Source of the DNA: Paenibacillus humicola
Lineage (GTDB): Bacteria; Bacillota; Bacilli; Paenibacillales; Paenibacillaceae
Assembly (NCBI RefSeq): GCF_028826105.1
Contig: NZ_JAQGPL010000001.1
Location: 4,862,501 to 4,926,500, forward strand
Reading direction: 5' to 3'
Length of the DNA: 64,000 nt
Below, piece after piece: positions 1 through 64,000 of this stretch. Under the pieces are notes generated by a model. The model was given only the letters and a program-made list of their open reading frames with translations. It did no database searches and was not told where the DNA came from. Positions within the stretch are counted from its first letter, which is position 1, and the number at the start of each line of letters is the position of its first letter. Both the position numbers and the translations under genes were made by a program.

Positions 1-1106
1 TTGACCCGGATAAAGCCGGCTCCTTCTTCCCCGAACGAGGAGCCGTCGTTGATGGCGATTTTCGCCTCGCGCAGCATGAAGCTTTTCAGTTCGTCCGGCG
101 TCATGCCGAGCGGGCGGCAGTCGAGCCAGACCATATAGGTGCCCTCCGGCTTCGCAAAACGCAGCTCGGGCAGTCTCGCCGCCATCTCCACGCTGAAGTA
201 ATCGATGTTTGCTTCGATGTAAGCCAGGACGCTGTCCAGCCACTCGTCGCCGTAACGGTAGGCCGCATTGGCCGCCGTCAGCGAAAACGGGTTCATCATC
301 GTCAGGTGCGCTTCTTTCAGGTGCGTGTCGAACTTGTCGCGTTTCGCTTCGTCCGGAATGATGATGAAGGACGAGTGCAGGCCGGCCATATTGAACGTTT
401 TGCTCGGCGCCATGCACACGATTGTCCGGGCTTCCAGTTCGGGAGAAAGCGCCGCGAAAGGCGTATGGACATGAGACTGAAACACCAGATCGGCGTGAAT
501 CTCGTCGGACACGACCGTGATGTCGTATTCGGTGCAGATGGAGGCGAGCGTTTCGAGCTCCTCGCGGGTCCACACCCTGCCGATCGGGTTGTGCGGGCTG
601 CACAGAATGAGCATTTTCGCCCCGCTGTCGCGTGCCTTCAGGCGTAAATCGTCGAAATCCATCCGGTAGCGGCCGTCCGCTTCCTGGAGCGGGTTCAGCA
701 CCAGCTCCCGCCCGGCTTCCTTCACGACCGAAAAAAACGGGGGATACACCGGCGGCTGAACGATGACGCCGTCGCCCGGAGCGGTATAGCAGGCGACGCA
801 TGTGCGCAGCGCGGCGACGACGCCGGGCGAGAAGGTGATCCAGTTCTCGGGCACGGTCCAGCGATGCCTGCGCTTCAGCCAGCCCGCGACCGCTTCCGCC
901 ATATATCCCGGCCGGAACGTGTAGCCAAACACGCCGTTCTCGGCCCGTTCTTTCAGCGCCCGGATCACCGGATCCGGCCCGCGGAAATCCATATCCGCCA
1001 CCCACATCGGCAGCAAGCCCTCGGCTTCGAAAACTTGATCGGCCATCTCCCATTTTGCGGATCCGGTTCCGGTCATGTCCACGCGGTTGTCAAACGAATA
1101 CTCCAT
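1..1106 (-). CDS. MalY/PatB-type PLP-dependent C-S lyase (cystathionine beta-lyase), C-terminus cut by window edge
   Basis: This is a fold-type I aminotransferase-like enzyme of the MalY/PatB family. These enzymes cleave cystathionine or related C-S substrates to a thiol, pyruvate and ammonia in the cytoplasm. About 368 codons are visible and the gene runs off the left edge. Translation of the minus strand starts MEYSFDNRVDMTGTGSAKWE and contains the family block LPMWVADMDF near residue 35, the substrate/cofactor motifs SPHNPIGRVW and SDEIHADL, and the PLP-lysine context APSKTFNMAGL. The ATG at 1106 is preceded by a GGGGTGA Shine-Dalgarno-like stretch. The family and the PLP lysine are seen directly. 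Substrate choice (cystathionine beta-lyase rather than a generic C-S lyase) is inferred. The next gene on the strand ends 238 bp upstream with its own terminator, so this is probably a separate unit. Confidence 0.88.
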   Translation of the reverse strand, partial: MEYSFDNRVDMTGTGSAKWEMADQVFEAEGLLPMWVADMDFRGPDPVIRALKERAENGVFGYTFRPGYMAEAVAGWLKRRHRWTVPENWITFSPGVVAALRTCVACYTAPGDGVIVQPPVYPPFFSVVKEAGRELVLNPLQEADGRYRMDFDDLRLKARDSGAKMLILCSPHNPIGRVWTREELETLASICTEYDITVVSDEIHADLVFQSHVHTPFAALSPELEARTIVCMAPSKTFNMAGLHSSFIIIPDEAKRDKFDTHLKEAHLTMMNPFSLTAANAAYRYGDEWLDSVLAYIEANIDYFSVEMAARLPELRFAKPEGTYMVWLDCRPLGMTPDELKSFMLREAKIAINDGSSFGEEGAGFIRV

Positions 1107-1253
1107 TCTCGTCACCCCAGTCCGTATACTTGAACGTTTAACGTTTGTTTCGTTGTCTGTCAAAAACCTTCTATCTGGATCTTATCAAGGGCGGGGAAGA
1201 TGGTCAAATGCACAATCCGCTAGATAGTCGGAAGGTCCGGAAGGCTCCGATCC

Positions 1254-1292
1254 AAAACGAAAAAGCGTTGACCCCGGGGCCAACGCTTTCTC
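1254..1292 (-). terminator. Rho-independent terminator of the beta-lactamase-family gene
   Basis: A 9-bp perfect stem (AAAGCGTTG at 1262-1270 with CAACGCTTT at 1281-1289) has a GC-rich loop. On the minus strand it is followed by the T-rich tract CTTTTTCGTTTT. It lies about 55 bp downstream of the stop of the minus-strand gene ending at 1345. Confidence 0.75.
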
Positions 1293-1344
1293 TTGTTTTC
1301 AGCGGCGGGCTTAAGGCCATTGCCTGACGGAGCTCCGCGTTTTG

Positions 1345-3423
1345 TTATTTAATCGTGATTTCCATTTTCACGCCGGCGTCGCCCGCGAACATCAGCTTCC
1401 CGTTGGCGGGCAGCGTAACTTGATGGCCGCCGCCGATGATGCTGTAATAGACGCAGGCGCCTTTATCGTCGTAGACGGCGAACGAGGCGTGCTTGGGCAT
1501 TTTCACATCCATCGTCTTGCCGGCCGCCTGCTCGGGTACCGTCAGCCATCTGGAGTAGCCGCTGGACGGAATCGTGAGTGCCGACTTCTTCCCGGCGTAA
1601 ATCGGCTTCAAGGCATCCTCCCGCACATACAGGCTGTCGGCGGCTTGCAAATATTCGGCGCCGTCCTGCGTGAAGAACGTAAACGCCTGATTGTCCCTGC
1701 CGGCCATGACCGGAATTTGCAGCTCGCCATCCGACGAATTCGGCCCCGTTATTTTTTGGTCCAGCATATAACCGGGCGCGTCCGGGAACAAATTCACTTT
1801 CACGGCAGGCAGCGCCATATACACTTCCGACGAATATTTCTCGCTGATCAGCAAATACTGCTTGCCGCTGCGTGCCGCCCATGCGGCAGCCGTATCCGGC
1901 GTGATGTCGTTGGGCTCAAGCTTTTCGGCGGAATATTGGGACACGGCAATCTGGCCGAGTCCCGGCAGCGAAGCATACTGCCGGACCCATAAGTACGTCT
2001 GGCCGTTCTTCTCCTTGACGAAGCTCGCCTTCGTGCTGCCGTCCGCGCTCATGAACGTGCCGTCCGCCGTATAAACGAATGTCTGCGCCGGTGAGGCCGG
2101 CGCTTGCGGCGAAGTGATCGACAGCTCGCTGTCCGTGCTGATTTCCGCCTTGATCAATTGATTCGTCGCGCCGTACATCCCCGCCTGGCTTTCCAGCTCC
2201 TCCGGCATGGGCGCCTTGACGGGCTGGCCGAACGACTTATCGGGCTTGAATGCCGCGATCTCGCCCTTCTCCTTCAGCGCATGGAGCAGAATATCCGCTG
2301 CGAGCATTTGGTCCGTCGTGCTCGAGCCGCCGGAGGAGAGGACGGCCGCCGCCATGTTTTCCCCGGGCAGCACGACGAGCGAGGCGTGATACAGAATCGT
2401 ATCCCCGCCCTTCGCCAGGGCCTGAATGCCGTATTCGCCGAAAGGGAACAGGTCGACGCTGTCCCAGCCGAGCCCGTAGCCTACGATATTGTCCGCATCC
2501 GGCGGCCACATGCCCCGTTTATATTCGGCCTGCTCCATCGCCTGCACCGATAAATCGGAAAGCAGGCCTTCGGTTTGACCCGTGAACATTTGCGAGAAAC
2601 GGACCAGATCTTCCGCCGTGGAATAGATGCCTCCCGCTCCGATGGAGTTGACCGTTTCGTTCGGAAGCTGCCCCTTGAACGACGGGTAATAAAGTCCCGC
2701 CATTGGGGCAGTATTGACCTTGTCCAGCGGCGTTATCGTATCGGACATGCCGAGCGGCTGCGTAATATATTGATGGATGAAGGACGTAAAATCCATGCCG
2801 CTGACGCGCTCGACCAATATTTCGGCAAGCGTAAACCCGTCGTTGGAATAAACCGAATACGCCCCCGGATCGGCCTTGAGCTTTTGGCTTGCCAAATGCT
2901 CGAGAAACGTATCGTGTGCGTATGTATCATTGTCTTCGAACAAAAAGGCGTTGCCAAGCGTTGAACCGTAAAGACCGGATGAATGATTCAGCAGCATGCG
3001 CGGCGTGATCTGTTTGTAGCGTTCGTCTTTCATCGTAAAATCGGGAATATAGTGAACGACGGGCGTATCCAGATCGATTTTCCCCTCGTCGACGAGCTTC
3101 ATGACGGCGGCCGTCGTGAACATTTTGCTCGTGGACCCGATGCCGTACATCGTATCCGCGGTCAGCGGTTTTTTGCCTTTCTCGTCGTTTCGGCCGGTCT
3201 GACCGGATACGACAATGCGTCCATGATCGATCAGCGCATATTGAACGCTGGTTATATTGTAAGTCGTCCCCGTGAGCAGCGCGGCTTTGTCCGCCGCCTC
3301 CTTCTGCGTTTCCGCATAGGCGGACGTATCGCTCTGGCCGGCGGCCATCGCCCCGGCCGGCGCAAGCAGCGTGATCATCAGTCCCAATGCCGCCGCCGGC
3401 AGCCACAATCTTCTTTTTCCCAT
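1345..3423 (-). CDS. Secreted serine beta-lactamase-fold (class C / PBP-like) hydrolase with long C-terminal extension
   Basis: This 692-residue exported protein carries a beta-lactamase/transpeptidase-like domain (family of class C beta-lactamases, esterase EstB and D-aminopeptidases). I start it at the ATG at 3423, because AGGAGG lies six bases upstream and the protein then begins with a classic signal peptide (basic MGKRR, hydrophobic stretch, AMA-A cleavage site near residue 28). The catalytic SxxK motif STSK is at about 97-100, the YxN motif YSN at about 192-194, and a KGG triad at about 338-340. The catalytic domain ends near residue 390. The remaining 300 residues form an extension I do not recognise, possibly a beta-sandwich or substrate-binding region. 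A longer in-frame reading from 3528 lacks a ribosome site and would bury the signal peptide. The real substrate (peptide, ester or cell-wall stem peptide) cannot be told; resistance should not be assumed. Confidence 0.85.
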   Translation of the reverse strand: MGKRRLWLPAAALGLMITLLAPAGAMAAGQSDTSAYAETQKEAADKAALLTGTTYNITSVQYALIDHGRIVVSGQTGRNDEKGKKPLTADTMYGIGSTSKMFTTAAVMKLVDEGKIDLDTPVVHYIPDFTMKDERYKQITPRMLLNHSSGLYGSTLGNAFLFEDNDTYAHDTFLEHLASQKLKADPGAYSVYSNDGFTLAEILVERVSGMDFTSFIHQYITQPLGMSDTITPLDKVNTAPMAGLYYPSFKGQLPNETVNSIGAGGIYSTAEDLVRFSQMFTGQTEGLLSDLSVQAMEQAEYKRGMWPPDADNIVGYGLGWDSVDLFPFGEYGIQALAKGGDTILYHASLVVLPGENMAAAVLSSGGSSTTDQMLAADILLHALKEKGEIAAFKPDKSFGQPVKAPMPEELESQAGMYGATNQLIKAEISTDSELSITSPQAPASPAQTFVYTADGTFMSADGSTKASFVKEKNGQTYLWVRQYASLPGLGQIAVSQYSAEKLEPNDITPDTAAAWAARSGKQYLLISEKYSSEVYMALPAVKVNLFPDAPGYMLDQKITGPNSSDGELQIPVMAGRDNQAFTFFTQDGAEYLQAADSLYVREDALKPIYAGKKSALTIPSSGYSRWLTVPEQAAGKTMDVKMPKHASFAVYDDKGACVYYSIIGGGHQVTLPANGKLMFAGDAGVKMEITIK

Positions 3424-3585
3424 TCCGTACCTCCTGAAAGATTTGCTCAGCTTCTCTGCAGCAGCGCATCGGGCGCAGCGCAGGAAGCCGTCTCTAGTAA
3501 TACGCGCGAACGTTCCAAATGTGTCCATTTATCGGAAAAAATTGAGAGCCACGGCCTTAAAGCAAACGGCGGGGGACCATTCCGG

Positions 3586-3712
3586 ACGCTGTTGAATCTA
3601 TTAAGAGCGGCTAGAATGATAGGTCAGACGCTATTAATTCTATCGCAAGCGAATAGAATGATAGGTCGGACGCTACTGAACCTATCGCGAGCGGATCGAA
3701 ATGATAGGATTG
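3586..3712. repeat. Three tandem degenerate 42-bp repeats in the intergenic region
   Basis: Units begin at 3586, 3628 and 3670, each opening with ACGCT and closing with AATGATAGG. Each holds CTATC and GATAG inverted arms, so each copy can fold as a small hairpin. The 428-bp gap 3424-3851 contains this array, the fructokinase terminator, and no credible gene. The array lies between a divergently oriented promoter side (3424 onward, upstream of the beta-lactamase-fold gene) and the fructokinase terminator. Confidence 0.75.
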
Positions 3713-3729
3713 CGGCAGCCGAACGGCAG

Positions 3730-3763
3730 CAAAAGAAAAAGCCGGCTGTCATGCAAGCCGGCC
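3730..3763 (-). terminator. Rho-independent terminator of the ROK kinase gene
   Basis: A stem GCCGGC (3741-3746) / GCCGGC (3757-3762) with a 10-nt loop is followed on the minus strand by CTTTTTCTTTTG. It lies about 90 bp past the stop of the kinase gene at 3852. Confidence 0.7.
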
Positions 3764-3851
3764 CTCATACGTATTCTTGTCATCGGGTTTCAAATCCGGC
3801 GGATGAAGCTGGAACCGCCGCCAAAACCCTCATGAGCGTTCTTCGTGTCCA

Positions 3852-4730
3852 TTACGCCTGTTCGACAGCCTTCAATCCGAGCGCCAGCGCACCGGCCAGC
3901 CCCGCATTGTCGCCCAGCCCCGGTGGAACGATGTAGGCATCGATTTGGGCCAAAAGCTGATCCGATTGCACATAGCCGTTCAGGTTATGCAGGACTTCCT
4001 TGCGGATCAGCGGGAATAGCTGCTCCTGATGCATGACGCCGCCGCCCAAAATCACTTTTTTCGGCGACAGCATCAAAATGACGCTGCTTACCGCCTGTCC
4101 GATATAAAACGCCTCGATTTCCCAGGCCGGATGATCGGCGGGAAGCTCGCTGCCTTTCCTGCCCCACCGCGCTTCGATCGCCGGTCCGGCCGCCATGCCT
4201 TCGAGGCAATCCCGGTGGTACGGGCAATGCCCCGCGAATTCATCCTGCGGGTGGCGTCTTGTGAGCACGTGCCCGCCTTCCGGATGAACGAGGCCGTGAA
4301 TCAGCTTCCCTTCCGAATAGACGCCGACGCCGATGCCGGTTCCGACCGTATAATACACGCAGCTGTCCAGTCCCCGCGCGGCTCCCCAAATCGCTTCGCC
4401 GTATGCGGCCGCGTTGACGTCGGTATCCCAGCCGTACGGAACGTCGAATTCATTTTTCAGCGTATTCAGTAAAGGATAATTCCCCCAGCCCGGCTTCGGC
4501 GTCGAGGTGATATACCCGTAGTAGGGGCTCTCGGGGTCAATATTGAGCGGGCCGAACGATCCGATGCCGATTGCCTCGACCTGCTTGTCCTTGAAATACG
4601 CGATCACGTTCGCCAGGGTGCGTTCCGGACGCTCGGTTGGAAAGCTGACCCGGTCCTGAATGACCCCCTGTTCGTTTCCGATGCCGCAAATAAATTTCGT
4701 GCCGCCTGCTTCGATTGCTCCAATACGCAT
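3852..4730 (-). CDS. ROK-family fructokinase
   Basis: A cytoplasmic sugar kinase of 292 residues that most resembles bacterial fructokinases of the ROK family (ScrK/GmuE type), which convert fructose to fructose 6-phosphate with ATP. The N-terminal phosphate-binding loop GAIEAGGTKF is at residues 4-13. The catalytic aspartate context GWDTDVNAAAYGE and the glycine-rich TVGTGIGVGV follow. The family zinc-site segment runs HPEGGH ... GHCPYHRDCLEG, giving the His-Cys-His-Cys ligands. GGAGG lies before the ATG at 4730. The length is normal for the family. It stands alone between two intergenic gaps, with its own terminator. Fructose specificity is inferred from the CPYHxDCLEG signature typical of this subgroup; mannose could also be used. 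Confidence 0.88.
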   Translation of the reverse strand: MRIGAIEAGGTKFICGIGNEQGVIQDRVSFPTERPERTLANVIAYFKDKQVEAIGIGSFGPLNIDPESPYYGYITSTPKPGWGNYPLLNTLKNEFDVPYGWDTDVNAAAYGEAIWGAARGLDSCVYYTVGTGIGVGVYSEGKLIHGLVHPEGGHVLTRRHPQDEFAGHCPYHRDCLEGMAAGPAIEARWGRKGSELPADHPAWEIEAFYIGQAVSSVILMLSPKKVILGGGVMHQEQLFPLIRKEVLHNLNGYVQSDQLLAQIDAYIVPPGLGDNAGLAGALALGLKAVEQA

Positions 4731-4919
4731 GTTTCCGTTCCTCCAGATCCTCGTTGTATCCCCTAAAGCCGCCCGCTGGCCGCAGATAAGGGGAATTCAT
4801 CTGTCTATCTTATCACGAGAAGCGAAAATTCCATATGGGGTCTTTTACGGAACAAAGCCGGCCGGGCGGGAATATAGTGTCGTAACGGATTTTGGCCCCT
4901 ACGGCGAAAGGAAGATGGC

Positions 4920-6221
4920 ATGTCGAAGGAGATTATCGTTGCTGCGGTCGGCGATCTCATCATGAAGCCGATGCTGGTTCGATTGCTGCACGCCGGCGGC
5001 AAACGCAGCGGCTCAGCCGGTCAGGATAAGGTACCGTACGACTTCGGGCACCTGTTCGAGCCGGTCTCCCGCTATTTGCAGGAAGCGGATTTGACCATCG
5101 GCAATCTGGAGACAACCCTCGCGGGCGGAACGGATGTCAGTTATACGAAATCGAAACGCCAAAACGGCAACCCGGTTTTCAAAAGTCCGGATGGTTTCGC
5201 CACCGCATTGAAGGCGGCCGGCTTCGACGTGCTCGCGACGGCAAACAACCATTGTATGGATTACGGCATTCGCGGCCTCAAACGGACGCTGGACGTGCTC
5301 GACCGGTGCGGGCTTGCCCATACCGGGACCTACCGGTCCGGCGAAGAATCCAAGTCGCTCTGCATTCGGGACGTTGAGGGCGTACGGATCGGCATTTTAT
5401 CGTATACGAGAGATACGAACGGGATTCCGGTGCCGAAAGATCAGGCGGCCGGCGTGAACAAGCTCGCCCGCTCTCGGATCGCGAACGATTTGAAACGAAT
5501 GCGCGCGAAATCGGACTTCATTATCGTCTGCATGCATACCGGAAAAGAATACCACCGGCGGCCTTCCCTTCAGCAAAAGGAGCTGGTCTCGTACCTGTTC
5601 CGCCAGGGAGCCGATGTCGTGCTCGGCGCGCATCCGCACGTCCTTCAGCCGGCGGTATGCCGCACGGTCAAGGATGTGAACGGCCGAACGAGGCGAAGAC
5701 TGGCGATTTATTCGCTGGGCAACTTCATATCGACGCGGCTGCACGGCCTGGATGACGCCTTGACCGGTATGATCGCGCGCGTTAAGCTGCGCAAAACGTC
5801 CGACGGCTCCGTTCGGCTTGCGGGCTTCGACTACGTGCCGACCTGGGTGAGCATCGAGAAAGACGGCGGCCGGCACCCATGTCAAGTCGTGCCGCTCCGG
5901 CCGGCGCTTCTGGCGTCCGATCGCGGCCCGGCCGGGCAAAAGGTACGGATGAACCGCGCCTATCGGCGTGCGCAGCGCATGTATCAAGGGGTTCTTCCGC
6001 TGCTCGAGGAACTGCCCGACGCCGGTTCTGCTCCGGAATCGCGTATCGCTTCGGTAACGGACGTTCCGATCGAGGAACCGGCCGACGCCGGTTCTGCCCA
6101 GGAGTCGCGTACCGCTTCGGAGCCGGACGTTCCGGTCGAGGAACCGCCCGGCTCCGGTGCTCCTCCGGACTCGCGAACCGCTTCGGAACCGGACGCTCCG
6201 GCGATAATGGATTCGCCTTGA
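4920..6221 (+). CDS. CapA/PgsA-family metallophosphatase-like protein with 22-residue tandem C-terminal repeats
   Basis: The first ~350 residues form a CapA-family domain (calcineurin-like phosphatase fold, linked to poly-gamma-glutamate or other capsule synthesis). Visible family motifs are AAVGDLIM (start), GNLETTLAGG, TANNHCMDYG, LGAHPHVLQP and YSLGNFIS, which supply the metal-binding Asp, Asn and His. There is no signal peptide or N-terminal membrane helix, although CapA/PgsA of capsule loci is membrane anchored, so this copy appears cytoplasmic or is exported another way. The last ~70 residues are a low-complexity acidic tail made of three 22-residue repeats. GAAAGGAAG precedes the ATG. 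No pgsB/pgsC neighbours are present, so a poly-gamma-glutamate role is doubtful. Confidence 0.82.
   Translation: MSKEIIVAAVGDLIMKPMLVRLLHAGGKRSGSAGQDKVPYDFGHLFEPVSRYLQEADLTIGNLETTLAGGTDVSYTKSKRQNGNPVFKSPDGFATALKAAGFDVLATANNHCMDYGIRGLKRTLDVLDRCGLAHTGTYRSGEESKSLCIRDVEGVRIGILSYTRDTNGIPVPKDQAAGVNKLARSRIANDLKRMRAKSDFIIVCMHTGKEYHRRPSLQQKELVSYLFRQGADVVLGAHPHVLQPAVCRTVKDVNGRTRRRLAIYSLGNFISTRLHGLDDALTGMIARVKLRKTSDGSVRLAGFDYVPTWVSIEKDGGRHPCQVVPLRPALLASDRGPAGQKVRMNRAYRRAQRMYQGVLPLLEELPDAGSAPESRIASVTDVPIEEPADAGSAQESRTASEPDVPVEEPPGSGAPPDSRTASEPDAPAIMDSP
6006..6203 (+). repeat. Three 66-bp in-frame tandem repeats encoding 22-residue units
   Basis: Units start at 6006, 6072 and 6138, each beginning GAGGAAC. 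Each encodes a Pro/Ala/Ser/Glu-rich unit of the form EEx(P/A)xxxGSAxESRxASxxDVPx. The units are similar at DNA level, which indicates recent slippage-type expansion inside the CapA-like gene. Confidence 0.85.
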
Positions 6222-6269
6222 TTTACAGGCCGTATTCCGGTACGATCAGGGTAAGTTTTCGTAAATCGG

Positions 6270-6490
6270 CCGCGATGGACCAATAATACCTGAATATCCT
6301 CCTGCCCAGCGATCCGGGGAAGGTGCAAGCCCGGAAAGGAGCTTCAGGGAAACGGCAGTCCGGAGCCGAACCGGCATGTAAAAAAGGGGGGCCGTCCGCA
6401 CAAGGAGGGCCAACCGGGGTGGAACCGCGGGTGCGCCTAAGCTCTCGTCCCTGGGCATCGATGCTCGATGCCGGGGCGGGAGCTTTTTTC
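6270..6490 (+). promoter_or_regulatory. T-box riboswitch (glycine, GGC specifier) controlling glycyl-tRNA synthetase
   Basis: The conserved T-box sequence TGGAACCGCGG is at 6420-6430, directly upstream of a terminator hairpin. Stem I can be drawn: GGAC (6277-6280) pairs with GTCC, and CCTGAA pairs with TTCAGG. The 3' side of the resulting internal loop reads GAAAC-GGC-A, which places a glycine GGC specifier at 6354-6356. This fits the downstream gene. The element is compact, like the known glyQS leaders that lack stem II. Confidence 0.9.
6440..6488 (+). terminator. Attenuator terminator of the glycine T-box
   Basis: A long stem AGCTCTCGTCCC...GGGCGGGAGCT is followed by TTTTTT. It competes with the antiterminator formed by the T-box sequence and lies 45 bp before the synthetase start. 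Confidence 0.85.
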
Positions 6491-6533
6491 TATTCGCAAA
6501 GAAGTCATAATCTTCAGAGAAGGAGATGTTACG

Positions 6534-7928
6534 ATGACAACCCGCACAAACAATACGATGGAGCACATCGTGGCGCTGGCCAAGCACCGCGGCTTTATTT
6601 TTCCCGGCTCGGACATTTACGGCGGACTGGCGAACACCTGGGATTACGGCCCGCTCGGCGTCGAGCTCAAAAACAACATCAAGCGCGCGTGGTGGAAAAA
6701 ATTCATTCAGGAGTCCCCGCACAACGTCGGGCTCGATGCGGCGATTTTGATGAATCCGCAGGCGTGGGCGGCTTCGGGCCATGTCGGCAATTTCAACGAT
6801 CCGATGATCGACTGCAAGACGTGCAAGGCGCGCCATCGGGCCGACAAAATCATCGAAAACGCGCTGGACGCAAAAGGCATCGAGCTTGTCGTCGACGGAC
6901 TCTCCTTCGATCAGATGGCGGCGCTTATGAACGAGCACCAAATCGCATGTCCGGATTGCGGAAGCCGGGATTTTACGGATATCCGCCAGTTCAACCTCAT
7001 GTTTAAAACGTTCCAGGGCGTTACCGAGTCGAGCGCCAGTCAAATTTATTTGCGGCCGGAGACGGCACAGGGCATCTTCGTGAATTTCAAAAACGTGCAG
7101 CGGGCCATGCGCAGGAAAACGCCCTTCGGCATCGGCCAAATCGGCAAAAGCTTCCGCAATGAGATTACACCGGGCAACTTTACGTTCCGGACGCGCGAGT
7201 TTGAGCAGATGGAGCTCGAATTCTTTTGCAGGCCGGGGGAGGATCTCGAGTGGTTTGCTTATTGGCGGGGCTTCTGCCGCAGCTGGCTCTTGTCGCTCGG
7301 CATTCGCGAGGAGCAGATTCGTCTGCGCGATCATTCGGAAGACGAGCTGTCGCACTACAGCAGCGCGACGACCGATATCGAATACCGCTTCCCGTTCGGC
7401 TGGGGCGAGCTGTGGGGCATCGCCGACCGGACCGACTACGACCTGAAGCAGCATATGGCGCACTCCGGCGAAGATTTCCACTATTTCGACCCGGAAACAA
7501 ACGAGCGGTATATTCCGTACTGCATCGAGCCTTCGCTCGGAGCGGACCGCGTCACGCTCGCTTTTCTGATCGACGCGTACGAGGAGGAGCAGCTGGACGG
7601 CGAAGACAGCCGCACCGTGCTCCGGCTTCATCCGGCGCTTGCGCCGTACAAGGCAGCGGTGTTCCCGCTCTCGAAGAAGCTGGCGGAAGGCGCGCAGCGC
7701 GTATTTGCCGGGCTGGCCGCCGATTTTATGGTCGATTACGACGATACGGGCTCGATCGGCAAACGATACCGCCGGCAGGACGAAATCGGTACGCCGTTCT
7801 GCATCACCTACGACTTCGAGTCCGAGACGGACGGCCAGGTTACGGTGCGCGACCGCGATACGATGTCGCAGGTTCGCATGCCGGCTGCGGAGCTGAACGC
7901 TTTTCTCCAGGAGCGTGTACGGTTTTAG
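6534..7928 (+). CDS. glyS: Glycyl-tRNA synthetase, single-chain (alpha2) type
   Basis: This 464-residue class II synthetase charges tRNA-Gly with glycine in the cytoplasm. It is the single-polypeptide, eukaryote/archaea-like dimeric form rather than the alpha2beta2 GlyQ/GlyS form. Class II motif 2 is visible as [21 protein letters not shown] and motif 3 as [14 protein letters not shown] zinc-ribbon-like insertion has CKTCKA near residue 85 and CPDCGS near residue 140. The C-terminal anticodon-binding domain includes [22 protein letters not shown] chose the ATG at 6534 because AAGGAGATG precedes it. An upstream in-frame ATG at 6468 lies inside the T-box terminator and cannot be the start. Expression is controlled by the glycine T-box immediately upstream. 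Confidence 0.96.
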
Positions 7929-8114
7929 TGGCGAAGGCGGCTCGCAGGGCTCCTTGTTGAGGAGCCTATGGCCCGGCCGCGGGATTGGCGTATATTCTTA
8001 TCGGGCTCCGGAAAAATTGTCACTAAAAAGTCAAATAAAGGAATTCAATTTAGGGTGTGGAATTACTAAGAAAGGGTGGTTCATGGACGACAGAACGAAA
8101 CGGAGGTGAAAAGA

Positions 8115-8381
8115 ATGAAAGCGACCGGAATCGTTCGAAAGGTGGACGAGCTTGGCCGGATCGTGCTTCCGATTGAGCTTCGCCGCTCGCTCGGTATCGC
8201 GGAAGGGGACGCGCTTGAAATTTACGTGGACCGGGAGCGTGTCCTGCTGAAAAAATACGAGCCGGCTTGCGTATTTTGCGGCAATGCGGACCAAACGGCG
8301 TATTATAGAGGCAAATTAATTTGCCAAACGTGTGCCGGCGAAATTGGTTCGCACGTTCGCGTTGCCGTCGGATCCAACTGA
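8115..8381 (+). CDS. abrB: AbrB-family transition-state regulator with C-terminal CxxC pairs
   Basis: This 88-residue DNA-binding protein has an N-terminal SpoVT/AbrB swapped-hairpin domain. Residues 1-50 (TGIVRKVDELGRIVLPIELRR...) are nearly identical to the DNA-binding half of Bacillus AbrB, which represses stationary-phase and sporulation genes during growth. The C-terminal half differs from B. subtilis AbrB: it has CVFC and CQTC, two CxxC pairs that could bind zinc. GGAGGTG lies seven bases before the ATG. The gene is monocistronic, with a strong hairpin behind it. Whether it is the main AbrB or one of several paralogues (Abh-like) cannot be decided from the window. Confidence 0.9.
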   Translation: MKATGIVRKVDELGRIVLPIELRRSLGIAEGDALEIYVDRERVLLKKYEPACVFCGNADQTAYYRGKLICQTCAGEIGSHVRVAVGSN

Positions 8382-8394
8382 AGCCGAACCCTGA

Positions 8395-8426
8395 ATGGCC
8401 CGGGGAACATGTCCCCGGGCCATTTA
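8395..8426 (+). terminator. Strong GC-rich hairpin, probable terminator for abrB (possibly bidirectional)
   Basis: A near-perfect 12-bp stem ATGGCCCGGGGA/TCCCCGGGCCAT at 8395-8423 is followed by a short TTTAT. It lies between the convergent ends of abrB (+) and the damaged GntR gene (-). Confidence 0.65.
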
Positions 8427-8439
8427 TCGCTGCCCTTTC

Positions 8440-8971
8440 CTATGATCGATGATTGAGATAAACCACGCCGATTTTGCCCGTCGTCATATCGTTCCGCTCC
8501 GGGCCTGGCGCAATCTCTTGTATGCGGACGTCGTACCGGTCGGCCAGACGGTTCAATCTGTCAAAAGCAACGATCCGTTCGCCGCGGATGGTGACGTAGA
8601 GAATGAGCTCCACGCCAAGCGGATCGTGAACCTTCTCGTTCTTTTCCCTGATCGTGCCGCCCATGTAGGCGGCGTATTCTCCCGTGCAGCCGCAGTAAGG
8701 ACATTCGTCGGCATATGGATGGATCTGGCGGGGACGATCGACCTCGTAATGCACGCTTGCGGCGACCTGGTAATAGCGGCCCTCCGCGGTCTCGACCGGA
8801 TTGCAGGCGCGAAGCGGCGCATAATAAAACCGCAAATGTACGTGTCTCCCGGCTGACCTGGAACCGGACGCACAGCTCCTTCTCCGTCGGCAGTCTCCCT
8901 CCCTCATGGAAGAGCCCTTGATCGATTTCCTTCATCAGAACAGCTGAAATCGCCGAGTATCGATTTGCCAT
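8440..8971 (-). pseudogene. Damaged GntR-family regulator: intact N-terminal helix-turn-helix joined to an unrelated frame
   Basis: Reading minus from the ATG at 8971, the first ~43 residues are a good GntR winged-helix start: YSAISAVLMKEIDQGLFHEG then LPTEKELCVRFQVSRET. Just after the recognition-helix SRET (about 8843) the frame continues as arginine-rich nonsense. The adjacent frame (down to 8440) is open and protein-like, with a CPYCGC motif and a C-terminus ending KIGVVYLNHRS that I do not recognise. The rest of the GntR wing is missing. The simplest reading is a deletion/frameshift that fused a GntR start to the tail of another gene. A sequencing error alone would not restore the wing. 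Low certainty about the identity of the downstream part. Confidence 0.5.
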
Positions 8972-9308
8972 ATGACTTCATGCACTCCTTTGCCGCGGCC
9001 ACAACGAAGGATGATCAACCTGTATCCAGCATAAGCGCCCCGTGTTAGTCGGGAATAAATCAAGATTCGGCGAATGCAAACGGCATGTTAAGCTTCCGTG
9101 AATTTGTCCGGATCAATTATTCTAGATTCAATTGAAAAAAGGGCGTACCCCTCAGGAAATTCGCGGGTTTGAAGATCGTCCGGCACCGGAAGGGGCGGCA
9201 ATTTGTCTAGATCAATTAAGAAGAAACCGGGTGACGCCGTCTTGTGGCGGCGGAATCAGTTTCTTCCCTTTAGACCGGCGAAAAGTTAACCTTCTCCTAT
9301 AGATGGAA
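8972..9308. other. Non-coding gap between two minus-strand genes
   Basis: No credible gene is seen. The stretch is AT-richer than its surroundings. It holds two copies of an AATTTGTCnnGATCAATTA motif (about 9102-9120 and 9200-9218), one flanked by TCTAGA, of unknown meaning. Confidence 0.4.
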
Positions 9309-9346
9309 AAAGCGGCGGACTAAGACAATGTCTTAGACAGCCGCTT
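9303..9346 (-). terminator. Rho-independent terminator of the APH-type kinase gene
   Basis: A long stem AAGCGGC...GACTAAGAC / GTCTTAG...GCCGCTT spans about 9309-9346. On the minus strand it is followed by TTTTTCC. It is 25 bp past the stop at 9371. Confidence 0.8.
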
Positions 9347-9370
9347 CGTTTCAATTCGTGAAAGCCGCAA

Positions 9371-10318
9371 TCAACTTTTCGCCAGACGATCCATGATCAT
9401 CTTGACCGATTTCGTTAAATGGCCGTGATAATCGTTCCAGGGCCTGCCGCTCACGATCGACAGCCGCCGAATCCCGATCCACAAGGCCCAAAGCTCGATT
9501 TCGTGCAGGTCGTCATGTGTGAGTCTGCTCACTTCGTCATACCCTTTTGCCAAGGCATCAAAGCCGCTAAACATCTGCCGACCGTCATGCAAGAGATAAT
9601 GGCCCAGATCGTACAGAGGGCTGTTCGCCTGGATTTCGCCGAAATCGATGATGCCCGAGAATGTTCCGCCACGGAAGAAAATATGCGAATCGTCAAAATC
9701 GCCGTGATTTAAGCGGAATTCATGCCTGGACATGCATGCCGCTCCGTCGTTCAGGGTGCTTTTGATCCGGGACACGTCCCCGCTAGCGAGCAAATTGTCC
9801 GATAACCGCGCCAAATCGCCGTCCAGAAATTCATAGACAAAGTCCTGCCACGCTCGTTTCTCGCCCCGCAAAGCCGGGCCGGACGCCGCTTTGTCCAGGT
9901 GCACCCAGCCGAAGCCGTCGACTTTGATCCGGTTGATGCGCGCAAGCTGTTTGCCGGCTTTAGCAAGGACGCGCTCGTATTCGCCGCGGGATGAACAGCT
10001 TTCCACGGGGGAACCGGGAATCTCTTTGACCAGCATGACGGACATCCCGACAGCTTCATGATGAGGCTCGAAATAAACGACCTCCGGCACTTGAACGTCA
10101 TTTTGCCCGAGTAAGGCATGGACATGAACCTCCGCGGCAAAGCTGTTGTCCGGTTCCGGCAAAATCCGAAGATAGAAGGTATCCCCGCCGGCATGAATCC
10201 GGTACACATACGTCGATACGCCGCTCAGCACCCTCTCGATTCGGAAAGTAGCCGATTTCAGGCAATCGGCCGCAATTTGGGTAACGACTTCGATCTGCGG
10301 AGGGTCTTTTTTACGCAT
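9371..10318 (-). CDS. Aminoglycoside phosphotransferase-fold (APH) kinase
   Basis: A 315-residue cytoplasmic protein with the choline/aminoglycoside kinase fold. Catalytic-loop HGDFDDSHIF is at residues 205-214 and the metal-binding IIDFGE at 223-228. An N-terminal lobe contains YLRILPEPDNSF and a hinge-like VMLVKEIPGSP. In most APH enzymes the catalytic loop reads HGDxxxxN. Here the position of the Asn is occupied by His (SHIF), which could alter metal binding. The family phosphorylates antibiotics, choline, homoserine or other small molecules, and the substrate cannot be told here. It is transcribed away from the HTH-F1beta fusion gene, from a shared 211-bp intergenic region, and has its own terminator. 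Confidence 0.8.
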   Translation of the reverse strand: MRKKDPPQIEVVTQIAADCLKSATFRIERVLSGVSTYVYRIHAGGDTFYLRILPEPDNSFAAEVHVHALLGQNDVQVPEVVYFEPHHEAVGMSVMLVKEIPGSPVESCSSRGEYERVLAKAGKQLARINRIKVDGFGWVHLDKAASGPALRGEKRAWQDFVYEFLDGDLARLSDNLLASGDVSRIKSTLNDGAACMSRHEFRLNHGDFDDSHIFFRGGTFSGIIDFGEIQANSPLYDLGHYLLHDGRQMFSGFDALAKGYDEVSRLTHDDLHEIELWALWIGIRRLSIVSGRPWNDYHGHLTKSVKMIMDRLAKS

Positions 10319-10474
10319 TCCTTCGTTCCCTCTCCCCTCATGATTGGCTCTTAAGAAAAAGGATATCCGAAATCGGCGCCAAGCTCACGATAACGTTTTA
10401 GTATAACGGAACAAGACCGGTTTTCTTTTCAAGGGCCCATTCAAAATAGTTCACCCATCACCGCAAATCAAGTA

Positions 10475-10503
10475 TTGCTTTTAAGAGTAATTTAAATTAC
10501 TAT
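10475..10503 (+). promoter_or_regulatory. Promoter with 16-bp palindromic operator for the HTH-F1beta fusion gene
   Basis: A -35 TTGCTT (10475-10480) and a -10 TACTAT (10498-10503) are spaced by 17 bp. The perfect palindrome AGTAATTTAAATTACT (10486-10501) fills the spacer and enters the -10. It overlaps a second imperfect palindrome, TTACT-N6-AGTAA (10497-10512). A repressor bound here would block RNA polymerase. The encoded protein has an HTH, so autoregulation is plausible but inferred. Confidence 0.55.
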
Positions 10504-10529
10504 TTAAAGTAACAAGGAGGTGCTGAAAT

Positions 10530-11588
10530 ATGGATGACGATTTACAGCTTAACGTTCCTTTATTGCGCCGGCGCGTGCCGAATCTAACTTCCGCGGCGCG
10601 GGCAGCCGGACTCCGGGCGGCGACGGTGTCCAACCTATGTACGGGCAAAATTCCGGTCGGGCGGGCCGAAGTGCGAACGCTCGCGGCCCTTGCGTCGTTA
10701 GCTGGCTGCTCGCTGGATGAACTTATTATTCGGGGAGGTCATGTACGGATGATCGAAACGGGAATTAAAGCGCTGGATTTGCTGGCGCCGGTCGTGCGAG
10801 GCGGTACGGTGGGATTGGTGGCCAGGGCGAACATGGGGCAGCTGGTGCTGCTGTCCGAGCTGATGCTCCGGATGAAGAAACGGGGATATGCTGCCGTTTT
10901 TTGGCATCCTGGCGCCGATGCGCCGGGAATCGGCGACGTCCAAGCCGAGGCGGAGTTTACGCATTCGACCAAGGACGAAATTTATGAGCGGATTGTCAGC
11001 CTTCGCGAGGAAAAGGATGTTTTGCTTGGCCTGGACCGGAGCAAGGTTTTGTCCGGCGAATTGTTTGCGCTGCGCGAAAGCCTGCAGGAGGCCGGCGCCA
11101 GACCGGTCACCATTGCGCTGGTCGACATCCAGTATGAGCTTGCGGACGACCAGGGGGCATACGGACCTCTGGATACCCTTTGGCGGTTCGATTCCGATTT
11201 GATCAGCCGCAGCATTTATCCCGCGATCGATCCCGTCGCCTCCACATCGACCGTACTGGAAGGCTCGCATTTGGACGCCGTCCATCTGACGACGCAGCAG
11301 CGGGCGCGGAAATTGCTGCGCCGATACCGTGAACTGCGGCCGCTCGTTGCCGCACGAGGGATGGAACGGATCCCGGAGCCGGACCTGCAATTTTACAAGC
11401 GGGGGGAACGGCTTGAAGCGTACCTCGCCCAGCCCTTTTATGTCGCCGAGCCTTTTACGAAGAAACCCGGCGAGTGGCTGACGCTTTACGAGACGCTGGA
11501 CGATGTCAAACGGATTCTTGACGGGGAGACGGATGAAATCGAACCTTCGGAGCTGATGTTCAGGGGACGTTTGGAGGTCCGGTCTTAA
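10530..11588 (+). CDS. XRE-type HTH fused to a degenerate F1-ATPase beta-subunit-like domain
   Basis: This 352-residue protein has two parts. Residues ~8-66 form an XRE/Cro-like HTH (TSAARAAGLRAATVSNLCTG then LAALASLAGCSLDELI). From residue ~72 it follows the nucleotide-binding and C-terminal domains of ATP synthase beta. ETGIKALDLLAP (76-87) matches the beta ETGIKVVDLLAP. IYPAIDPVASTST (229-241) matches IYPAVDPLASTSR. The helical region RRYRELRPLVAARGMERIPEPD (264-285) matches the DELSEED region, and QPFYVAEPFT follows. The Walker A position reads VARANMGQL instead of GGAGVGKT. The GERTREGN catalytic-glutamate loop and the LLFIDNIFRF segment are absent, and the N-terminal beta-barrel is replaced by the HTH. 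It is therefore unlikely to hydrolyse ATP, and a regulatory protein that senses something through the old ATPase fold is inferred. GGAGGTG precedes the ATG. I know no named family for this architecture. Confidence 0.82.
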   Translation: MDDDLQLNVPLLRRRVPNLTSAARAAGLRAATVSNLCTGKIPVGRAEVRTLAALASLAGCSLDELIIRGGHVRMIETGIKALDLLAPVVRGGTVGLVARANMGQLVLLSELMLRMKKRGYAAVFWHPGADAPGIGDVQAEAEFTHSTKDEIYERIVSLREEKDVLLGLDRSKVLSGELFALRESLQEAGARPVTIALVDIQYELADDQGAYGPLDTLWRFDSDLISRSIYPAIDPVASTSTVLEGSHLDAVHLTTQQRARKLLRRYRELRPLVAARGMERIPEPDLQFYKRGERLEAYLAQPFYVAEPFTKKPGEWLTLYETLDDVKRILDGETDEIEPSELMFRGRLEVRS

Positions 11589-11599
11589 CAGGGAGGTAA

Positions 11600-11633
11600 A
11601 GCCGCCGGCTGCCAAGCCAGGCGGCTATTTTTT
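11600..11633 (+). terminator. Rho-independent terminator of the HTH-F1beta gene
   Basis: A stem GCCGCC (11601-11606) / GGCGGC (11620-11625) is followed by TATTTTTT. A closely similar hairpin core occurs at 13179-13207. Confidence 0.85.
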
Positions 11634-11877
11634 CCGGACGGTCCCCCGTTTCGGCGAGACAGCCTTGACTTTGACAATACTCGTATGATGGCATTCAGTC
11701 AGATCGCGATGGAATCTCTCCTTCGTCATCCCGTGTAGACATCGCATCATCCATCCAATAGAATTTAGATAAGCAGGCGCTTGTTGGTTACCGGTTACGA
11801 AATGCCGACCCAACGTTACGCGCTGCAGGTTCAATATTTTCTTCGTTGGTTCAAAAGAATCCAAAGTGGTGAACAGG

Positions 11878-12735
11878 ATGGAAAATCTGGTGTTCAGGGC
11901 GTTCACTCCACATCCTCGGCTGCAGCCCTACATCGCGTCGATTTTTGCACTGGAGACGAGAACCGGACTTCTTAAAAATAACTTCAACATGATTGCTCCG
12001 AACGGTAAAATCAAGCTGGTCATTCCCTATAAAAACAACATGCGGAGTACGATTGGCGGCTTCAATCGCGAGCATCGGGAAGCCTCGTGTTTCGTCATCG
12101 GGCTGACCGCACAACCCGCCCTCATCGACAGTGATCGGGAATATGGCAATCTGTGCGTCGAATTCAAGCCGCAGGGGGCGTACCGTTTTTTCGATACGGC
12201 TCTCAGCGGTCTCACCGACGGCATCTTTGATGCACAAAGTGTGTTCCATTTACCCGGGCGCGAGCTTCAGGAACGACTGTCTGAATTGCAGGACCTGGAC
12301 AGCAAAGTACGCTGCTTGCAGCTATTTTTGCTGCAAAGGCTGGGCACTGTCATCAAGTCGGATCCCATCACCGACTATGCCGTGAACCGTATCGTTGCAA
12401 GCGGGGGATTGATCCGAGTAAGCGGCCTTTCGGAAGAAATCGGCTGTTCCCGCCGATACCTGACCGGTAAATTTGCGGATTATGTCGGCCTGAGCCCAAA
12501 GGAATACGTCTGTCTTGTCCGATTCGACCGGATTTACAAAAGCCTCAACCTGAATCCGGCTGCGGCCCGGTATCCGGACGGATATCATGATCAGTCTCAT
12601 TTTATCAGGGAGTTCAAAAGGTTTACCGGCTTTACGCCGGGAGAGTATATCCGCCGGAGCAACCGTCTGGAAACGATTTTTTCAATGAATAGGCAGTTCC
12701 CATTTATACAATACGACACGCCCCTCCTCTGTTAA
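11878..12735 (+). CDS. AraC-family transcriptional regulator
   Basis: A 285-residue regulator with a sensor-type N-terminus (residues 1-150; FTPHPRLQPYIASIF opening, of the type found in AraC proteins with a DUF6597-like N-terminus) and a C-terminal double HTH. The second helix region is recognised by DGYHDQSHFIREFKRFTGFTPGEYI near residues 230-255, the standard AraC signature. The ATG at 11878 is preferred. A GTG twelve bases upstream is possible and would add four residues. It lies just upstream of a YciI-family gene on the same strand, separated by 111 bp. The target is unknown. Confidence 0.85.
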   Translation: MENLVFRAFTPHPRLQPYIASIFALETRTGLLKNNFNMIAPNGKIKLVIPYKNNMRSTIGGFNREHREASCFVIGLTAQPALIDSDREYGNLCVEFKPQGAYRFFDTALSGLTDGIFDAQSVFHLPGRELQERLSELQDLDSKVRCLQLFLLQRLGTVIKSDPITDYAVNRIVASGGLIRVSGLSEEIGCSRRYLTGKFADYVGLSPKEYVCLVRFDRIYKSLNLNPAAARYPDGYHDQSHFIREFKRFTGFTPGEYIRRSNRLETIFSMNRQFPFIQYDTPLLC

Positions 12736-12846
12736 GCTCAAAGTAATGGGTCGGAGGAGCGTGGAGAATGTGGTTATTTTAACGATATCGAAGGGAACCA
12801 AAAGCTTGAGTCAGCCGTTCATTTCAATGACGAAGGAGCGTTGAAC

Positions 12847-13140
12847 ATGTATTTTATGTTAAAGTACCCGCCGGCTAGACCTACGTTTCCCGGGGATATG
12901 ACCGAAGCCGAAAGAGAAATCATGAACACGCACGTCGCGTATTGGAAAAACCTTATGGATCATGGCCATGTGCTGGTTTTCGGGCCGGTCATGGATGACA
13001 AAGGACCCTACGGGCTCGGGATCGTGAAGGCGGAGAGCGAGGATCAGGTACGCGGCTTCATCCGGAACGATCCTGCTGTTCAGGGAAAGCTCATGAATAC
13101 GGAGTTTTATCCGATGAATGCGGTCGTACCCGAAAAATAA
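12847..13140 (+). CDS. YciI-like protein
   Basis: A 97-residue dimeric alpha-beta barrel protein of the YciI superfamily. The pattern YFMLKYPPARPTF ... EREIMNTHVAYWKNLMDHGHVLVFGPV ... GLGIVKAESEDQVRGFIRNDPAVQGKLMNTEFYPM shows the family His and Asp positions. Family members include lactone hydrolases and dehalogenase-like enzymes, but most have no known activity. AAGGAG is eight bases before the ATG at 12847. The TTG six bases earlier is too close to that site to be the start. Downstream on the opposite strand are an AHSA1 protein and ArsR. YciI, AHSA1 and ArsR-type genes often occur together in Bacillales as small uncharacterised modules. Confidence 0.85.
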   Translation: MYFMLKYPPARPTFPGDMTEAEREIMNTHVAYWKNLMDHGHVLVFGPVMDDKGPYGLGIVKAESEDQVRGFIRNDPAVQGKLMNTEFYPMNAVVPEK

Positions 13141-13170
13141 GTTACTGTTGCAACTTGCATCCCAGGGGGT

Positions 13171-13207
13171 AAAAAAACAGCCGCCGGCTCTCAAAGCCAG
13201 GCGGCTG
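13171..13207 (-). terminator. Rho-independent terminator between convergent YciI and AHSA1 genes
   Basis: A stem CAGCCGCC (13179-13186) / GGCGGCTG (13200-13207) is followed on the minus strand by TTTTTTT. It serves the AHSA1 gene ending at 13219. Confidence 0.8.
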
Positions 13208-13218
13208 CCCCATATTCC

Positions 13219-13725
13219 TTACTTGAATGCGTTCAGGCGCTCTTCCAGACGATCCCACGTTTCGGTGATGCCCTGCTCCATGCCCATGTCGATGACGGTT
13301 TTGAGGGCCTCTGCAGAAACATATTCCGCACGGTTGACCAGTTTTGTTTTGCCGTCCAGATCGATGAATGTCAGCGTGACCTCGGTTGTCGGCAAGCTCG
13401 CATCTACATTCCCTTCCGCATCCGAGAAGTAATCGGTGTAGACGATCGTTTCCGGCTCGTCAATCTCCTTATAGACGGCTTTACCCCAAGATTCCATACC
13501 GTAAAAATCTCCCTGGTTCCGATCGGCGCACTTCATGCAGTAGTGCCAAACGCCGCCCGCCCGGAAATCGACGGTGCATACCGGAAGCTCCCAGCCTTTC
13601 GGTCCCCACCAATGCTTGAGATGCTCCGGTTCCTTAAACATTTTAAACACCAGCTCGCGCGGCGCGTCGAAAACGCGCTCCAGTACCAGCACCCGTTCGT
13701 TTTCCACTCTCGAAACCATTGACAT
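13219..13725 (-). CDS. SRPBCC / AHSA1-family (CalC-like) protein
   Basis: A 168-residue START-like (Bet v1) fold protein of the AHSA1/CalC group. The N-terminal signature is RVFDAPRELVFKMFKEPEHLKHWWGPKGWELPVCTVDFRAGG (written here as family pattern segments: FDAPRELVF, then WWGPKGW, then DFRAGG). The C-terminal helix ends GITETWDRLEERL. Members bind hydrophobic small molecules, but the ligand is unknown. GGGAGG lies before the ATG. It is 40 bp downstream of an ArsR gene on the same strand, so the two form an operon under the ArsR promoter. A comparable AHSA1/ArsR pair, in the reverse gene order, sits at 55.7-56.5 kb. Confidence 0.86.
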   Translation of the reverse strand: MSMVSRVENERVLVLERVFDAPRELVFKMFKEPEHLKHWWGPKGWELPVCTVDFRAGGVWHYCMKCADRNQGDFYGMESWGKAVYKEIDEPETIVYTDYFSDAEGNVDASLPTTEVTLTFIDLDGKTKLVNRAEYVSAEALKTVIDMGMEQGITETWDRLEERLNAFK

Positions 13726-13765
13726 TGTATTTCCTCCCGCGATTCAATATTTGAACATCAACCTG

Positions 13766-14107
13766 TTATTTTTCCGTCTGCTGCAGCCCCCGCAAGTAGT
13801 CTTCCAGCGTGTCGAATCTGTCTTCCATGACGTTCCGGAAGGTTTTTACCCAACCATCCAGCGCCTGGAAAGGCTCGGACCGGAGCTTGTAGAACCGGCG
13901 ATTGGCTTCGGCCTTCACTTCCACGATCCCGCTCGCGCCAAGTACCTTCAAATGCTTCGAAGCCTGAGGCTGGCGAAGCCCCAGCCGGTCGGCGATTTCC
14001 CCCACGGTCAGGGGACCGCCGCGCAAAAGCTCAACGATATGCATACGATTCGGTTCGGCCAGAGCGCTCAGCATGGTCAAGTCAAGACCCGGATTTTCCC
14101 CCGGCAT
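13766..14107 (-). CDS. ArsR-family transcriptional repressor
   Basis: A 113-residue winged-helix regulator: LDLTMLSALAEPNRMHIVELL, then GEIADRLGLRQPQASKHLKVL (recognition helix) and the wing. There are no cysteine pairs typical of metal-sensing ArsR proteins, so it is not an obvious metal sensor. This subtype is usually paired with AHSA1 proteins. The ATG at 14107 with AGGTGA upstream is preferred over the GTG at 14116. It is the first gene of a two-gene operon with the AHSA1 gene. The promoter upstream carries two overlapping inverted repeats (see 14187-14226), which suggests autorepression. Confidence 0.86.
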   Translation of the reverse strand: MPGENPGLDLTMLSALAEPNRMHIVELLRGGPLTVGEIADRLGLRQPQASKHLKVLGASGIVEVKAEANRRFYKLRSEPFQALDGWVKTFRNVMEDRFDTLEDYLRGLQQTEK

Positions 14108-14186
14108 GCCGCTCACCTCGTTTAGTGTGGGTCTTTTGTTATCCCCTCATCCCCTTTACCGTTATGGTCAACTTCCCGTTGATCTA

Positions 14187-14226
14187 AATATACACAATAA
14201 GGAATATTCCTGTCAAGGAATAATTA
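14187..14226 (-). promoter_or_regulatory. Promoter of the ArsR-AHSA1 operon with overlapping palindromes
   Basis: On the minus strand TTGACA (14211-14216) and TATATT (14187-14192) are separated by 18 bp. The perfect palindrome AGGAATATTCCT (14200-14211) lies at the start of the spacer. ATTCCT-N4-AGGAAT overlaps the -35. This is a suitable site for a dimeric ArsR repressor; that assignment is inferred. Confidence 0.6.
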
Positions 14227-14335
14227 ATGGTCCATATAAAAAACCTATAGCTCGTCATAGTATTTATGTCTTTTTCGTTGATGCGCCGCCGGCTCTATAA
14301 TGATCTCATCATTCAGAGCAGGGAGCGGTGAGAAT

Positions 14336-16606
14336 TTGAAAACATCACTTATCGGTTACCCCCGAGTCGGTTCGCTGCGGGAGCTTAAATTCGCATCCGA
14401 AAAATACTTCAAAAACGAAATCACGATCGATGAGCTGCATCGGACCGGTGCCGAGCTTCGAGCCAGCCATTGGAAAAGTCAACAAGAGCATGGGATCGAC
14501 TTTATTCCGTCTAACGACTTTTCCTTCTATGACAACCTTCTCGATACGGCTTCGTTGTTTAATATCATTCCGGAGCGCTACCGGGCACTCGGTCTTCCCC
14601 CGTTAGAGACGTATTTCGCGATGGCCAGAGGTTATCAAGGCGCGCAAGGAGACGTCAAAGCGTTAGCCATGAAAAAATGGTTCAACACGAACTATCACTA
14701 CATGGTACCCGAAATCGACGATTCCACCGCCATCCGGGCAGCCGGAACAAAGCTGTTCGATGAGTTTTTGGAGGCGAAGCAGCATCAGATAACGACAAAG
14801 CCCGTGTTGATCGGAGCGTTTACGCTGTTGAAACTTGCCAAATATAACGGCGGCAAACAAGCCGGCGATTTCGTGCAGGAGACAGCCGCGGCTTATGCGG
14901 ACGTGTTATCGAGGCTGAACGAGCTCGGCGCCGAATGGATTCAACTGGACGAGCCACAGCTGGTAGCGGACCTCTCCAAAGAAGATCTTCTGCTCTTCAC
15001 GAAGCTGTATTCCCGAATTCTTTCCGGCAAAGCCAGCGTCAAGGTCCTGCTGCAAACGTATTTCGGGGATGTTCGAGACTGCTATCGGGAGCTTCAAGCC
15101 CTCCCTTTCGACGGAATCGGAATCGACTTTATCGAAGGGAAGCAGTCGCTGGAACTCGTGCGGCAGCTTGGATTTGCAGAAGATAAAATACTGTTCGCCG
15201 GTGTCGTTAACGGCAAGAACATTTGGAGGAACAACTATAAAAACACGCTCGCGCTTGTACAAGAGCTGACCGGACACGCCAAGCAGCTTGTACTCAGCAC
15301 CTCCTGCTCGCTCCTGCATGTACCTTATTCGTTACAGCGCGAAACGGCACTGTCGGACGAGAAGAAACGCTATTTCGCGTTCGCGGAAGAGAAGCTTCGT
15401 GAATTTGCCGAGCTCAAAGCAATTCTGGGGCAAGCGGATCCATATTCGAGCGCCCTCTATATTCAGAATGAGAAGCTCTTCGGCGATACCCGTTTCGAAG
15501 GAAACGTGACGGTACAGGCCAGAACGGCAAGCTTAACGGATGCGGACTTTAAGCGGCTGCCCGTTTTCGCGGAACGGGAAGCGATTCAGAAAGCAAAATT
15601 CAAGCTGCCTCCGCTGCCGACGACGACGATCGGCTCGTTCCCGCAGACTGCGGATGTGAGGGCGAATCGTTTCTCCTTTAGAAAAGGCGACATTTCCGAG
15701 GAGCAGTACAAGCAATTCAACTTCGATAAAATCGCGGAATGTATCGCTCTTCAAGAAGAGATTGGCCTGGACGTGCTTGTTCATGGCGAATACGAGCGCA
15801 ACGATATGGTTGAATATTTCGGCGAAAGCTTGGACGGGTTTATTTTCACGAAAAATGCCTGGGTGCAATCCTACGGAACAAGGTGCGTGAAACCGCCGAT
15901 CGTATGGGGGGATATTAGCCGCTCCAAACCCATGACGGCGGAGTATTCGGTCTACGCCAAGAGCTTAACCGGCAAACCGGTAAAAGGGATGTTAACCGGC
16001 CCGGTCACGATTCTCAACTGGTCCTTCCCCCGCGAAGATATCAGTTTGAAGGACAGCGCCCTCCAGATTGCGCTTGCGATCAGGGATGAAGTGCTGGACC
16101 TGGAAGCGAATCAAATTGAAATCATTCAAATCGATGAAGCCGCGCTGAGAGAAAAGCTGCCGCTTCGCCAGTCGGATTGGCAATCGGAGTATTTAAGCTG
16201 GGCGATCCCTGCATTCCGATTGGTGCATAGCGGTGTTAAGGCCGACACGCAAATTCATACCCATATGTGCTACAGCCAATTCAGCGATATCATTCGCGAT
16301 ATCGATGCGATGGACGCCGATGTCATTACGTTCGAAGCTTCCCGATCGGACCTTGCGATTATCGATGCGATCAATGCGTGCGGCTTCCAAACGGAGGTTG
16401 GTCCCGGAGTGTACGATATTCATTCCCCGCGGATACCAAGCGTAGAGGAACTCAAGCAGGGATTGCGCCGTATGCTGGATAAAATTAACACCACCAAGCT
16501 ATGGGTTAATCCGGACTGCGGTCTGAAGACGCGCGGTGTAAGCGAAACGTGGGAAAGCTTGCGTCATCTGGTTCAGGCTGCGAAAGAGGTCAGAGAAACC
16601 TTGTAA
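14336..16606 (+). CDS. metE: Cobalamin-independent methionine synthase
   Basis: MetE transfers the methyl group of 5-methyltetrahydropteroyltri-L-glutamate to homocysteine to make methionine in the cytoplasm, without B12. The 756-residue length matches the family (~755-765). The N-terminal domain begins [20 protein letters not shown]. The C-terminal catalytic domain contains [30 protein letters not shown] and the zinc ligands in HTHMCYSQF and [11 protein letters not shown] use the TTG at 14336 (GGTGA four bases upstream), because the in-frame ATG at 14300 would add an unconserved leader. No S-box or cobalamin riboswitch is visible in the ~220 bp upstream. The convergent LysR gene may be its activator (MetR-like logic). 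Confidence 0.95.
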
Positions 16607-16615
16607 TGGTACATC

Positions 16616-16645
16616 AGAGGATGAACTCATACGTGTTCATCCTCT
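16616..16645. terminator. Shared hairpin between convergent metE and LysR genes
   Basis: A perfect 11-bp stem AGAGGATGAAC / GTTCATCCTCT overlaps the last codons of the LysR gene. The U-tracts are short, so strength is uncertain. Confidence 0.5.
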
Positions 16646-17568
16646 TTCCCTAGAATGGAATAACCAAACTCCGAGATCACGCTTTTTAGCTTTCGGACGT
16701 AGTCAGCGGCAAGTCGGCTCAGATTGGCTTTCTTATTCGTAATATATCCGATTTGCATATTCTCTTCCGTTTGCAGGCGCACCGATATAATGTGCTCGCC
16801 GTTCAAGTCCTCGTTAAGCACGCCCGAGCTGATCGTATACCCGTTCAACCCGATCAGAAGATTAAACAAGGTCGCCCGGTCGCTGACCGATATTTTCTTC
16901 TTGTACAGCCTCGTGCTTAAAATTTCCTCCGAGAAATAAAACGAATTGTATTCGCCCTGCTCGAATGAAAGACACGGGAACTCATCCAAATCTTCGATTT
17001 CAATCAGCGGCTTGGCCGCCAGCGGATGTGCCGAGCTGATAAAGACGTGCGGCTTGGCTACGAACAGCGGATGGAATCGGAGCTCGCTATCGTTTAATAT
17101 TTTTTCGATGACCTTCCGGTTAAAATCATTGAGATACAGGATTCCGATTTCGCTGCGCAGATTTCGTACATCTTCGATGATTTCATAGGTCCTGGTTTCG
17201 CGAAACGTACACTCATATTCATTCGTGTTCAAGTCTTTCATTAAGCTGACGAACGCTTGGACGGCAAAAGCGTAGTGCTGCGTCGATATGGCGAACAGCT
17301 TTTTCGCCGGTTTCTTGTTCATGTACCTTTGCTCAAGTAGTTCTGCCTGCTCTACGACTTGCCTGGCATAGGACAGAAATTCGGCTCCCTCATTCGAAAG
17401 CACGATGCCCTTGGATGTCCGCAGGAAGATGTCGACGCCAATTTCCTGCTCGATTTCTTTCACCGCGCTGGATAAGCTGGGCTGAGAAATAAAAAGCTGC
17501 TTGGCCGCCTCGCTAATGGAACCGCAGCGCACGATCGTCAAAATGTATTTCAATTGCTGCAAGGTCAT
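16627..17568 (-). CDS. LysR-family transcriptional regulator, convergent with metE
   Basis: A 313-residue LTTR. The N-terminal HTH is MTLQQLKYILTIVRCGSISE followed by AAKQLFISQPSLSSAVKEIEQ. The effector domain (residues ~90-300) has two lobes with the usual periplasmic-binding-like fold. The gene is tail-to-tail with metE and shares a hairpin. LysR proteins of this type are frequent metE/met gene activators in Firmicutes (MetR/CmbR/CpsY-like), so a role in methionine or cysteine regulation is a reasonable inference but not shown by the sequence. Base composition is AT-richer than the flanking sugar loci, like metE. Confidence 0.87.
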   Translation of the reverse strand: MTLQQLKYILTIVRCGSISEAAKQLFISQPSLSSAVKEIEQEIGVDIFLRTSKGIVLSNEGAEFLSYARQVVEQAELLEQRYMNKKPAKKLFAISTQHYAFAVQAFVSLMKDLNTNEYECTFRETRTYEIIEDVRNLRSEIGILYLNDFNRKVIEKILNDSELRFHPLFVAKPHVFISSAHPLAAKPLIEIEDLDEFPCLSFEQGEYNSFYFSEEILSTRLYKKKISVSDRATLFNLLIGLNGYTISSGVLNEDLNGEHIISVRLQTEENMQIGYITNKKANLSRLAADYVRKLKSVISEFGYSILGKEDEHV

Positions 17569-17649
17569 GATTATCCGTCCTTATGAAGTATTCCATGTCT
17601 TGTCCGCAGAGCGGTGTTCAACGGCAGTTTGCCTAATGAAGCAGTTGAT

Positions 17650-18225
17650 TCAAACTTTCCCTGCAGCGCTCGACTTCCACTCCTCCTCCAGTATGCCAAA
17701 CAGCAGGGAATCGCGCCACCCGTCCCGGAGAAGCAGGGTATCCCTCAATCGTCCTTCCTGCGTCATTCCGAGCTTGGTCAGGACTTTGGCGGACCCGGTA
17801 TTCCTCGGATCGCAGGTTGCGTATATGCGATGAAGACGCAAGGCTTGAAAACCAAAATCCGTCAATAAAACGGCCGCTTCCGTCGCAATGCCCCGGCCCC
17901 AATAATCCGGGTGGACGATGTAGCCGATCTCGCCGTTTCGGTTCGTTCGATCCCGAATGTTGAGCTCGCCTGCGCCAATCATTTTGCCGGTATTATGGGG
18001 AACGATTGCAAAAACGAACCGCGTCCGCGGCGTTTGTGCGCCGTCTTCTACAGCCTCCCGTACAAAGGCTTGCGACTCCTCCTCCGTATTCGGTCCCCAG
18101 GGCTGGTAACGGCATGCGATTTCCAGCGAAGCATAGGCATGGACGCCGGCCCAGTCCGTAAACTCAAGCTCTCGCAATTCGATTTGCCCGCCGGCAAGCT
18201 GAACCATAAGCAATGCCCCATTCAT
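17650..18225 (-). CDS. GNAT-family N-acetyltransferase (RimJ/RimL type)
   Basis: A 191-residue acetyltransferase with the acetyl-CoA signature GYIVHPDYWGRGIATEAAVLL near residues 100-120 and the terminal motif LGMTQEGRLRDTLLLRDGWRDSLLFGIL. This matches the RimJ/RimL group (Acetyltransf_3), which acetylates ribosomal proteins, amino acids or antibiotics. The first ATG is at 18225. A second at 18207 (MVQLAGG) is equally plausible, with GGGG upstream. It lies 81 bp upstream of the LysR start on the same strand. No specific substrate can be inferred. Confidence 0.82.
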   Translation of the reverse strand: MNGALLMVQLAGGQIELRELEFTDWAGVHAYASLEIACRYQPWGPNTEEESQAFVREAVEDGAQTPRTRFVFAIVPHNTGKMIGAGELNIRDRTNRNGEIGYIVHPDYWGRGIATEAAVLLTDFGFQALRLHRIYATCDPRNTGSAKVLTKLGMTQEGRLRDTLLLRDGWRDSLLFGILEEEWKSSAAGKV

Positions 18226-18326
18226 TCAAGTTTGTTAAAAACCACACGATGGCGAGTCTTCGCACTGAATCCTCTCCCTTTTCTTGTCCTCCCGCAAACG
18301 TCCATAAACATTCTGGTTTTCACGTA

Positions 18327-18351
18327 AAGAAAAAAACCGCCATTAGCGGTT
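18327..18351 (-). terminator. Terminator downstream of the first glycan locus
   Basis: AACCGC-N5-GCGGTT (18335-18351) is followed on the minus strand by TTTTTTTCTTT. It lies between the Gfo/Idh gene ending at 18593 and the GNAT gene start. Confidence 0.65.
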
Positions 18352-18463
18352 ATAAAGTTAAAGTACTTGTGGAAACCCGAATTTTCTTTAAGTCTGCACC
18401 AAATCCAATTTCATGTCCATCAAAATTTTTCGATTGCGCTCAACTAAGCGCTCGAGCCGCGTC

Positions 18464-18592
18464 TCCAACTGCACCTTCGTCCGGCACGGAGACGCCGTGG
18501 CGGTGCAGTCCGGCCGGCAGCGGCGACTCCGACTGCACCTTCAGTCCGGCACCAAGACGCCGCGCGGCACCGTCCGGCCGGCCGGCAGCGGC
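18464..18592. repeat. Two imperfect 64-bp direct repeats in the gap behind the Gfo/Idh gene
   Basis: Copies begin at 18464 and 18528, each opening TCCnACTGCACCTTC and closing GGCCGGCAGCGGC. They lie immediately downstream of the stop codon at 18593. The 367-bp gap 18226-18592 otherwise holds only the hairpin at 18327 and no credible gene. Confidence 0.6.
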
Positions 18593-19675
18593 TTATCTGG
18601 AACCGGACAGCGCTTCTTCGTTCTGGCGGACGCATTCCTCCATGACGGCGATCTGCTGGCGCACCTGCTCCAGCGTGACCCCAAGCGGAGCGCCAGCCGT
18701 CAGATGGGCGTGCAGCCGCTCGTAATACTCCTTGCACATCGCGTCGAAATGGCCGAGTCCGTCTTCGCTCGCGAACGTCCAGCTGCCTTCGTGCCAGCGA
18801 AGCTCCTCCCGGCAGTAGGCCGGCATTCCGTTCTCATCCACATACGGCGTGGTGATCAGCTCCTGCTTCTCGTTCTCCTCCGGCTTGAAATATTTCCACT
18901 CGAGGCTCGTAAAGGAACCGCGAATGCCGCCGAGCGTGCCCTGGATGCTGTAAGTCGAGCCGGGATAAACACAGCAAGACGAAATCTCCACGTTCACGAC
19001 CGGCCGGCCGGACGCGCGCAGCATCAGCTGGACGAAATCCTCCGCGTCGCCGGACGTGTTGGCCCGGTCCATCGCGCACATCACCTGCGGCATGCCGTCC
19101 GCATCCAGAAACCGCAGCGCCTGATCCACCGGATGCGGGCCGGTGTTGTACAGGTTGCCGCCGTTAAATTCGCGCAGCGTCTGCCAATCCCACCGCCTCG
19201 CGAAATTGTTGTAGGCGATATCGACGCGCACGACGCGGCCGATCGTTCCGGAATCGATCAGCTCCCGGATCCGCTTGTACGCCGGAGCGAACCGCGACTG
19301 CTGGAAGACGTACAAGCGCTTCCCCGTTTCGCGGGAGACGTCCGTCAGCCGGTCGACCTCCGCGGCGGTGCGGGCGAGCGGCTTCTCGCACAGCACGTGC
19401 TGTCCCTTCTGCAGCAGCTCCAGCGAAACCGGCACATGCAGGTGGCTTGGCGTCGTGTTGACGACGAAATCCAGGTCGGTCCGTTCGATCATCTCCCGGT
19501 AATCGGCATACGTATCGCAGCCGAATTCCTCTTTCGCCCGCTGCCGGCGGTCTTCGAGCGGATCCGCCACGGCCGCGATCCGGAATTTGTCCGGCAGGCG
19601 GCTCAGCGTATCGGCGTGAATGTTTTTGCCGCTGCGTCCTTGTCCGATAATGCCGACTTGCAATCGTTTTCCCAT
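18593..19675 (-). CDS. Gfo/Idh/MocA-family NAD(P)-dependent oxidoreductase
   Basis: A 360-residue cytoplasmic dehydrogenase. The N-terminal Rossmann motif is VGIIGQGRSGKNIH (residues 7-20). Next come the family EKPLARTAAEVDRL segment (the Lys of EKP is the usual catalytic/cofactor contact) and DIAYNNFARRW ... GGNLYNTGPHPVDQALRFL (the conserved Asp/His region, here GPHPVDQ). Such enzymes oxidise or reduce sugars, inositols or sugar derivatives. It is last in the minus-strand run behind a sugar isomerase, 22 bp away, so the two probably act on the same imported sugar. The putative Shine-Dalgarno GGAG is rather far (13 bases) from the ATG. Confidence 0.88.
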   Translation of the reverse strand: MGKRLQVGIIGQGRSGKNIHADTLSRLPDKFRIAAVADPLEDRRQRAKEEFGCDTYADYREMIERTDLDFVVNTTPSHLHVPVSLELLQKGQHVLCEKPLARTAAEVDRLTDVSRETGKRLYVFQQSRFAPAYKRIRELIDSGTIGRVVRVDIAYNNFARRWDWQTLREFNGGNLYNTGPHPVDQALRFLDADGMPQVMCAMDRANTSGDAEDFVQLMLRASGRPVVNVEISSCCVYPGSTYSIQGTLGGIRGSFTSLEWKYFKPEENEKQELITTPYVDENGMPAYCREELRWHEGSWTFASEDGLGHFDAMCKEYYERLHAHLTAGAPLGVTLEQVRQQIAVMEECVRQNEEALSGSR

Positions 19676-19697
19676 AGCTTAGGTTCAACTCCTTTTA

Positions 19698-20504
19698 TTA
19701 AACAAGCTGCCGTTCGCAAAACGCCCTGAACGCCGGCAGCGAGACTTCCGGCTCTTCCAGATAAGGGGCCCACTTCTTCTCGAATTCGAGCGACAGCCAG
19801 CCGTCATAGCCGTTCTCCCGCAAAATCCGGATCATCCTTGCCACCGGCACGTCGCCTTCGCCGATCAGGCACAGCTTCTTGCCGTCCGGCAGCCGCTTCG
19901 CGTCTTTCACATGCGTATGCTTGATATAGGCGGACAATTCGCCGAAGGTCACCTCCGGCTCCTCCCCGTGCAGATAGGGATGCTCGAAATCCCACAGCAG
20001 CCCCACCGCGCCGCTGTCCGTTTGTGCGAAAATCGCCTTGATCAGCTTCACGCTGCGGATGTCGCCGTGCGTTTCCAGCAGCACGGTTACGCCCTTGCCT
20101 TCGGCGTAGCGGCCGAGCACGGTAAGCCCTTTCGCGATCCGCTCCAGCGTAACGGCCTGCTCCTCCCGCTCGGGCAGCGCATCCCCGAATACCCGGACGA
20201 ACGGGACGCCGAGCTTGACGGCGAGGTCGATGTAATCGCACCCTTCCTGAACGGCCCCCTCCCATTTCTGCGGGTCGTGAAAAGCGCACGACGAATCGAG
20301 ACAGCAGATCGCAAGGCCCGCTTCGCGGAGGCCGGCCATCGTTTGCGCGATATTTTCCTCGAGAAAAGGCGGCGCCTTCGGCAAATACATCTCGCCGTTT
20401 ATCCCTCGAAGCTCGATGCCGTCGTAGCCCATACGCCTTGCTTCCTGCACAATTTTAGCCCATTCCCAGTCCGGACAGGCCAGCGTTTGAAAAGCGATTT
20501 TCAT
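19698..20504 (-). CDS. Sugar phosphate isomerase/epimerase-like TIM-barrel protein
   Basis: A 268-residue AP-endonuclease-2/xylose-isomerase-like TIM barrel. Family landmarks are MGYDGIELRG (strand 2), VRVFGD, LLETHGD (metal-binding Glu), LLWDFEHPY (metal Asp and His), IKHTHVKDA (metal His) and LSLEFEKKW (metal Glu). Members interconvert keto sugars or inosose intermediates in the cytoplasm. It is placed 43 bp downstream of a response regulator and 22 bp upstream of a Gfo/Idh dehydrogenase, a common pairing in catabolism of inositol-like or rare sugars. The exact reaction is unknown. Confidence 0.86.
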   Translation of the reverse strand: MKIAFQTLACPDWEWAKIVQEARRMGYDGIELRGINGEMYLPKAPPFLEENIAQTMAGLREAGLAICCLDSSCAFHDPQKWEGAVQEGCDYIDLAVKLGVPFVRVFGDALPEREEQAVTLERIAKGLTVLGRYAEGKGVTVLLETHGDIRSVKLIKAIFAQTDSGAVGLLWDFEHPYLHGEEPEVTFGELSAYIKHTHVKDAKRLPDGKKLCLIGEGDVPVARMIRILRENGYDGWLSLEFEKKWAPYLEEPEVSLPAFRAFCERQLV

Positions 20505-20547
20505 ACCGTTCCTTCTTCCTCATGGATTTGGACGGCGCACGCCCGCG

Positions 20548-22152
20548 TTAGTGAAGCCGGGACGGGGAAACGCCGAAAACCGTCTTGAAGCATTTGTTGA
20601 AATAGCTTTTGTTATCGTAGCCGAGCCGGTACGCAATTTCCTCGACCGTCAGATCCGACGATTCGAGCCACTCCTTCGCCTTCTCCATCTTCACCCGGGT
20701 CACGTAGCCGATAAAGCTCTCTCCCGTTTCCTTCTTGAACAGCCGGCTGAAATAGCTCGGGTTCATATACAGCGCGTCCGCCGCTTCCTCCAGCGACATT
20801 TTTCGGTCCAAATGCTTCTGCACATATTTCTGGACGAACACGATCTCCGATCTGCGAGACCCGCCGGTCATCGCCGACAGGGTGCCGATCAGCGACCGCC
20901 AGACGCGGCAGAGCCACCGTTCCAGCTCGTACACCGACTCCGCCGCCAGCATTTCCTGCTGCAGCGACTCGGTTGAGAAAGCAAAATCCATATGATACGC
21001 CGAGCGCAGCCGGATATGCTGGTCCATAACTAGCTTCCATATGAAGCTCTTTACTTCCTGCGGCTGGAAACGATTTTTCTCAAAAAAACGGGCCCAGCGA
21101 GAAACGGTCTCCTCCACCCGGCCGGTCCGCTCTTCGGCGAGCAGCGCCCCGAATTCGTCCGCCATCCGGGAGTAGTGCGCGAAAATGTCTTCGGCGGCAT
21201 AAGGCAGATCGGCCCGCCGCTTGTCGGTCACGATCCCGTCCGGCAAATAAAAGCGCTTCTCCGCCACCGCCATAAGCCCGCCCAGCTCCGCCTTCAGCGC
21301 CTTCACATCGCGGCAGCCGCTGTCCGAGACGATGAACGAGACGCCGATCTTCAGCGACCGGCGGACGGCCGACTGAATAGTCTCCGCCTGCATGCGGGCC
21401 AGATCGGCCGTGCCGCCGCAGCTCCCGTTAACGGGAAACAGGAACAAGAATCCGTCCTGTGAGGCCGGGAAGCAGACGGCCCCGCTGCCGGATTCGGCCA
21501 GAATCTCGTCCATGCAGCTGCTCACGGCGTACATGAGAATTTCCTGCGATTGAAACCGCCGGAGCTGGCCGGCCCGGCCGTTCATATAGCCGAAGACCGG
21601 GAGATAGGCGCTGCGCGCGAAGTCGACCTGATGCGCCTTGAAGGTGCCGAGCCAGTCCGCTTCGTCCAGAATCGGCGAGCCCGCGAGCGTGGCGACCATT
21701 TTCTCCTTCAGCACCGACCGGTTCTGCCGCACGAACTGCGCGAGGTCCCGGCTGCGCGCCTCCGCCCTGCGGTCTTCCTCGATTTGCGCGACCAGCTTTT
21801 CCAATATCCCGGCGATTTCCTCGCTCTCCATCGACTCCTTCAGCACATAGTCCTGGACGTTCAGCTTCACGGCCTGCTGGGCGTACCCGAAATCGTTATG
21901 GCACGACAAAATGACCGTACGGATGCCGGCGTTCAGCCGTTTGACCGATTGAATGAGCTCGATCCCGTTCATGCCCGGCATCCCGATATCCGTAATGAGC
22001 AGATCGGGCATCACCTCGCGCGCTTTCGCGAGCGCTTCGACGCCGTCCTCGGCCTCGCCCGCCACGGTCAGCCGGAGCGCCTCCCACGGAATTTCCTGTT
22101 TTAGATATTCAATGACCGGATAATCGTCGTCAGCGAGCAGAACCTTGTACAT
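20548..22152 (-). CDS. YesN-type response regulator with AraC DNA-binding domain
   Basis: A 534-residue two-component regulator. The receiver domain (1-120) has an acidic pocket at DDD 8-10, phospho-acceptor Asp55 in LLITDIGMPG and Lys105 in DYVLKES. A long middle region (150-420) is typical of YesN proteins. The C-terminal AraC HTH (435-534) includes MNPSYFSRLFKKETGESFIGYV and LGYDNKSYFNKCFKTVFGVSP. It is encoded directly after its histidine kinase, with the two reading frames overlapping by 23 bp, which indicates translational coupling. It probably activates the flanking importer genes; candidate binding repeats are at 25503-25531 and 27351-27363. Confidence 0.93.
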   Translation of the reverse strand: MYKVLLADDDYPVIEYLKQEIPWEALRLTVAGEAEDGVEALAKAREVMPDLLITDIGMPGMNGIELIQSVKRLNAGIRTVILSCHNDFGYAQQAVKLNVQDYVLKESMESEEIAGILEKLVAQIEEDRRAEARSRDLAQFVRQNRSVLKEKMVATLAGSPILDEADWLGTFKAHQVDFARSAYLPVFGYMNGRAGQLRRFQSQEILMYAVSSCMDEILAESGSGAVCFPASQDGFLFLFPVNGSCGGTADLARMQAETIQSAVRRSLKIGVSFIVSDSGCRDVKALKAELGGLMAVAEKRFYLPDGIVTDKRRADLPYAAEDIFAHYSRMADEFGALLAEERTGRVEETVSRWARFFEKNRFQPQEVKSFIWKLVMDQHIRLRSAYHMDFAFSTESLQQEMLAAESVYELERWLCRVWRSLIGTLSAMTGGSRRSEIVFVQKYVQKHLDRKMSLEEAADALYMNPSYFSRLFKKETGESFIGYVTRVKMEKAKEWLESSDLTVEEIAYRLGYDNKSYFNKCFKTVFGVSPSRLH

Positions 22153-23956
22153 GTCCGGCTTCCCCTCCCGCGTTCGTCGGAATATGCAGCTGTATTTCCG
22201 TCCCTTGCCGGAGCCGGCTGTCCACGGTCATCCGGAAACGGCTTCCGTAAATCATGGCCAAACGCTCGTGCACGTTCTTCAGCCCGATTCCGGTAATGCC
22301 GCCCTTGGCATCTTCCGGACGATCCCGTTCCGGATCGCGGCCGAACCGGTCGCGGATCGCGGCGAGCGTATCCTCCTCCATCCCGCCTCCGTCGTCCTTG
22401 ACGGAAATGACAAGCTCGCCGTTTTCCTTCCAGACGGACAGCTCGACCCGGCCGTGCTTTTGCTTGAGGCCGTGAATAAAAGCGTTCTCGACCAGCGGCT
22501 GAAACGTGAAGCGCGGAATGTGTTCGAGCATGGCGTCGGAGGCGACATGCGTTTCGAATTGAATCTTCTGGTTATGCCTGACATTCATCAGCTTGACGTA
22601 ATGTTGAGCCGTCTCCACCTCCTGGTGAACCGGCAAAAATTCGTTGTTCCGGTTGATCGTCATGCGCAGCAGCCTCGAAAGCGAGGCGATGATGTCCGCG
22701 CTCTCCCGGTCTCCCTTCATTTGGATTTTCAGCCGGATCGAGTTGAGCAGGTTGAACAAAAAATGCGGATTGATCTGCGCCTGCAGCAGTTCGAGCTCCA
22801 CCTTGCGCTTGCGCGCCTGCTCCTCGGTAATCTGCCGGATCATCGCCTCGATCCGGTCGAGCATCTGGTCGAACACCTGGCCGAGTCTCCCGGCTTCGTC
22901 CGCGCCGCGGATATTCGTCCTTACGCCGAGCATGCCCGTCTTCACGCTCGCGGCAACCTTGGCCAGCGCAAGCATCGGCTTCATGATCCGGCTCACCAGC
23001 CAGAACAAGAAGACGATAAAAATCAGCAGAAAAGCGAACTGGAACATGTAGTCGTATTCCCGGATCCGCTGGATTTTGCCGATGGCGTTCTCGTACGGGA
23101 CCAGGCTCGCCACCCGCCAGCCGGAGAACGGAAGCGGTTCGCTGAGCAGCATATACTGCTGCCGGTCCAGCATGAGGAACCTCGCTTCCCCATCGCCGGC
23201 AAGGGACGAGAAATATTCGAACGGCGAGCCGACCTGCTTGTTGTCCGGACTGGCCATGATTCTGCCCTTCGCGTCCATCAGCACCATGCGCTGGCTGCTG
23301 GCGTATTTGTTGAAGAAGTTCTGGATCGGCCGCTCCTCGACGCTGACGACCAAATAAGCGTACGGTTTGGGAGCGCCCGCCCGGAGCGCCCGGGCCATCG
23401 TGATCATGTACGGGCTGTCCTTCTGCCTGTACGCCAAATACGTCGGGTGCGCGCCGACCCAGTAGATGTCGTAGTCGTTCAACGAATCGAGCTTGCGGAA
23501 CCAGGGCTCCGACTGAAAGCGCAGCGGATTGAAATCGGCGACGGAATAGTTGGTGAAAAATTCGCCGTTCGGCAGCACGATCGACACGTAAATGTGATCC
23601 TTGGAGAGCACCACCGCTTCGAGCTTGTTCGTCACCTTCTGGCCGTCGATGACGAGCGCCGTCTCGTCGACCGGTTTTTTGCCGAGCCGCTTGAGGAGCG
23701 ACGTCGTCTCGCTGTCGAACTGGATGTTGTTCGTAATGTAAATCATCGAATTGATCAGGTCGGTCGTAAACAAATTGGCCGCATCGAGCGACTCCCGCGC
23801 ATAGGTGGCCGCCTGCTCGCGCATGACGTCCCGCGTAAAATAGTTCGAGACCTGGATCGCGATAATCGGCGGCGCGATCAGGCAGACGACGATGGAAATT
23901 TTGATTTTCCGGCGAAGCGATAATCGCTGCAGAAACGTCCGGATCGGATTACGCAA
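22130..23956 (-). CDS. YesM-type sensor histidine kinase
   Basis: A 608-residue membrane kinase. A short cytoplasmic start (SLRRKIKIS) leads into TM1 (about 18-36). A large extracellular sensor (40-300, dCache-like) follows, then TM2 (about 303-322) and HAMP. The His_kinase (Lyt/YesM type) domain has phospho-acceptor His398 in AQINPHFLFN. The HATPase has FQPLVENAFIHG (N box) and VKDDGGGM (G1 box). It pairs with the overlapping YesN regulator. The sensor presumably responds to an extracellular sugar or to the adjacent binding protein; this is inferred from YesM families. Confidence 0.93.
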   Translation of the reverse strand: MRNPIRTFLQRLSLRRKIKISIVVCLIAPPIIAIQVSNYFTRDVMREQAATYARESLDAANLFTTDLINSMIYITNNIQFDSETTSLLKRLGKKPVDETALVIDGQKVTNKLEAVVLSKDHIYVSIVLPNGEFFTNYSVADFNPLRFQSEPWFRKLDSLNDYDIYWVGAHPTYLAYRQKDSPYMITMARALRAGAPKPYAYLVVSVEERPIQNFFNKYASSQRMVLMDAKGRIMASPDNKQVGSPFEYFSSLAGDGEARFLMLDRQQYMLLSEPLPFSGWRVASLVPYENAIGKIQRIREYDYMFQFAFLLIFIVFLFWLVSRIMKPMLALAKVAASVKTGMLGVRTNIRGADEAGRLGQVFDQMLDRIEAMIRQITEEQARKRKVELELLQAQINPHFLFNLLNSIRLKIQMKGDRESADIIASLSRLLRMTINRNNEFLPVHQEVETAQHYVKLMNVRHNQKIQFETHVASDAMLEHIPRFTFQPLVENAFIHGLKQKHGRVELSVWKENGELVISVKDDGGGMEEDTLAAIRDRFGRDPERDRPEDAKGGITGIGLKNVHERLAMIYGSRFRMTVDSRLRQGTEIQLHIPTNAGGEAGHVQGSAR

Positions 23957-24057
23957 GGTTCATCCCTTCTTTGCTGTCTGCATGCAGGAGCCGGGAAGAG
24001 AGCGGGCCTCTTCCCGGCAATCCTGGGATAGAACCATTATACTATGAGGGGCGCCGG

Positions 24058-25419
24058 CTATTTGTTGGCATTTACGACATCCTGCACGGCCTTCTCGGCA
24101 TTTTTCAGCGTCGTTTCCAGGTCCTGCTTGCCAAGCAAATATTTCTCGACCTCGGCCGTGTAACGGTCCTCGGCCTCGCTCTCGTACGTCGGCGGCACGA
24201 GAATTTTAACCGCCTTCGTCGTCTTCAGCACGTTTTCCAGCGAAGCCTTGTCGACCATGTCCGGATTTTTGGCGCTCGACAGCAGGCCGTCGATCATTTG
24301 CGAGAGGTCCGCCTTCGTCCAGGCCGATATCATCGATTTCGACGCCAGCAGCCCTTTGGTCGAGAACCAGCGGACGAATTGGTACGCCTCCTTCCGGTGC
24401 TCGGAATGCGCGGCCACGCCGACATAGTCGATCGTCGCGACCGTCTGCCCGTTCGGGTCGTCCTTCTTATATTTCGGATACGGCGCGAATACGGTCTTGA
24501 ACGTCGCCGGCAGCGCGTCCGTACCCGCCGCCTCCGTGATCATCCAGTTGCCGGTCGGGAGCATGACCGCTTTGCCGCCGAAATATTGGTTGCGGTACGC
24601 CAGCTTCTGCGAGATGACGTCGGCATAAGACGGCGCGGATTTGTCGACGTTTTCCACCTGATTGATAATGTCCAGCGATTTGCGGACCCGGTCGTTGTCG
24701 ATGTTCAGCTTGCCATCCGGCGTCAGGATCAGATTATTGTTCGGATCGTTCACGAGGGCGAGCGTAATGTACTGCATCCAGTTGTGGAAATAAGTCCCGT
24801 ACTGCTTGCTTGGCCCTTCGCCCTTCGTCAGCTTCTTCGCATACGCGATGAAGTCGTCCCACGTCCAATCCGTCGGCACCGGCAGTCCCGCTTCGTCCAG
24901 CTTCTCCTTGTTCAGCATGACGAACCAGGTCAGGAACCGGCCCGGAAGCGCGTAATAATGGCCGTTTATCTGCGTGCTCGCTTTATATTCGTCGTCGTAG
25001 TTCACGTCGTCGGCCTGAAGGAATTCGTCCAGCGGAGCGAGCATGCCGGCTTTGACGCGCTGCGAGTACCCCGCGGAATCGTTGATCATGACGACGTCCA
25101 TTTGCTGCCCCGACGCCGCCGCCAGATCGAGCTTCTTCATCGCCTCGTGCGAGTCGTCGTGCGGCGCCAAAATGTTCATGTCGACTTTGATGTCCGGATA
25201 TTCTTTGTTGAATTCGGGTATGATTTTGCTCCAGTGCGCCGTCTCCTCGGACAGCCAGGTGTCCACCTTGATCGTCACCTGCTTGCCGGCGCTGCCGCCG
25301 CCGGCGTTTCCGCCGTCTCCCGCAGCCTGCGGCCCGGAATCGCCGGATCCGCTGCCGCAGCCGGCCAGCAGCCCGAGCGCAAGCACCGCCGTCATCAGCA
25401 TTGAAGCCGTCTTTCTCAT
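24058..25419 (-). CDS. CUT1-type extracellular sugar-binding lipoprotein
   Basis: A 453-residue solute-binding protein. From the ATG at 25419 (GGAGGGG upstream) the protein begins with a lipoprotein signal ending LLAGC at residue 21, so it is anchored outside the membrane. The mature part resembles MalE-like family 1 binding proteins: VDTWLSEETAHWSKIIPEFNKEYPDIKVD near the start, then hinge segments such as WTWDDFIAYAKKLTKG and FVRWFSTKG. A longer reading from 25485 lacks a ribosome site. It follows two permease genes on the same strand. The gap contains a palindrome and direct repeats, so it may have its own promoter. The ligand is unknown, probably an oligosaccharide. Confidence 0.92.
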   Translation of the reverse strand: MRKTASMLMTAVLALGLLAGCGSGSGDSGPQAAGDGGNAGGGSAGKQVTIKVDTWLSEETAHWSKIIPEFNKEYPDIKVDMNILAPHDDSHEAMKKLDLAAASGQQMDVVMINDSAGYSQRVKAGMLAPLDEFLQADDVNYDDEYKASTQINGHYYALPGRFLTWFVMLNKEKLDEAGLPVPTDWTWDDFIAYAKKLTKGEGPSKQYGTYFHNWMQYITLALVNDPNNNLILTPDGKLNIDNDRVRKSLDIINQVENVDKSAPSYADVISQKLAYRNQYFGGKAVMLPTGNWMITEAAGTDALPATFKTVFAPYPKYKKDDPNGQTVATIDYVGVAAHSEHRKEAYQFVRWFSTKGLLASKSMISAWTKADLSQMIDGLLSSAKNPDMVDKASLENVLKTTKAVKILVPPTYESEAEDRYTAEVEKYLLGKQDLETTLKNAEKAVQDVVNANK

Positions 25420-25502
25420 CGAAGCACCCCTCCATGGAATCGTATTCATGTATTTGTGCACCCTCATCATAGCAACCGGGTACACCGGCTAAACATCCAC
25501 AT

Positions 25503-25531
25503 TTTTTACTTGTTTGTAAAAATTTTTACTT
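25503..25531 (-). promoter_or_regulatory. Candidate regulator-binding direct repeats upstream of the binding-protein gene
   Basis: The 9-mer TTTTTACTT (plus strand) occurs at 25503-25511 and 25523-25531, twenty bases apart. The 14-bp palindrome GTAAAAATTTTTAC (25516-25529) overlaps the second copy. The same AATTTTTACTTTT string recurs at 27351-27363, upstream of the permease gene, at a similar distance from its start codon. A site for the AraC-type response regulator is inferred. Confidence 0.4.
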
Positions 25532-25540
25532 TTCGCCGCT

Positions 25541-26365
25541 CTATCCTTTCACGCCGCCCGCGGAGATCCCCTCGATCACCTGCTTCTGCCCGGCGATGAA
25601 CACGATGAACAGCGGAACGATGGCGGACACGGCCGCGGCCATCATGAGCGAATAGTACTGCCCGTTCTCGTTGCCGAACGACTGGATGCCGAGCTGCAGG
25701 GTGAACAGCTTGTCGTTCGACAGGAAGATCAGCGGGTTCTGGTAGTCGTTCCACGTCCAAATGAACCGCAGAATGGCGTAGGTCGCAAGGGCCGGCTTGA
25801 CGAGCGGGAGCATGATCGACAGGAAGATGCGGACGTGACCCGCGCCGTCCATCCGGGCCGATTCGATGAATTCGTCGTTCACGCTGAGGAAAAACTGGCG
25901 CAGCAGAAACGTGCCGAGCACGCTGAAGCAGTTCAGCAGAATGAGGCCGATATGCGTGTCGTACAGCCCGATCCAGCGGTACAAAATAAACTGCGGCACG
26001 AGAATCGCCTGCTGCGGGATCATGTACATGCCGAGCAGCAGGAGAAAGATCGCGTCCCGTCCTTTGAAGCGCACCTTCGTAAAGCCGTAAGCCGCCATGC
26101 TCGAGAACGCTACCGACATCGCCATCGTGCAGACGGCGACCTTGATCGAATTCCAGTAATACAGCCCGAACGGCGAACCGATCCAGACGGCGCTGTAATT
26201 TTTTACCGCGTTCCAGTGCTCCGGAATCCAGCGGATCGGGAAATCGAACACTTCCGTTTCCGTCTTCAGCGAGGCGGAAATCATCCAGAAGAAGGGGAAC
26301 AGGAAGAAGAAGCCGGCAGTCAGCATGACCGCCGTGAACGCCGTTTTGCGCAAACCGATGCTCAT
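25541..26365 (-). CDS. Carbohydrate ABC transporter permease (MalG-like)
   Basis: A 274-residue inner-membrane permease of a CUT1 importer with six predicted helices. The opening FFFLFPFFWMISASLKT is typical of MalG. The EAA loop is EFIESARMDGAGHVRIFLSIMLPLVKP (family pattern EAAxxDGAxxxxxFxxIxLP), which docks an ATPase. The C-terminus ends GISAGGVKG, characteristic of this family. It is 14 bp downstream of the MalF-like gene. No ATPase gene is nearby, as is usual for Bacillales systems served by a shared MsmX-type ATPase. Confidence 0.93.
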   Translation of the reverse strand: MSIGLRKTAFTAVMLTAGFFFLFPFFWMISASLKTETEVFDFPIRWIPEHWNAVKNYSAVWIGSPFGLYYWNSIKVAVCTMAMSVAFSSMAAYGFTKVRFKGRDAIFLLLLGMYMIPQQAILVPQFILYRWIGLYDTHIGLILLNCFSVLGTFLLRQFFLSVNDEFIESARMDGAGHVRIFLSIMLPLVKPALATYAILRFIWTWNDYQNPLIFLSNDKLFTLQLGIQSFGNENGQYYSLMMAAAVSAIVPLFIVFIAGQKQVIEGISAGGVKG

Positions 26366-26379
26366 GGTTCATCCCCCCC

Positions 26380-27264
26380 TTAGTAATTGACCCATTTCTT
26401 CTGCCCGTAGAACTGCGCCAGCGTAATGGCGAGTACGCAGAACAGCAGCACGACCGACACGGACGAGGCGTAGCCCGTCTTCAAATTGACGAACGCCTGG
26501 TCGTACAAATAATACACCATGACCGAGGTGGAGAATGACGGTCCGCCGCCGGTCAGCACGACGATAATGTCGAATACCTTAAACGAGCCGATGACGCCCG
26601 TCACCGTCAGGAAGAAGGAGGTCGGCGACAGCAGCGGCAGCGTGATCCGGAAAAACTGCTTCATCGGCGACGCGCCGTCGATCTCCGCCGCTTCGTACAG
26701 ATCCCTCGGGATGTTCTGCAGCCCGGCCATATAAATGATCAGGTTGTAGCCAAGCCCGGCCCACACGGAGATCATCATCACCGTGAGCAGCGCGTAGTTC
26801 TGGTCGGCGAGCCATTTCGGCGGATTGGCGACCCCGAGCGCATGCAGCGTTTCGTTCACGGGGCCGTATTCGGGGTGAAACAGAACCTGGCACACGATCG
26901 CAACCGCCACAATGCTGGAAATATAGGGCATGAAATAGACGACCTTGAACAGGCTTTTGAAATAGACATGCTTGTTGATGATCACCGCGAGCACGATCGA
27001 AACGGCCATCGTCGCCGGAACGACGAGAATGAAGATGAAGTTGTTCGCCATCGATTTCAGAAACACATGATCGCGGAACAGCAGGCTGAAATTTTTAAAT
27101 CCGGTGACATGAATCCCTTTGAACCCCTGCACCAGGCTCCAATCCGTCAGGCTGAAAAAGAAGGAGACGAGAATCGGCACGAGAGTCAGCACCGTCAGCC
27201 CCAGCAGGATCGGCGCGATAAACAAATAACCCGTCAGCGTCTCGGTCAGATTCCTTCTACTCAT
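26380..27264 (-). CDS. Carbohydrate ABC transporter permease (MalF-like)
   Basis: A 294-residue membrane permease, the first gene of the importer. It opens with a hydrophobic FIAPILLGLTVLTLVPILVSFFFSLTDW, the standard MalF/LacF start, and has the EAA loop YEAAEIDGASPMKQFFRITLPLLSP. I use the second of two close ATGs (27264): the GGGGAG site abuts the first ATG and sits six bases from the second. The tail ends AQFYGQKKWVNY. It works with the MalG-like partner and the lipoprotein downstream. Confidence 0.92.
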   Translation of the reverse strand: MSRRNLTETLTGYLFIAPILLGLTVLTLVPILVSFFFSLTDWSLVQGFKGIHVTGFKNFSLLFRDHVFLKSMANNFIFILVVPATMAVSIVLAVIINKHVYFKSLFKVVYFMPYISSIVAVAIVCQVLFHPEYGPVNETLHALGVANPPKWLADQNYALLTVMMISVWAGLGYNLIIYMAGLQNIPRDLYEAAEIDGASPMKQFFRITLPLLSPTSFFLTVTGVIGSFKVFDIIVVLTGGGPSFSTSVMVYYLYDQAFVNLKTGYASSVSVVLLFCVLAITLAQFYGQKKWVNY

Positions 27265-27350
27265 CGGCATCTCCCCTTTTACCCTTATGTCATCCCATTA
27301 TAGAGACCGGGGAGCGCCGTCATAAGGAAGAAAGTTGACCGATTCAAAAA

Positions 27351-27363
27351 AATTTTTACTTTT
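27351..27363 (-). promoter_or_regulatory. Copy of the AATTTTTACTTTT element upstream of the permease operon
   Basis: This 13-base string is identical to 25521-25533 and lies about 85 bases upstream of the MalF-like start codon. It is a candidate site for the neighbouring YesN-type regulator. Confidence 0.35.
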
Positions 27364-27455
27364 GGGGCCGGGACCTTCACAAGAACGTACCGGCTAGTCT
27401 TTTCCATCGCAACTGGATATACTTGTATTAACTTTTGTATGGAGGAGGAATATCT

Positions 27456-27671
27456 ATGGCTGAAGAAAACAAAGTAACAATCAAAGTGAACGACAACGGA
27501 TCGCTTCGCGTGTCGGGACCGGTCGAGCTGGTGGACGCGGAAGGCAACCTGTTCGAGCACAAGGAATCGTTCTCCCTGTGCCGGTGCGGCGGATCGGGCA
27601 ATAAACCGTTCTGCGACGGCTCTCACAAGGCGATCGGCTTCGAAAGCGCGCCGAGAGCGAAGAAAGAGTAG
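27456..27671 (+). CDS. CDGSH-type iron-sulfur protein
   Basis: A 71-residue small soluble protein with one CDGSH [2Fe-2S] motif: SLCRCGGSGNKPFCDGSHKAIGF (ligands Cys-x-Cys, Cys and His in the pattern CxC-x9-C-x3-H). This is the 3Cys-1His cluster of mitoNEET-like proteins. The preceding residues (VTIKVNDNGSLRVSGPVELVDAEG, a predicted beta hairpin) are typical of bacterial single-CDGSH proteins. The ATG at 27456 has GGAGGAGG eight bases upstream. It stands alone with a strong terminator behind it. Redox or cluster-transfer functions are proposed for the family, but its role here is unknown. Confidence 0.92.
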   Translation: MAEENKVTIKVNDNGSLRVSGPVELVDAEGNLFEHKESFSLCRCGGSGNKPFCDGSHKAIGFESAPRAKKE

Positions 27672-27685
27672 GATGGTCAAAAGGC

Positions 27686-27717
27686 AGCCCGGGCTCGGAA
27701 TGAGCCCGGGCTGTTTG
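27686..27717 (+). terminator. Terminator of the CDGSH gene
   Basis: A 12-bp stem CAGCCCGGGCTC / GAGCCCGGGCTG is followed by TTTGCTG. The T tract is short, but the hairpin is strong. The next ~260 bp (27718-27978) contain no gene I can support. Confidence 0.7.
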
Positions 27718-27978
27718 CTGTTATCGGTTCGGAGGCAGATGAGCGGACGGGCTTCGGTGACCGTCGGAATGAGCGTCACTCCGTATTTTTCCGGCGGATG
27801 CGAAAGATTTCGATTCGACAAGATTCAGGTTACTTCTACAAAATGAATGTGGTACAGTTGTGACACAGCAGGAAGCATATGGAACATTTTGTTTCAAAAT
27901 GTTTGAAAGGAAATTATAGGGAGGTGTGACGAGCGGTTAAGCAATGACACAACGATTCTGATTGAGGAGGAACGTTTA

Positions 27979-28488
27979 ATGAAAAAGAAGGTAAGAAGAA
28001 AATTTTCGAAGGCATTATCGATTGGCGTGTTGTTTACGTTTGTCTTTGCGATGACGTTTGCTGCCGTGCCGGCGGGACGAACCTATGCCGCGAGCTATGA
28101 CGGTACGAATCCTTATTCGACAGGCTGCGCATCCAAAAGCCCGATCACCTACGCAACCAATTATATTTATAAAAGCGGCGTAAAAATCGGATATGTGCAG
28201 TTAAAAGGAAGTGCGTATTGTCATACGGCGTGGGGTTACGTGAAGTTTTATTCGTCTGCTCCATACAATTATTATGCAAATGTTTGGGTAGACAGTTATA
28301 ATGGCAGCACGTATCGAACAACGGTCAGCTGTGCCAGCAGCGGCGGAAACGATGTGGTTATGAAAGGCCAGACCTCCTGTTATACCGCCCAGCTGTACGA
28401 TAAAGATCCGTATAACGCTCAGGCCGAAGCGGATGTATATTCTTCATCCGGGGCGCTCATCGCTTACACGTATACCGGACGTTATTAG
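27979..28488 (+). CDS. Secreted DUF2690-like protein
   Basis: A 169-residue exported protein. It has a long, strongly basic signal peptide (MKKKVRRKFSK, hydrophobic core, TYA-A cleavage near residue 38). The mature 130 residues begin SYDGTNPYSTGCASKSPITY and include SAYCHTAWGYVKF. This DGxxPxxTGC ... C.TAW pattern is that of DUF2690, known mainly from actinobacterial secreted proteins. Four cysteines could form two disulfides. Very tyrosine- and serine-rich. The gene is AT-richer than its neighbours, sits alone between two terminators, and has GAGGAGG before its ATG. Acquisition by transfer is possible. Function is unknown. Confidence 0.85.
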   Translation: MKKKVRRKFSKALSIGVLFTFVFAMTFAAVPAGRTYAASYDGTNPYSTGCASKSPITYATNYIYKSGVKIGYVQLKGSAYCHTAWGYVKFYSSAPYNYYANVWVDSYNGSTYRTTVSCASSGGNDVVMKGQTSCYTAQLYDKDPYNAQAEADVYSSSGALIAYTYTGRY

Positions 28489-28530
28489 TCACTTCCTGCA
28501 CGGATAATTGATGGCCCGAACTTAAAAAGC

Positions 28531-28568
28531 AAGCCCGGTTTTATCGGACAGATAAAACCGGGCTTTTT
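28531..28568 (+). terminator. Strong Rho-independent terminator of the DUF2690-like gene
   Basis: A 15-bp perfect stem AAGCCCGGTTTTATC (28531-28545) / GATAAAACCGGGCTT (28551-28565) is followed by TTTT. Confidence 0.92.
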
Positions 28569-28659
28569 TCATCGTTATTCCGGGGAAACCGCCGCCTGTA
28601 CATTTCCGGGGCAATATATGCCGGATGGATCAAAAGGGCAGGCCTGCTTATGATTGATA

Positions 28660-30605
28660 TTATCCATAAGTCCGGATATGCGAAGCTTGATAGCGGGATA
28701 TCTCCAATTCCAGCAAAATTCCGTCTTTGGGAGGAACCTTGACCCGGATGCAGTTGCGGTTCATATTATTCCGGCACTGCCCCCACAGCACCCGGCCGAG
28801 CCTGAAGCTCCCCAGCTCCTCGGATAAGGAAAGATTCGCATCGATTGCAGCTTTGCCCGGATTTAGAATCCATAGGAATATTCCTCCACCCGGTTTTTCG
28901 AACAAGCGTGTATAAACACCGTCGCCGGTGATCGCAACTTCCGGCTTTTTTCCGCCCCATGCCAGCACACCTGCAAAAAAGGACCGCGAATTCTCATCCG
29001 CATGATGGTAATAACCTGCCGAAGGAAACGTGCCGATAAGAAGTGTTTTCCCTTTGCCGTAAGCGTATTCTGCCACTGCGGCCGTGCCGTCCGGATAGGT
29101 GCCTTTGACTTCCGCTCCTTCGGAAATATAGCTCTGCATGAATAATCCGCCGCGCACCTCTTTGCCCGCATAATGAAATCGTATGTCATCCAAATCCGGC
29201 ATAAACTCCGCTTCGTGCTGTTTCACGCCGAACAGTACATTCAAGCCGAAATCGGGCTGCAGCGTCCCGACCCGACCCGTATCCCCGAAATAAGCGGGGC
29301 AGCCCTGGCAGATCAGCTTTCCGCCCTTTTCCACCCATTCGGTCAGCTTGCGGGCGTCTTCACGTTCCATCAGGACCGGAAACGGATAGAACAGAAGATC
29401 GTACCTGTCAATTTGATCCATGGATACGAAATCGGCTTGAATGTTATTATCGAAGAACCCCCGGTAGGCGCCGGATATAGCCTCATCGTAAACGTCCGAA
29501 TCAACCCCGAGTCCGAGCAGGTATTTGAAGGCGAGCGCCTCCTGAGTGACAAGCAGGCCGATCTGTCCTCGCGCGCTCACCGATTCGCAAAAGGCCTTCC
29601 GGTCCGGATGATTGATCCACTTGGCCAGAGCACTTGCCATCCGGCTTCGGGAATTGGGAGAACCGTCCATATTGTAATAACCGTAGGCGCCGAACAACGG
29701 TCCGTCAAGAAGCGGCCGCCACCTCGGATTAAGCACTCCCTTTGCGCCTCCCGCAATGGAGGCAAGGCTCCAGAATCTTACGTCTTCGTCCGTAGGAAAC
29801 CTTCCGTTATCTCTCGTACTTCCCTTAATCGTCGTATGCGAGAACGGATTGAACCATACAGGACCGCCTTGTATTTCGTTATGCCAGTAGGGCTTGCCTT
29901 CCGAACCGGCTCTGACTAAATCCGCCGCATGCATCTGTTTCCACAGCTGGGTCCCGTGCCTTTCGTGTGCGAAGGTGTAGCCGTAAACCTGCACTTTGGC
30001 GGCTGCTCTCCACTCGTCCGAGCCTCCCAGACGATAATTATTCAATGCGGCTGCTTCTCCATGTGCCATGATTAGGCTGTCCGGGTCGTTCGCCCGGATC
30101 GTATCGATTCGCCACTGCATGAGCTCGTAGAAATTATCTTTTTTAAATTTCAGCCAATCCAGACTGTGTGCATACGGCCCCGGCCGGTACGGCGGGTGAA
30201 CATCGTTCCAGCTCTGAAGGCTGTACATCTGCCAGGCTCCTCCCACCTGCTTCAGCGAGCCGTATTTCTCCCTTAGCCAGTTTTTAAATTGCTCCACCGA
30301 ATAACGGTCATAAAAAAATTCGTGCTGACCAGCCACAGCGGCGCAAAGGTCGTCATCTCGGCGACAATCGTCACGATGCCGTTCCGGGCGGCAAGATCAA
30401 GCTGCCTGTCGTAATCCGACCAATCATATACGCCGGGAGCCGTTTCGATCGCGCCCCACATAAACCAGTGGCGAAAGCTGTTCATGCCATCCGCAGCCGC
30501 GGCGGCGTAATCTCGCTCCCAATCCTCCCGGGGCGGATTTGATTTGCGGAAATAAACGGCTCCGTATGGAAACTGAGGCATTCGTATTGAGCCCGTCATG
30601 TTCAT
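28660..30605 (-). pseudogene. Broken GH42-like beta-galactosidase (internal deletion plus frameshift)
   Basis: Two frames on the minus strand together match the intact GH42 paralogue at 37498-39621. The N-terminal piece (start 30605) runs FPYGAVYFRKSNPPREDWER ... IVAEMTTFAPLWL. The C-terminal piece resumes YDRYSVEQFKNWLREKYG and continues to the end, including the nucleophile region GKPYWHNEIQGG. About 73 residues (~220 bp) present in the paralogue, including the acid/base DIWNE, are absent at the junction (~30310-30335). A run of seven A also changes the frame there. Without the acid/base Glu the product cannot be an active glycosidase. Frame loss at the A7 run alone could be a sequencing error, but the deletion could not. 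It is the last gene of the second glycan locus, 30 bp behind the MalG-like permease. Confidence 0.85.
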
Positions 30606-30634
30606 CTTCCTTTCCGGATGGATCGCAATCCGCA

Positions 30635-31462
30635 TCAGCCCTTTACTGCACCGGCGGCAATGCCTTCGACGACGCTTCGCTGCAGTAAAAAGTAAGCGGC
30701 GACCAGCGGGAGCATCGAGAGCAGATAGGAGGCGAAAGCCAAATTCCACTGCGTGTTATACATGCCGTAAAAGGCGTACTGCGCCAGCGTGATCGTCCGT
30801 TTTCCCGCATCCTGCAGCGTAAGCAGCGGAAACAGGAAATCGTTCCATACCCATAATGCGTTCAAAATGATCGAAGTGGCCGTAATATGCTTGACCATCG
30901 GAAAGTAGATATACCAGTACATTTTGCCCGGTGAGCACCCGTCAATAAGGGCGGAATCGCCCATTTCCTGCGGTATCGAACGGATAAACCCGACGTATAG
31001 AAACACCGCGAACGGAATGCCTCTGCCGATATACGCGAGCGAGAGCCCGAGCAGACTGTTCATCAGGAACAAATCCTTCATCATCTTGACCAGCGGACTC
31101 AGTGTCATATAGAAGGGAATAAGCAGTCCGCAAACAAAAACATAGTACATGATTCCGTACATCTTCGATCTTCTCTTCGCCAAAGTGAAGGAGCACATCC
31201 CGGAAATCAAGGCAATCCCGACGACGCTGACCAGCGTAACCAGAAAAGTATTCGTCAGCACCGTTCCGAAATTCATGAGCTTCCATGCGCTTTTAATATT
31301 GTCGAGATACAGCGTCGCCGGCAGGCGCAGCGGATTTTTGAGCGTCTCCGGCGGCGTCTTCAGAGCCTGGGTGACCATGATATAAAAAGGGAACAAATAG
31401 ACCACCGTGACGGCGATCAGCGAAATCTCCCAAATGGCGAATTTCATCTTTTTATATGGCAT
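30635..31462 (-). CDS. Carbohydrate ABC transporter permease (MalG-like)
   Basis: A 275-residue six-helix permease of the second CUT1 importer. Opening TVVYLFPFYIMVTQALKT. The EAA loop GDSALIDGCSPGKMYWYIYFPMVKH matches the family docking pattern. C-terminus VVEGIAAGAVKG. Its start overlaps the end of the MalF-like gene by 11 bp, so translation is coupled. It is upstream of the broken GH42. Confidence 0.92.
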   Translation of the reverse strand: MPYKKMKFAIWEISLIAVTVVYLFPFYIMVTQALKTPPETLKNPLRLPATLYLDNIKSAWKLMNFGTVLTNTFLVTLVSVVGIALISGMCSFTLAKRRSKMYGIMYYVFVCGLLIPFYMTLSPLVKMMKDLFLMNSLLGLSLAYIGRGIPFAVFLYVGFIRSIPQEMGDSALIDGCSPGKMYWYIYFPMVKHITATSIILNALWVWNDFLFPLLTLQDAGKRTITLAQYAFYGMYNTQWNLAFASYLLSMLPLVAAYFLLQRSVVEGIAAGAVKG

Positions 31463-32339
31463 TGTCTTCCATCCTTCTTAGTATGTTCAGCTGAATTAAT
31501 GTGATGGCCACAATGATGAGAAATAGAATGACGCCCAGGGTTGCCCCGTACCCCGCCCGGTAATTTTGGAACGCTTCGCGATAAATCGTGAGGGACATAA
31601 TTTCGCTGGCGTTCCCCGGGCCTCCGCCCGTAAGCGAAAAAAGCAGGTCGAATTCTTTGAAGCCTCTTTCCATCGTCATGACCAGATTGACGGTGAAAGC
31701 CGGAATGATCAGCGGAGAGGTGATATAAATAAATTTCCTCCAGCCCACGGCTCCATCCATTTCCGCCGCTTCATACAGCTCGCCCGGTATACCCTGCAGA
31801 GCCGCGATGTAAACGACCATCGTCCAGCCGAGCATGCGCCAAACATTCACAAACACCGCCGCGTAAAGAGAAGCTGCGGCACTGCCCAAGTAATTGTTAG
31901 CCATCGTCTGAAGATGAAGCGCCTTTCCCAATTCGGCAATCGGATCCGTAAACAGATAGCTCCACAGATAGCCGACCATAAGCGGACTTAACAAGACGGG
32001 AAGAAACAGCAGCGTCCGCAGCAGATTTTTCGTTTTCAGCCGCCGATGAAGCGCAATCGCGATCAGCAGAGAAACGATATTCTGGCAAATGGTGAGCAAA
32101 AAAGCAAACACAAACGAATTCCGCAGCGGGATCAGCACGTAAAAATCGTGAAAAAAGGTTTTGTAGTTCGATAAGCCGATAAAATGAAAACGCATATCGA
32201 TTCCGTTCCAGTCCGTAAGACTATAGAAAATGCCTCCAATCACCGGGTAAATCATAAAGACGGCAAACAGAACGACCGCCGGAATCGTCAGTATAAAATA
32301 TTGAAAGCTTTCGTTTCTTTCGCCTAGGCCCGGCCGCAT
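31452..32339 (-). CDS. Carbohydrate ABC transporter permease (MalF-like)
   Basis: A 295-residue permease. From the ATG at 32339 (AGGTGG seven bases upstream) it starts with a short basic end, then FILTIPAVVLFAVFMIYPVIGGIFYSLTDW, the hallmark first helix. The EAA loop is YEAAEMDGAVGWRKFIYITSPLIIP. A longer frame to 32474 would overlap the binding-protein gene and lacks a ribosome site. It partners the MalG-like gene downstream and the binding protein upstream. Confidence 0.92.
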   Translation of the reverse strand: MRPGLGERNESFQYFILTIPAVVLFAVFMIYPVIGGIFYSLTDWNGIDMRFHFIGLSNYKTFFHDFYVLIPLRNSFVFAFLLTICQNIVSLLIAIALHRRLKTKNLLRTLLFLPVLLSPLMVGYLWSYLFTDPIAELGKALHLQTMANNYLGSAAASLYAAVFVNVWRMLGWTMVVYIAALQGIPGELYEAAEMDGAVGWRKFIYITSPLIIPAFTVNLVMTMERGFKEFDLLFSLTGGGPGNASEIMSLTIYREAFQNYRAGYGATLGVILFLIIVAITLIQLNILRRMEDNAI

Positions 32340-32367
32340 TCCTATTCCACCTCGCCCTCGCCAGTTT

Positions 32368-33729
32368 CTATTGCGTTTCGACATGCAGATCCATGAAATC
32401 CTTTTTAAAATCGGGCGATGCGTTAAGCAGACGCTGATGCTCCTTCTCCATCGTGTCCAGCACTTGGTTGACATCTTCGCCGGCCATCCACTGCTGCGTC
32501 GCCTTTTTCATAATATCTTTGATGCCGGGAATCCACTCGCGCTCGGAAAACCCGACATATTTACCGCTGTCGAGCAGCGGCACCTCGTTCTCCAAACTCT
32601 TGTCAATATTGCCGGAGGTTCCTTTCACCGCGGAAATTTCATTTAAATTTTTCGCGAACAAATTGCCGCTGTCCACCGTGAACATTTCATTCAGATAAGC
32701 GACTGCGGCATCGGGATATTTCGTTTTGCTCGAAACCGAAACCGCGGAATCGAAATCCGCTATCGTCTTATAGTCGCTCTCGTTCTCCAGCAGCGGATAA
32801 GGCGCGATAATAAAATTGATATTCGGGTTCAGCTGCCGTATGGCGACGCTATCGGGCGTTCCCGCCATATAGAACACGGCCTCTTCATTGGCATATCTTC
32901 GTCTTGCGCCGTCCGGATCAAGCCCGAGCAAATCTTTGTTGGCATATTTCAGCACTTTCCCGTAAGCGTCGAACAAGCCGCGCATTTCCGGGCCGTTCCA
33001 ATGCTTCGTGCCTTCAACCGTTTCTTTGTAGAAATCGGGATTTTGTCCGGAAATCACTAAATGCAGGTAGCCGAAATTAAATGCATTCGCTCCGCTGGCG
33101 TCTTTGGCCGGGATCACGATAGGCGTCTCCAGCCCGTTTTTTTTCAGCGTTTCGCATGCCGCGAGAAACTCGCTGAAGGTTTTCGGCATTTCGTTCACGC
33201 CGTATTTTTTAGCCAGGTCGGCATTGAAATACATGCCCCAAACCGTCTGCTGAATCGGGAGTGCGTACGTTTTCCACTGATACACGTTTAATTTTTTATG
33301 GATCGGCTTCAGCTTGTCTTCAAACCCTTTTCCCGACAAATCCAACAAGTGGCCGCCTTTGGCATACAACTGAATTTGCGTTCCCCATTGATAAATGAAG
33401 ATATCCGGAGGATCGCCTGCAGCCAGCTTTGCCGTCATCGCCGTATTATAGGCTTCAACGCCCGGAATCGCGGTCACTTCGACCGTATAACCCGGCATCT
33501 TCCGTTCAAATTCCTTCGTGTAGGCGTTTAACGTATCCACCATTTCCGGCGAGTTCGTAAACAGCTTTAACGTTTTTACCGCGCCTGAGGCCGCCTGCCC
33601 CGGATCGGATCCGCCGTTTACCGCTTCCTTTCCATTCGAGCAGGCCGCCAAACCGATGAGTAACACGAACAACACTGGCAGAAATACGCATGTTCTCCGC
33701 ATCGTCCGGATCTCCCTTCCAATCGTCAT
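32368..33729 (-). CDS. CUT1-type extracellular sugar-binding lipoprotein
   Basis: A 453-residue binding protein. The signal peptide ends LAAC at residue 30 (residue 21 if the ATG at 33702 is used; both ATGs have acceptable ribosome sites). Typical MalE-like segments include LKLFTNSPEMVDTLNAYTKEFERKMPGYTVEV, DPPDIFIYQWG and MPKTFSEFLAACETLKKNG. It is first in the minus-strand order SBP-MalF-MalG-(GH42), followed 28 bp later by the MalF-like gene. Its cognate regulator pair lies upstream. Ligand likely a beta-galactoside or related oligosaccharide, judged from the GH42 genes. Confidence 0.92.
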   Translation of the reverse strand: MTIGREIRTMRRTCVFLPVLFVLLIGLAACSNGKEAVNGGSDPGQAASGAVKTLKLFTNSPEMVDTLNAYTKEFERKMPGYTVEVTAIPGVEAYNTAMTAKLAAGDPPDIFIYQWGTQIQLYAKGGHLLDLSGKGFEDKLKPIHKKLNVYQWKTYALPIQQTVWGMYFNADLAKKYGVNEMPKTFSEFLAACETLKKNGLETPIVIPAKDASGANAFNFGYLHLVISGQNPDFYKETVEGTKHWNGPEMRGLFDAYGKVLKYANKDLLGLDPDGARRRYANEEAVFYMAGTPDSVAIRQLNPNINFIIAPYPLLENESDYKTIADFDSAVSVSSKTKYPDAAVAYLNEMFTVDSGNLFAKNLNEISAVKGTSGNIDKSLENEVPLLDSGKYVGFSEREWIPGIKDIMKKATQQWMAGEDVNQVLDTMEKEHQRLLNASPDFKKDFMDLHVETQ

Positions 33730-33861
33730 TTTGAAGTCTCCACCATTGTAAGGGCTAACATTGTTAAAAAATAGATAAGTGAAGTTATGTAAAAACCATC
33801 GTCCTTATTAGGTTTTGATGCCGCGGAAGCGGATGCGAAAGTATAAAAGTTTCATTTTCAC

Positions 33862-33897
33862 AGAAAAAAAACGTTGACCTTTACCCGCGTCAACGTT
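33862..33897 (-). terminator. Terminator of the second two-component operon
   Basis: A stem AACGTTGAC (33870-33878) / GTCAACGTT (33889-33897) is followed on the minus strand by eight T. It lies 12 bp past the stop of the response regulator gene. Confidence 0.85.
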
Positions 33898-33908
33898 CAG
33901 CGCAAATA

Positions 33909-35441
33909 TTAACGGCTGCCTCTTACAAATTGTTTCGGCGTCAAGCCTTCGGTTTTCTTGAATACCGTGCTGAAATAATGCGGGTTCTTAAATCCGCTCA
34001 TCCGGGCGATTTCTTTGATCTTATATTTTCCCGAAGCCAGCATTTCCTTGGCATTATTCATCCGTACCCGCAGCAAATAATCCTGGAAATTCATTTGAAT
34101 GACTTCTTTGAACATCAGGCTTAAGTAGCTCGGGTTATAATGCTGCAGCTCCGCGATTTCCTCTAGCTTGATATCGTCCGAATAATGAGTATCGATGTAT
34201 TCCTTTAATCTGTGAATCGTTTCCGCCTTGGAATGCTCGCGAAGATGGGAAACGTTAATAATGGTCAGAAACAGCTCTTTCACCCAATCCATCATTTCCC
34301 GCAGCGAATCGAAACGATAGATTTCGCCCGGGCATTCCGGAATTCGCTCTTCCGGATCGAAGCCGAATTCCTCCGACGCGATAATTTTGAGATGGGCATA
34401 CAAAGTCTGCACGGAACGGTATGAGGACTGAAGCTGGCCGATTTCGCACAATATTTCGTCAAGCAGTGCGGAAACGCCTTGATAATCGCCGTTTTCGGTG
34501 TAATGCTTCAGCATCGCGATCTTTTGTGGAGGAAGTTTGTAAGCGTTTGGAAATAGGAGGATGTCGGACGGACGTACAATTTGATTTTCCTCGAGCAGCA
34601 CTCTGGTCTTTATACACGAAACGGCCTCCCGGTAGCTGGCGGAAAATCCGCTCTGCCGTTCGCTGATGCCGAGGGTATACTGAAAAATCGAACGGCCAGT
34701 CAGCTCCTGCTGCAATTCCGTGACAAAATGGTCAATATCGTGATTGGACGCCCCTTCCTCGTCCGGTTCGGGAATGCAAAATAAAATGGCGTATTCCCGG
34801 GGCTTATTTTCGAAAATGACCACATTTTCGTGAAACGCCCAGCGCCCGGACCGGGAAAGCACTTCGCCGAACACATTCGGGTTCCAGCCCTTCGTCCGGG
34901 GATCGATATAAACATAGACGCTCCGATACTGTGCCTGCTCCCCTCCGGCTTGAAAAATCTCGTCCGGATCGCAATCCCGGCTGTCGATTTGGGATAATTT
35001 GCTTTTGACGAGGCCTGTGTGTTCGATATAGGACAGCTGCTTTTTTAGAAGCCCGTCCTGCCGGTCCTTATCAATCAACTCAAAACATCGAAGCAGACAT
35101 TGCGCGAGTGCGGATCGGTCGATCGGCTTAAGCAGATAATCGGTGACGCCTAATTTCAGCGCCTTCGCCGCATATTGAAATTCGTTGTAGCCGCTGATGA
35201 TGACGGTTTTGATTCCCGGAAATTTCTGTTTGGCCATGCGGATCAGTTCAAGCCCGTCCGTTTCTTCCATTCGTATATCGCACAGCACGATATGCGGCTT
35301 AACCTCGGCGATGACCTTCAGCCCCGTCTCGGCGTTCTCGGCCTCCGCGATCCGGGATATCGGAAAGCCGCTTTTCCGCAGCTTGCTGATCAGCCCCTGC
35401 CTTAACAGCTCCTCGTCGTCGATGACAACCACTTTATACAT
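33909..35441 (-). CDS. YesN-type response regulator with AraC DNA-binding domain
   Basis: A 510-residue regulator. Start at 35441 with GAGGTGG upstream. Receiver: DDE 8-10, phospho-acceptor Asp55 (IVLCDIRMEE), Lys105 (DYLLKPI). The C-terminal AraC HTH carries YNPSYLSLMFKEVIQMNFQDYL and MSGFKNPHYFSTVFKKTEGLTPKQF. The middle ~280 residues are of the variable YesN linker type. Encoded 22 bp after its kinase. Its likely targets are the importer (32368 and onward) and the GH42 gene on the other side of the kinase. Confidence 0.93.
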   Translation of the reverse strand: MYKVVVIDDEELLRQGLISKLRKSGFPISRIAEAENAETGLKVIAEVKPHIVLCDIRMEETDGLELIRMAKQKFPGIKTVIISGYNEFQYAAKALKLGVTDYLLKPIDRSALAQCLLRCFELIDKDRQDGLLKKQLSYIEHTGLVKSKLSQIDSRDCDPDEIFQAGGEQAQYRSVYVYIDPRTKGWNPNVFGEVLSRSGRWAFHENVVIFENKPREYAILFCIPEPDEEGASNHDIDHFVTELQQELTGRSIFQYTLGISERQSGFSASYREAVSCIKTRVLLEENQIVRPSDILLFPNAYKLPPQKIAMLKHYTENGDYQGVSALLDEILCEIGQLQSSYRSVQTLYAHLKIIASEEFGFDPEERIPECPGEIYRFDSLREMMDWVKELFLTIINVSHLREHSKAETIHRLKEYIDTHYSDDIKLEEIAELQHYNPSYLSLMFKEVIQMNFQDYLLRVRMNNAKEMLASGKYKIKEIARMSGFKNPHYFSTVFKKTEGLTPKQFVRGSR

Positions 35442-35463
35442 ATTTCCACCTCGTTTCAAAGAT

Positions 35464-37233
35464 TCAATCGTAAGTAAGCGGCAGCGTTAACGTAACCGTC
35501 GTCCCGGCATGTTCTCCGCTCTCGATCGAAAGACCGTAACGGACTCCATAATAATTAATCAATCGTTTTTGTACGTTGAAAATGCCGATCAAGTCTCCGG
35601 CAGCGCCTGAAAAAGATCCTTCGCGGCATTCCTCCAATCGTTTATGCAAGAAACGAAGGATCGGAGACCGAATGCCGGCCCCGTTGTCGCTGACCCGTAT
35701 GGTAAGCACCCCGTTATCCGCTTCGGCATGAATCGTCACAATCCCTTTGCGCTTCAACCCTCTAAAGCCGTGTAGGATACTATTTTCCACGATCGGCTGC
35801 AGAATGAATTTCAGAATCCGGTATTCCTTCAGCTTATCGTCGACGTCGATGATGCAGTCCACCTTATCGCGAAAGCGGATTTTTTCAATGTCAAAATACG
35901 TGCGGACATGGTCGAGTTCATCCCCCAGCCTGACAATATGGCTACCTCTGATGTTGTAATGAAACAGCTTGCCCAAGGACTCGGCGATGATTTGAACCTC
36001 AGGAACTTCCCTCACTTCTCCGAGCGCCTCCATCGTTTGAAGCGTATTGTACAAAAAATGGGGGGAGATTTGCAGCTGCAGAGCATCCATTTGAGCCGAC
36101 CTCAGCAGCAGCCCGTCATCGTATATTTTCCGGATTAACTTCTTGATTTCAAAGACCATGGCGTTAAAGCCGCCGTACAGCTGCTTCATCTCGGGATCCA
36201 GTCCCTCTTCGTTCAGCTGAATATCAAAATTGCCGTTGCGAACAAGCCTCATCGATTTAATAATTCTGCGAATAGGCTGAAGCATATAGACGGATAGGAG
36301 GGCGGCCAGGATCAATGAGCCGACAATGACCAGGGCAGACATCCACAGCAAATGATTACGAACCTCTTTCACGTTCAGCAACGCGTTCTTAAACGTATTG
36401 GGTATCGCCACGACAGTGGTCCAACCGGATAAATTCGAAACCTGCGTAACAAACGGGCGATTTTCGGCGGTATATTTTTTTCCCGTCAACCGGTTATTCG
36501 AATCGAGCAGCACCGTCCGCTCCTGATCGAGAACGACGATGTGAACGCCGTTATCGGCGGAAAGCACGTCATCGTTAATAATATTGTGCAGAATATTAAT
36601 ATCGGACATAATGGTGATATAACCGAAGGTGGCGTTATTATCGATCCGGTTGACGCATTGAATCACGCCGAACAGCCTGGTCGGCAATCCTTGATCGATT
36701 TTGTCCGGGGGCACCAGATGGATTTCCCGCGAATTGATCCTGCTCAGATTAGCGCGAATCCAGGCGCGATCCTTCAGGTCGCTGTCGAAATTGGCAAATC
36801 GCGACGGACCGGTGTAAAAGGATTCGAGACTGCCGTTATACAGGTTGATCATCATGCTGTCCCTGACCGAGGTGAAACTTATGATCAGATTGGTAATATA
36901 CTCGGAATCCTTCAGCTTTTGAATGGACGTATAGGACGGCGATTGACTGTCGGACAAGATTCTTTGCACCTCGGCATTGCCCAGCACAATCTTGCCGATC
37001 CGATCCATTTCGTCCATGTAGCCGTCAATTTCGCTGCTGATGGTCAGCGCGACATTGCTGGCATACTGAACATTTTCCCGCTCGACGTAATGGACGGCCT
37101 GGTTGTAAGTGATGATGCCCGTTACGGTCACGGCCACGGTAATAACCGCAAGCAAAGTGGCGATCAACTTCAAGGTCAGCGAATTTGTCCGAAACAAACC
37201 GCCGATTCGCATGAAATGATTGCGATGCTGCAT
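35464..37233 (-). CDS. YesM-type sensor histidine kinase
   Basis: A 589-residue membrane kinase. ATG at 37233 with AAGGAGAG upstream; the longer frame to 37437 crosses into the divergent GH42 promoter region and is rejected. TM1 is about 19-42, the extracellular dCache-like sensor 45-295, TM2 about 296-317, then HAMP. Phospho-acceptor His392 lies in QISPHFLYN. The ATPase domain includes LQPIVENSILHGFRG and VSDNGAGI. It is divergent from the intact GH42 gene, whose start lies 264 bp away. It presumably senses the sugar that this locus imports. Confidence 0.92.
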   Translation of the reverse strand: MQHRNHFMRIGGLFRTNSLTLKLIATLLAVITVAVTVTGIITYNQAVHYVERENVQYASNVALTISSEIDGYMDEMDRIGKIVLGNAEVQRILSDSQSPSYTSIQKLKDSEYITNLIISFTSVRDSMMINLYNGSLESFYTGPSRFANFDSDLKDRAWIRANLSRINSREIHLVPPDKIDQGLPTRLFGVIQCVNRIDNNATFGYITIMSDINILHNIINDDVLSADNGVHIVVLDQERTVLLDSNNRLTGKKYTAENRPFVTQVSNLSGWTTVVAIPNTFKNALLNVKEVRNHLLWMSALVIVGSLILAALLSVYMLQPIRRIIKSMRLVRNGNFDIQLNEEGLDPEMKQLYGGFNAMVFEIKKLIRKIYDDGLLLRSAQMDALQLQISPHFLYNTLQTMEALGEVREVPEVQIIAESLGKLFHYNIRGSHIVRLGDELDHVRTYFDIEKIRFRDKVDCIIDVDDKLKEYRILKFILQPIVENSILHGFRGLKRKGIVTIHAEADNGVLTIRVSDNGAGIRSPILRFLHKRLEECREGSFSGAAGDLIGIFNVQKRLINYYGVRYGLSIESGEHAGTTVTLTLPLTYD

Positions 37234-37497
37234 GCCAACTCTCCTTGATAGCGCATACATATTGCAGCGCCACGCATGAAATTCCTCACCATCAGCATAG
37301 TAAAAGCGGAATCGAATGTCCACATGGGGGAAGGATCGGTATTCGAGTGCAAAGGAAAACAAACTTTTTCGGCCCATCGCCAGCTGCTTCCGTGAAAAAT
37401 CCAAGCTGATCAAACCAATATTTCCAAAATCATTCATCCGGCCTATCCTTTAATATGGAATAGGTAATGAACTCGAATGGAAAGGAGCTGGAAGCAA

Positions 37498-39621
37498 TTG
37501 ACGAGTCAGCCTGAAGACCGGCGTACCGAATACAAGAGCTCCATTCATTTCGGCGCCGTTTATTTCCGCAAGACGAACCCTCCCCGGAGGGACTGGGAGC
37601 GGGATTATACCGTTGCTGTCGAGGATGGGCACAACATGTTCCGGCACTGGTTTCCCTGGGGGGCGATTGAAGTCGCCCCTGGCGAATTCGATTGGGAAGA
37701 CTACGATATTCATCTGGACCTCGCGCAAAAATACGGCATCGATACGGTCATCGCGGAAATGATTACCGACGTTCCGGAATGGCTCTACCACCGTTATCCC
37801 CATGCCCGCCGCGAAACGATTCAGGGCGTCAAGCGGCCGAACATGATGCACGGAAGCTGCATTACGGGCGGTCATAACGCCATGTGTCTCGACAATCCGG
37901 AGGTGGCGGAGCTGGCGGGCCGGTTTTTGCGGGAGCTTGCTTTAAGGTATCGCAGCCATCCGGCCCTTTACGGCTATGACATCTGGAACGAATGCTCGCT
38001 ATACGACCCGCAGCTGATCTGTTACTGCCCGGCTACGCAAGCGCGCTTCCGCGAGTGGCTGAAACGCAAGTACGGGGATCTTCGGACGCTCGGCAAAGCC
38101 TGGTTCCGCTACAGCTTCACAACGTGGGAGGACGTTGAGCTCCCCCGGACTATCGGACCTTATCCCGATGTATTGGACGCCATCGCCTTTCAGAACGACA
38201 ACACGTTTCAGTGGATGCAATGGCGGGCGGATCTCCTGCGCAGCGCCGATCCGGAGCATCCGATTCTCGCGCACGGCAATGCGAAGAGCTTCAGCGACAT
38301 CGCGCCGGCGTGCGGCGACGATTACCGCGCGGCCGAAATTGCCGATGTGTTCGGCTATACGTACTGGTATTCCAACCGCTGCCATACGCTGCTGGCCAGC
38401 GATATGATCCGGTCCGCTTCCAAAGGCAAACCATTTTGGAGGGCGGAGGCGATCGGCAATTCCACGTGGGAGCAGCGTCGCGCCGATTCCGGTCCTGCGC
38501 CGGAAAAGGATGAAATGGCCGAGCCGGAAAATATCCGGCTGGACAGCATGATCTCCTTCATGGCCGGGGCCAGAGGATATCTCAACCCAAGATGGCGTCC
38601 GCTGCTGGACGGCCCCTTGTTCGGAGCATACGGCTGGTACGGGATGGACGGCAGCAGGACGGAGCGTTCCGAGATGGCTTGCTCCATTGCCAAGTGGGCC
38701 CATCAACCGGCAAACGAGAGATTGTGGAAATCAAAGCCGGTCAAAGGCGAGGCTGCCGTACTGCTGCTGGAGGAGGCGCAAGCCCACTGTTATGCCGCAT
38801 ATGGAAGTACGCAATATTACTCGCTTTCGCTGCAAGGCGTTTACGAAGCTTTCATGCATGCCAACATTCAATGCGATATTATTAAGCTCGATCAGATCCA
38901 TGATTACGCGGTCGTTTACGTACCGTTCCCCGTGGCCTTGAAGGATTCGACCGTCTCCGCCTTGATCGAATGGACCCGAAGCGGCGGAAGTTTGATCGGC
39001 GAGGCCGGCTTCGGCTACTTCACGGATCAGGCGCACGCGATCGAAACCCAGCCCAACCGGGGGATGGAAGCCGTGTTCGGCTGCCGGGAGAAGCGCGTCT
39101 CCTTCGGGCTCGAACGCTGGAACGACCTGAAAATCACGGCCCGTCTGCCGGAGGGAGATGCTTTGATCAGCGGGGGGCTGCTTCGCCAATCCTACGAGCT
39201 GCAGGGCGCTGCGGCCGCCGGTTGGTTCGAGGACGGGGAAGTTGCAGTTACCGACCATGCTTATGGGAAAGGGAAAGCAAGACTGGCCGGTTCCATGATC
39301 GGCTATGGTTATAAGAAGCGACCGGACGAGCAGACAAAAGCGTGGTTCGCTTCCCTGCTTCATTTAAACGGCTCAAAGCCTATGGTTCAGGTCAACAAGT
39401 CCAACGTGATCGCAAGACTCTCTTCCCATGAAGGACGATATTTCTTATGGGTGCTGAATGAAAACGTGTCCGAGCAAACCGTCACCGTCACGGTCGACGA
39501 ACGAATCGCAGCCCCTCGCCATGCCAACGTTTTGCGGGGCCGTTCGGACCTAACCTTGGCCGGACAATGCTTCACCTTAACCGTAGAAGGCCGCGATGCC
39601 GCAATCCTGGAATTAAACTAA
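37498..39621 (+). CDS. GH42-like beta-galactosidase (cytoplasmic)
   Basis: A 707-residue glycoside hydrolase of the GH42 type. Opening GAVYFRKTNPPRRDWERDY and FRHWFPWGAIE are family features. The acid/base Glu165 is in YGYDIWNECSLY, followed by the CYCPATQARFREWL block. The nucleophile is likely Glu317 in GKPFWRAEAIGN. A trimerisation/amidotransferase-like domain and a C-terminal beta domain follow (SGGSLIGEAGFGYF; FLWVLNENVSEQTVTVTV). There is no signal peptide, so it acts on imported sugar. Start TTG 37498 has AAAGGAG ten bases upstream; an ATG at 37477 is possible, with a weaker site. The family cleaves terminal beta-galactosides, sometimes alpha-arabinosides. A broken paralogue is at 28660-30605. 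Confidence 0.9.
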   Translation: MTSQPEDRRTEYKSSIHFGAVYFRKTNPPRRDWERDYTVAVEDGHNMFRHWFPWGAIEVAPGEFDWEDYDIHLDLAQKYGIDTVIAEMITDVPEWLYHRYPHARRETIQGVKRPNMMHGSCITGGHNAMCLDNPEVAELAGRFLRELALRYRSHPALYGYDIWNECSLYDPQLICYCPATQARFREWLKRKYGDLRTLGKAWFRYSFTTWEDVELPRTIGPYPDVLDAIAFQNDNTFQWMQWRADLLRSADPEHPILAHGNAKSFSDIAPACGDDYRAAEIADVFGYTYWYSNRCHTLLASDMIRSASKGKPFWRAEAIGNSTWEQRRADSGPAPEKDEMAEPENIRLDSMISFMAGARGYLNPRWRPLLDGPLFGAYGWYGMDGSRTERSEMACSIAKWAHQPANERLWKSKPVKGEAAVLLLEEAQAHCYAAYGSTQYYSLSLQGVYEAFMHANIQCDIIKLDQIHDYAVVYVPFPVALKDSTVSALIEWTRSGGSLIGEAGFGYFTDQAHAIETQPNRGMEAVFGCREKRVSFGLERWNDLKITARLPEGDALISGGLLRQSYELQGAAAAGWFEDGEVAVTDHAYGKGKARLAGSMIGYGYKKRPDEQTKAWFASLLHLNGSKPMVQVNKSNVIARLSSHEGRYFLWVLNENVSEQTVTVTVDERIAAPRHANVLRGRSDLTLAGQCFTLTVEGRDAAILELN

Positions 39622-39630
39622 TCCGCCCAT

Positions 39631-39678
39631 TAAAAAAAGAGGGACCCGCGCGCTCCATGCGTGCGGATCCCTCTTTTT
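39631..39678. terminator. Bidirectional terminator between GH42 and ilvE
   Basis: A stem AAAGAGGGACCCGC / GCGGATCCCTCTTT (one mismatch) spans about 39636-39676. A and T runs flank it on both sides, so it serves both convergent genes. Confidence 0.85.
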
Positions 39679-39692
39679 ATCGCTTGGTTCGA

Positions 39693-40763
39693 TCATTCAA
39701 GGCAGGTGACGGTCCAGCCGAACTCGTCCGGAAGCCGGCCGTACTGAATGCCGGTCAGCGTCTCGTACAGCCTGGCCGCCATTTCCCCGGCTTCGCCGCG
39801 GCCGATTTCGATGCGTTCCCCGTTCCAGCACAGGCTGCCCACCGGCGCCACGACGGCCGCCGTTCCCGTGCCGAACACCTCCTGTAGCGTCCCTTCCGCG
39901 TGCGCGCGGTATACTTCGTCAATCGCGATGCGCCGTTCGCTGACCTCGTACCCCCAGGCGTTAATCAGCTCGATGATCGAACTCCGGGTGACGCCGTCCA
40001 AAATGCTGCCGCTCAGCAGCGGCGTGACAAACTCGCCGTTGATGCGGAAAAACACGTTCATGCTGCCGACCTCTTCAATGTACCGGCTCTCCACCGCGTC
40101 GAGCCACAGCACCTGATCGTAATGCTCGCGTTTCGCCAGCTCCTGCGCCTTCAGCGACGACGCATAGTTGGCCGGCGTTTTGGCGACGCCGAGCCCGCCG
40201 CGGACCGCCCGGACGTACCGGTCCTCGACGTAGATGTCGACCGGCTTCATGCCCTGCCCGTAATAGCTGCCGACCGGAGACAGGATGATGACGAACAAAT
40301 ATCGGGACGAGGGGCGTACGCCAAGCGCGGCTTCCGTGGCGATGATGAACGGGCGGATGTAGAGCGATGCGCCGGGCAGCTCCGGGACCCAGCCGGCGTC
40401 GACCGCCACCAGCGCTTTCACCGCTTCGATGAAATCGGATTCGTCCATCTGCGGCATGGTCAGCCGTTCGTTCGACAGATTGAAACGTGCCGCATTGCGG
40501 CCGGGCCGGAACAGCAGCACGCGTCCGTCTTCCGCACGGTAAGCCTTCAGCCCCTCGAATACGGCCTGGCCGTAATGCAAGACCATCGCCGCGGGGTCCA
40601 GCTGCAGCGGCGCATACGGCACGATACGCGGGTCGTGCCAGCCCTGTTCGTTCGAATAATCCATCATGAACATGTGATCGGTAAAATAACTGCCGAACCC
40701 GAGCGCATTCGGATCCGGCTTCGCCTTCGCCTTGCCGTTCACCACGCGTATGGTTTCCTTCAT
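39693..40763 (-). CDS. ilvE: Branched-chain amino acid aminotransferase
   Basis: A 356-residue class IV PLP aminotransferase that interconverts Leu/Ile/Val and their 2-oxo acids with 2-oxoglutarate. Features include YGQAVFEGLKAYR, LYIRPFIIATE, the PLP lysine Lys195 in GVAKTPANYASS, VLWLDAVESRYIEEVGSMN and FGTGTAAVVAPVG. The length matches the eukaryote-like (type II) bacterial BCAT. Upstream on the minus strand is a promoter (TTGATC, 17 bp, TATAGT) inside a regulatory module that also occurs upstream of the LysR gene at 47097. That LysR protein probably controls ilvE. Confidence 0.95.
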   Translation of the reverse strand: MKETIRVVNGKAKAKPDPNALGFGSYFTDHMFMMDYSNEQGWHDPRIVPYAPLQLDPAAMVLHYGQAVFEGLKAYRAEDGRVLLFRPGRNAARFNLSNERLTMPQMDESDFIEAVKALVAVDAGWVPELPGASLYIRPFIIATEAALGVRPSSRYLFVIILSPVGSYYGQGMKPVDIYVEDRYVRAVRGGLGVAKTPANYASSLKAQELAKREHYDQVLWLDAVESRYIEEVGSMNVFFRINGEFVTPLLSGSILDGVTRSSIIELINAWGYEVSERRIAIDEVYRAHAEGTLQEVFGTGTAAVVAPVGSLCWNGERIEIGRGEAGEMAARLYETLTGIQYGRLPDEFGWTVTCLE

Positions 40764-40801
40764 CGGTCATCCGTCCCTTCAAGTGACAGTTCTTTTCTAC
40801 C

Positions 40802-40871
40802 ACTATAGAAGAACACGAACAATTGATCAATTTGAAAATATCAATTACGGTCATAGATTAAAACTATGATT
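40802..40871 (-). promoter_or_regulatory. ilvE promoter with LysR-type operator module (copy 1)
   Basis: Minus-strand -35 TTGATC (40825-40830) and -10 TATAGT (40802-40807) are 17 bp apart. Upstream lies TCATAG-N7-CTATGATT (40851-40871), a T-N11-A type LTTR box, 18 bp from ATTGATCAATT (40822-40832), which contains the -35. The 50-bp module ATTGATCAATT-N18-TCATAG-N7-CTATGATT recurs with exact spacing at 47027-47076. Confidence 0.6.
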
Positions 40872-41077
40872 CTTCAAACCGCTTAAAACGGGCTCCGGCG
40901 TGGTTCTTTGTCCATGTCGTGTATAAGGCTCGGCGAATTAATTGTATATAGATACCAGTGTTCGAACGTCACGGGATGAAACGAAACCTGTATCGACAAA
41001 TGGACCCCCATGTCACGCATAGGATGGCATCCCGCAGGAAACGCGGGCAAAATAACTCTAAGCATGGGAGTGATGGT

Positions 41078-42367
41078 ATGAAACAAAAAAGCAGGCCGGC
41101 CCGAAGGGTCACGACCACAAAAACGGTCAATCACACGATTCAGGTGCAGGATAACATTCAATTGTCGGGCAAGCCGATGATCGTCAAGCTGCCGGCGCCC
41201 GATGAACGGCTGCTGTCCAACGAATACAGCGTGCTTCTTGTCATTGATCAGTTCAATGTGGGCGGTACGGAGACACATACGCTCGGATTGGCGCGCGAAT
41301 TAATGAAAAACGGAGTGCATGTCGCGATCGCCGGCAAAAGCGGCCGCATGCTGGATTCCTTCGTTGCATTGGGATGCCCCGTTTATACGATGGATTTTGT
41401 AACGGATACCTTTGAGTATAACGCTCAGACGGAATCGGAATTGATCGATCATTTAAAGGCGATTATCCGGGAGGAAAATATCGGACTGCTGCACGCGCAT
41501 CAATTCCCGTCCGGAAAAATTGCCGTTCAGGCGGCAAAGGAAATGAACATTCCCATCGTCTTTACGGTCCATCTCACGATGATCGACGGCGATTTGATTC
41601 GTCTGCTCGATGACTGCGATGAAGTCATCGCGATCAGCAGCTCCGCCGCCGCCAAGCTGCAGCAGTGGAATATTCCGGCGACACTGCTGACCAACGGAAT
41701 CGATCTGAAGGAATTTGCGTTAAGCCGGGCAACCCGGCCTTTCGTCAGGTCCTCGTTAGGCCTGCCCGAGGAAGGACCGATCGTCACCTATGCGGCGCGG
41801 CTATCCTTCGAGAAGGCGGACATATCGCTCGCCGTCATCGAAGCCTGCCGGCAGCTTGTGATGACCGATTATCCGGCCTTGCGGCTCGTTATTATCGGCG
41901 GAGGGCGGCAAAATACGCAAGTCCGCGAGCGGGTATCGGCCATTCATAAGGAAATGGACGGCAAATTCGTGCTTATGCCCGGCGAGGTGCTCCATTTGCG
42001 CCCGTATTATTCGTCCAGCGATTGTTTTATCGGTACCGGCCGCACCGCTCTCGAAGCGCTTGCCTGCGAATGCCAGACGATCGTCGCCGGGGCCAAAGGA
42101 TACCTTGGATTCATGCATAATAAACAGCAGTACGACAAAGCCTGGGATACCTGGTTTTGCGATCACGGTCCCGGCAGCCCGTGTACGGTCGACGCCTTTG
42201 AAACGGATATCCGTAAAGTCTTATCGTTGTCCCCCCGCCAAAAGGAAGACCTCGGCTGGGTAGGAAGGAAATTCGTCAAAGAGCGTTACGACGTGGTGGA
42301 CAGAATTCCGGAGCTGCTCAGTATATACGCTCGTTATATGAAAACCCAGCCGCTCCTGGACGAATGA
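41078..42367 (+). CDS. Glycosyltransferase family 4
   Basis: A 429-residue GT-B enzyme. ATG at 41078 (GGGAG upstream). A basic ~50-residue extension (MKQKSRPARRVTTTKTVNHT) precedes the catalytic domain. This opens VLLVIDQFNVGGTETHTLGLARELMKNG, the GT4 donor-side hallmark, and later has LLTNGID, YAARLSFEKAD and GTGRTALEALACECQTIVAGAKGYLGF (equivalent to the EGxGLxxLEAMA nucleotide-sugar region, here GTGRTALEALA). It is first of five glycan genes on the plus strand. Acceptor and donor are unknown. A spore-surface or cell-surface polysaccharide role is inferred from the CgeB-like gene and pyruvyl transferases downstream. Confidence 0.9.
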   Translation: MKQKSRPARRVTTTKTVNHTIQVQDNIQLSGKPMIVKLPAPDERLLSNEYSVLLVIDQFNVGGTETHTLGLARELMKNGVHVAIAGKSGRMLDSFVALGCPVYTMDFVTDTFEYNAQTESELIDHLKAIIREENIGLLHAHQFPSGKIAVQAAKEMNIPIVFTVHLTMIDGDLIRLLDDCDEVIAISSSAAAKLQQWNIPATLLTNGIDLKEFALSRATRPFVRSSLGLPEEGPIVTYAARLSFEKADISLAVIEACRQLVMTDYPALRLVIIGGGRQNTQVRERVSAIHKEMDGKFVLMPGEVLHLRPYYSSSDCFIGTGRTALEALACECQTIVAGAKGYLGFMHNKQQYDKAWDTWFCDHGPGSPCTVDAFETDIRKVLSLSPRQKEDLGWVGRKFVKERYDVVDRIPELLSIYARYMKTQPLLDE

Positions 42368-42422
42368 AAGCATGTTTGTCGCAATATGATCATCCTACTC
42401 TTGCGCGCCTGGGGGTCATGGC

Positions 42423-43130
42423 ATGAACAGTGAACGTCTTTCGGGCCGTGTCAGCTTCGTGGTGCCGTGTTATAACTGCAGCGCTTATGTAAAGGAATGC
42501 TTGGACAGTTTGATCCTGCAGACGTATGAAGATATCGAAATCATCGCGGTGGATGACGGGTCAACCGACGCGACCTGGGAAACGATCGAGCAGTGGAAAA
42601 CCGGGGCCCCCCGCAAAAATCCTTTCTTTGATATCCGTAACCGGTTTGTCGCTCTAAGGCTGCCGCGAAACTGCGGGTATTCCGGCGCGATGACGACCGC
42701 TATGTATCTGGCCCGCGGAGAGTTTATCGCCACGCAGGATGCGGACGATTTATCCCATGCGCAGCGCATCGAGCACCAAGTGAATGCGATGCTGCAAAGA
42801 CCGGAGCTGGGCGCGGTCGGCACTTCTTATCACTATTTTCGCGACGGCCGCTTCGACTCGCCCGAACGGGAATGCTGGCTCAAATACGGCATGGACAACA
42901 TCAAAGCCTCTTACGATAACGGCCTTCATTGCGTATGCCACGGCACCCTTTTATTTCGCGCTTCGCTCTTCGATCGGCTGGGCGGGCTCACCAGGAGATT
43001 GCCGGGTGCGGAGGATTACGAACATATCGCCCATTTCATCGCGGCCGGCGAGCGAATCGATAATTTAAACCTGCCCCTTTATTATTATCGGATCCACGAC
43101 AAACAGCGGTCTCATGAGTACTACGGGTAA
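42423..43130 (+). CDS. Glycosyltransferase family 2
   Basis: A 235-residue GT-A enzyme. FVVPCYNCSAYVKECLDSLILQTYEDIEIIAVDDGSTD is the family N-terminus (the SFVVPxYN and DDGSTD parts), followed by the DxD-type metal site ATQDADDL and a C-terminal GAEDYEHIAHF (the general-base ED region). Short for GT2, so it may be a catalytic domain only, without a membrane segment. 55 bp downstream of the GT4 gene. It may work with GT4 in building one repeat unit. Confidence 0.9.
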   Translation: MNSERLSGRVSFVVPCYNCSAYVKECLDSLILQTYEDIEIIAVDDGSTDATWETIEQWKTGAPRKNPFFDIRNRFVALRLPRNCGYSGAMTTAMYLARGEFIATQDADDLSHAQRIEHQVNAMLQRPELGAVGTSYHYFRDGRFDSPERECWLKYGMDNIKASYDNGLHCVCHGTLLFRASLFDRLGGLTRRLPGAEDYEHIAHFIAAGERIDNLNLPLYYYRIHDKQRSHEYYG

Positions 43131-43152
43131 TGCCTTTTCTCAAGGAGGAAGC

Positions 43153-44226
43153 ATGAATCCTATATTCTATGTCGGCTGGATCGGCTTCGGTAATATCGGC
43201 GACGATTTAATGTGGCGTCTTTTTCGAGATACATCGCGTTCGCTGGCGCATCTGCAGAGCCGCAGCATCGTACCTTCGATGCCGGGTATCGATTTGACGG
43301 CGGTCGATGAATACGATGCGGTCGTGCTGGGAGGCGGGTCGCTGCTTATTCCCGGTTATGTGGACGTCCTTTACCATGCGCTGAAGCAGGGCAAACGCAT
43401 TGCGATATGGGGAAGCGGCTCCGATTGGATAAGCAAGGCGGACATGAATGCGCTGCTGAACGAATCCGGTTCTCCGCTCGAAGCGGCATTCTCCGCCGCC
43501 TACAAAAAAAAGCTGAGGCTGCTGTTTGAGCACGCGGTATTCGCCGGTGTCCGGGGACCGTTAACCAAACGGCTGCTGGTGGAGCTTGGCGTCAATCCGG
43601 CAACAATCGAAACGGCAGGGGATCCGGGCCTGCTGCTCACGGCGGATCATCTCGATCCGCCGTCCGATTCGGAGATGTGGACAGACGGCGAGCAGGTGAT
43701 CGGCATCAACTGGGGGACCTCCTACGACCGGATCTATGGAGAGCGGGAGCAGGCCGTAGAAGACGAATTGGCAAAAGCCGCGCTCCAGTGGGTATTGAAG
43801 GGGTATCAAATCTACATCTATACCGTATGGGAGCCCGACCGGCCGTCCTGCCTTCGCCTTTTCGAGAAAATCGGAATCCCCGAGCACGTCCGCGTCGTTC
43901 CCCGGACCTATCGGGAGCACGACCTCATGCGCATCATCCGGCGATGCGCGTTTACCGTTAACTTCAAGCTGCATGCAAACGTCATGTCCGCCGCGGCCGA
44001 GGTCCCTTACCTGGCGCTCGGATACCGGTTCAAGACCTTTGATTTCGCGGCCTCGCTTGAACACTCCCAATATGTCCTATCGACCGATTCGCCCGATCTG
44101 TCCGGGCAGCTGATCAAACGGAAGAACGCGATCGACAGGCAGCGAAACTCCTATCTTCACCAATTGAAAGGCAATTTGGCCATGTACAGGGAGCCGCTGC
44201 AGCGTCCTTTTCACGATGGGTGGTAG
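43153..44226 (+). CDS. Polysaccharide pyruvyl transferase family protein (copy 1)
   Basis: A 357-residue protein of the CsaB/PssM-like pyruvyl transferase family, which adds ketal pyruvate to sugars from phosphoenolpyruvate. Family segments: GFGNIGDDLMWRLF (N-terminal GNxGDD), VVLGGGSLLIPGY, GSGSDW, GVRGPLTKRLLVELG, AGDPGLLL and INWGTSYDRIYGE. The C-terminal NFKLHANVMSAAAEVPYLALGYRFKTFDFA ends in the conserved region. Start at 43153 with AAGGAGG. It is followed by a paralogue (44283) that keeps the same motifs, so the two are tandem duplicates that have diverged. Spore or cell-surface glycan pyruvylation is plausible. Confidence 0.86.
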   Translation: MNPIFYVGWIGFGNIGDDLMWRLFRDTSRSLAHLQSRSIVPSMPGIDLTAVDEYDAVVLGGGSLLIPGYVDVLYHALKQGKRIAIWGSGSDWISKADMNALLNESGSPLEAAFSAAYKKKLRLLFEHAVFAGVRGPLTKRLLVELGVNPATIETAGDPGLLLTADHLDPPSDSEMWTDGEQVIGINWGTSYDRIYGEREQAVEDELAKAALQWVLKGYQIYIYTVWEPDRPSCLRLFEKIGIPEHVRVVPRTYREHDLMRIIRRCAFTVNFKLHANVMSAAAEVPYLALGYRFKTFDFAASLEHSQYVLSTDSPDLSGQLIKRKNAIDRQRNSYLHQLKGNLAMYREPLQRPFHDGW

Positions 44227-44282
44227 TCGGCCGGCGATAGGCTGAACGAGCGGAACGGCAGTCAAAATTGGAGGTAGGCAGG

Positions 44283-45359
44283 TTGACCAACATTTTATAT
44301 TTAGGAGAGATCGGATACCGAAATGCCGGCGACGATGTCATGTGGGAACTATTCCGGCGTTATGCGAATCAGTACTTAAACGAAAACGCGACTGTCACGG
44401 CTGCCATACAGAATGAGAAGATGGACCTTGCGCCCTTCGATTCCGTCGTGCTTGGCGGGGGCTCGCTGATCGCGCCGTCTTATATCTCGTTCTTATATAA
44501 TGCGATGATGAAGAACAAACCCGTATCGATATGGGGATCCGGGCTGGACAAATTGGCCGGAAGAGTCGGTCTCACCTGTCTTCTTCGCAATAAACCGATT
44601 CCAGCCAGCCTGATTTCGCAGGATACGAAGGATAAAATCACAGCCATTCTAAACGGCGCGCAATTCGCTTCCGTACGCGGTCCTCTCAGCCACTCGTTCC
44701 TCTGTCAATTGGGCGCGGACCCCGTGAAATTGCGTATCGGCGGGGATCCGGCATTTCTGTTGAAGCCCGAGGACGCCGCGGATACGTTTCCCGGAGAGCG
44801 GATCTTAAGCCGTAACCAAGCCTATGTCGGAATCAATTGGGGCACCGCCAACAACCAGATCTATGGAAAAAACGAAGCTTACGTCGAGGATCAGCTGGCC
44901 CTTGCCGCGAAATTTTTGATTAACAAAGGTTACCGGATTCTGATGATCGTCGTCTGGCCGAAGGATATCCCTTCGACCGAGCGGCTTATGGACAAAATCA
45001 ATATGCCGGGCAAGGTTCATCTGATCGATTCGTTTTCGCCTTACGAGCATTTGGCCGCCATGAAGCTGTGCAGGTTTACGATCAATTTCAAGCTTCATGC
45101 GAGCATTTTTTCCGCCGTGATGAGAGTCCCGTTCATTGCTTTGGGGTATCGTTTCAAAGTATTCGACTTCGGCGCTTCGATTGCCTCTCTGCCGTTTGTC
45201 ATCCCGACCGATTCGCCGAAGATACTGGGAGACATCGTGCGGCTGACCGGAGAAATCGAGAAGGATCGTCCGAGCCTGATCCGTTCCATGGATAAAGAAC
45301 TGAGAAGGTATGACGGCAGGTTGACGGACAAATTTTTCCATTCCCTGAATAAGGAGTAA
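44283..45359 (+). CDS. Polysaccharide pyruvyl transferase family protein (copy 2)
   Basis: A 358-residue paralogue of the preceding gene, with the same ordered motifs: GYRNAGDDVMWELF, VVLGGGSLIAPSY, GSGLDK, VRGPLSHSFLCQLG, GGDPAFLL, INWGTANNQIYGK and NFKLHASIFSAVMRVPFIALGYRFKVFDFG. The TTG at 44283 is used because GGAGG lies eight bases upstream. It is 56 bp after copy 1. Two such genes in tandem suggest sequential modification of two sugars, or a heteromeric enzyme. Confidence 0.86.
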   Translation: MTNILYLGEIGYRNAGDDVMWELFRRYANQYLNENATVTAAIQNEKMDLAPFDSVVLGGGSLIAPSYISFLYNAMMKNKPVSIWGSGLDKLAGRVGLTCLLRNKPIPASLISQDTKDKITAILNGAQFASVRGPLSHSFLCQLGADPVKLRIGGDPAFLLKPEDAADTFPGERILSRNQAYVGINWGTANNQIYGKNEAYVEDQLALAAKFLINKGYRILMIVVWPKDIPSTERLMDKINMPGKVHLIDSFSPYEHLAAMKLCRFTINFKLHASIFSAVMRVPFIALGYRFKVFDFGASIASLPFVIPTDSPKILGDIVRLTGEIEKDRPSLIRSMDKELRRYDGRLTDKFFHSLNKE

Positions 45360-45364
45360 TTCAA

Positions 45365-46246
45365 ATGACTGCTTCGGGCCGAGGGTCCATACTGATGTGT
45401 TATGGAAAAACCCCTTATACGCCAGGCCGTTTCCTGGAGGACGCCCTGCGCAGGATCGGGCTGCATGTCGATGTGATCGAAGACCTGGCCAACTTTTCGT
45501 ATATCGATACCAACCGATACTGCGCGGTCTTATTTGTCGAAAGCCCTTCCCGTCCCAAAGTGCGCGTCAAAAACATTCATCTGGTGAAAATTCCGAAGCT
45601 ATTCTGGATTCATCACGGAGAAAACCGCCTTGCCGCCAATCAAGAAATGTGCAGCTGGTATAAACCGGACCTTATGCTCATGTCGCATTCGCTGCATCTG
45701 GCTTCTCATTTTCCCGTTCCCGTCCGGTTTTTTCCGTTTGGAGTGGATCCGCATATTTATTATTCAACCAAGCCCTACCGCGACCGGAAGGTCGACGTCG
45801 CTTTTGTAGGCGGTAAAAGCAGCATGTATCGGCAGCGCGAGATCAGTCTCCGTTTAATTGAAACCTTGTTTGGAGGCGATAAAACGTTATCGCTCCGGTC
45901 CAGTTGTTTTCTTCATCAATTGGGTCAGCTTTACGGAGACTCCAAAATTGTTTTCAATCAGACGGCCGATCGCATCAAATCGTTTAATATGCGCATTTTT
46001 GAAGGCATGGGGTGCGGCGCGCTGCTGTTAACGGATCATACGCCGGAACAAGCGAAATTGTTTAAAGACGGCGTCCATCTCGTCGTCTACAGTTCGATGG
46101 AGGATTTATACGAAAAACTGGATTATTATTTATATCATCCGGATGAGGCGCAGAAGATTGCCCGCAGCGGTCAAAGCTATGTCCTAGCTTCGCAAACCTA
46201 CGATCAACGCGCACTTCAGCTGCTCAAATGGGTCCGGAAATTATAA
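45365..46246 (+). CDS. CgeB-like glycosyltransferase (spore maturation type)
   Basis: A 293-residue protein resembling CgeB/DUF3880-type glycosyltransferases. Segments: ILMCYGKTPYTPGRFLEDALRRIG, KLFWIHHGENRL, LMLMSHSLHLASHFP, RFFPFGVDPHIYY, VDVAFVGGKSSMYRQRE and FNMRIFEGMGCGALLLTDHTPEQAKLFKDGVHLVVYSSMEDL (the conserved RxFEGMGCG-x-LLTDxxxxxxxLFxxGxHxxxY pattern). CgeB of B. subtilis is made in the mother cell and modifies the outermost spore layer. AAGGAG is present, and only five bases separate it from the previous stop. This is the best evidence that the cluster is sporulation related. Confidence 0.87.
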   Translation: MTASGRGSILMCYGKTPYTPGRFLEDALRRIGLHVDVIEDLANFSYIDTNRYCAVLFVESPSRPKVRVKNIHLVKIPKLFWIHHGENRLAANQEMCSWYKPDLMLMSHSLHLASHFPVPVRFFPFGVDPHIYYSTKPYRDRKVDVAFVGGKSSMYRQREISLRLIETLFGGDKTLSLRSSCFLHQLGQLYGDSKIVFNQTADRIKSFNMRIFEGMGCGALLLTDHTPEQAKLFKDGVHLVVYSSMEDLYEKLDYYLYHPDEAQKIARSGQSYVLASQTYDQRALQLLKWVRKL

Positions 46247-46342
46247 CATGAAGGGACTCTGAAGAGCCCCGGCTTCAATAAACATATACTGTTAAATACT
46301 ATAAAAATAGGTGAATTCATCGAGCAAAAAGAGATAGCTTGT

Positions 46343-46351
46343 CATAAGATA
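46343..46351 (+). promoter_or_regulatory. Possible sigma-K -10 element (CATAAGATA) upstream of the surface-protein gene
   Basis: CATAAGATA matches the sigma-K -10 pattern CATA-N3-TA exactly and lies about 32 bases before the start codon. The -35 (GCAA 17 bases upstream, against consensus AC) is weak. Suggestive only, but coherent with the CgeB-like neighbour. Confidence 0.35.
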
Positions 46352-46382
46352 GTGTAGCTTAAACAAGAAGGAGGTGATCAAT

Positions 46383-46898
46383 ATGGCTGTCAATCTCGTT
46401 CAAAACTTTTCGTTCGAAGGAGGCCTGCTCCCTTGGCAAACGGGCGGTCCCGTCGTTTCTTCGGTAGACGCCGATGCATTCGAAGGCGATTCCGTTGCCG
46501 CAATGGGACCTCTTGTCGCGATCCCTCCTCTTACTCCCGCTCCCAATGCGATCCTCAGCCAAGCGTTCCCGGTCGATGCGAATGCCGTGAACCTGCGCCT
46601 CAGCTATGCGGTAAGAGCGCTCGTCGGCGTGGAAGGCTTATTAAACGGTCAATTCCAAACCCGTATCCGCTGGCAAAGAGGCGAAGCGGACGGCTATTCG
46701 GTCATATCGGAGGAAACGCTGGAAACGATCGAAGCCGGCGCGCTCACTCCGCTGCAATGGGAAAATCACGTCATTACCTCCGGTCTTAAACCGGCCGATG
46801 CCGTACAAGCCCGGCTGCGATTCGTGCTGCTTGGCGGCGGTCTCATTACAATTGGCGGAGTTGCCGTCGATCAAGTCGTCATTACCGCGGAAGACTAA
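46383..46898 (+). CDS. NTTRR-F1-like beta-sandwich protein (possible spore-surface protein)
   Basis: A 171-residue protein without a signal peptide that starts MAVNLVQNFSFEGGLLPWQT, similar in pattern to the NLVxNGSFExGxxPPW opening of NTTRR-F1/carbohydrate-binding-like domains found at the N-terminus of Bacillales spore-surface glycoproteins. The rest is beta-rich (SYAVRALVGVEG; VAVDQVVITAED at the end). A very strong ribosome site AAGGAGGTGATC precedes the ATG and implies high expression. It is the last gene of the glycan cluster, with its own candidate promoter and a strong terminator. It may be the protein that carries the glycan, but it lacks the long repeat region of exosporium glycoproteins. 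Family call is from pattern memory, so only moderate certainty. Confidence 0.6.
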   Translation: MAVNLVQNFSFEGGLLPWQTGGPVVSSVDADAFEGDSVAAMGPLVAIPPLTPAPNAILSQAFPVDANAVNLRLSYAVRALVGVEGLLNGQFQTRIRWQRGEADGYSVISEETLETIEAGALTPLQWENHVITSGLKPADAVQARLRFVLLGGGLITIGGVAVDQVVITAED

Positions 46899-46963
46899 TG
46901 CTGCCTCTTGGTACAGGAGCAAGCGAGTTCATACGCTGGGACAAACTTATATGGCTTTGTTGA

Positions 46964-47000
46964 GAGGATGCTGCCAGCATTAGGCTGGGCATCCTTTTCT
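46964..47000 (+). terminator. Terminator at the end of the glycan cluster
   Basis: A stem AGGATGC-tg-CCAGC / GCTGG-GCATCCT (46965-46994) is followed by TTTTCTTT. Confidence 0.8.
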
Positions 47001-47026
47001 TTATTTGCGGAGGCAAGCTCCTAACG

Positions 47027-47076
47027 ATTGATCAATTGACATAAATCCATTAGTATCATAGATAATAGCTATGATT
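47027..47076 (+). promoter_or_regulatory. LysR promoter with operator module (copy 2)
   Basis: ATTGATCAATT (47027-47037) overlaps -35 TTGACA (47036-47041). After 18 bp comes TCATAG-N7-CTATGATT (47056-47076), which covers the -10 (GATAAT, 47061-47066). By position it fits autorepression, whereas in the ilvE copy the same box lies upstream of the -35, which fits activation. About 38 of the 50 positions match between the two copies. Confidence 0.6.
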
Positions 47077-47096
47077 AATGGATGGAGGAAGCGGAC

Positions 47097-47996
47097 ATGG
47101 ACAACCGGCTGCTGGAATATTTTATGGCGGTTTGCGAGGAAATGCATTTTACGAGAGCCGCGGAAAAGCTGGGGATCAGCCAGCCGACGCTGAGCCAGCA
47201 AATCCGGCTTCTCGAACGGCGGCTTGAAGCGCCGCTGTTTCACCGGATCGGCAAAAAAATCTATTTGTCCGAAGCCGGCACCATTTTGCGCAAGCACGGC
47301 CTGAAGGTATTCGGCGAGCTGGCCCAAGCGCAGGCGGCCATCAACGAGCTGCGCGGCATGAAGCGCGGCCGGCTGCGCATCGGCTGCTCCGGCAACCATC
47401 TGCTGCTGCCGGCGATCCGCTCGTTCCACGCGCTGTACCCGGATGTCGAGCTGTCGGTCACGCAGCTCGCGACCGAGCGGACGATCGACCTGCTGCTTCA
47501 TCATAAAATCGATCTCGGCATCGTGTTTCTGCCTATCGAGGACGAGCAGCTGGAGAGCTTCCCGCTTTACCGGGAGCAGCTGCAGCTTGCCGTCTCCCGG
47601 GAGCATGAACTGGCCGGCGAACCATCGGTGCCGCTGCGGCGGCTGCAGCATGTGCCGGTCACGCTGATGCAGCGGAACTATTACGTCCGGCAGATGTTTG
47701 ACAAGTGCTGCGAGGAAGCCGGCTTCGCCGTGACGCCTATCCTGGAGCTGTCTACGCTCGATACGATGCTGCAAGCGGCAAAATTCGGCATCGGCGCGGC
47801 CGTTCTGCCGAAATCGTACGTCGAAACGGTCCGCGACGACGACGTCCGCATCATTCCGATCGTCGAACCGGTCCCCGAGGAGCCGATCGGCGTCGTCTAT
47901 CCGAAAGGGCTGTTTATGTGCACGTCCATCGATACGTTTATTTCGCTCCTGCGGGCGGAATTTGCGGAAACGGACCTTGCGCGTACAGGCGCCTGA
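47097..47996 (+). CDS. LysR-family transcriptional regulator (probable regulator of ilvE)
   Basis: A 299-residue LTTR. HTH: LLEYFMAVCEEMHFTRAAEK then LGISQPTLSQQIRLLERRL. The effector domain contains LRIGCSGNHLLLPAIRSFHALYPDVEL and, near the end, PKSYVETV. The ATG at 47097 is used (GGAGGA upstream). The ATG at 47082 lies within the ribosome site. The operator at its promoter is duplicated at the ilvE promoter 6.2 kb away, which links it to branched-chain amino acid metabolism. An ancestral divergent ilvE-lysR arrangement, later split by the glycan cluster, would explain this. The gene is 210 bp from the convergent asd. Confidence 0.88.
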   Translation: MDNRLLEYFMAVCEEMHFTRAAEKLGISQPTLSQQIRLLERRLEAPLFHRIGKKIYLSEAGTILRKHGLKVFGELAQAQAAINELRGMKRGRLRIGCSGNHLLLPAIRSFHALYPDVELSVTQLATERTIDLLLHHKIDLGIVFLPIEDEQLESFPLYREQLQLAVSREHELAGEPSVPLRRLQHVPVTLMQRNYYVRQMFDKCCEEAGFAVTPILELSTLDTMLQAAKFGIGAAVLPKSYVETVRDDDVRIIPIVEPVPEEPIGVVYPKGLFMCTSIDTFISLLRAEFAETDLARTGA

Positions 47997-48000
47997 TGTG

Positions 48001-48185
48001 CCGCCAAGGGCCATTCGCTTCGATGGCTATGCGCGCAGGGGGACCAGACCGGGCGACAAGCTACCAAGAGCATGAGCTTCGACGGCAATGCATGTCCGGG
48101 CTCCTGACCGGGCGTCAAGCCTCCAAGAGCGAGCGCTTCTGCTCCTGACCGGCGGAACCGCCAAGAGCAAGCGTTTCTGCAGCTT
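48001..48185. repeat. Four degenerate copies of a CCAAGAGC-type repeat between LysR and asd
   Basis: Copies of CCAAGAGCnnnnGCTTCnnC begin at 48004, 48064, 48123 and 48161. Several are preceded by CTGACCGGGCG or a close variant. Spacing is about 60, 59 and 38 bp. The region lies between convergent genes and holds no other recognisable element. Confidence 0.55.
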
Positions 48186-48206
48186 GGAGGTCAACGAGTC
48201 CTCGTA

Positions 48207-49292
48207 TTATTTCGCCTGAATATATCCTTCCGCTTTCAGCAGCTCGGCGATCAGTACGGCGCCGCCCGCCGCGCCGCGCAGCGTGTTGTGCGACAGACCG
48301 ACGAATTTATAATCGTAAATCGAGTCCTCGCGCAGCCGTCCTGCCGACACGCCCATGCCGCGCTCAAGCTCGCGGTCCAGCTTCGTCTGCGGCCGGTTCT
48401 CTTCTTCGAAATAGGTGATGAACTGCCCCGGAGCGCTCGGCAGGCCAAGCTCTTGCGGCCGTCCTTTATATTCCCGCCAGCGCGCGATCATTTCTTCTTT
48501 CGAAGGCTTGTTCTCGAACGAGACGAATACCGCGGCCAGGTGACCGTCCGTTACCGGAACGCGAATGCACTGCGTCGTAATAAGCGGCGCGTTTGCCTTC
48601 ACGATTTCGCCTCCTTCGACGCGGCCCCATATGCGCAGCGGCTCCTGCTCGCTTTTCTCTTCCTCGCCTCCGATATACGGAATGACATTGTCGATCATGT
48701 CGGGCCAATCGGCAAACGTTTTGCCGGCCCCGGAAATCGCCTGATAGGTTGTCGCGACCACGTTGACCGGCTTGAAATCAAGCAGCGCGTGAAGAGGCGG
48801 CACATAGCTCTGAATCGAACAGTTCGGCTTGACGGCAATAAATCCGGTGCCCGTGCCAAGCCGCTTCCGCTGCGCGGCAATCACTTCGATATGACCCGGG
48901 TTGATTTCCGGAATGACCATCGGGACGTCGGGCGTCCAGCGGTGCGCCGAATTGTTGGAGACGACGGGCGTACCCGTTTTGGCATAAGCCTCTTCCAGCG
49001 CTTGAATGTCTTTCTTGTTCATATCGACCGCGCAGAATATAAAATCGACCCCTGCCGCAGTCTCTTCAACGTTCGATGCGTCCTGAACGACGATCGGTTT
49101 CACCTGCTCGGGAATCGGGCCGGACAGCTTCCAGCGGCCCTGCACGGATTCTTCGTAGGTTTTGCCCGCCGAAGCGGCGCTTGCCGCGATCGCCGTCACT
49201 TCAAACCAGGGATGCCCTTCCAGCAGCTGAACGAGACGCTGGCCGACCATGCCCGTTCCTCCTACGATGCCAACCTTCAATTTACCTGTCAT
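48207..49292 (-). CDS. asd: Aspartate-semialdehyde dehydrogenase (archaeal/fungal-type)
   Basis: A 361-residue enzyme that reduces aspartyl phosphate to aspartate semialdehyde with NADPH, the branch point to lysine/DAP, threonine and methionine. Rossmann start KVGIVGGTGMVGQRLVQLLEGHP. Catalytic Cys158 is in VKPNCSIQSYVPP, and the substrate-side TTYQAISGAGK is conserved. Sequence features (NCSIQ, GGEEEKSEQEPLRIWG) place it with the archaeal/yeast-type ASADH rather than the classic bacterial form. The gene is read from a leader with a T-box that appears to read a lysine codon, so lysine starvation should induce it. Confidence 0.94.
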   Translation of the reverse strand: MTGKLKVGIVGGTGMVGQRLVQLLEGHPWFEVTAIAASAASAGKTYEESVQGRWKLSGPIPEQVKPIVVQDASNVEETAAGVDFIFCAVDMNKKDIQALEEAYAKTGTPVVSNNSAHRWTPDVPMVIPEINPGHIEVIAAQRKRLGTGTGFIAVKPNCSIQSYVPPLHALLDFKPVNVVATTYQAISGAGKTFADWPDMIDNVIPYIGGEEEKSEQEPLRIWGRVEGGEIVKANAPLITTQCIRVPVTDGHLAAVFVSFENKPSKEEMIARWREYKGRPQELGLPSAPGQFITYFEEENRPQTKLDRELERGMGVSAGRLREDSIYDYKFVGLSHNTLRGAAGGAVLIAELLKAEGYIQAK

Positions 49293-49431
49293 GAGACTTC
49301 AGTTCCTTTCTTCAAAGGGTCTAGTGATTACATATGCAAGCAATCCGCCTTGGTGTACGGCAGCAAAGAAACGGCTGACGCCGACAGTCGGCGGTAGAAC
49401 ATGGCGCAAAGCGAACCTTTCCGAATAGATG

Positions 49432-49476
49432 AAAAAAATCCCGCCCCTGAGACAACAGTCTCAGGGACGAGATTCG
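49432..49476 (-). terminator. Attenuator terminator of the asd T-box
   Basis: A stem AATCTCGTCCCTGAGAC / GTCTCAGGGGCGGGATT is followed by TTTTTTT on the minus strand. It lies about 140 bp before the asd start. Confidence 0.9.
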
Positions 49477-49710
49477 CTCGCGGTACCACCCTAATTTCGC
49501 CGGTCCGTCGCCGGATCGGCCTCTTCAAGTACGGCATCATGTAATGCGTATACTCCGGCTCTGTAACAGGAGCTCCTGTCGCACCATCTCCCTTGCGGGG
49601 TTCCGATGCGCTGCTCAGAGGCTTTTTTCAATAAAGCCGCTTTACTCCTTCTCAGCTGCCGGAGTTCTCTGTGAAAGCGTCCCTTTATTTACTCATCTCG
49701 TCATCGCATT
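49432..49710 (-). promoter_or_regulatory. T-box riboswitch of asd, lysine (AAA) specifier
   Basis: On the minus strand the T-box AGGGTGGTACCGCG is at about 49480-49493. Stem I starts near 49708 with GCGATGACGAGATGAGTAAATAAAG, including the AGTA of the specifier-loop 5' strand. Next come AGAGAAC and GGCAGCTGAGAAGGAG (distal elements). The helix AATAAAG/CTTTATT is followed by a 3' strand GAAAAAAGCC. Six consecutive A leave AAA as the codon in either register (49623-49628), i.e. lysine. CGATG/CATCG closes the base. Confidence 0.88.
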
Positions 49711-49911
49711 TCAAATGTTGCACTTATATTATCAAATAATCGCCGGGAGGTAAACCTTCCGTTTTCGAAGCGCTGCTTTTTCGACGGCCGGCTGCGCACG
49801 GTCACATTTGTCCCCATCGACTTCGACACGCAAAACTTGGAATCCGTCTTGGCCGGGACTACCTACGATCCTGAGTGGCTGGGTCCGCCCGTACAATCGG
49901 GTGAGGAATGA
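49681..49911 (+). other. Protein-like open stretch without start codon (possible gene relic)
   Basis: One plus-strand frame is open from about 49678 to the TGA at 49909-49911 and reads naturally in its second half: LRTVTFVPIDFDTQNLE and SVLAGTTYDPEWLGPPVQ. GGGAGG (49745-49750) precedes it, but no ATG, GTG or TTG follows at the right distance, and a plus-strand terminator lies at 49962-49988. It could be the tail of a truncated gene or chance. The overlapping minus frame (49732-49914) lacks a ribosome site. Confidence 0.3.
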
Positions 49912-49961
49912 CATTTTTGTTATCGCAATTTTCCGCTGGCACTCAATATTCAGCTTGCAAT

Positions 49962-49988
49962 AAAAGGCCGCGATATCGGGGCCTTTTT
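49962..49988 (+). terminator. Hairpin with T tract upstream of spoVB
   Basis: AAAGGCC (49963-49969) / GGCCTTT (49980-49986) with a 10-nt loop, then TT. It may terminate a transcript from the preceding relic region. Confidence 0.55.
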
Positions 49989-50114
49989 GTGCTTTTGCCT
50001 TTCGAAATACAGTAGAGCCGGTTGATTAGAATTGGCACCGGATATCAGCTTGTTCGCATGCTTTTCCGGATCAAGAATACACTTAAGTATTCGATCTTCG
50101 GGAGGAACCAAGGC

Positions 50115-51665
50115 ATGGGGCAGCAGAAACAATCGTTCATAAGAGGGACGATGATATTGTCGACAGCCGCATTCATCAACCGTATTCTCGGGTTTATCAG
50201 CGGTATGTTTGTCGCTCGCGTATTGGGTGCCGAAGGAATCGGCCTGCTGATGATGGCGCATCCGCTCGTGCCGCTCGTCATTACGATTACGGAGCTCGGC
50301 CTGCCGGTGGCGATTTCCAAAATGGTCGCCGAGGCCGACGCTTCCGGCGACCGGCTAAAGGTGCGGCGCATCCTGCACATTTCGCTCGCGGTCACCGGGT
50401 TCTTGAGCCTGACGCTTACGGCCGTCTCGCTGCTCGGCTCCGAGTGGATCGCCTCCCTTCTGCTGAGCGACCACCGCGCCTATTACGCGATGCTCGCTAT
50501 TACGCCGATTGCGCCTATCGTCGCCGTTTCCGCCGTGCTGAAGGGCTACTTCCGCGGCATGCAGCGCATGATGACGATCGCCGCATCGGACGTGCTCGAG
50601 CATACGGTGCAGATCGCCTGCGTGCTGGCGATCGTGCATTTGCTGATGCCGTACGGCGTCATATACGCGGCTGCGGGCGCGATGACCGCTTCGGTCGTCA
50701 GCGAGGCGATCGGCCTTCTGTTTCTGGCGGTCAGCTACAAGCTGAACGGAGAGCCGAAGGTACCGGGTGAGACCTGGGCGAAGCATTTGAAGACAGGAAA
50801 AAGCCTGCTTGCCGAGCTGCTGCGGATCGGCCTGCCGACAACCGGACACGGCGTGATTCAATCGGTGTACGGCGCCATTCAGCCGGTGCTCATCACATCG
50901 AGCCTGGCACTGGCCGGCATCGGCACGGCGGTGGCCACGAAGCAGTTCGGCTTACTCGCCGGCTACGTATTTCCGCTGCTTTTTATGCCGAGCTTTATTA
51001 CCCAATCCTTGTCCACCGCGCTTATACCGGCAATCGGCGAAGCGGCGGTGAACAAGAACGGGCTGCTGATGCACGAACGGATGAATCAGGCGCTCGGCCT
51101 GGGGCTATTAATCGGCGCGCCGGCAACCGTTATCCTGTTCCAGTGGGCAACGCCGCTGACGAAGCTCGTCTACAATGCGCCGGAGGCCGGGCTGCTGCTG
51201 AAAATATTGGCGCCCCTGTTTTTCCTGCATTATTTCGATGCGCCGCTGCATGCGATTCTGCTCGGACTCGGCCGCGCGAACGCCGTTCTAACGAATTTTA
51301 TCGTAGCCACGGCGTTCAAGGCGGTGTCTATTTTCGTGTTTGGCAGCCAATTCGGCATCATCGGCGTCGCCTACGGCTTCGGCATCGGCATGATCATGCA
51401 AACGCTGCTGAACTTTTTCTCGGTTTCAAGCTCGATCGGATTTTATTGGAGGGTCGAACCGTATATTAAAGTCGGCTTGTGCATGGTCCTGATGGCGCTT
51501 TGCGGGCGGTGGACCTTCGATTATTTTAACGCCCACGGGATGACGCTGTTATGGAGCACGGCCGGCTCGATCGCCTGTTCAGCGGTCTTCTATTTCATTG
51601 CGCTCGTGCTGACGAATACGCTGAAATGGAAAGGGATGCGCTACACGATTTCGGTGCCGTGGTAA
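50115..51665 (+). CDS. spoVB: Stage V sporulation protein B (MOP-superfamily flippase)
   Basis: A 516-residue polytopic membrane protein of the polysaccharide transporter/MOP superfamily. It opens QSFIRGTMILSTAAFINRILGFISGMFVARVLGAEGIGLLMMAHP, very close to SpoVB, and has about 14 predicted helices. ATG at 50115 (GGGAGG upstream). SpoVB of B. subtilis is needed for spore cortex synthesis and is thought to flip lipid-linked peptidoglycan precursors. Length agrees (~518). Other SpoVB-like paralogues exist in Bacillales, so the assignment within the family is slightly uncertain. Monocistronic. Confidence 0.9.
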   Translation: MGQQKQSFIRGTMILSTAAFINRILGFISGMFVARVLGAEGIGLLMMAHPLVPLVITITELGLPVAISKMVAEADASGDRLKVRRILHISLAVTGFLSLTLTAVSLLGSEWIASLLLSDHRAYYAMLAITPIAPIVAVSAVLKGYFRGMQRMMTIAASDVLEHTVQIACVLAIVHLLMPYGVIYAAAGAMTASVVSEAIGLLFLAVSYKLNGEPKVPGETWAKHLKTGKSLLAELLRIGLPTTGHGVIQSVYGAIQPVLITSSLALAGIGTAVATKQFGLLAGYVFPLLFMPSFITQSLSTALIPAIGEAAVNKNGLLMHERMNQALGLGLLIGAPATVILFQWATPLTKLVYNAPEAGLLLKILAPLFFLHYFDAPLHAILLGLGRANAVLTNFIVATAFKAVSIFVFGSQFGIIGVAYGFGIGMIMQTLLNFFSVSSSIGFYWRVEPYIKVGLCMVLMALCGRWTFDYFNAHGMTLLWSTAGSIACSAVFYFIALVLTNTLKWKGMRYTISVPW

Positions 51666-51704
51666 GCGGCTTGCGTCCAAGGGGCGCGCATACCCGGTCT
51701 CGCT

Positions 51705-52763
51705 TCAGACTTCGGGAAGCTCCTGCATCATACGCCCGATCATATCCGCATGCAAGCCGCTTTGAAGCGGCAGGTCAACTCGCGTGTGATCCAGGGAGGC
51801 GGCACAAATGGCGAACAAAATTTCATAGCCGTGCTCGCTGATCTCAAAATGGCACGGATGCCGCTTGCTCCGGTCATCCATCCAATCGGCCAAATCTTTC
51901 GTATACTCCGCCTGGATGGCATCCTTTACGGCCGGGGACCAGGGAAGCTCTTGGCCTTCCAGCAGCCGGCCGTGCGAATGCCGGGTAAACGCGGCCCACC
52001 GTCCGTCGGTTTCCGCCCAAGCGTATCCGTGCGTTCCGTACACCGTCAAGCGGTTGTCGGTCCAAAACCGTTCCGGAGGCAGGTACGACGGGCTTAAATA
52101 CCCGCATTCGATGACACCCGTTACCCCGTTCTTGAAATGCAGCTCCCCGAGCGCAAAATCCGGGGAGGGATGGCTGTCGTCAAGCTTGCTTTTGCCGTGC
52201 ACGTGCCCGACAACCCAATCCGCCTCGTTTCCGCCGTTGATCCACAGCATATAATCGACGAAATGGGTGCCCGAATTATACAACCACCCCCGCGTTTTGG
52301 CATGAATACGGACGACGTCGCCGATCTCCCCCGAACGGACAACCTGCATCAGCTTCGCGAACGACGGCAAATATTTGTGCTGGTGGCAAACGACGACCTG
52401 TATCCCGTGTTCGCGGCACAGCCGGGAAATTTCCCTCGTCTCCTGCAGCGAATTCGCGATCGGTTTTTCCATCGCGACGGCCTTCACCCCGTACCGGGCG
52501 GCCAGCTGAATAAGAGACAGCCGTACATTCGGCGGAGTCGCGAAGCAGAATACATCCGGCCTCGTTTCCGCCAGCATCTGTTCGGCATCCGTATACGTCA
52601 GGTAAGCCTCGTCCTGCTCCTTCACCGTTCGCAGCTTGTCCCTGCTAGAGCTGCAGACCGCTTGGATCCAAAAACGATCCGCGTTGGCTCTGAAGCCCGC
52701 AAGATGGGACCATCCCCGATTTCCCAAACCCAATAACGCAACCCGGTACACCGGCTTTTCCAC
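51705..52763 (-). CDS. Gfo/Idh/MocA-family oxidoreductase
   Basis: A 352-residue NAD(P) enzyme. Rossmann motif VALLGLGNRGWSH (residues 7-20), then VKAVAMEKPIANSLQETRE with the catalytic EKP, and NSGTHFVDYMLWINGG (conserved Asp/His region). GTG start at 52763 with GGGGGAGG seven bases upstream. It is 33 bp downstream of an FG-GAP repeat protein on the same strand and probably co-transcribed. Several such enzymes act on sugar acids or inositols. The neighbour suggests a polysaccharide-related substrate, but this is inference. Confidence 0.87.
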   Translation of the reverse strand: MEKPVYRVALLGLGNRGWSHLAGFRANADRFWIQAVCSSSRDKLRTVKEQDEAYLTYTDAEQMLAETRPDVFCFATPPNVRLSLIQLAARYGVKAVAMEKPIANSLQETREISRLCREHGIQVVVCHQHKYLPSFAKLMQVVRSGEIGDVVRIHAKTRGWLYNSGTHFVDYMLWINGGNEADWVVGHVHGKSKLDDSHPSPDFALGELHFKNGVTGVIECGYLSPSYLPPERFWTDNRLTVYGTHGYAWAETDGRWAAFTRHSHGRLLEGQELPWSPAVKDAIQAEYTKDLADWMDDRSKRHPCHFEISEHGYEILFAICAASLDHTRVDLPLQSGLHADMIGRMMQELPEV

Positions 52764-52796
52764 CCTTCAACCTCCCCCAGATCAATCACGATTCAA

Positions 52797-54053
52797 TTAC
52801 ACTTCGCCTCCCGGATAAAGCGTGGAGCTGTACAGACGTTTGCTCATTTTCAATGGCGCGCCGGACACCGAAGCCGACAAATCGACCGGACTGCCGGAAT
52901 AAACGGAGGCCGTTTCGTGATCGTAAATGACGACCTGCTCCCTGCCCGAGCCGAGCAAATCGGCGTGCGCCGCATACCCGTCCGCCGGAAATTGCACGGC
53001 GGTCCGCATATGGCCGTCGTACAGCGCGGGATATAGGCCGCCTCCCCTCCGAAAGGCCAATATATAGTCGAGCGGGCCGTCATCCCAGCCGCGCAGCGTT
53101 TCGATGATCGTCAGCCAGCCGCTAGTCGTCCGCTCTTCCTTCCACACTTCGCTGCCCTCCGCATCCAGCAGGAACATGCCGTCCTTGCCCGGCTTTTCCC
53201 TGCCGCCGCGAATGATACGGTCAAGGCCCGCGATTTGCAGCCCGGGCAAGTCGCTGCGAAACTTTCCCAGCGCAACATGCTGCGACTCGATCGACCCTTC
53301 GTAACGCCACAGCTCCCGTCCGTGCCGGTCATACAGGACGGTTACGCTGCCTCCAATCACAATTTCCGGTTCCCCGTCCCCGTTTACATCCCCGGTCCAT
53401 ATGCAGTCCGCATGATCGTCGAGGCCGCGGCACGACCACATCACTCGCCCTTCCGGACTTAACATGTCGTAGCCCGCCATCACCTCGTCGCGGCCGTCGC
53501 CGTCCCAGTCGTATGGCCATGGAAAATGGCCGATATTGCCCTCGTGCGTCCACAGCAGCCTGAAATCCCGGTCCATCGCCCACATCCGGGAATACCGGTC
53601 CTTCAGCAGAATATCGCCCGGCCGGTCGTTTCCCGATACGTTCGCAATGATAATGCAGTCATGCGCTTGCGGATCGGGCAGCGGATGCGTCCGTTTGATT
53701 TTGCCGGTCGCTCCTTCGAGCGCAACAAACCGGTCCTCCATGACGCACAGCACCTCAAGCCGGCCGTCTCCGTCCCAGTCATACAGCTGAGCCGGATAGT
53801 CCGCTCCGGGCCCTCCCGCCTCGGGATGCGGCGTGCCCGTCTGCCACAGCCTGTTGCCCAGCAGGTCGAACGCGGTCACGCACTGCACCTGGTGAGGAAT
53901 ATACCGGACGTCCTTCCGGCTGCCCGGCTGGACCATGACGATTTCCATCCGGCCGTCTCCGTCGAGGTCTCCAAGCAGCATTTTGCACCTTGGACCCGCA
54001 GCCCGAATATCCACCGTTCCCGCCAAATAAGGCGCAGATTCCGTTGCAGCCAT
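52797..54053 (-). CDS. FG-GAP/VCBS-type beta-propeller protein
   Basis: A 418-residue protein made of repeated calcium-binding loops: LGDLDGDGRMEIVMV, YDWDGDGRLEVLCV, YDWDGDGRDEVMAG and GDVNGDGEPEIVIG. Such DxDGDGxxE loops occur in FG-GAP propellers and in family 11 rhamnogalacturonan lyases (YesW/YesX). The rhamnogalacturonan lyase is longer and has a catalytic lid that I do not recognise here. No signal peptide is visible, which is unusual, since most such propellers are secreted. It lies upstream of a Gfo/Idh gene, with which it probably forms an operon. Function is unknown. A non-catalytic sugar-binding role or an orphan lyase domain are both possible. Confidence 0.75.
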   Translation of the reverse strand: MAATESAPYLAGTVDIRAAGPRCKMLLGDLDGDGRMEIVMVQPGSRKDVRYIPHQVQCVTAFDLLGNRLWQTGTPHPEAGGPGADYPAQLYDWDGDGRLEVLCVMEDRFVALEGATGKIKRTHPLPDPQAHDCIIIANVSGNDRPGDILLKDRYSRMWAMDRDFRLLWTHEGNIGHFPWPYDWDGDGRDEVMAGYDMLSPEGRVMWSCRGLDDHADCIWTGDVNGDGEPEIVIGGSVTVLYDRHGRELWRYEGSIESQHVALGKFRSDLPGLQIAGLDRIIRGGREKPGKDGMFLLDAEGSEVWKEERTTSGWLTIIETLRGWDDGPLDYILAFRRGGGLYPALYDGHMRTAVQFPADGYAAHADLLGSGREQVVIYDHETASVYSGSPVDLSASVSGAPLKMSKRLYSSTLYPGGEV

Positions 54054-54338
54054 CGGCTCGTTCCCTCCCTGTTTTTATGGACCTGTCGTACAGCACAAGC
54101 TTAAAGCATGCGATTTTTTCCGGCAATGTCACTTTTTTACCCGCGGCTTAAGGCGGATGCTTTTCCTTTCCTGCATAAAAATGCTACCCGGTAAAACCGT
54201 TCTACGAGCGCAATTTCCCCTTCTCGTCCAAGTTTTTACTTCTTCGGTCATACACAGGCGAAAGGGAACGTGCTATAATTCTCACTTATACGAATATTTG
54301 GTTTTCAGGCATATAACGCCCCGCGGGAGGGAGAACTT

Positions 54339-54788
54339 ATGGGCTGGAAATTACTCGCTTTCGAGGAATTGACCAATCTTGAGCTTTACCACATTTTGAA
54401 AGCAAGAACGGACGTTTTTGTCGTCGAGCAGAACTGCCCTTATTTCGAGGTGGACGGCAAAGATCCTTATTGTTTGCATCTGTTTCACGAATTGGACGGG
54501 GAAATTGCAGCTTATTTGCGGATTGTGCCGGCGGGCGTTTCCTATCCGGAGCCGTCTCTTGGCAGAGTATTGGTCAATAAGGAATACAGAGGAAAAGGAA
54601 TGGCGAAGGAGCTTTTAACGCAAGCATTGGCGTTTATTCGCGAGGAATGGCAGGTGACGGCCGTGAAGATTCAGGCTCAAGCCTATTTGCGGGAATTTTA
54701 CGGCTCGTTCGGCTTCCGCCCCGTATCCGAGGTCTATATGGAAGACAACATCCCTCATCTCGATATGCTGCTGCAGGTTGAACGATAG
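54339..54788 (+). CDS. ElaA-like GNAT acetyltransferase
   Basis: A 149-residue protein of the ElaA subgroup: FEELTNLELYHILKARTDVFVVEQNCPYFEVDGKD at the start, and the acetyl-CoA loop LGRVLVNKEYRGKGMAKELL. The C-terminal FYGSFGFRPVSEVYMEDNIPHLDMLLQ is diagnostic. GGGAGGGAG precedes the ATG. ElaA's substrate is not known. Preceded by a 285-bp gap with no gene, shared with the divergent FG-GAP gene. Confidence 0.92.
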   Translation: MGWKLLAFEELTNLELYHILKARTDVFVVEQNCPYFEVDGKDPYCLHLFHELDGEIAAYLRIVPAGVSYPEPSLGRVLVNKEYRGKGMAKELLTQALAFIREEWQVTAVKIQAQAYLREFYGSFGFRPVSEVYMEDNIPHLDMLLQVER

Positions 54789-54841
54789 GTTACGAGCACC
54801 AACAGCCTTAGGCGAAATAAAGCGGGGCCTGACCGCCGGGT

Positions 54842-55495
54842 TCAGCCGACCCAATCGGCCAGCTCGAGCAAATGCCCGATTCGTCCAACGGGCTTCACGC
54901 CCCGCTGAAGCATATCTGCGACCGGCGTCCGGTAGCTGACAAACCGGACGCCCGCCTCCGCCGAAGCTTTGCCGTCGATCCAGGCGTCGCCGACGGAAAG
55001 CCATTCCCCGGAGGAAATAAGCCCGAACCGCTCCATGGCATACAAGTAACCGCTCGGCGCCGGCTTCATCGCCGTCATCTGCTCGCGGCCGACAATCAGG
55101 TCGAACCGGTCCAGAATACCGGTGGACTTAAGCGCTCGGACCGCCGCCGCATAAGCGTTGTTCGTGACAATGACTAGAATGCATCGGCCGCGAAGAGCTT
55201 TGAGAAGCTCGCGCGCGCCCGGCTCAAGCCCCGCTCCCTCCATCCCGGCCAGCTCATATTGCGCGGCGACCTCCAGCGCCCCGTCGAGCAGCTCCGCGTC
55301 CCCTCCGGCCAATCTGACGTGCTCAAGCACGGTTGCGGTCGTGTGAGCCTCCACGGGGAAATCGCCGTCCATCGCGCCCCGCTCCCTGAAATATTCGTAA
55401 ACGCCGCGCTTCATCGACGGATAATCGATGCTCGACTGCAGCAGCGTATTGTCCATATCGAACAAAATCCCTTTGATCGTCCCGCATCCGCTCAT
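54842..55495 (-). CDS. HAD-superfamily hydrolase (phosphatase type)
   Basis: A 217-residue HAD enzyme. Motif I GILFDMDNTLL (nucleophile Asp in DMDNT), an alpha-helical cap (residues 20-90), motif II VIVTNN, motif III K in MKPAPSGY, and motif IV SVGDAWIDGKAS. The overall pattern is that of phosphoglycolate phosphatase/beta-phosphoglucomutase-like phosphatases. Convergent with the ElaA gene. The substrate cannot be inferred. The ATG at 55495 lacks a clear Shine-Dalgarno sequence, so the start is uncertain. Confidence 0.87.
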   Translation of the reverse strand: MSGCGTIKGILFDMDNTLLQSSIDYPSMKRGVYEYFRERGAMDGDFPVEAHTTATVLEHVRLAGGDAELLDGALEVAAQYELAGMEGAGLEPGARELLKALRGRCILVIVTNNAYAAAVRALKSTGILDRFDLIVGREQMTAMKPAPSGYLYAMERFGLISSGEWLSVGDAWIDGKASAEAGVRFVSYRTPVADMLQRGVKPVGRIGHLLELADWVG

Positions 55496-55601
55496 GCTTC
55501 ACGCCCCCGTTTGCCGCCCGGTTCATGCCCTTCTGCATACCCAAGCCCGTTTGGAAGTATCATACAACAATGGAGACGTTTTGTGGAGAAGAAAAAGGCC
55601 G

Positions 55602-55655
55602 TTGACACGAAACCAAACGGTGCCCTATAATTCATTACGAAACCAAATAGTTTCG
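55602..55655 (+). promoter_or_regulatory. Promoter of the AHSA1-ArsR operon with a 6-6-6 inverted repeat
   Basis: TTGACA (55602-55607) and TATAAT (55626-55631) are 18 bp apart. The inverted repeat CGAAAC-N6-GTTTCG (55638-55655) lies just downstream. A further CGAAACCAAA half-site overlaps the spacer (55608-55617). This is a suitable operator for the ArsR protein encoded in the operon. Confidence 0.65.
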
Positions 55656-55688
55656 CAAAAGGACGAACATTCTAGGAGGCTGACAGAC

Positions 55689-56108
55689 ATGGACAACCAA
55701 ACGCTGCCGGATATCCGCCAGACGCTGACGTTTAACGCCCCGATCGGAAAGGTATGGGACGCCGTCGCCACATCGGAAGGGATAGCCGCCTGGTTTATGC
55801 CGAACGATTTTCGGCCGGAGGTGGGCCGGGAGTTTCATCTCGAGGCCGGTCCGTTCGGCAAATCGCCCTGCAAAGTAACGGAAATCGATCCCCCGCACCG
55901 GCTTTCGTTCAAGTGGGGCAAGGATTGGACGCTTACCTTCGAGCTGCGCGAGCTGGACGGCGGGAAGACGGAATTTACGCTGATTCACGGTGGCTGGGAT
56001 ATGGACAAGGCGACCGAATTCGGCCAGCCGCACGATACGGTCCGCGGCGGCATGGAGCAGGGCTGGACGGGCATCGGACAGCGGCTCAAAGCGCTCGTCG
56101 AAGCTTGA
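55689..56108 (+). CDS. SRPBCC / AHSA1-family protein
   Basis: A 139-residue START-like fold protein (AHSA1 group). LTFNAPIGKVWDAVATSEGIAAWFMPNDFRPEVGREFHL is the N-terminal family pattern, and the C-terminal end is GMEQGWTGIGQRLKALVEA. ATG at 55689 with AGGAGG upstream. It is the first gene of an operon with an ArsR gene two bases after its stop. The ligand is unknown. Compare the ArsR-AHSA1 pair at 13.2-14.1 kb. Confidence 0.87.
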   Translation: MDNQTLPDIRQTLTFNAPIGKVWDAVATSEGIAAWFMPNDFRPEVGREFHLEAGPFGKSPCKVTEIDPPHRLSFKWGKDWTLTFELRELDGGKTEFTLIHGGWDMDKATEFGQPHDTVRGGMEQGWTGIGQRLKALVEA

Positions 56109-56110
56109 AG

Positions 56111-56482
56111 ATGATGGCGCAGACGCAAAAACACGATGTGTTTCAGGCGATCGCCGACCCGACCCGGCGCAGCCTATTGCAGCTGCTCGTCGACAAGGAA
56201 ATGCCCGTCACCGCGATCAGCAGCCATTATCCGATGACCCGGACGGCCGTTTCGAAGCATCTGCGCATTTTGGCCGAAGCGGGTCTCGTCAAGGAACGGA
56301 AGGTCGGACGCGAGACGCGGTACCGGCTGGAGACCGAGCCGCTGCTCGAGCTGAAGCGCTGGCTTGCTTATTACGAACGGTTTTGGGAGAACAAGCTGGC
56401 GGCGCTGAAACGATTCGTCGAAGCGGATGGTGCGGAAGACGCCGGCACGGCTTCCGCGCCGGGCTTGGCGGACAAGGAATAG
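56111..56482 (+). CDS. ArsR-family transcriptional regulator
   Basis: A 123-residue winged-helix protein: DVFQAIADPTRRSLLQLLVDKEMPVTAISSHYPMTRTAVSKHLRIL (HTH, divided here between residues 8-55) and the wing VKERKVGRETRYRLETEPLLELKRWL. No metal-binding cysteines. ATG at 56111, two bases after the previous stop, with GAAG in the previous gene's tail as its weak ribosome site, so translation is probably coupled. It likely binds the inverted repeat at 55638-55655. Confidence 0.88.
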   Translation: MMAQTQKHDVFQAIADPTRRSLLQLLVDKEMPVTAISSHYPMTRTAVSKHLRILAEAGLVKERKVGRETRYRLETEPLLELKRWLAYYERFWENKLAALKRFVEADGAEDAGTASAPGLADKE

Positions 56483-56598
56483 ACCGGACCTTGCAGATGA
56501 GCCTGACGGCCAAGGGGCGATGCGGGGCCCCGGGTCCTCTGCCGGCAAATGTGACAAGCTGCGGGGAAATTCGGCAGGCGGCCAGCCGGCTCGGGAGT

Positions 56599-57510
56599 TC
56601 AGCCCGTAACCGGCCCCGCTCCGCCCGCGGCCATTCGTTTGACCGTCTCCAAAAAAATGCGCAGCGCGGGCGAAACCCACTTTTCCTTGTGCCACAGGAG
56701 CTGCGTCACGACCGACAGGTCGCAGTCCGCAAAGCGGAGGGCGGCCAGCCGGCGCGATTCAAGCTCCGCCCGCACCGTCATTTCGGGAAGCGCGGCGATG
56801 CCGATTCCGGCCATCACATTCTGCTTGATCGCCTCCACGCTGACGAATTCGAGCTTTGCCGCAGGCTCCGCATCCGCACCGCGCAGCGTTTTCTCGAACA
56901 GCGTCCGGTAGCTGCAGCCCAATTCCGTCGTCAGCAGCACCTCGCCCTCCAGCTCGGATAGCTGCACCTGCTCCCGGGCGGCCAGCCGATGGCCCGGCTC
57001 CGTAATCACGACCAGCCGTTCGACAACCAGCGGCTCGACGTTCAAGACGTCCGATTGGATCCGCTGGTCCAGCACGAGCGCCGCGTCCACCGTCCCCTGC
57101 AGCACGAGCCGTCTAAGGTCGCTGCAAAACGGGCCGGTCTGAAACTGAAGCTCGACCTTGGGACATCGCGCGCGAAATTCCCGCAGCGCTCGCGGAAGCC
57201 GGTACGTAAACAAGCTTTCCGGACCGCCGATCCGCAGCGTGCCGGAAGGCTCTTCGTTCCCGGGGACGGCGTATTTCGCTTCATCCGCCAGCTGCAGAAT
57301 GCGTTCCGCGTAGAACAGCAGCCGGCCGCCCGCTTCCGTCAACGCCACGCGCTTGCCCAGCCTGTCGAAGAGAGGAACGCCGAGCTGGCGCTCCAAATCC
57401 TGAATTTGAGCCGTGATGCTTGACTGCGCATAAGCGAGCGTTTCGGCCGCCCGCGTAAAGCTGAGCTCCGCCGCCACCGTGCAAAACGTCTTCAACTGCC
57501 TTATTTCCAC
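56599..57510 (-). CDS. LysR-family transcriptional regulator next to the livK-like gene
   Basis: A 303-residue LTTR: MEIRQLKTFCTVAAELSFTR then AAETLAYAQSSITAQIQDLERQ. The effector domain includes LRIGGPESLFTYRLPRALREF. GTG start at 57510 with GGGAGG upstream. It is divergent from the livK-like gene at 57642, with 131 bp between, so the two probably share a control region (repeated GATCG motifs near 57537-57575). A role in regulating this binding protein is inferred. Confidence 0.85.
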   Translation of the reverse strand: MEIRQLKTFCTVAAELSFTRAAETLAYAQSSITAQIQDLERQLGVPLFDRLGKRVALTEAGGRLLFYAERILQLADEAKYAVPGNEEPSGTLRIGGPESLFTYRLPRALREFRARCPKVELQFQTGPFCSDLRRLVLQGTVDAALVLDQRIQSDVLNVEPLVVERLVVITEPGHRLAAREQVQLSELEGEVLLTTELGCSYRTLFEKTLRGADAEPAAKLEFVSVEAIKQNVMAGIGIAALPEMTVRAELESRRLAALRFADCDLSVVTQLLWHKEKWVSPALRIFLETVKRMAAGGAGPVTG

Positions 57511-57641
57511 CTCGTTCGCCCTCCCATCGAAACGGCCGATGATGATGATCGAAATGATCGTATGACACGATTATATGCCGTCATGTACGATCAGAACAGA
57601 AGTACGTTTTCGAGATTCAAGATCGGGAGGAGCGGCTCTTT

Positions 57642-58841
57642 GTGAGGAACACATTTGCATTACCCCTTTACTTCATCTCCGCGCTGCTGCTCGTGCTGCT
57701 GGCCAAATACGGCAGCGGACCGGCGGGTATTCCGCCGCAGAGCGGCCATGACCGTCCCTTAACCGTCATCGGGATTGCGACCCAATCCCCCCTGTCCGGA
57801 GGAAGCGCCATTCCGGGCGAAGCGATCAAGCTCGGAGCGGAAATGTCGCTGGACGATCACCGGGCGGAGTTTGAAAAGCTCGGCTTCCGGTTGAAGCTGA
57901 TCCCCTACGACGATCAGGCCGAAGCCTCCAAAGGAGTCGCCAACGCCGCCTTGATCGGCGCCGATCCGTCCATCCTCGGCGTCGTCGGGCACCTCGACTC
58001 CGACGTATCTGTCCCCAGCTCGGTCATTTACGAGAAGTACAACCTGGTCATGGTGTCTCCTGCGAGCACATCAACGGAAGTGACCGACAGACAGCTCAAA
58101 ACGGTAAACCGGATCGTCGCCCGCGACGATGTGCAGGGCCCCTCCGCCGCCGATTATGCGGTGAAGACGGCCGGCGCGAGCCGCCTGTTCGTGATCCACG
58201 ACAATACCTCCTACGGCCAAGGTCTGGCCGAGTCGTTTGTGGAAGCGGCGAAGCGGATGGGCGCGCGCATTGCCGGCTATGAAGCCATCGCCAGGGGCGA
58301 TAAGGATTTCAACGGGGTGCTGAATCAGGTGCTGCGCGCGCAGCCGGAGCTCATTTTCTTCAGCGGCCGGTATTCGGAAGCGGGCATCCTGCTGAAGCAG
58401 GCGCGGGAAAAAGGCGTGACCGCCCGCTTCATGGGCGGAGACGGCCTGGATTCGTCCGGAATCGTCCGGTTCGCCGGCAGCGACATCCGGAATGCGCTGT
58501 ACAGCTCTCCTGTAGCGGACATTACCCGGACGGACAGCGGAAAACGGTGGGCCGACGCCTACCGCCGGAAATTCGGCAAGCCGGCCGACGGATTTTCCGC
58601 TTACGCCTACGACAGCATGTCGGTCCTCCTGAACGGGCTGAAAACCGCCATCCTCGCAAACGGCGGGAAGCTTCCCTCCCGCGAGCAGGTGCGAGAGGCG
58701 GTTCGCGGCACGCATAATTTCCAGGGAGTGAGCACGAAAGTCAGCTTTAACGGCAAAGGCGACAACAAGTTTGCCCGCATGTTTATTTACCGGTTTGAGG
58801 ACGCCTCCTACCCGGGCAGGCTCGTTTCCGAAATCGGGTAA
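57642..58841 (+). CDS. Periplasmic-binding-protein-like (LivK-type) amino-acid binding protein, no lipobox
   Basis: A 399-residue type I binding protein. ATQSPLSGGSAIPGEAIKLGAEMSL begins the mature domain. Further family segments are VVGHLDSDVSVPSSVIYEKYNLVMVSPASTS, SYGQGLAESFVEAAKRMGA and GDGLDSSGIVRFAG. The N-terminus has a hydrophobic segment (FALPLYFISALLLVLLAKY) but no lipobox Cys, so it may stay anchored or be released. The last ~80 residues are very similar to the partial livK at the right edge (GGKLPSREQ ... GDNKFA ... FIYKF). It is transcribed divergently from a LysR gene, with GTG start and GGAGG 11 bases upstream. Ligand probably a branched-chain or similar amino acid. Confidence 0.88.
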   Translation: MRNTFALPLYFISALLLVLLAKYGSGPAGIPPQSGHDRPLTVIGIATQSPLSGGSAIPGEAIKLGAEMSLDDHRAEFEKLGFRLKLIPYDDQAEASKGVANAALIGADPSILGVVGHLDSDVSVPSSVIYEKYNLVMVSPASTSTEVTDRQLKTVNRIVARDDVQGPSAADYAVKTAGASRLFVIHDNTSYGQGLAESFVEAAKRMGARIAGYEAIARGDKDFNGVLNQVLRAQPELIFFSGRYSEAGILLKQAREKGVTARFMGGDGLDSSGIVRFAGSDIRNALYSSPVADITRTDSGKRWADAYRRKFGKPADGFSAYAYDSMSVLLNGLKTAILANGGKLPSREQVREAVRGTHNFQGVSTKVSFNGKGDNKFARMFIYRFEDASYPGRLVSEIG

Positions 58842-58880
58842 ATCGAACCGTAATAGGCGGGCCGCCCCCGCTTCGAGGCC

Positions 58881-59867
58881 TCAATCTGCCGTAAGCGTCC
58901 CCTTCTTCCCGACCGCTCCGGCGGCGCTGCGGCCTCTGCCCGAATAGACGCTGTGCAGCGTCATGCCCGCGATGACGAGGAACATTCCGATCCAGGACAC
59001 CGCGGGAGGAAGCGGAACCGGCAGCAGCAGCAGTTCGCCGGCGGCGGCAAACACGACCTCGCCCGACTGCGTCGCTTCGACGGCGGCGAGCGTCTGCGCG
59101 GAACCCTTCGCCATATCCGTCGCGCTGAAGAACAGCACGGTCGCGACGACTCCCGAGCTGAAGGCGACGAGCAGGGACTGGCCGGTCTGCTGAGGGCTCG
59201 GCAGCCCGCTTTGCATGAATGCAACCGCGGACAGAACGATCCACAGCGGAAGGCTGGCGATTACCATGCCGAGCACCCGCTGATACGCATCGAGCCGGCC
59301 TTCGCATACCTCCATCATCTTCCGGTTGCCGAGCGGGTAGGCGAACGCGGAGAACGCCACCGGCACCGCTCCAAGCAGCAAATCGGCCGCGGAAATGCGG
59401 CCGGCTTGACCCGATTGCATGACGGCGATGCCGAGCAGGATGACGAGCGACATCCAGACGCTGTTCCAATGAACGCGCTGCCTTATTTTGACCGGACCGT
59501 CCGGCGTATCGATCACCCTGTAAAACAGCGGGGCAAGCAGGACGCCCGCCACGATCGTGATCTGCCACGTTCCCGCGATCAGCCAGCCCGGCTCGAACTG
59601 CGTGGCGTAGCATACGGGCGCGTACATGACGCCGAAGCCGACGAAGCTCCACCAGAGCCAGGTCCGCAGCCGCTGACGCATATCCTTCAATAGAGCCGGC
59701 AAATTTCCTCTCAGCGATACGATCAGGAGAAGGAAAGGGAGCATAAAGATAAACCGGAGCGAAGCGGTGTACATCCAGCTGCCGCCGGCAAGCTTCATCG
59801 CCTGGTTCAGCACAAAGGTTGCGGAGAAGAAGAATGAAGCCAGAATGCCGTAAAGGATCGGTCGCAT
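58881..59867 (-). CDS. DMT-type (EmrE-like) transporter
   Basis: A 328-residue membrane protein with about ten predicted helices. It opens MRPILYGILASFFFSATFVLNQAMKL. It matches the multidrug resistance efflux transporter (EmrE/PF13536) type of the drug/metabolite transporter superfamily. The ATG at 59867 begins one base after the livF stop, so the gene is coupled to the Liv importer genes. An exporter for an amino acid or related metabolite coupled to an importer is possible, but this is inference. The longer frame to 59957 would overlap livF. Confidence 0.87.
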   Translation of the reverse strand: MRPILYGILASFFFSATFVLNQAMKLAGGSWMYTASLRFIFMLPFLLLIVSLRGNLPALLKDMRQRLRTWLWWSFVGFGVMYAPVCYATQFEPGWLIAGTWQITIVAGVLLAPLFYRVIDTPDGPVKIRQRVHWNSVWMSLVILLGIAVMQSGQAGRISAADLLLGAVPVAFSAFAYPLGNRKMMEVCEGRLDAYQRVLGMVIASLPLWIVLSAVAFMQSGLPSPQQTGQSLLVAFSSGVVATVLFFSATDMAKGSAQTLAAVEATQSGEVVFAAAGELLLLPVPLPPAVSWIGMFLVIAGMTLHSVYSGRGRSAAGAVGKKGTLTAD

Positions 59868-59868
59868 C

Positions 59869-60573
59869 TTAAGCCAGATATGCCTCCTTGACCTGCTCGC
59901 TCTGCAGGAGCGCGCGGGCGTCGTCTTCCATGATGATTTCCCCGGTTTGAATGACATAGCCGCGATGCGCGATTTGCAGCGCCTGGTATGCGTTCTGCTC
60001 CACGAGCAGCACGGTCATTCCCGCTTTGTTCAGCTCCTGAATGATGTCGAAAATCTGCTCCACGATGATCGGCGCGAGTCCCATCGACGGCTCATCCAGA
60101 AGCAGGATTTTCGGCTGCATCATGAGCGCCCGGGCGATCGCGAGCATCTGCTGCTCGCCGCCGCTCATCGTGCCCCCCGGCTGATGCAGCCGTTCCTTCA
60201 GGCGCGGAAAATAAGCAAACGCGCGCTCCATCCGTTCTCTCGCGGTTTTCTTGTCCTTCACCGAGAACGCGCCGATCTCCAAATTTTCCTTCACGGTCAG
60301 GCGCGGAAAGATGCGCCTGCCTTCCGGCACCTGCGCAATCCCGTCCAGCGCCGTCCGATGGGGGGGCTGGGCGGAAATGTCCTTGCCGTCGAACAGAATC
60401 GTCCCTTTGATTTTGACCTGGCCGCAGACCGACTTCAGCGTCGTCGACTTGCCGGCGCCGTTCGAACCGATCAGCGTGACGATCTCCCCTTCGTTCACGG
60501 TAAGGGAGATGCCCTTCAGGCCTTCGATCGCGCCGTAATAGGCATGTACCTTGTGAAGCTGCAGCAAGCTCAT
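59869..60573 (-). CDS. livF: Branched-chain amino acid ABC transporter ATPase
   Basis: A 234-residue ATP-binding protein of the LivF type. Walker A GSNGAGKST, signature MSGGEQQMLA, Walker B KILLLDEPSMGL. The overall pattern (EGLKGISLTVNEGEIVTLIG at the start) is typical. It pairs with LivG as a cytoplasmic motor. Its ATG overlaps the livG stop by four bases (ATGA). Confidence 0.95.
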   Translation of the reverse strand: MSLLQLHKVHAYYGAIEGLKGISLTVNEGEIVTLIGSNGAGKSTTLKSVCGQVKIKGTILFDGKDISAQPPHRTALDGIAQVPEGRRIFPRLTVKENLEIGAFSVKDKKTARERMERAFAYFPRLKERLHQPGGTMSGGEQQMLAIARALMMQPKILLLDEPSMGLAPIIVEQIFDIIQELNKAGMTVLLVEQNAYQALQIAHRGYVIQTGEIIMEDDARALLQSEQVKEAYLA

Positions 60574-61355
60574 GAAATCACCTCGTTCCGGAGCGCGCTT
60601 TTGCCCAAATAGGCTTCGATCACGCGCGGATTCGACCGAATGTCATCCGGGGCGCCTTCCGCGATCTTCGTGCCGTAGTCCAGGACGAGAATGTTGTCCG
60701 ACAGCTCCATGACGAGCTTCATGTCATGCTCGATCAGCACGACCGTCATGTCCATCTCGCGCTGAATCTGTTGAATGAGCGCGATCAGCCGGGCCGTTTC
60801 CCGCGGGTTCATGCCTGCCGCCGGTTCGTCCAGCAGCAGCACCTTCGGCCGGGTCGCGAGCGCTCTGGCGATTTCCAGTCGTCTTTGGGCGCCGTACGGC
60901 AGGCTGCCGGCCTGCTCGTTCAGGAAGCCGTCCAGCCCGACATATTCCAGCAGGCGGCAGGCTTCCGCCCCGGCGTCCTCTTCCTCCTGCCGCACCTTCG
61001 GCAGCCGCAGCAGCGTGCCGATCAGCCGCGCCTTCAGATGAATGTGCATGCCGGCCATCACGTTCTCCAGCACGGTCATGCTCGCGAACAAACGGATGTT
61101 TTGAAACGTGCGCGCGATGCCTTTGGCCGTAATTTGGTGCGGCTTCGCCTTCACGATCGACCTTCCGTCCAGCTCGATGTCGCCCTTGTCCGGCGTATAG
61201 AGGCCGGTAATCATATTGAAGAAGGTTGTTTTGCCTGCTCCGTTCGGACCGATGACGGCGGATATTTTCCCTTCCGGGAACGTGAAGTCCACACCGTTCA
61301 CGGCCGTGAGTCCGCCGAACCGCTTGACCAGCCCCGTAACCTTCAGCACGCTCAT
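60570..61355 (-). CDS. livG: Branched-chain amino acid ABC transporter ATPase
   Basis: A 261-residue ATPase of the LivG type: Walker A GPNGAGKTTFFN, signature LPYGAQRRLEIARAL, Walker B VLLLDEPAAGMNP, with the LivG-specific AGMNP and C-terminal IEAYLGKSA. Starts with GGAGGTG upstream. Overlaps livM by four bases (ATGA) and livF by four bases, consistent with one operon. Confidence 0.95.
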   Translation of the reverse strand: MSVLKVTGLVKRFGGLTAVNGVDFTFPEGKISAVIGPNGAGKTTFFNMITGLYTPDKGDIELDGRSIVKAKPHQITAKGIARTFQNIRLFASMTVLENVMAGMHIHLKARLIGTLLRLPKVRQEEEDAGAEACRLLEYVGLDGFLNEQAGSLPYGAQRRLEIARALATRPKVLLLDEPAAGMNPRETARLIALIQQIQREMDMTVVLIEHDMKLVMELSDNILVLDYGTKIAEGAPDDIRSNPRVIEAYLGKSALRNEVIS

Positions 61356-62644
61356 TTGAACGCACCTCCGCTCTGTTCGGCGGACTGAGAGGCCGGAACG
61401 GGCGCGGGAACGCGGTGCGCCTTCAGCTTTTCCGCGTCCGCTTTGCGGTTTTTGGCGGATATGAGCCCGTTCGGCCGGAAAATGGCCATCAGCACCAGAA
61501 TGGCGCCGAAGATGAACCGCTGCATCTTCGACGGCGAGAGCGCGGCCGGGATGTTGACGACGCCGTTCAGCGTCAGCTGATTAAACCAGTTGGTCAGCTC
61601 GGTCAGCACCTGCAGGTTCAAAATCGTCACGATGGCGGCTCCCAGGATGACGCCGGGAACGCTGCCCATTCCGCCGAGGATGACCATTACCAGCACCGTC
61701 GCCGATTCGACCAGCGTAAAGCTCGTCGGATCGATGAACGTCTGCTTCGCGGCAAACACGACGCCCATCATGCCGGAGAACGAGGCGCCGACCGCAAAGG
61801 CGGTCAGCTTGGTGGCGATAACCGGAATGCCCATCGCCTGGGCCGCGATTTCGTTTTCGCGAATCGCCTTCCACGAACGCCCCAGCCTGGAATGCTCCAG
61901 CCTTCTCACCGCGAACAGGACGACGGCCAGAATAGCCATGACGATAAAATAAAACTGGTGCGGAAACGTAAATGAATATCCGAACAAGCTCGGAGGCTCG
62001 ATCGACGAGATGCCCATCGCTCCGTTCGTAATGTTGACCGGCTTCGACAGGTTGTTGAACACCAGCCGGATGATTTCGCCGAAGCCGAGCGTGACGATCG
62101 CCAAATAATCGCCTTTGACCCGGAGCACCGGCAGGCCGAGCAGCACGCCGAACAAAGCGGCGATCAAGCCGCCGATCGGAATGAACAGCCAGAACCAGGC
62201 CCCGCCTAGCGGAAACAGCTGGCCGGATATGAAGTTGTTCGCCTGCGGGGTGGAGAAGATGGCGTACGAATAGGCGCCGACCGCAAAAAAGGCGATAAAC
62301 CCCAAATCGAGCAGCCCTGCAAAGCCCACCACGATGTTAAGGCCGAGCGCCATGGCCACATAGATGCCGCACTGCGTGACAACCTCCATATACGATTCGT
62401 GGGAAGCTCCGCCCGACGCGGCAAACGGGATGACGATCAGCAGAAGCACGCCGCCGACGATCCATTTTACCCCATTCGAAAACGCCGTATAGTACAGCAG
62501 CAGCAGGGAAGAGAGCAGCAGCAGGAACGACACGACCGATTTATCCGACAAATAGACGCCGAGCGCGGTAACGACGACGAACGCCGCGTAAAGCGCGGCC
62601 TGCGCAAGCGGACGCTCCTTTAACAAGGTTAACCATTTTTGCAC
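61352..62644 (-). CDS. livM: Branched-chain amino acid ABC transporter permease
   Basis: A 430-residue LivM permease with the hallmark GFAGLLDLGFIAFFAVGAYSYA and FGEIIRLVFNNLSKPVNITNGAMGI. GTG start at 62644 (AGGTGA upstream). There is an N-terminal stretch of extra transmembrane helices and a long C-terminal basic tail (KNRKADAEKLKAHRVPAPVPA). Partner of LivH. Confidence 0.95.
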   Translation of the reverse strand: MQKWLTLLKERPLAQAALYAAFVVVTALGVYLSDKSVVSFLLLLSSLLLLYYTAFSNGVKWIVGGVLLLIVIPFAASGGASHESYMEVVTQCGIYVAMALGLNIVVGFAGLLDLGFIAFFAVGAYSYAIFSTPQANNFISGQLFPLGGAWFWLFIPIGGLIAALFGVLLGLPVLRVKGDYLAIVTLGFGEIIRLVFNNLSKPVNITNGAMGISSIEPPSLFGYSFTFPHQFYFIVMAILAVVLFAVRRLEHSRLGRSWKAIRENEIAAQAMGIPVIATKLTAFAVGASFSGMMGVVFAAKQTFIDPTSFTLVESATVLVMVILGGMGSVPGVILGAAIVTILNLQVLTELTNWFNQLTLNGVVNIPAALSPSKMQRFIFGAILVLMAIFRPNGLISAKNRKADAEKLKAHRVPAPVPASQSAEQSGGAFK

Positions 62645-62654
62645 CGCCTGTCAC

Positions 62655-63641
62655 CTACACTTTCTCTTTGACCGCTCTTCCGAGCAGCCCTTCCGGCTTG
62701 AAGATGAGGACGACGATCAGAATCAGGAAGGAGACGACGTCTTTATATTCCGCACCGAAGCTTCCGCCCGTTATTATGCCGAGATTCGCCGATGCGAACA
62801 TCTCGATCAGACCGATGAGCAGGCCGCCGAACATGGCGCCGCGAATGTTGCCGATGCCGCCCAGCACGGCGGCGGTGAACGCTTTCATGCCGAGCGTGAA
62901 GCCGATATAAGGGTCGATCGTGCCGTACTGCTGCGCGAACAGGACGCCGGTGCCGCCGCCCAAAGCGGAGCCGATAAAAAACGTCAGCGCGATCACCCGA
63001 TTGACGTTGACGGACATAAGCGAAGCCGTTTCCCGATCCTGGGCGACGGCGCGCATCGCCACGCCCCATTTGGTCCGGTTCACGAAGAAGTCGAGCCCGA
63101 TCATGAGCAGCACGGCGGCCGCAAGCACGATGACCGTATTCGTTTTAATAAACGCATCGTCGAACACATGCCAGACCGAGGACGTCGCCACCTTCAGGTT
63201 GCCTCCGTAGAGAGTGATGCCGGTGACGAGAAAATTGCCCGTCCGAAGGTCGGCGATAAAACGGACGATATCCTGCAGCAGGAACGAAACGCCGATCGCC
63301 GAGATAAACGAGATGAGCTTGGGCGCTTTGCGGAGCGGCCTGTACGCCACGCGTTCGATGCCGACCCCCATCACGCCCGTAAACAACATCGCGATCATGA
63401 AGACGAGCAGATAAGCGGTCCATCCCGGCATGCCGCCCAGCCAGCCGGCGGAGCGGAAAAGAAACAGCGCCGCCGTGCCGACGAATGCGCCGGTCATAAA
63501 GATTTCCCCGTGCGCGAAGTTGATAAATTCCAGAATCCCGTACACCATGGTGTATCCGATCGCGACGACGGCGTACACGGCGCCCAGCGCAAGCCCGTCA
63601 ACCAGTACTTGGGGGAGCGTCTGAATAATTTCCGAAATCAT
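62655..63641 (-). CDS. livH: Branched-chain amino acid ABC transporter permease
   Basis: A 328-residue LivH permease: GLALGAVYAVVAIGYTMVYGILEFINFAHGEIFMTGAFVG is the family N-terminus, and GTIDPYIGFTLGMKAFTAAVLGGIGNIRGAMFGGLLIG the C-terminal signature. Positioned 10 bp upstream of livM. Confidence 0.95.
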   Translation of the reverse strand: MISEIIQTLPQVLVDGLALGAVYAVVAIGYTMVYGILEFINFAHGEIFMTGAFVGTAALFLFRSAGWLGGMPGWTAYLLVFMIAMLFTGVMGVGIERVAYRPLRKAPKLISFISAIGVSFLLQDIVRFIADLRTGNFLVTGITLYGGNLKVATSSVWHVFDDAFIKTNTVIVLAAAVLLMIGLDFFVNRTKWGVAMRAVAQDRETASLMSVNVNRVIALTFFIGSALGGGTGVLFAQQYGTIDPYIGFTLGMKAFTAAVLGGIGNIRGAMFGGLLIGLIEMFASANLGIITGGSFGAEYKDVVSFLILIVVLIFKPEGLLGRAVKEKV

Positions 63642-63671
63642 GCGTCAAACCCCTTTTCCAATGCCGGACAT

Positions 63672-64000
63672 TTATTTCGGATCGACCTCGGATATGAGTT
63701 CGCCCGGATATTTCGGCCCATCGAATTTGTAGATGAACACTTTCGCGAACTTGTTGTCGCCTTTGTCGTCGAAGCTGACCTTCGTTGCGACGCCCTGGAA
63801 GTCGGTCGTGGCGCGGATCGCGTCCCGCGCCTGCTCGCGGGAAGGCAGCTTGCCCCCGTTGTCGCCGATCGCCTTCTTCACGCCGTCCAGGATGACGTTC
63901 ATCGCGTCGTAAGCGTATGCCGAATAGTTCTCGGGGTTCTTCTTGAATTTCTGGGTATACTTGTCGGCCCAATCCTTGTTCGATTTGGTGATGTCCGTCG
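63672..64000 (-). CDS. livK: LivK-type amino-acid binding protein, partial (C-terminus; N-terminus off the right edge)
   Basis: Only the last ~109 residues lie in the window: TDITKSNKDWADKYTQKFKK, ENYSAYAYDAMNVIL, GKLPSREQARDAIRATTDFQ and GDNKFAKVFIYKF near the end. It is strongly similar to the end of the 57642 gene (GGKLPSREQ, FQGV(S/A)TKVSF, GDNKFA). It lies 30 bp upstream of livH and is the expected substrate-binding partner. Confidence 0.93.
   Translation of the reverse strand, partial: TDITKSNKDWADKYTQKFKKNPENYSAYAYDAMNVILDGVKKAIGDNGGKLPSREQARDAIRATTDFQGVATKVSFDDKGDNKFAKVFIYKFDGPKYPGELISEVDPK

Follow-up and report, generated by a model that had tools for sequence, protein, structure and literature searches.

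A gene of the soil bacterium Paenibacillus humicola encodes what appears to be a genuine, undescribed type of transcriptional regulator, in which a helix–turn–helix (HTH) domain of the XRE type is joined to a catalytically degenerate F1-ATPase β-subunit (F1β). The gene lies in a 64,000-nucleotide stretch of DNA, the window, and we call its product HTH-F1β. The appearance of a real regulator comes from the recurrence of the protein in many relatives together with a conserved element at its own promoter. The first-pass annotation had proposed a catalytically degenerate F1β paralogue joined to an HTH; the same residues are indeed lost across many species. It had also suggested an undescribed protein class, and a limited literature search returned no account of a catalytically dead F1β as a domain of an XRE regulator. 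The putative operator, the kept Walker-B aspartate and the amide-hydrolase link are new relative to that annotation. Architecture, lost and kept residues, operator, link of operator to gene and partner genes are all read from sequence. We propose that the protein is probably a one-component, self-regulating repressor, the pseudo-ATPase half of which would sense a ligand, oligomerise or both.

Domain layout and family of the HTH-F1β protein

The XRE-type HTH is predicted to form a five-helix fold and scores 21.9 bits against Pfam HTH_26, 0.1 bit under the gathering score of 22.0; one relative (P0127) has a precomputed PF13443 match. The HTH replaces the N-terminal β-barrel of F1β, and the F1β fold of the nucleotide-binding and C-terminal domains is present in the remainder; the score against NCBIfam atpD is 125.7 bits (cut-off 462.85). 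Thus, both the HTH expected at residues ~8–66, now also predicted by structure, and the F1β-like part expected from residue ~72 without the barrel were recovered (Table 1). The HTH is the best-conserved part of the protein (mean major-residue fraction 0.886), followed by residues 72–126 and 161–335 (0.72–0.77) and residues 127–160 (0.46).

Table 1 Features of the HTH-F1β locus (window positions)
Feature	Positions	Strand	Basis or remark
Operator site 1, TTGCTTTTAAGAGTAA	10475..10490	+	TTGCTT (10475-10480) at −35 position
Operator site 2, TTACTATTTAAAGTAA	10497..10512	+	perfect 5+5 palindrome; TACTAT (10498-10503) at −10 position
Ribosome binding site AGGAGG	10515..10520	+	sequence
HTH-F1β gene	10530..11588	+	ORF, 352 aa; Pfam, NCBIfam and PDB matches
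XRE/Cro-C1 type HTH	10542..10733	+	residues 5-68; family search and predicted structure
F1β-like nucleotide-binding and C-terminal region	10743..11579	+	residues 72-350, without β-barrel
Degenerate Walker A	10821..10844	+	residues 98-105, ARANMGQL; GGAGVGKT in F1β
Walker B remnant DVLLGLDR	11016..11039	+	residues 163-170; Asp169 kept
Stretch with base-pocket residues Y230, F303, A306, F309	11217..11456	+	alignment
Terminator-like hairpin, then ATTTTTT	11607..11626	+	weak: 1 found, mean 2.2 in shuffles

Residues were compared with the genome's own AtpD as reference, in the 120 best homologues and in the 93 sequences of a tree (rows L145, L213 and L077 left out). The Walker A motif is degenerate, as the first-pass annotation had noted: the position of its lysine is occupied by Gln104 in 120/120 of the best first-search homologues and in all 93 tree sequences, and that of its threonine is replaced, mostly by Leu (95/120), with Ser or Thr at 105 in none of the 93. 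A second search contributed another 32 homologues, in which the lysine position holds Gln (27), Lys (3), His (1) or Pro (1). The three lysines (P0133, P0136 and P0141; 3/152) are each followed by Leu, and GK[ST] occurs in 0/152 homologues with sequences examined and in 0/93 tree sequences; the ordinary AtpD with an intact P-loop that might have turned up in other assemblies was not seen among them. The positions of the catalytic Glu/Arg loop (GERTREGN in F1β) are unconserved and the loop is shortened, the NIFRF stretch is gone, and alignment with AtpD thereby bears out the reported absence of GERTREGN and IDNIFRF. Past Walker B, 24 residues are deleted in 120/120 homologues.

Other positions are retained. 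The Walker-B Asp169 is Asp in 119/120 homologues and 92/93 tree sequences. We take the adenine pocket of F1β to consist of four positions (bovine Tyr345, Phe418, Ala421 and Phe424); at these, the 93 tree sequences have Y/F230 in 93, F303 in 91, A/S306 in 90 and F/Y309 in 85. Judged by the residue losses and the conserved pocket positions, the phosphate and catalytic sites are lost from the family and the base pocket is kept. For the dead nucleotide sensor that the first-pass annotation had raised as a possibility, the base pocket would thus be available and the phosphate site would not.

Relatives were collected by two homologue searches (1977 and 911 matches; the best 120 of each were analysed, and the remaining tails may include AtpD) and by a genome scan (248 loci, of which 80 were retained). 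The best 120 of the 1977 cover at least 94% of the query at 59–82% identity, and nearly all are 332–373 aa long. They carry the names Paenibacillus, Alicyclobacillus and Caldalkalibacillus, with metagenome bins of Brevibacillus, Symbiobacteriaceae and, once, Pseudomonadota; the genome scan adds Bacillus, Sporosarcina, Oceanobacillus, Halobacillus, Lysinibacillus and others. In genome samples, the gene was found in 13/148 of the host's family, 12/299 of the class and 2/219 of the phylum, with one match per genome. By sequence matching, the family is thus patchily distributed within Bacillota, in several orders. The survey of Paenibacillaceae called for by the first-pass annotation, here extended to other relatives, finds the same architecture and the same lost residues in many species.

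Most of the best 120 are annotated as hypothetical protein or ATP synthase beta subunit, and the family is evidently misannotated, since several public sources call its members ATP synthase subunit beta. That some sources label relatives F-type ATPase subunit beta would also suit a misassembly or a broken copy of AtpD. We reject this reading, the probability of which is close to nil: full-length relatives from many independent genomes share the missing residues and a common operator, and a genuine AtpD with an intact P-loop is encoded elsewhere in the genome, 0.62 Mb away. Gene decay was considered for G143, G621, G613 and G629 and discarded; their single stops are natural ORF ends, with G143 ~14 residues short.

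A mobile-element origin was also rejected. The plasmid collection gave one record at E ≤1e-40. In Paenibacillus cellulositrophicus (L004), the replicon that carries the gene is 897 kb long and is entered as a plasmid. Nineteen records were found in the phage collection; the ten rows examined align only over query residues 72/74 to 349, at 27.9–29.5% identity and with an AtpD-like pattern, and four of the ten are annotated atpD or F1β. The phage records with AtpD-like stretches are probably host contamination. As a separate observation, a DUF1992/DJC28_CD protein is encoded downstream of the regulator in L032 and L043 and is fused to it in P0080 (Paenibacillus tarimensis).

The putative tandem operator and its promoter

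Two palindromes of 16 bp each, TTGCTTTTAAGAGTAA and TTACTATTTAAAGTAA, lie upstream of the gene at a spacing of 22 bp. The general pattern is TTGC-N8-GTAA followed 22 bp on by TTAC-N8-GTAA, over the putative promoter. One or more sites matching at least 8/10 are present in 76/81 upstream regions, compared with 15.3 in Markov resamples, and three or more sites in 23/81. Pairs matching at least 16/20 occur in 74/81 regions, 63 of these 74 with the 22-bp spacing. Among 2250 segments of 160 bp drawn at random from these loci, 13 reach a pair score of 16/20 and 10 a score of 17/20; reversed loci, under a stricter rule, gave 5 pairs in 1.29 Mb. In all 12 loci added after the motif had been set, the 160 bp upstream contain a pair matching at least 17/20; they represent 11 new genomes (L213 is from the genome of L026) and include one locus from another class.

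The strict tandem pattern follows the gene across the host's family: it occurs in 10/13 gene-bearing genomes, each time at the gene start, versus 2/135 gene-less ones (Fisher 1.8e-11, for genomes that are related and so not independent). Among gene-bearing genomes, G122 and G146 have a looser operator ~1.85 kb upstream, at the operon head, and G143 (the contig of L032) one with 21-bp spacing. Five of the 81 upstream regions have no site at the gene. Four of them (L022, L027, L031 and L034) have a pair 1.0–1.4 kb upstream, in front of the BAAT or FmdA gene that lies ahead of the regulator; in the fifth, L069, the operator is at −617 and no clear gene separates it from the regulator. By these counts, the predicted tandem operator is tied to the HTH-F1β gene. 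In L069, the intervening stretch, ~570 bases ahead of the gene, has no clear ORF and is possibly an insertion; an Rfam search of it gave no RNA element at gathering score.

When up to 3 mismatches are allowed, the window's genome has a single copy of the tandem operator. Two other exact single sites in this genome lie inside ORFs and were judged to be chance. A separate tandem search with 3 mismatches matched a control pattern equally often and was set aside.

The two sites coincide with promoter-like boxes. TTGCTT and TACTAT are 17 bp apart in the window, and TTGCNN-17-TACTAT fits −35 and −10 boxes; site 1 begins with TTG in 58/63 and site 2 with TTA in 62/63, which suits such boxes. The window's own boxes are weak (7/12 consensus bases), and a promoter scan reported no promoter. 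Weak core boxes would suit an activator of its own promoter; however, the operator spans the −35 and −10 elements themselves, the usual position for a repressor, and we consider activation improbable. We consider it very likely that HTH-F1β regulates itself by DNA binding, and likely that it does so by repression.

The 211-bp intergenic region that contains the operator also separates the regulator from a divergent APH-family (PF01636) phosphotransferase gene (9371-10318, minus strand), which could be a second target. Elsewhere in the window, a GntR-like HTH start recognised by eye (8440-8971, minus strand) and an overlapping ORF in another frame resemble a split regulator gene.

Candidate targets and a proposed mechanism

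Clustering of neighbour genes at 81 loci found no family in more than 16/81, except for a shadow ORF antisense to the HTH-F1β gene (70/81). A recurring neighbour is the acetamidase/formamidase FmdA_AmdA (PF03069; FmdA). It adjoins the regulator in 12/80 loci (one a 77-aa remnant), less than 2 kb away and in the same orientation, is found at 2–8 kb in none, and does not adjoin it in 68/80. These FmdA genes come before or after the regulator and in both halves of the 93-sequence tree, on which at least 10 changes are required. Seven FmdA genes stand apart from the regulator in regulator-bearing genomes; two have the operator (L231; L178/L237) and five do not. In regulator-less genomes, 17 FmdA genes were scored (three partial matches, L200–L202, left out) and none exceeded 13/20. 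Across the family, FmdA and regulator occur together no more often than chance predicts (3/13 versus 20/135 genomes, p 0.43).

Other hydrolases also accompany the regulator. A second strict tandem operator was found in 4 of 49 gene-bearing genomes searched (of 50; that of L022 was left out), and precedes a P-loop protein and FmdA (L178), an amidase-signature protein (L179) and an M3 peptidase (L176); in L177 it has no clear target gene. In L073, an amidase-signature gene lies directly 3′ of the regulator; in L022, L027 and L032, the regulator is found with BAAT-type hydrolases. This FmdA type was not found in the window's genome which, with its single tandem operator, leaves the regulator's own gene as the sole visible target there.

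Two further gene arrangements were noted. In four Sporosarcina loci (L074, L076, L077 and L080), a related gene of 190–203 aa directly follows, ~1.1 kb from the start of the regulator gene; in L080, this gene has a match to PF10706, a nucleotidyltransferase-type family. In nine Bacillus/Fredinandcohnia loci (L033, L041, L044, L047, L052, L054, L055, L059 and L060), which also have other gene order in common, a convergent gene of ~275 aa follows the regulator.

We propose the following model for the one-component repressor. HTH dimers would bind 16-bp palindromes of the form TTRC-N8-GTAA, two or more of which lie ~22 bp apart over the protein's own −35 and −10 boxes. This spacing corresponds to two helical turns, so the F1β-like halves could join neighbouring dimers into a tetramer or larger oligomer on one face of the DNA, and the bound oligomer would block RNA polymerase by promoter occlusion. 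The F1β-like half would have lost ATP hydrolysis with the P-loop Lys/Thr and the catalytic Glu/Arg, kept its fold, and now serve as an oligomerisation and effector-binding module. An effector akin to small amides or to a base would bring about release. In certain lineages, this promoter would also drive a small amide or thioester hydrolase (FmdA, amidase-signature or BAAT-like), and this sharing suggests that the effector may be a small amide-type or related metabolite. DNA binding itself, the repression, the oligomer state and the effector are what we infer in this model. We lean towards a small-molecule effector; an amide-type one is a tentative suggestion.

Two other roles for the F1β-like half can be weighed against this model. 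It may be an oligomerisation scaffold only, binding no ligand, in an autorepressor that senses its own concentration. Loss of the P-loop, the multi-site operator with 22-bp spacing and the lack of a second tandem operator in the window's genome are all compatible with a pure scaffold, but the base pocket and Walker-B Asp are conserved in 93 sequences beyond what a scaffold would seem to need, and links to hydrolase genes recur; we regard it as unlikely, though worth keeping in mind. Alternatively, HTH-F1β may pair with F1α or another part of ATP synthase and report energy or assembly state to transcription. The closeness of its fold and C-terminal region to AtpD would allow this, yet the crown of β-barrels is missing, the gene is 0.62 Mb from atpD, the partner genes are hydrolases, and the genome has no second tandem operator at up to 3 mismatches, and therefore none at the atp genes. 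Such pairing is very improbable.

Returning to the repressor model, its boldest form is a ring- or chain-forming pseudo-ATPase sensor: its former adenine pocket would recognise a base without phosphate or a metabolite of the amide type, and the protein would control, through tandem operators phased at 22 bp, its own gene and, in certain lineages, amide hydrolases; we offer this as speculation, more likely wrong than right. The operator makes the function of the regulator directly testable.

Comparison with known systems

The catalytic subunit of rotary ATPases is among the most conserved proteins known, and an F1β that has lost catalysis and become the C-terminal half of a regulator would be a new evolutionary route for this fold. 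HTH-F1β resembles AtpD in its nucleotide-binding and C-terminal fold, Walker-B Asp, base-pocket aromatics and a DELSEED-like region. It differs in lacking the β-barrel and GER motif, in having Gln for the P-loop Lys and a hydrophobic residue for the Thr, in the added HTH and the 24-residue deletion after Walker B, and in not being encoded beside atp genes. Another repurposed F1β paralogue is the β-subunit of the Mycoplasma G1-ATPase/MMOB1670 gliding ATPase (9io5, NF045858), a much longer protein that belongs, by title, to gliding machinery; we know of no HTH regulator role for it. Among structure matches, HppE/HEPD-type enzymes also combine an XRE-like HTH fold with an enzyme fold in one protein, but they are cupin-type oxygenases, not P-loop proteins.

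One-component XRE regulators that carry additional domains are already known and, if our reading is true, HTH-F1β would found a family of F1-derived one-component transcription regulators. It shares the HTH fold with XRE/Cro-C1 repressors such as SinR, CylR2 and the restriction controller proteins, the operators of which are palindromic and located at their own promoters; the HTH-F1β gene likewise has a conserved palindromic site near its own promoter. According to its PDB title, one controller protein, C.Esp1396I, sits as a tetramer on its natural operator of 35 bases. What sets HTH-F1β apart from these repressors is its F1β-like C-terminal half.
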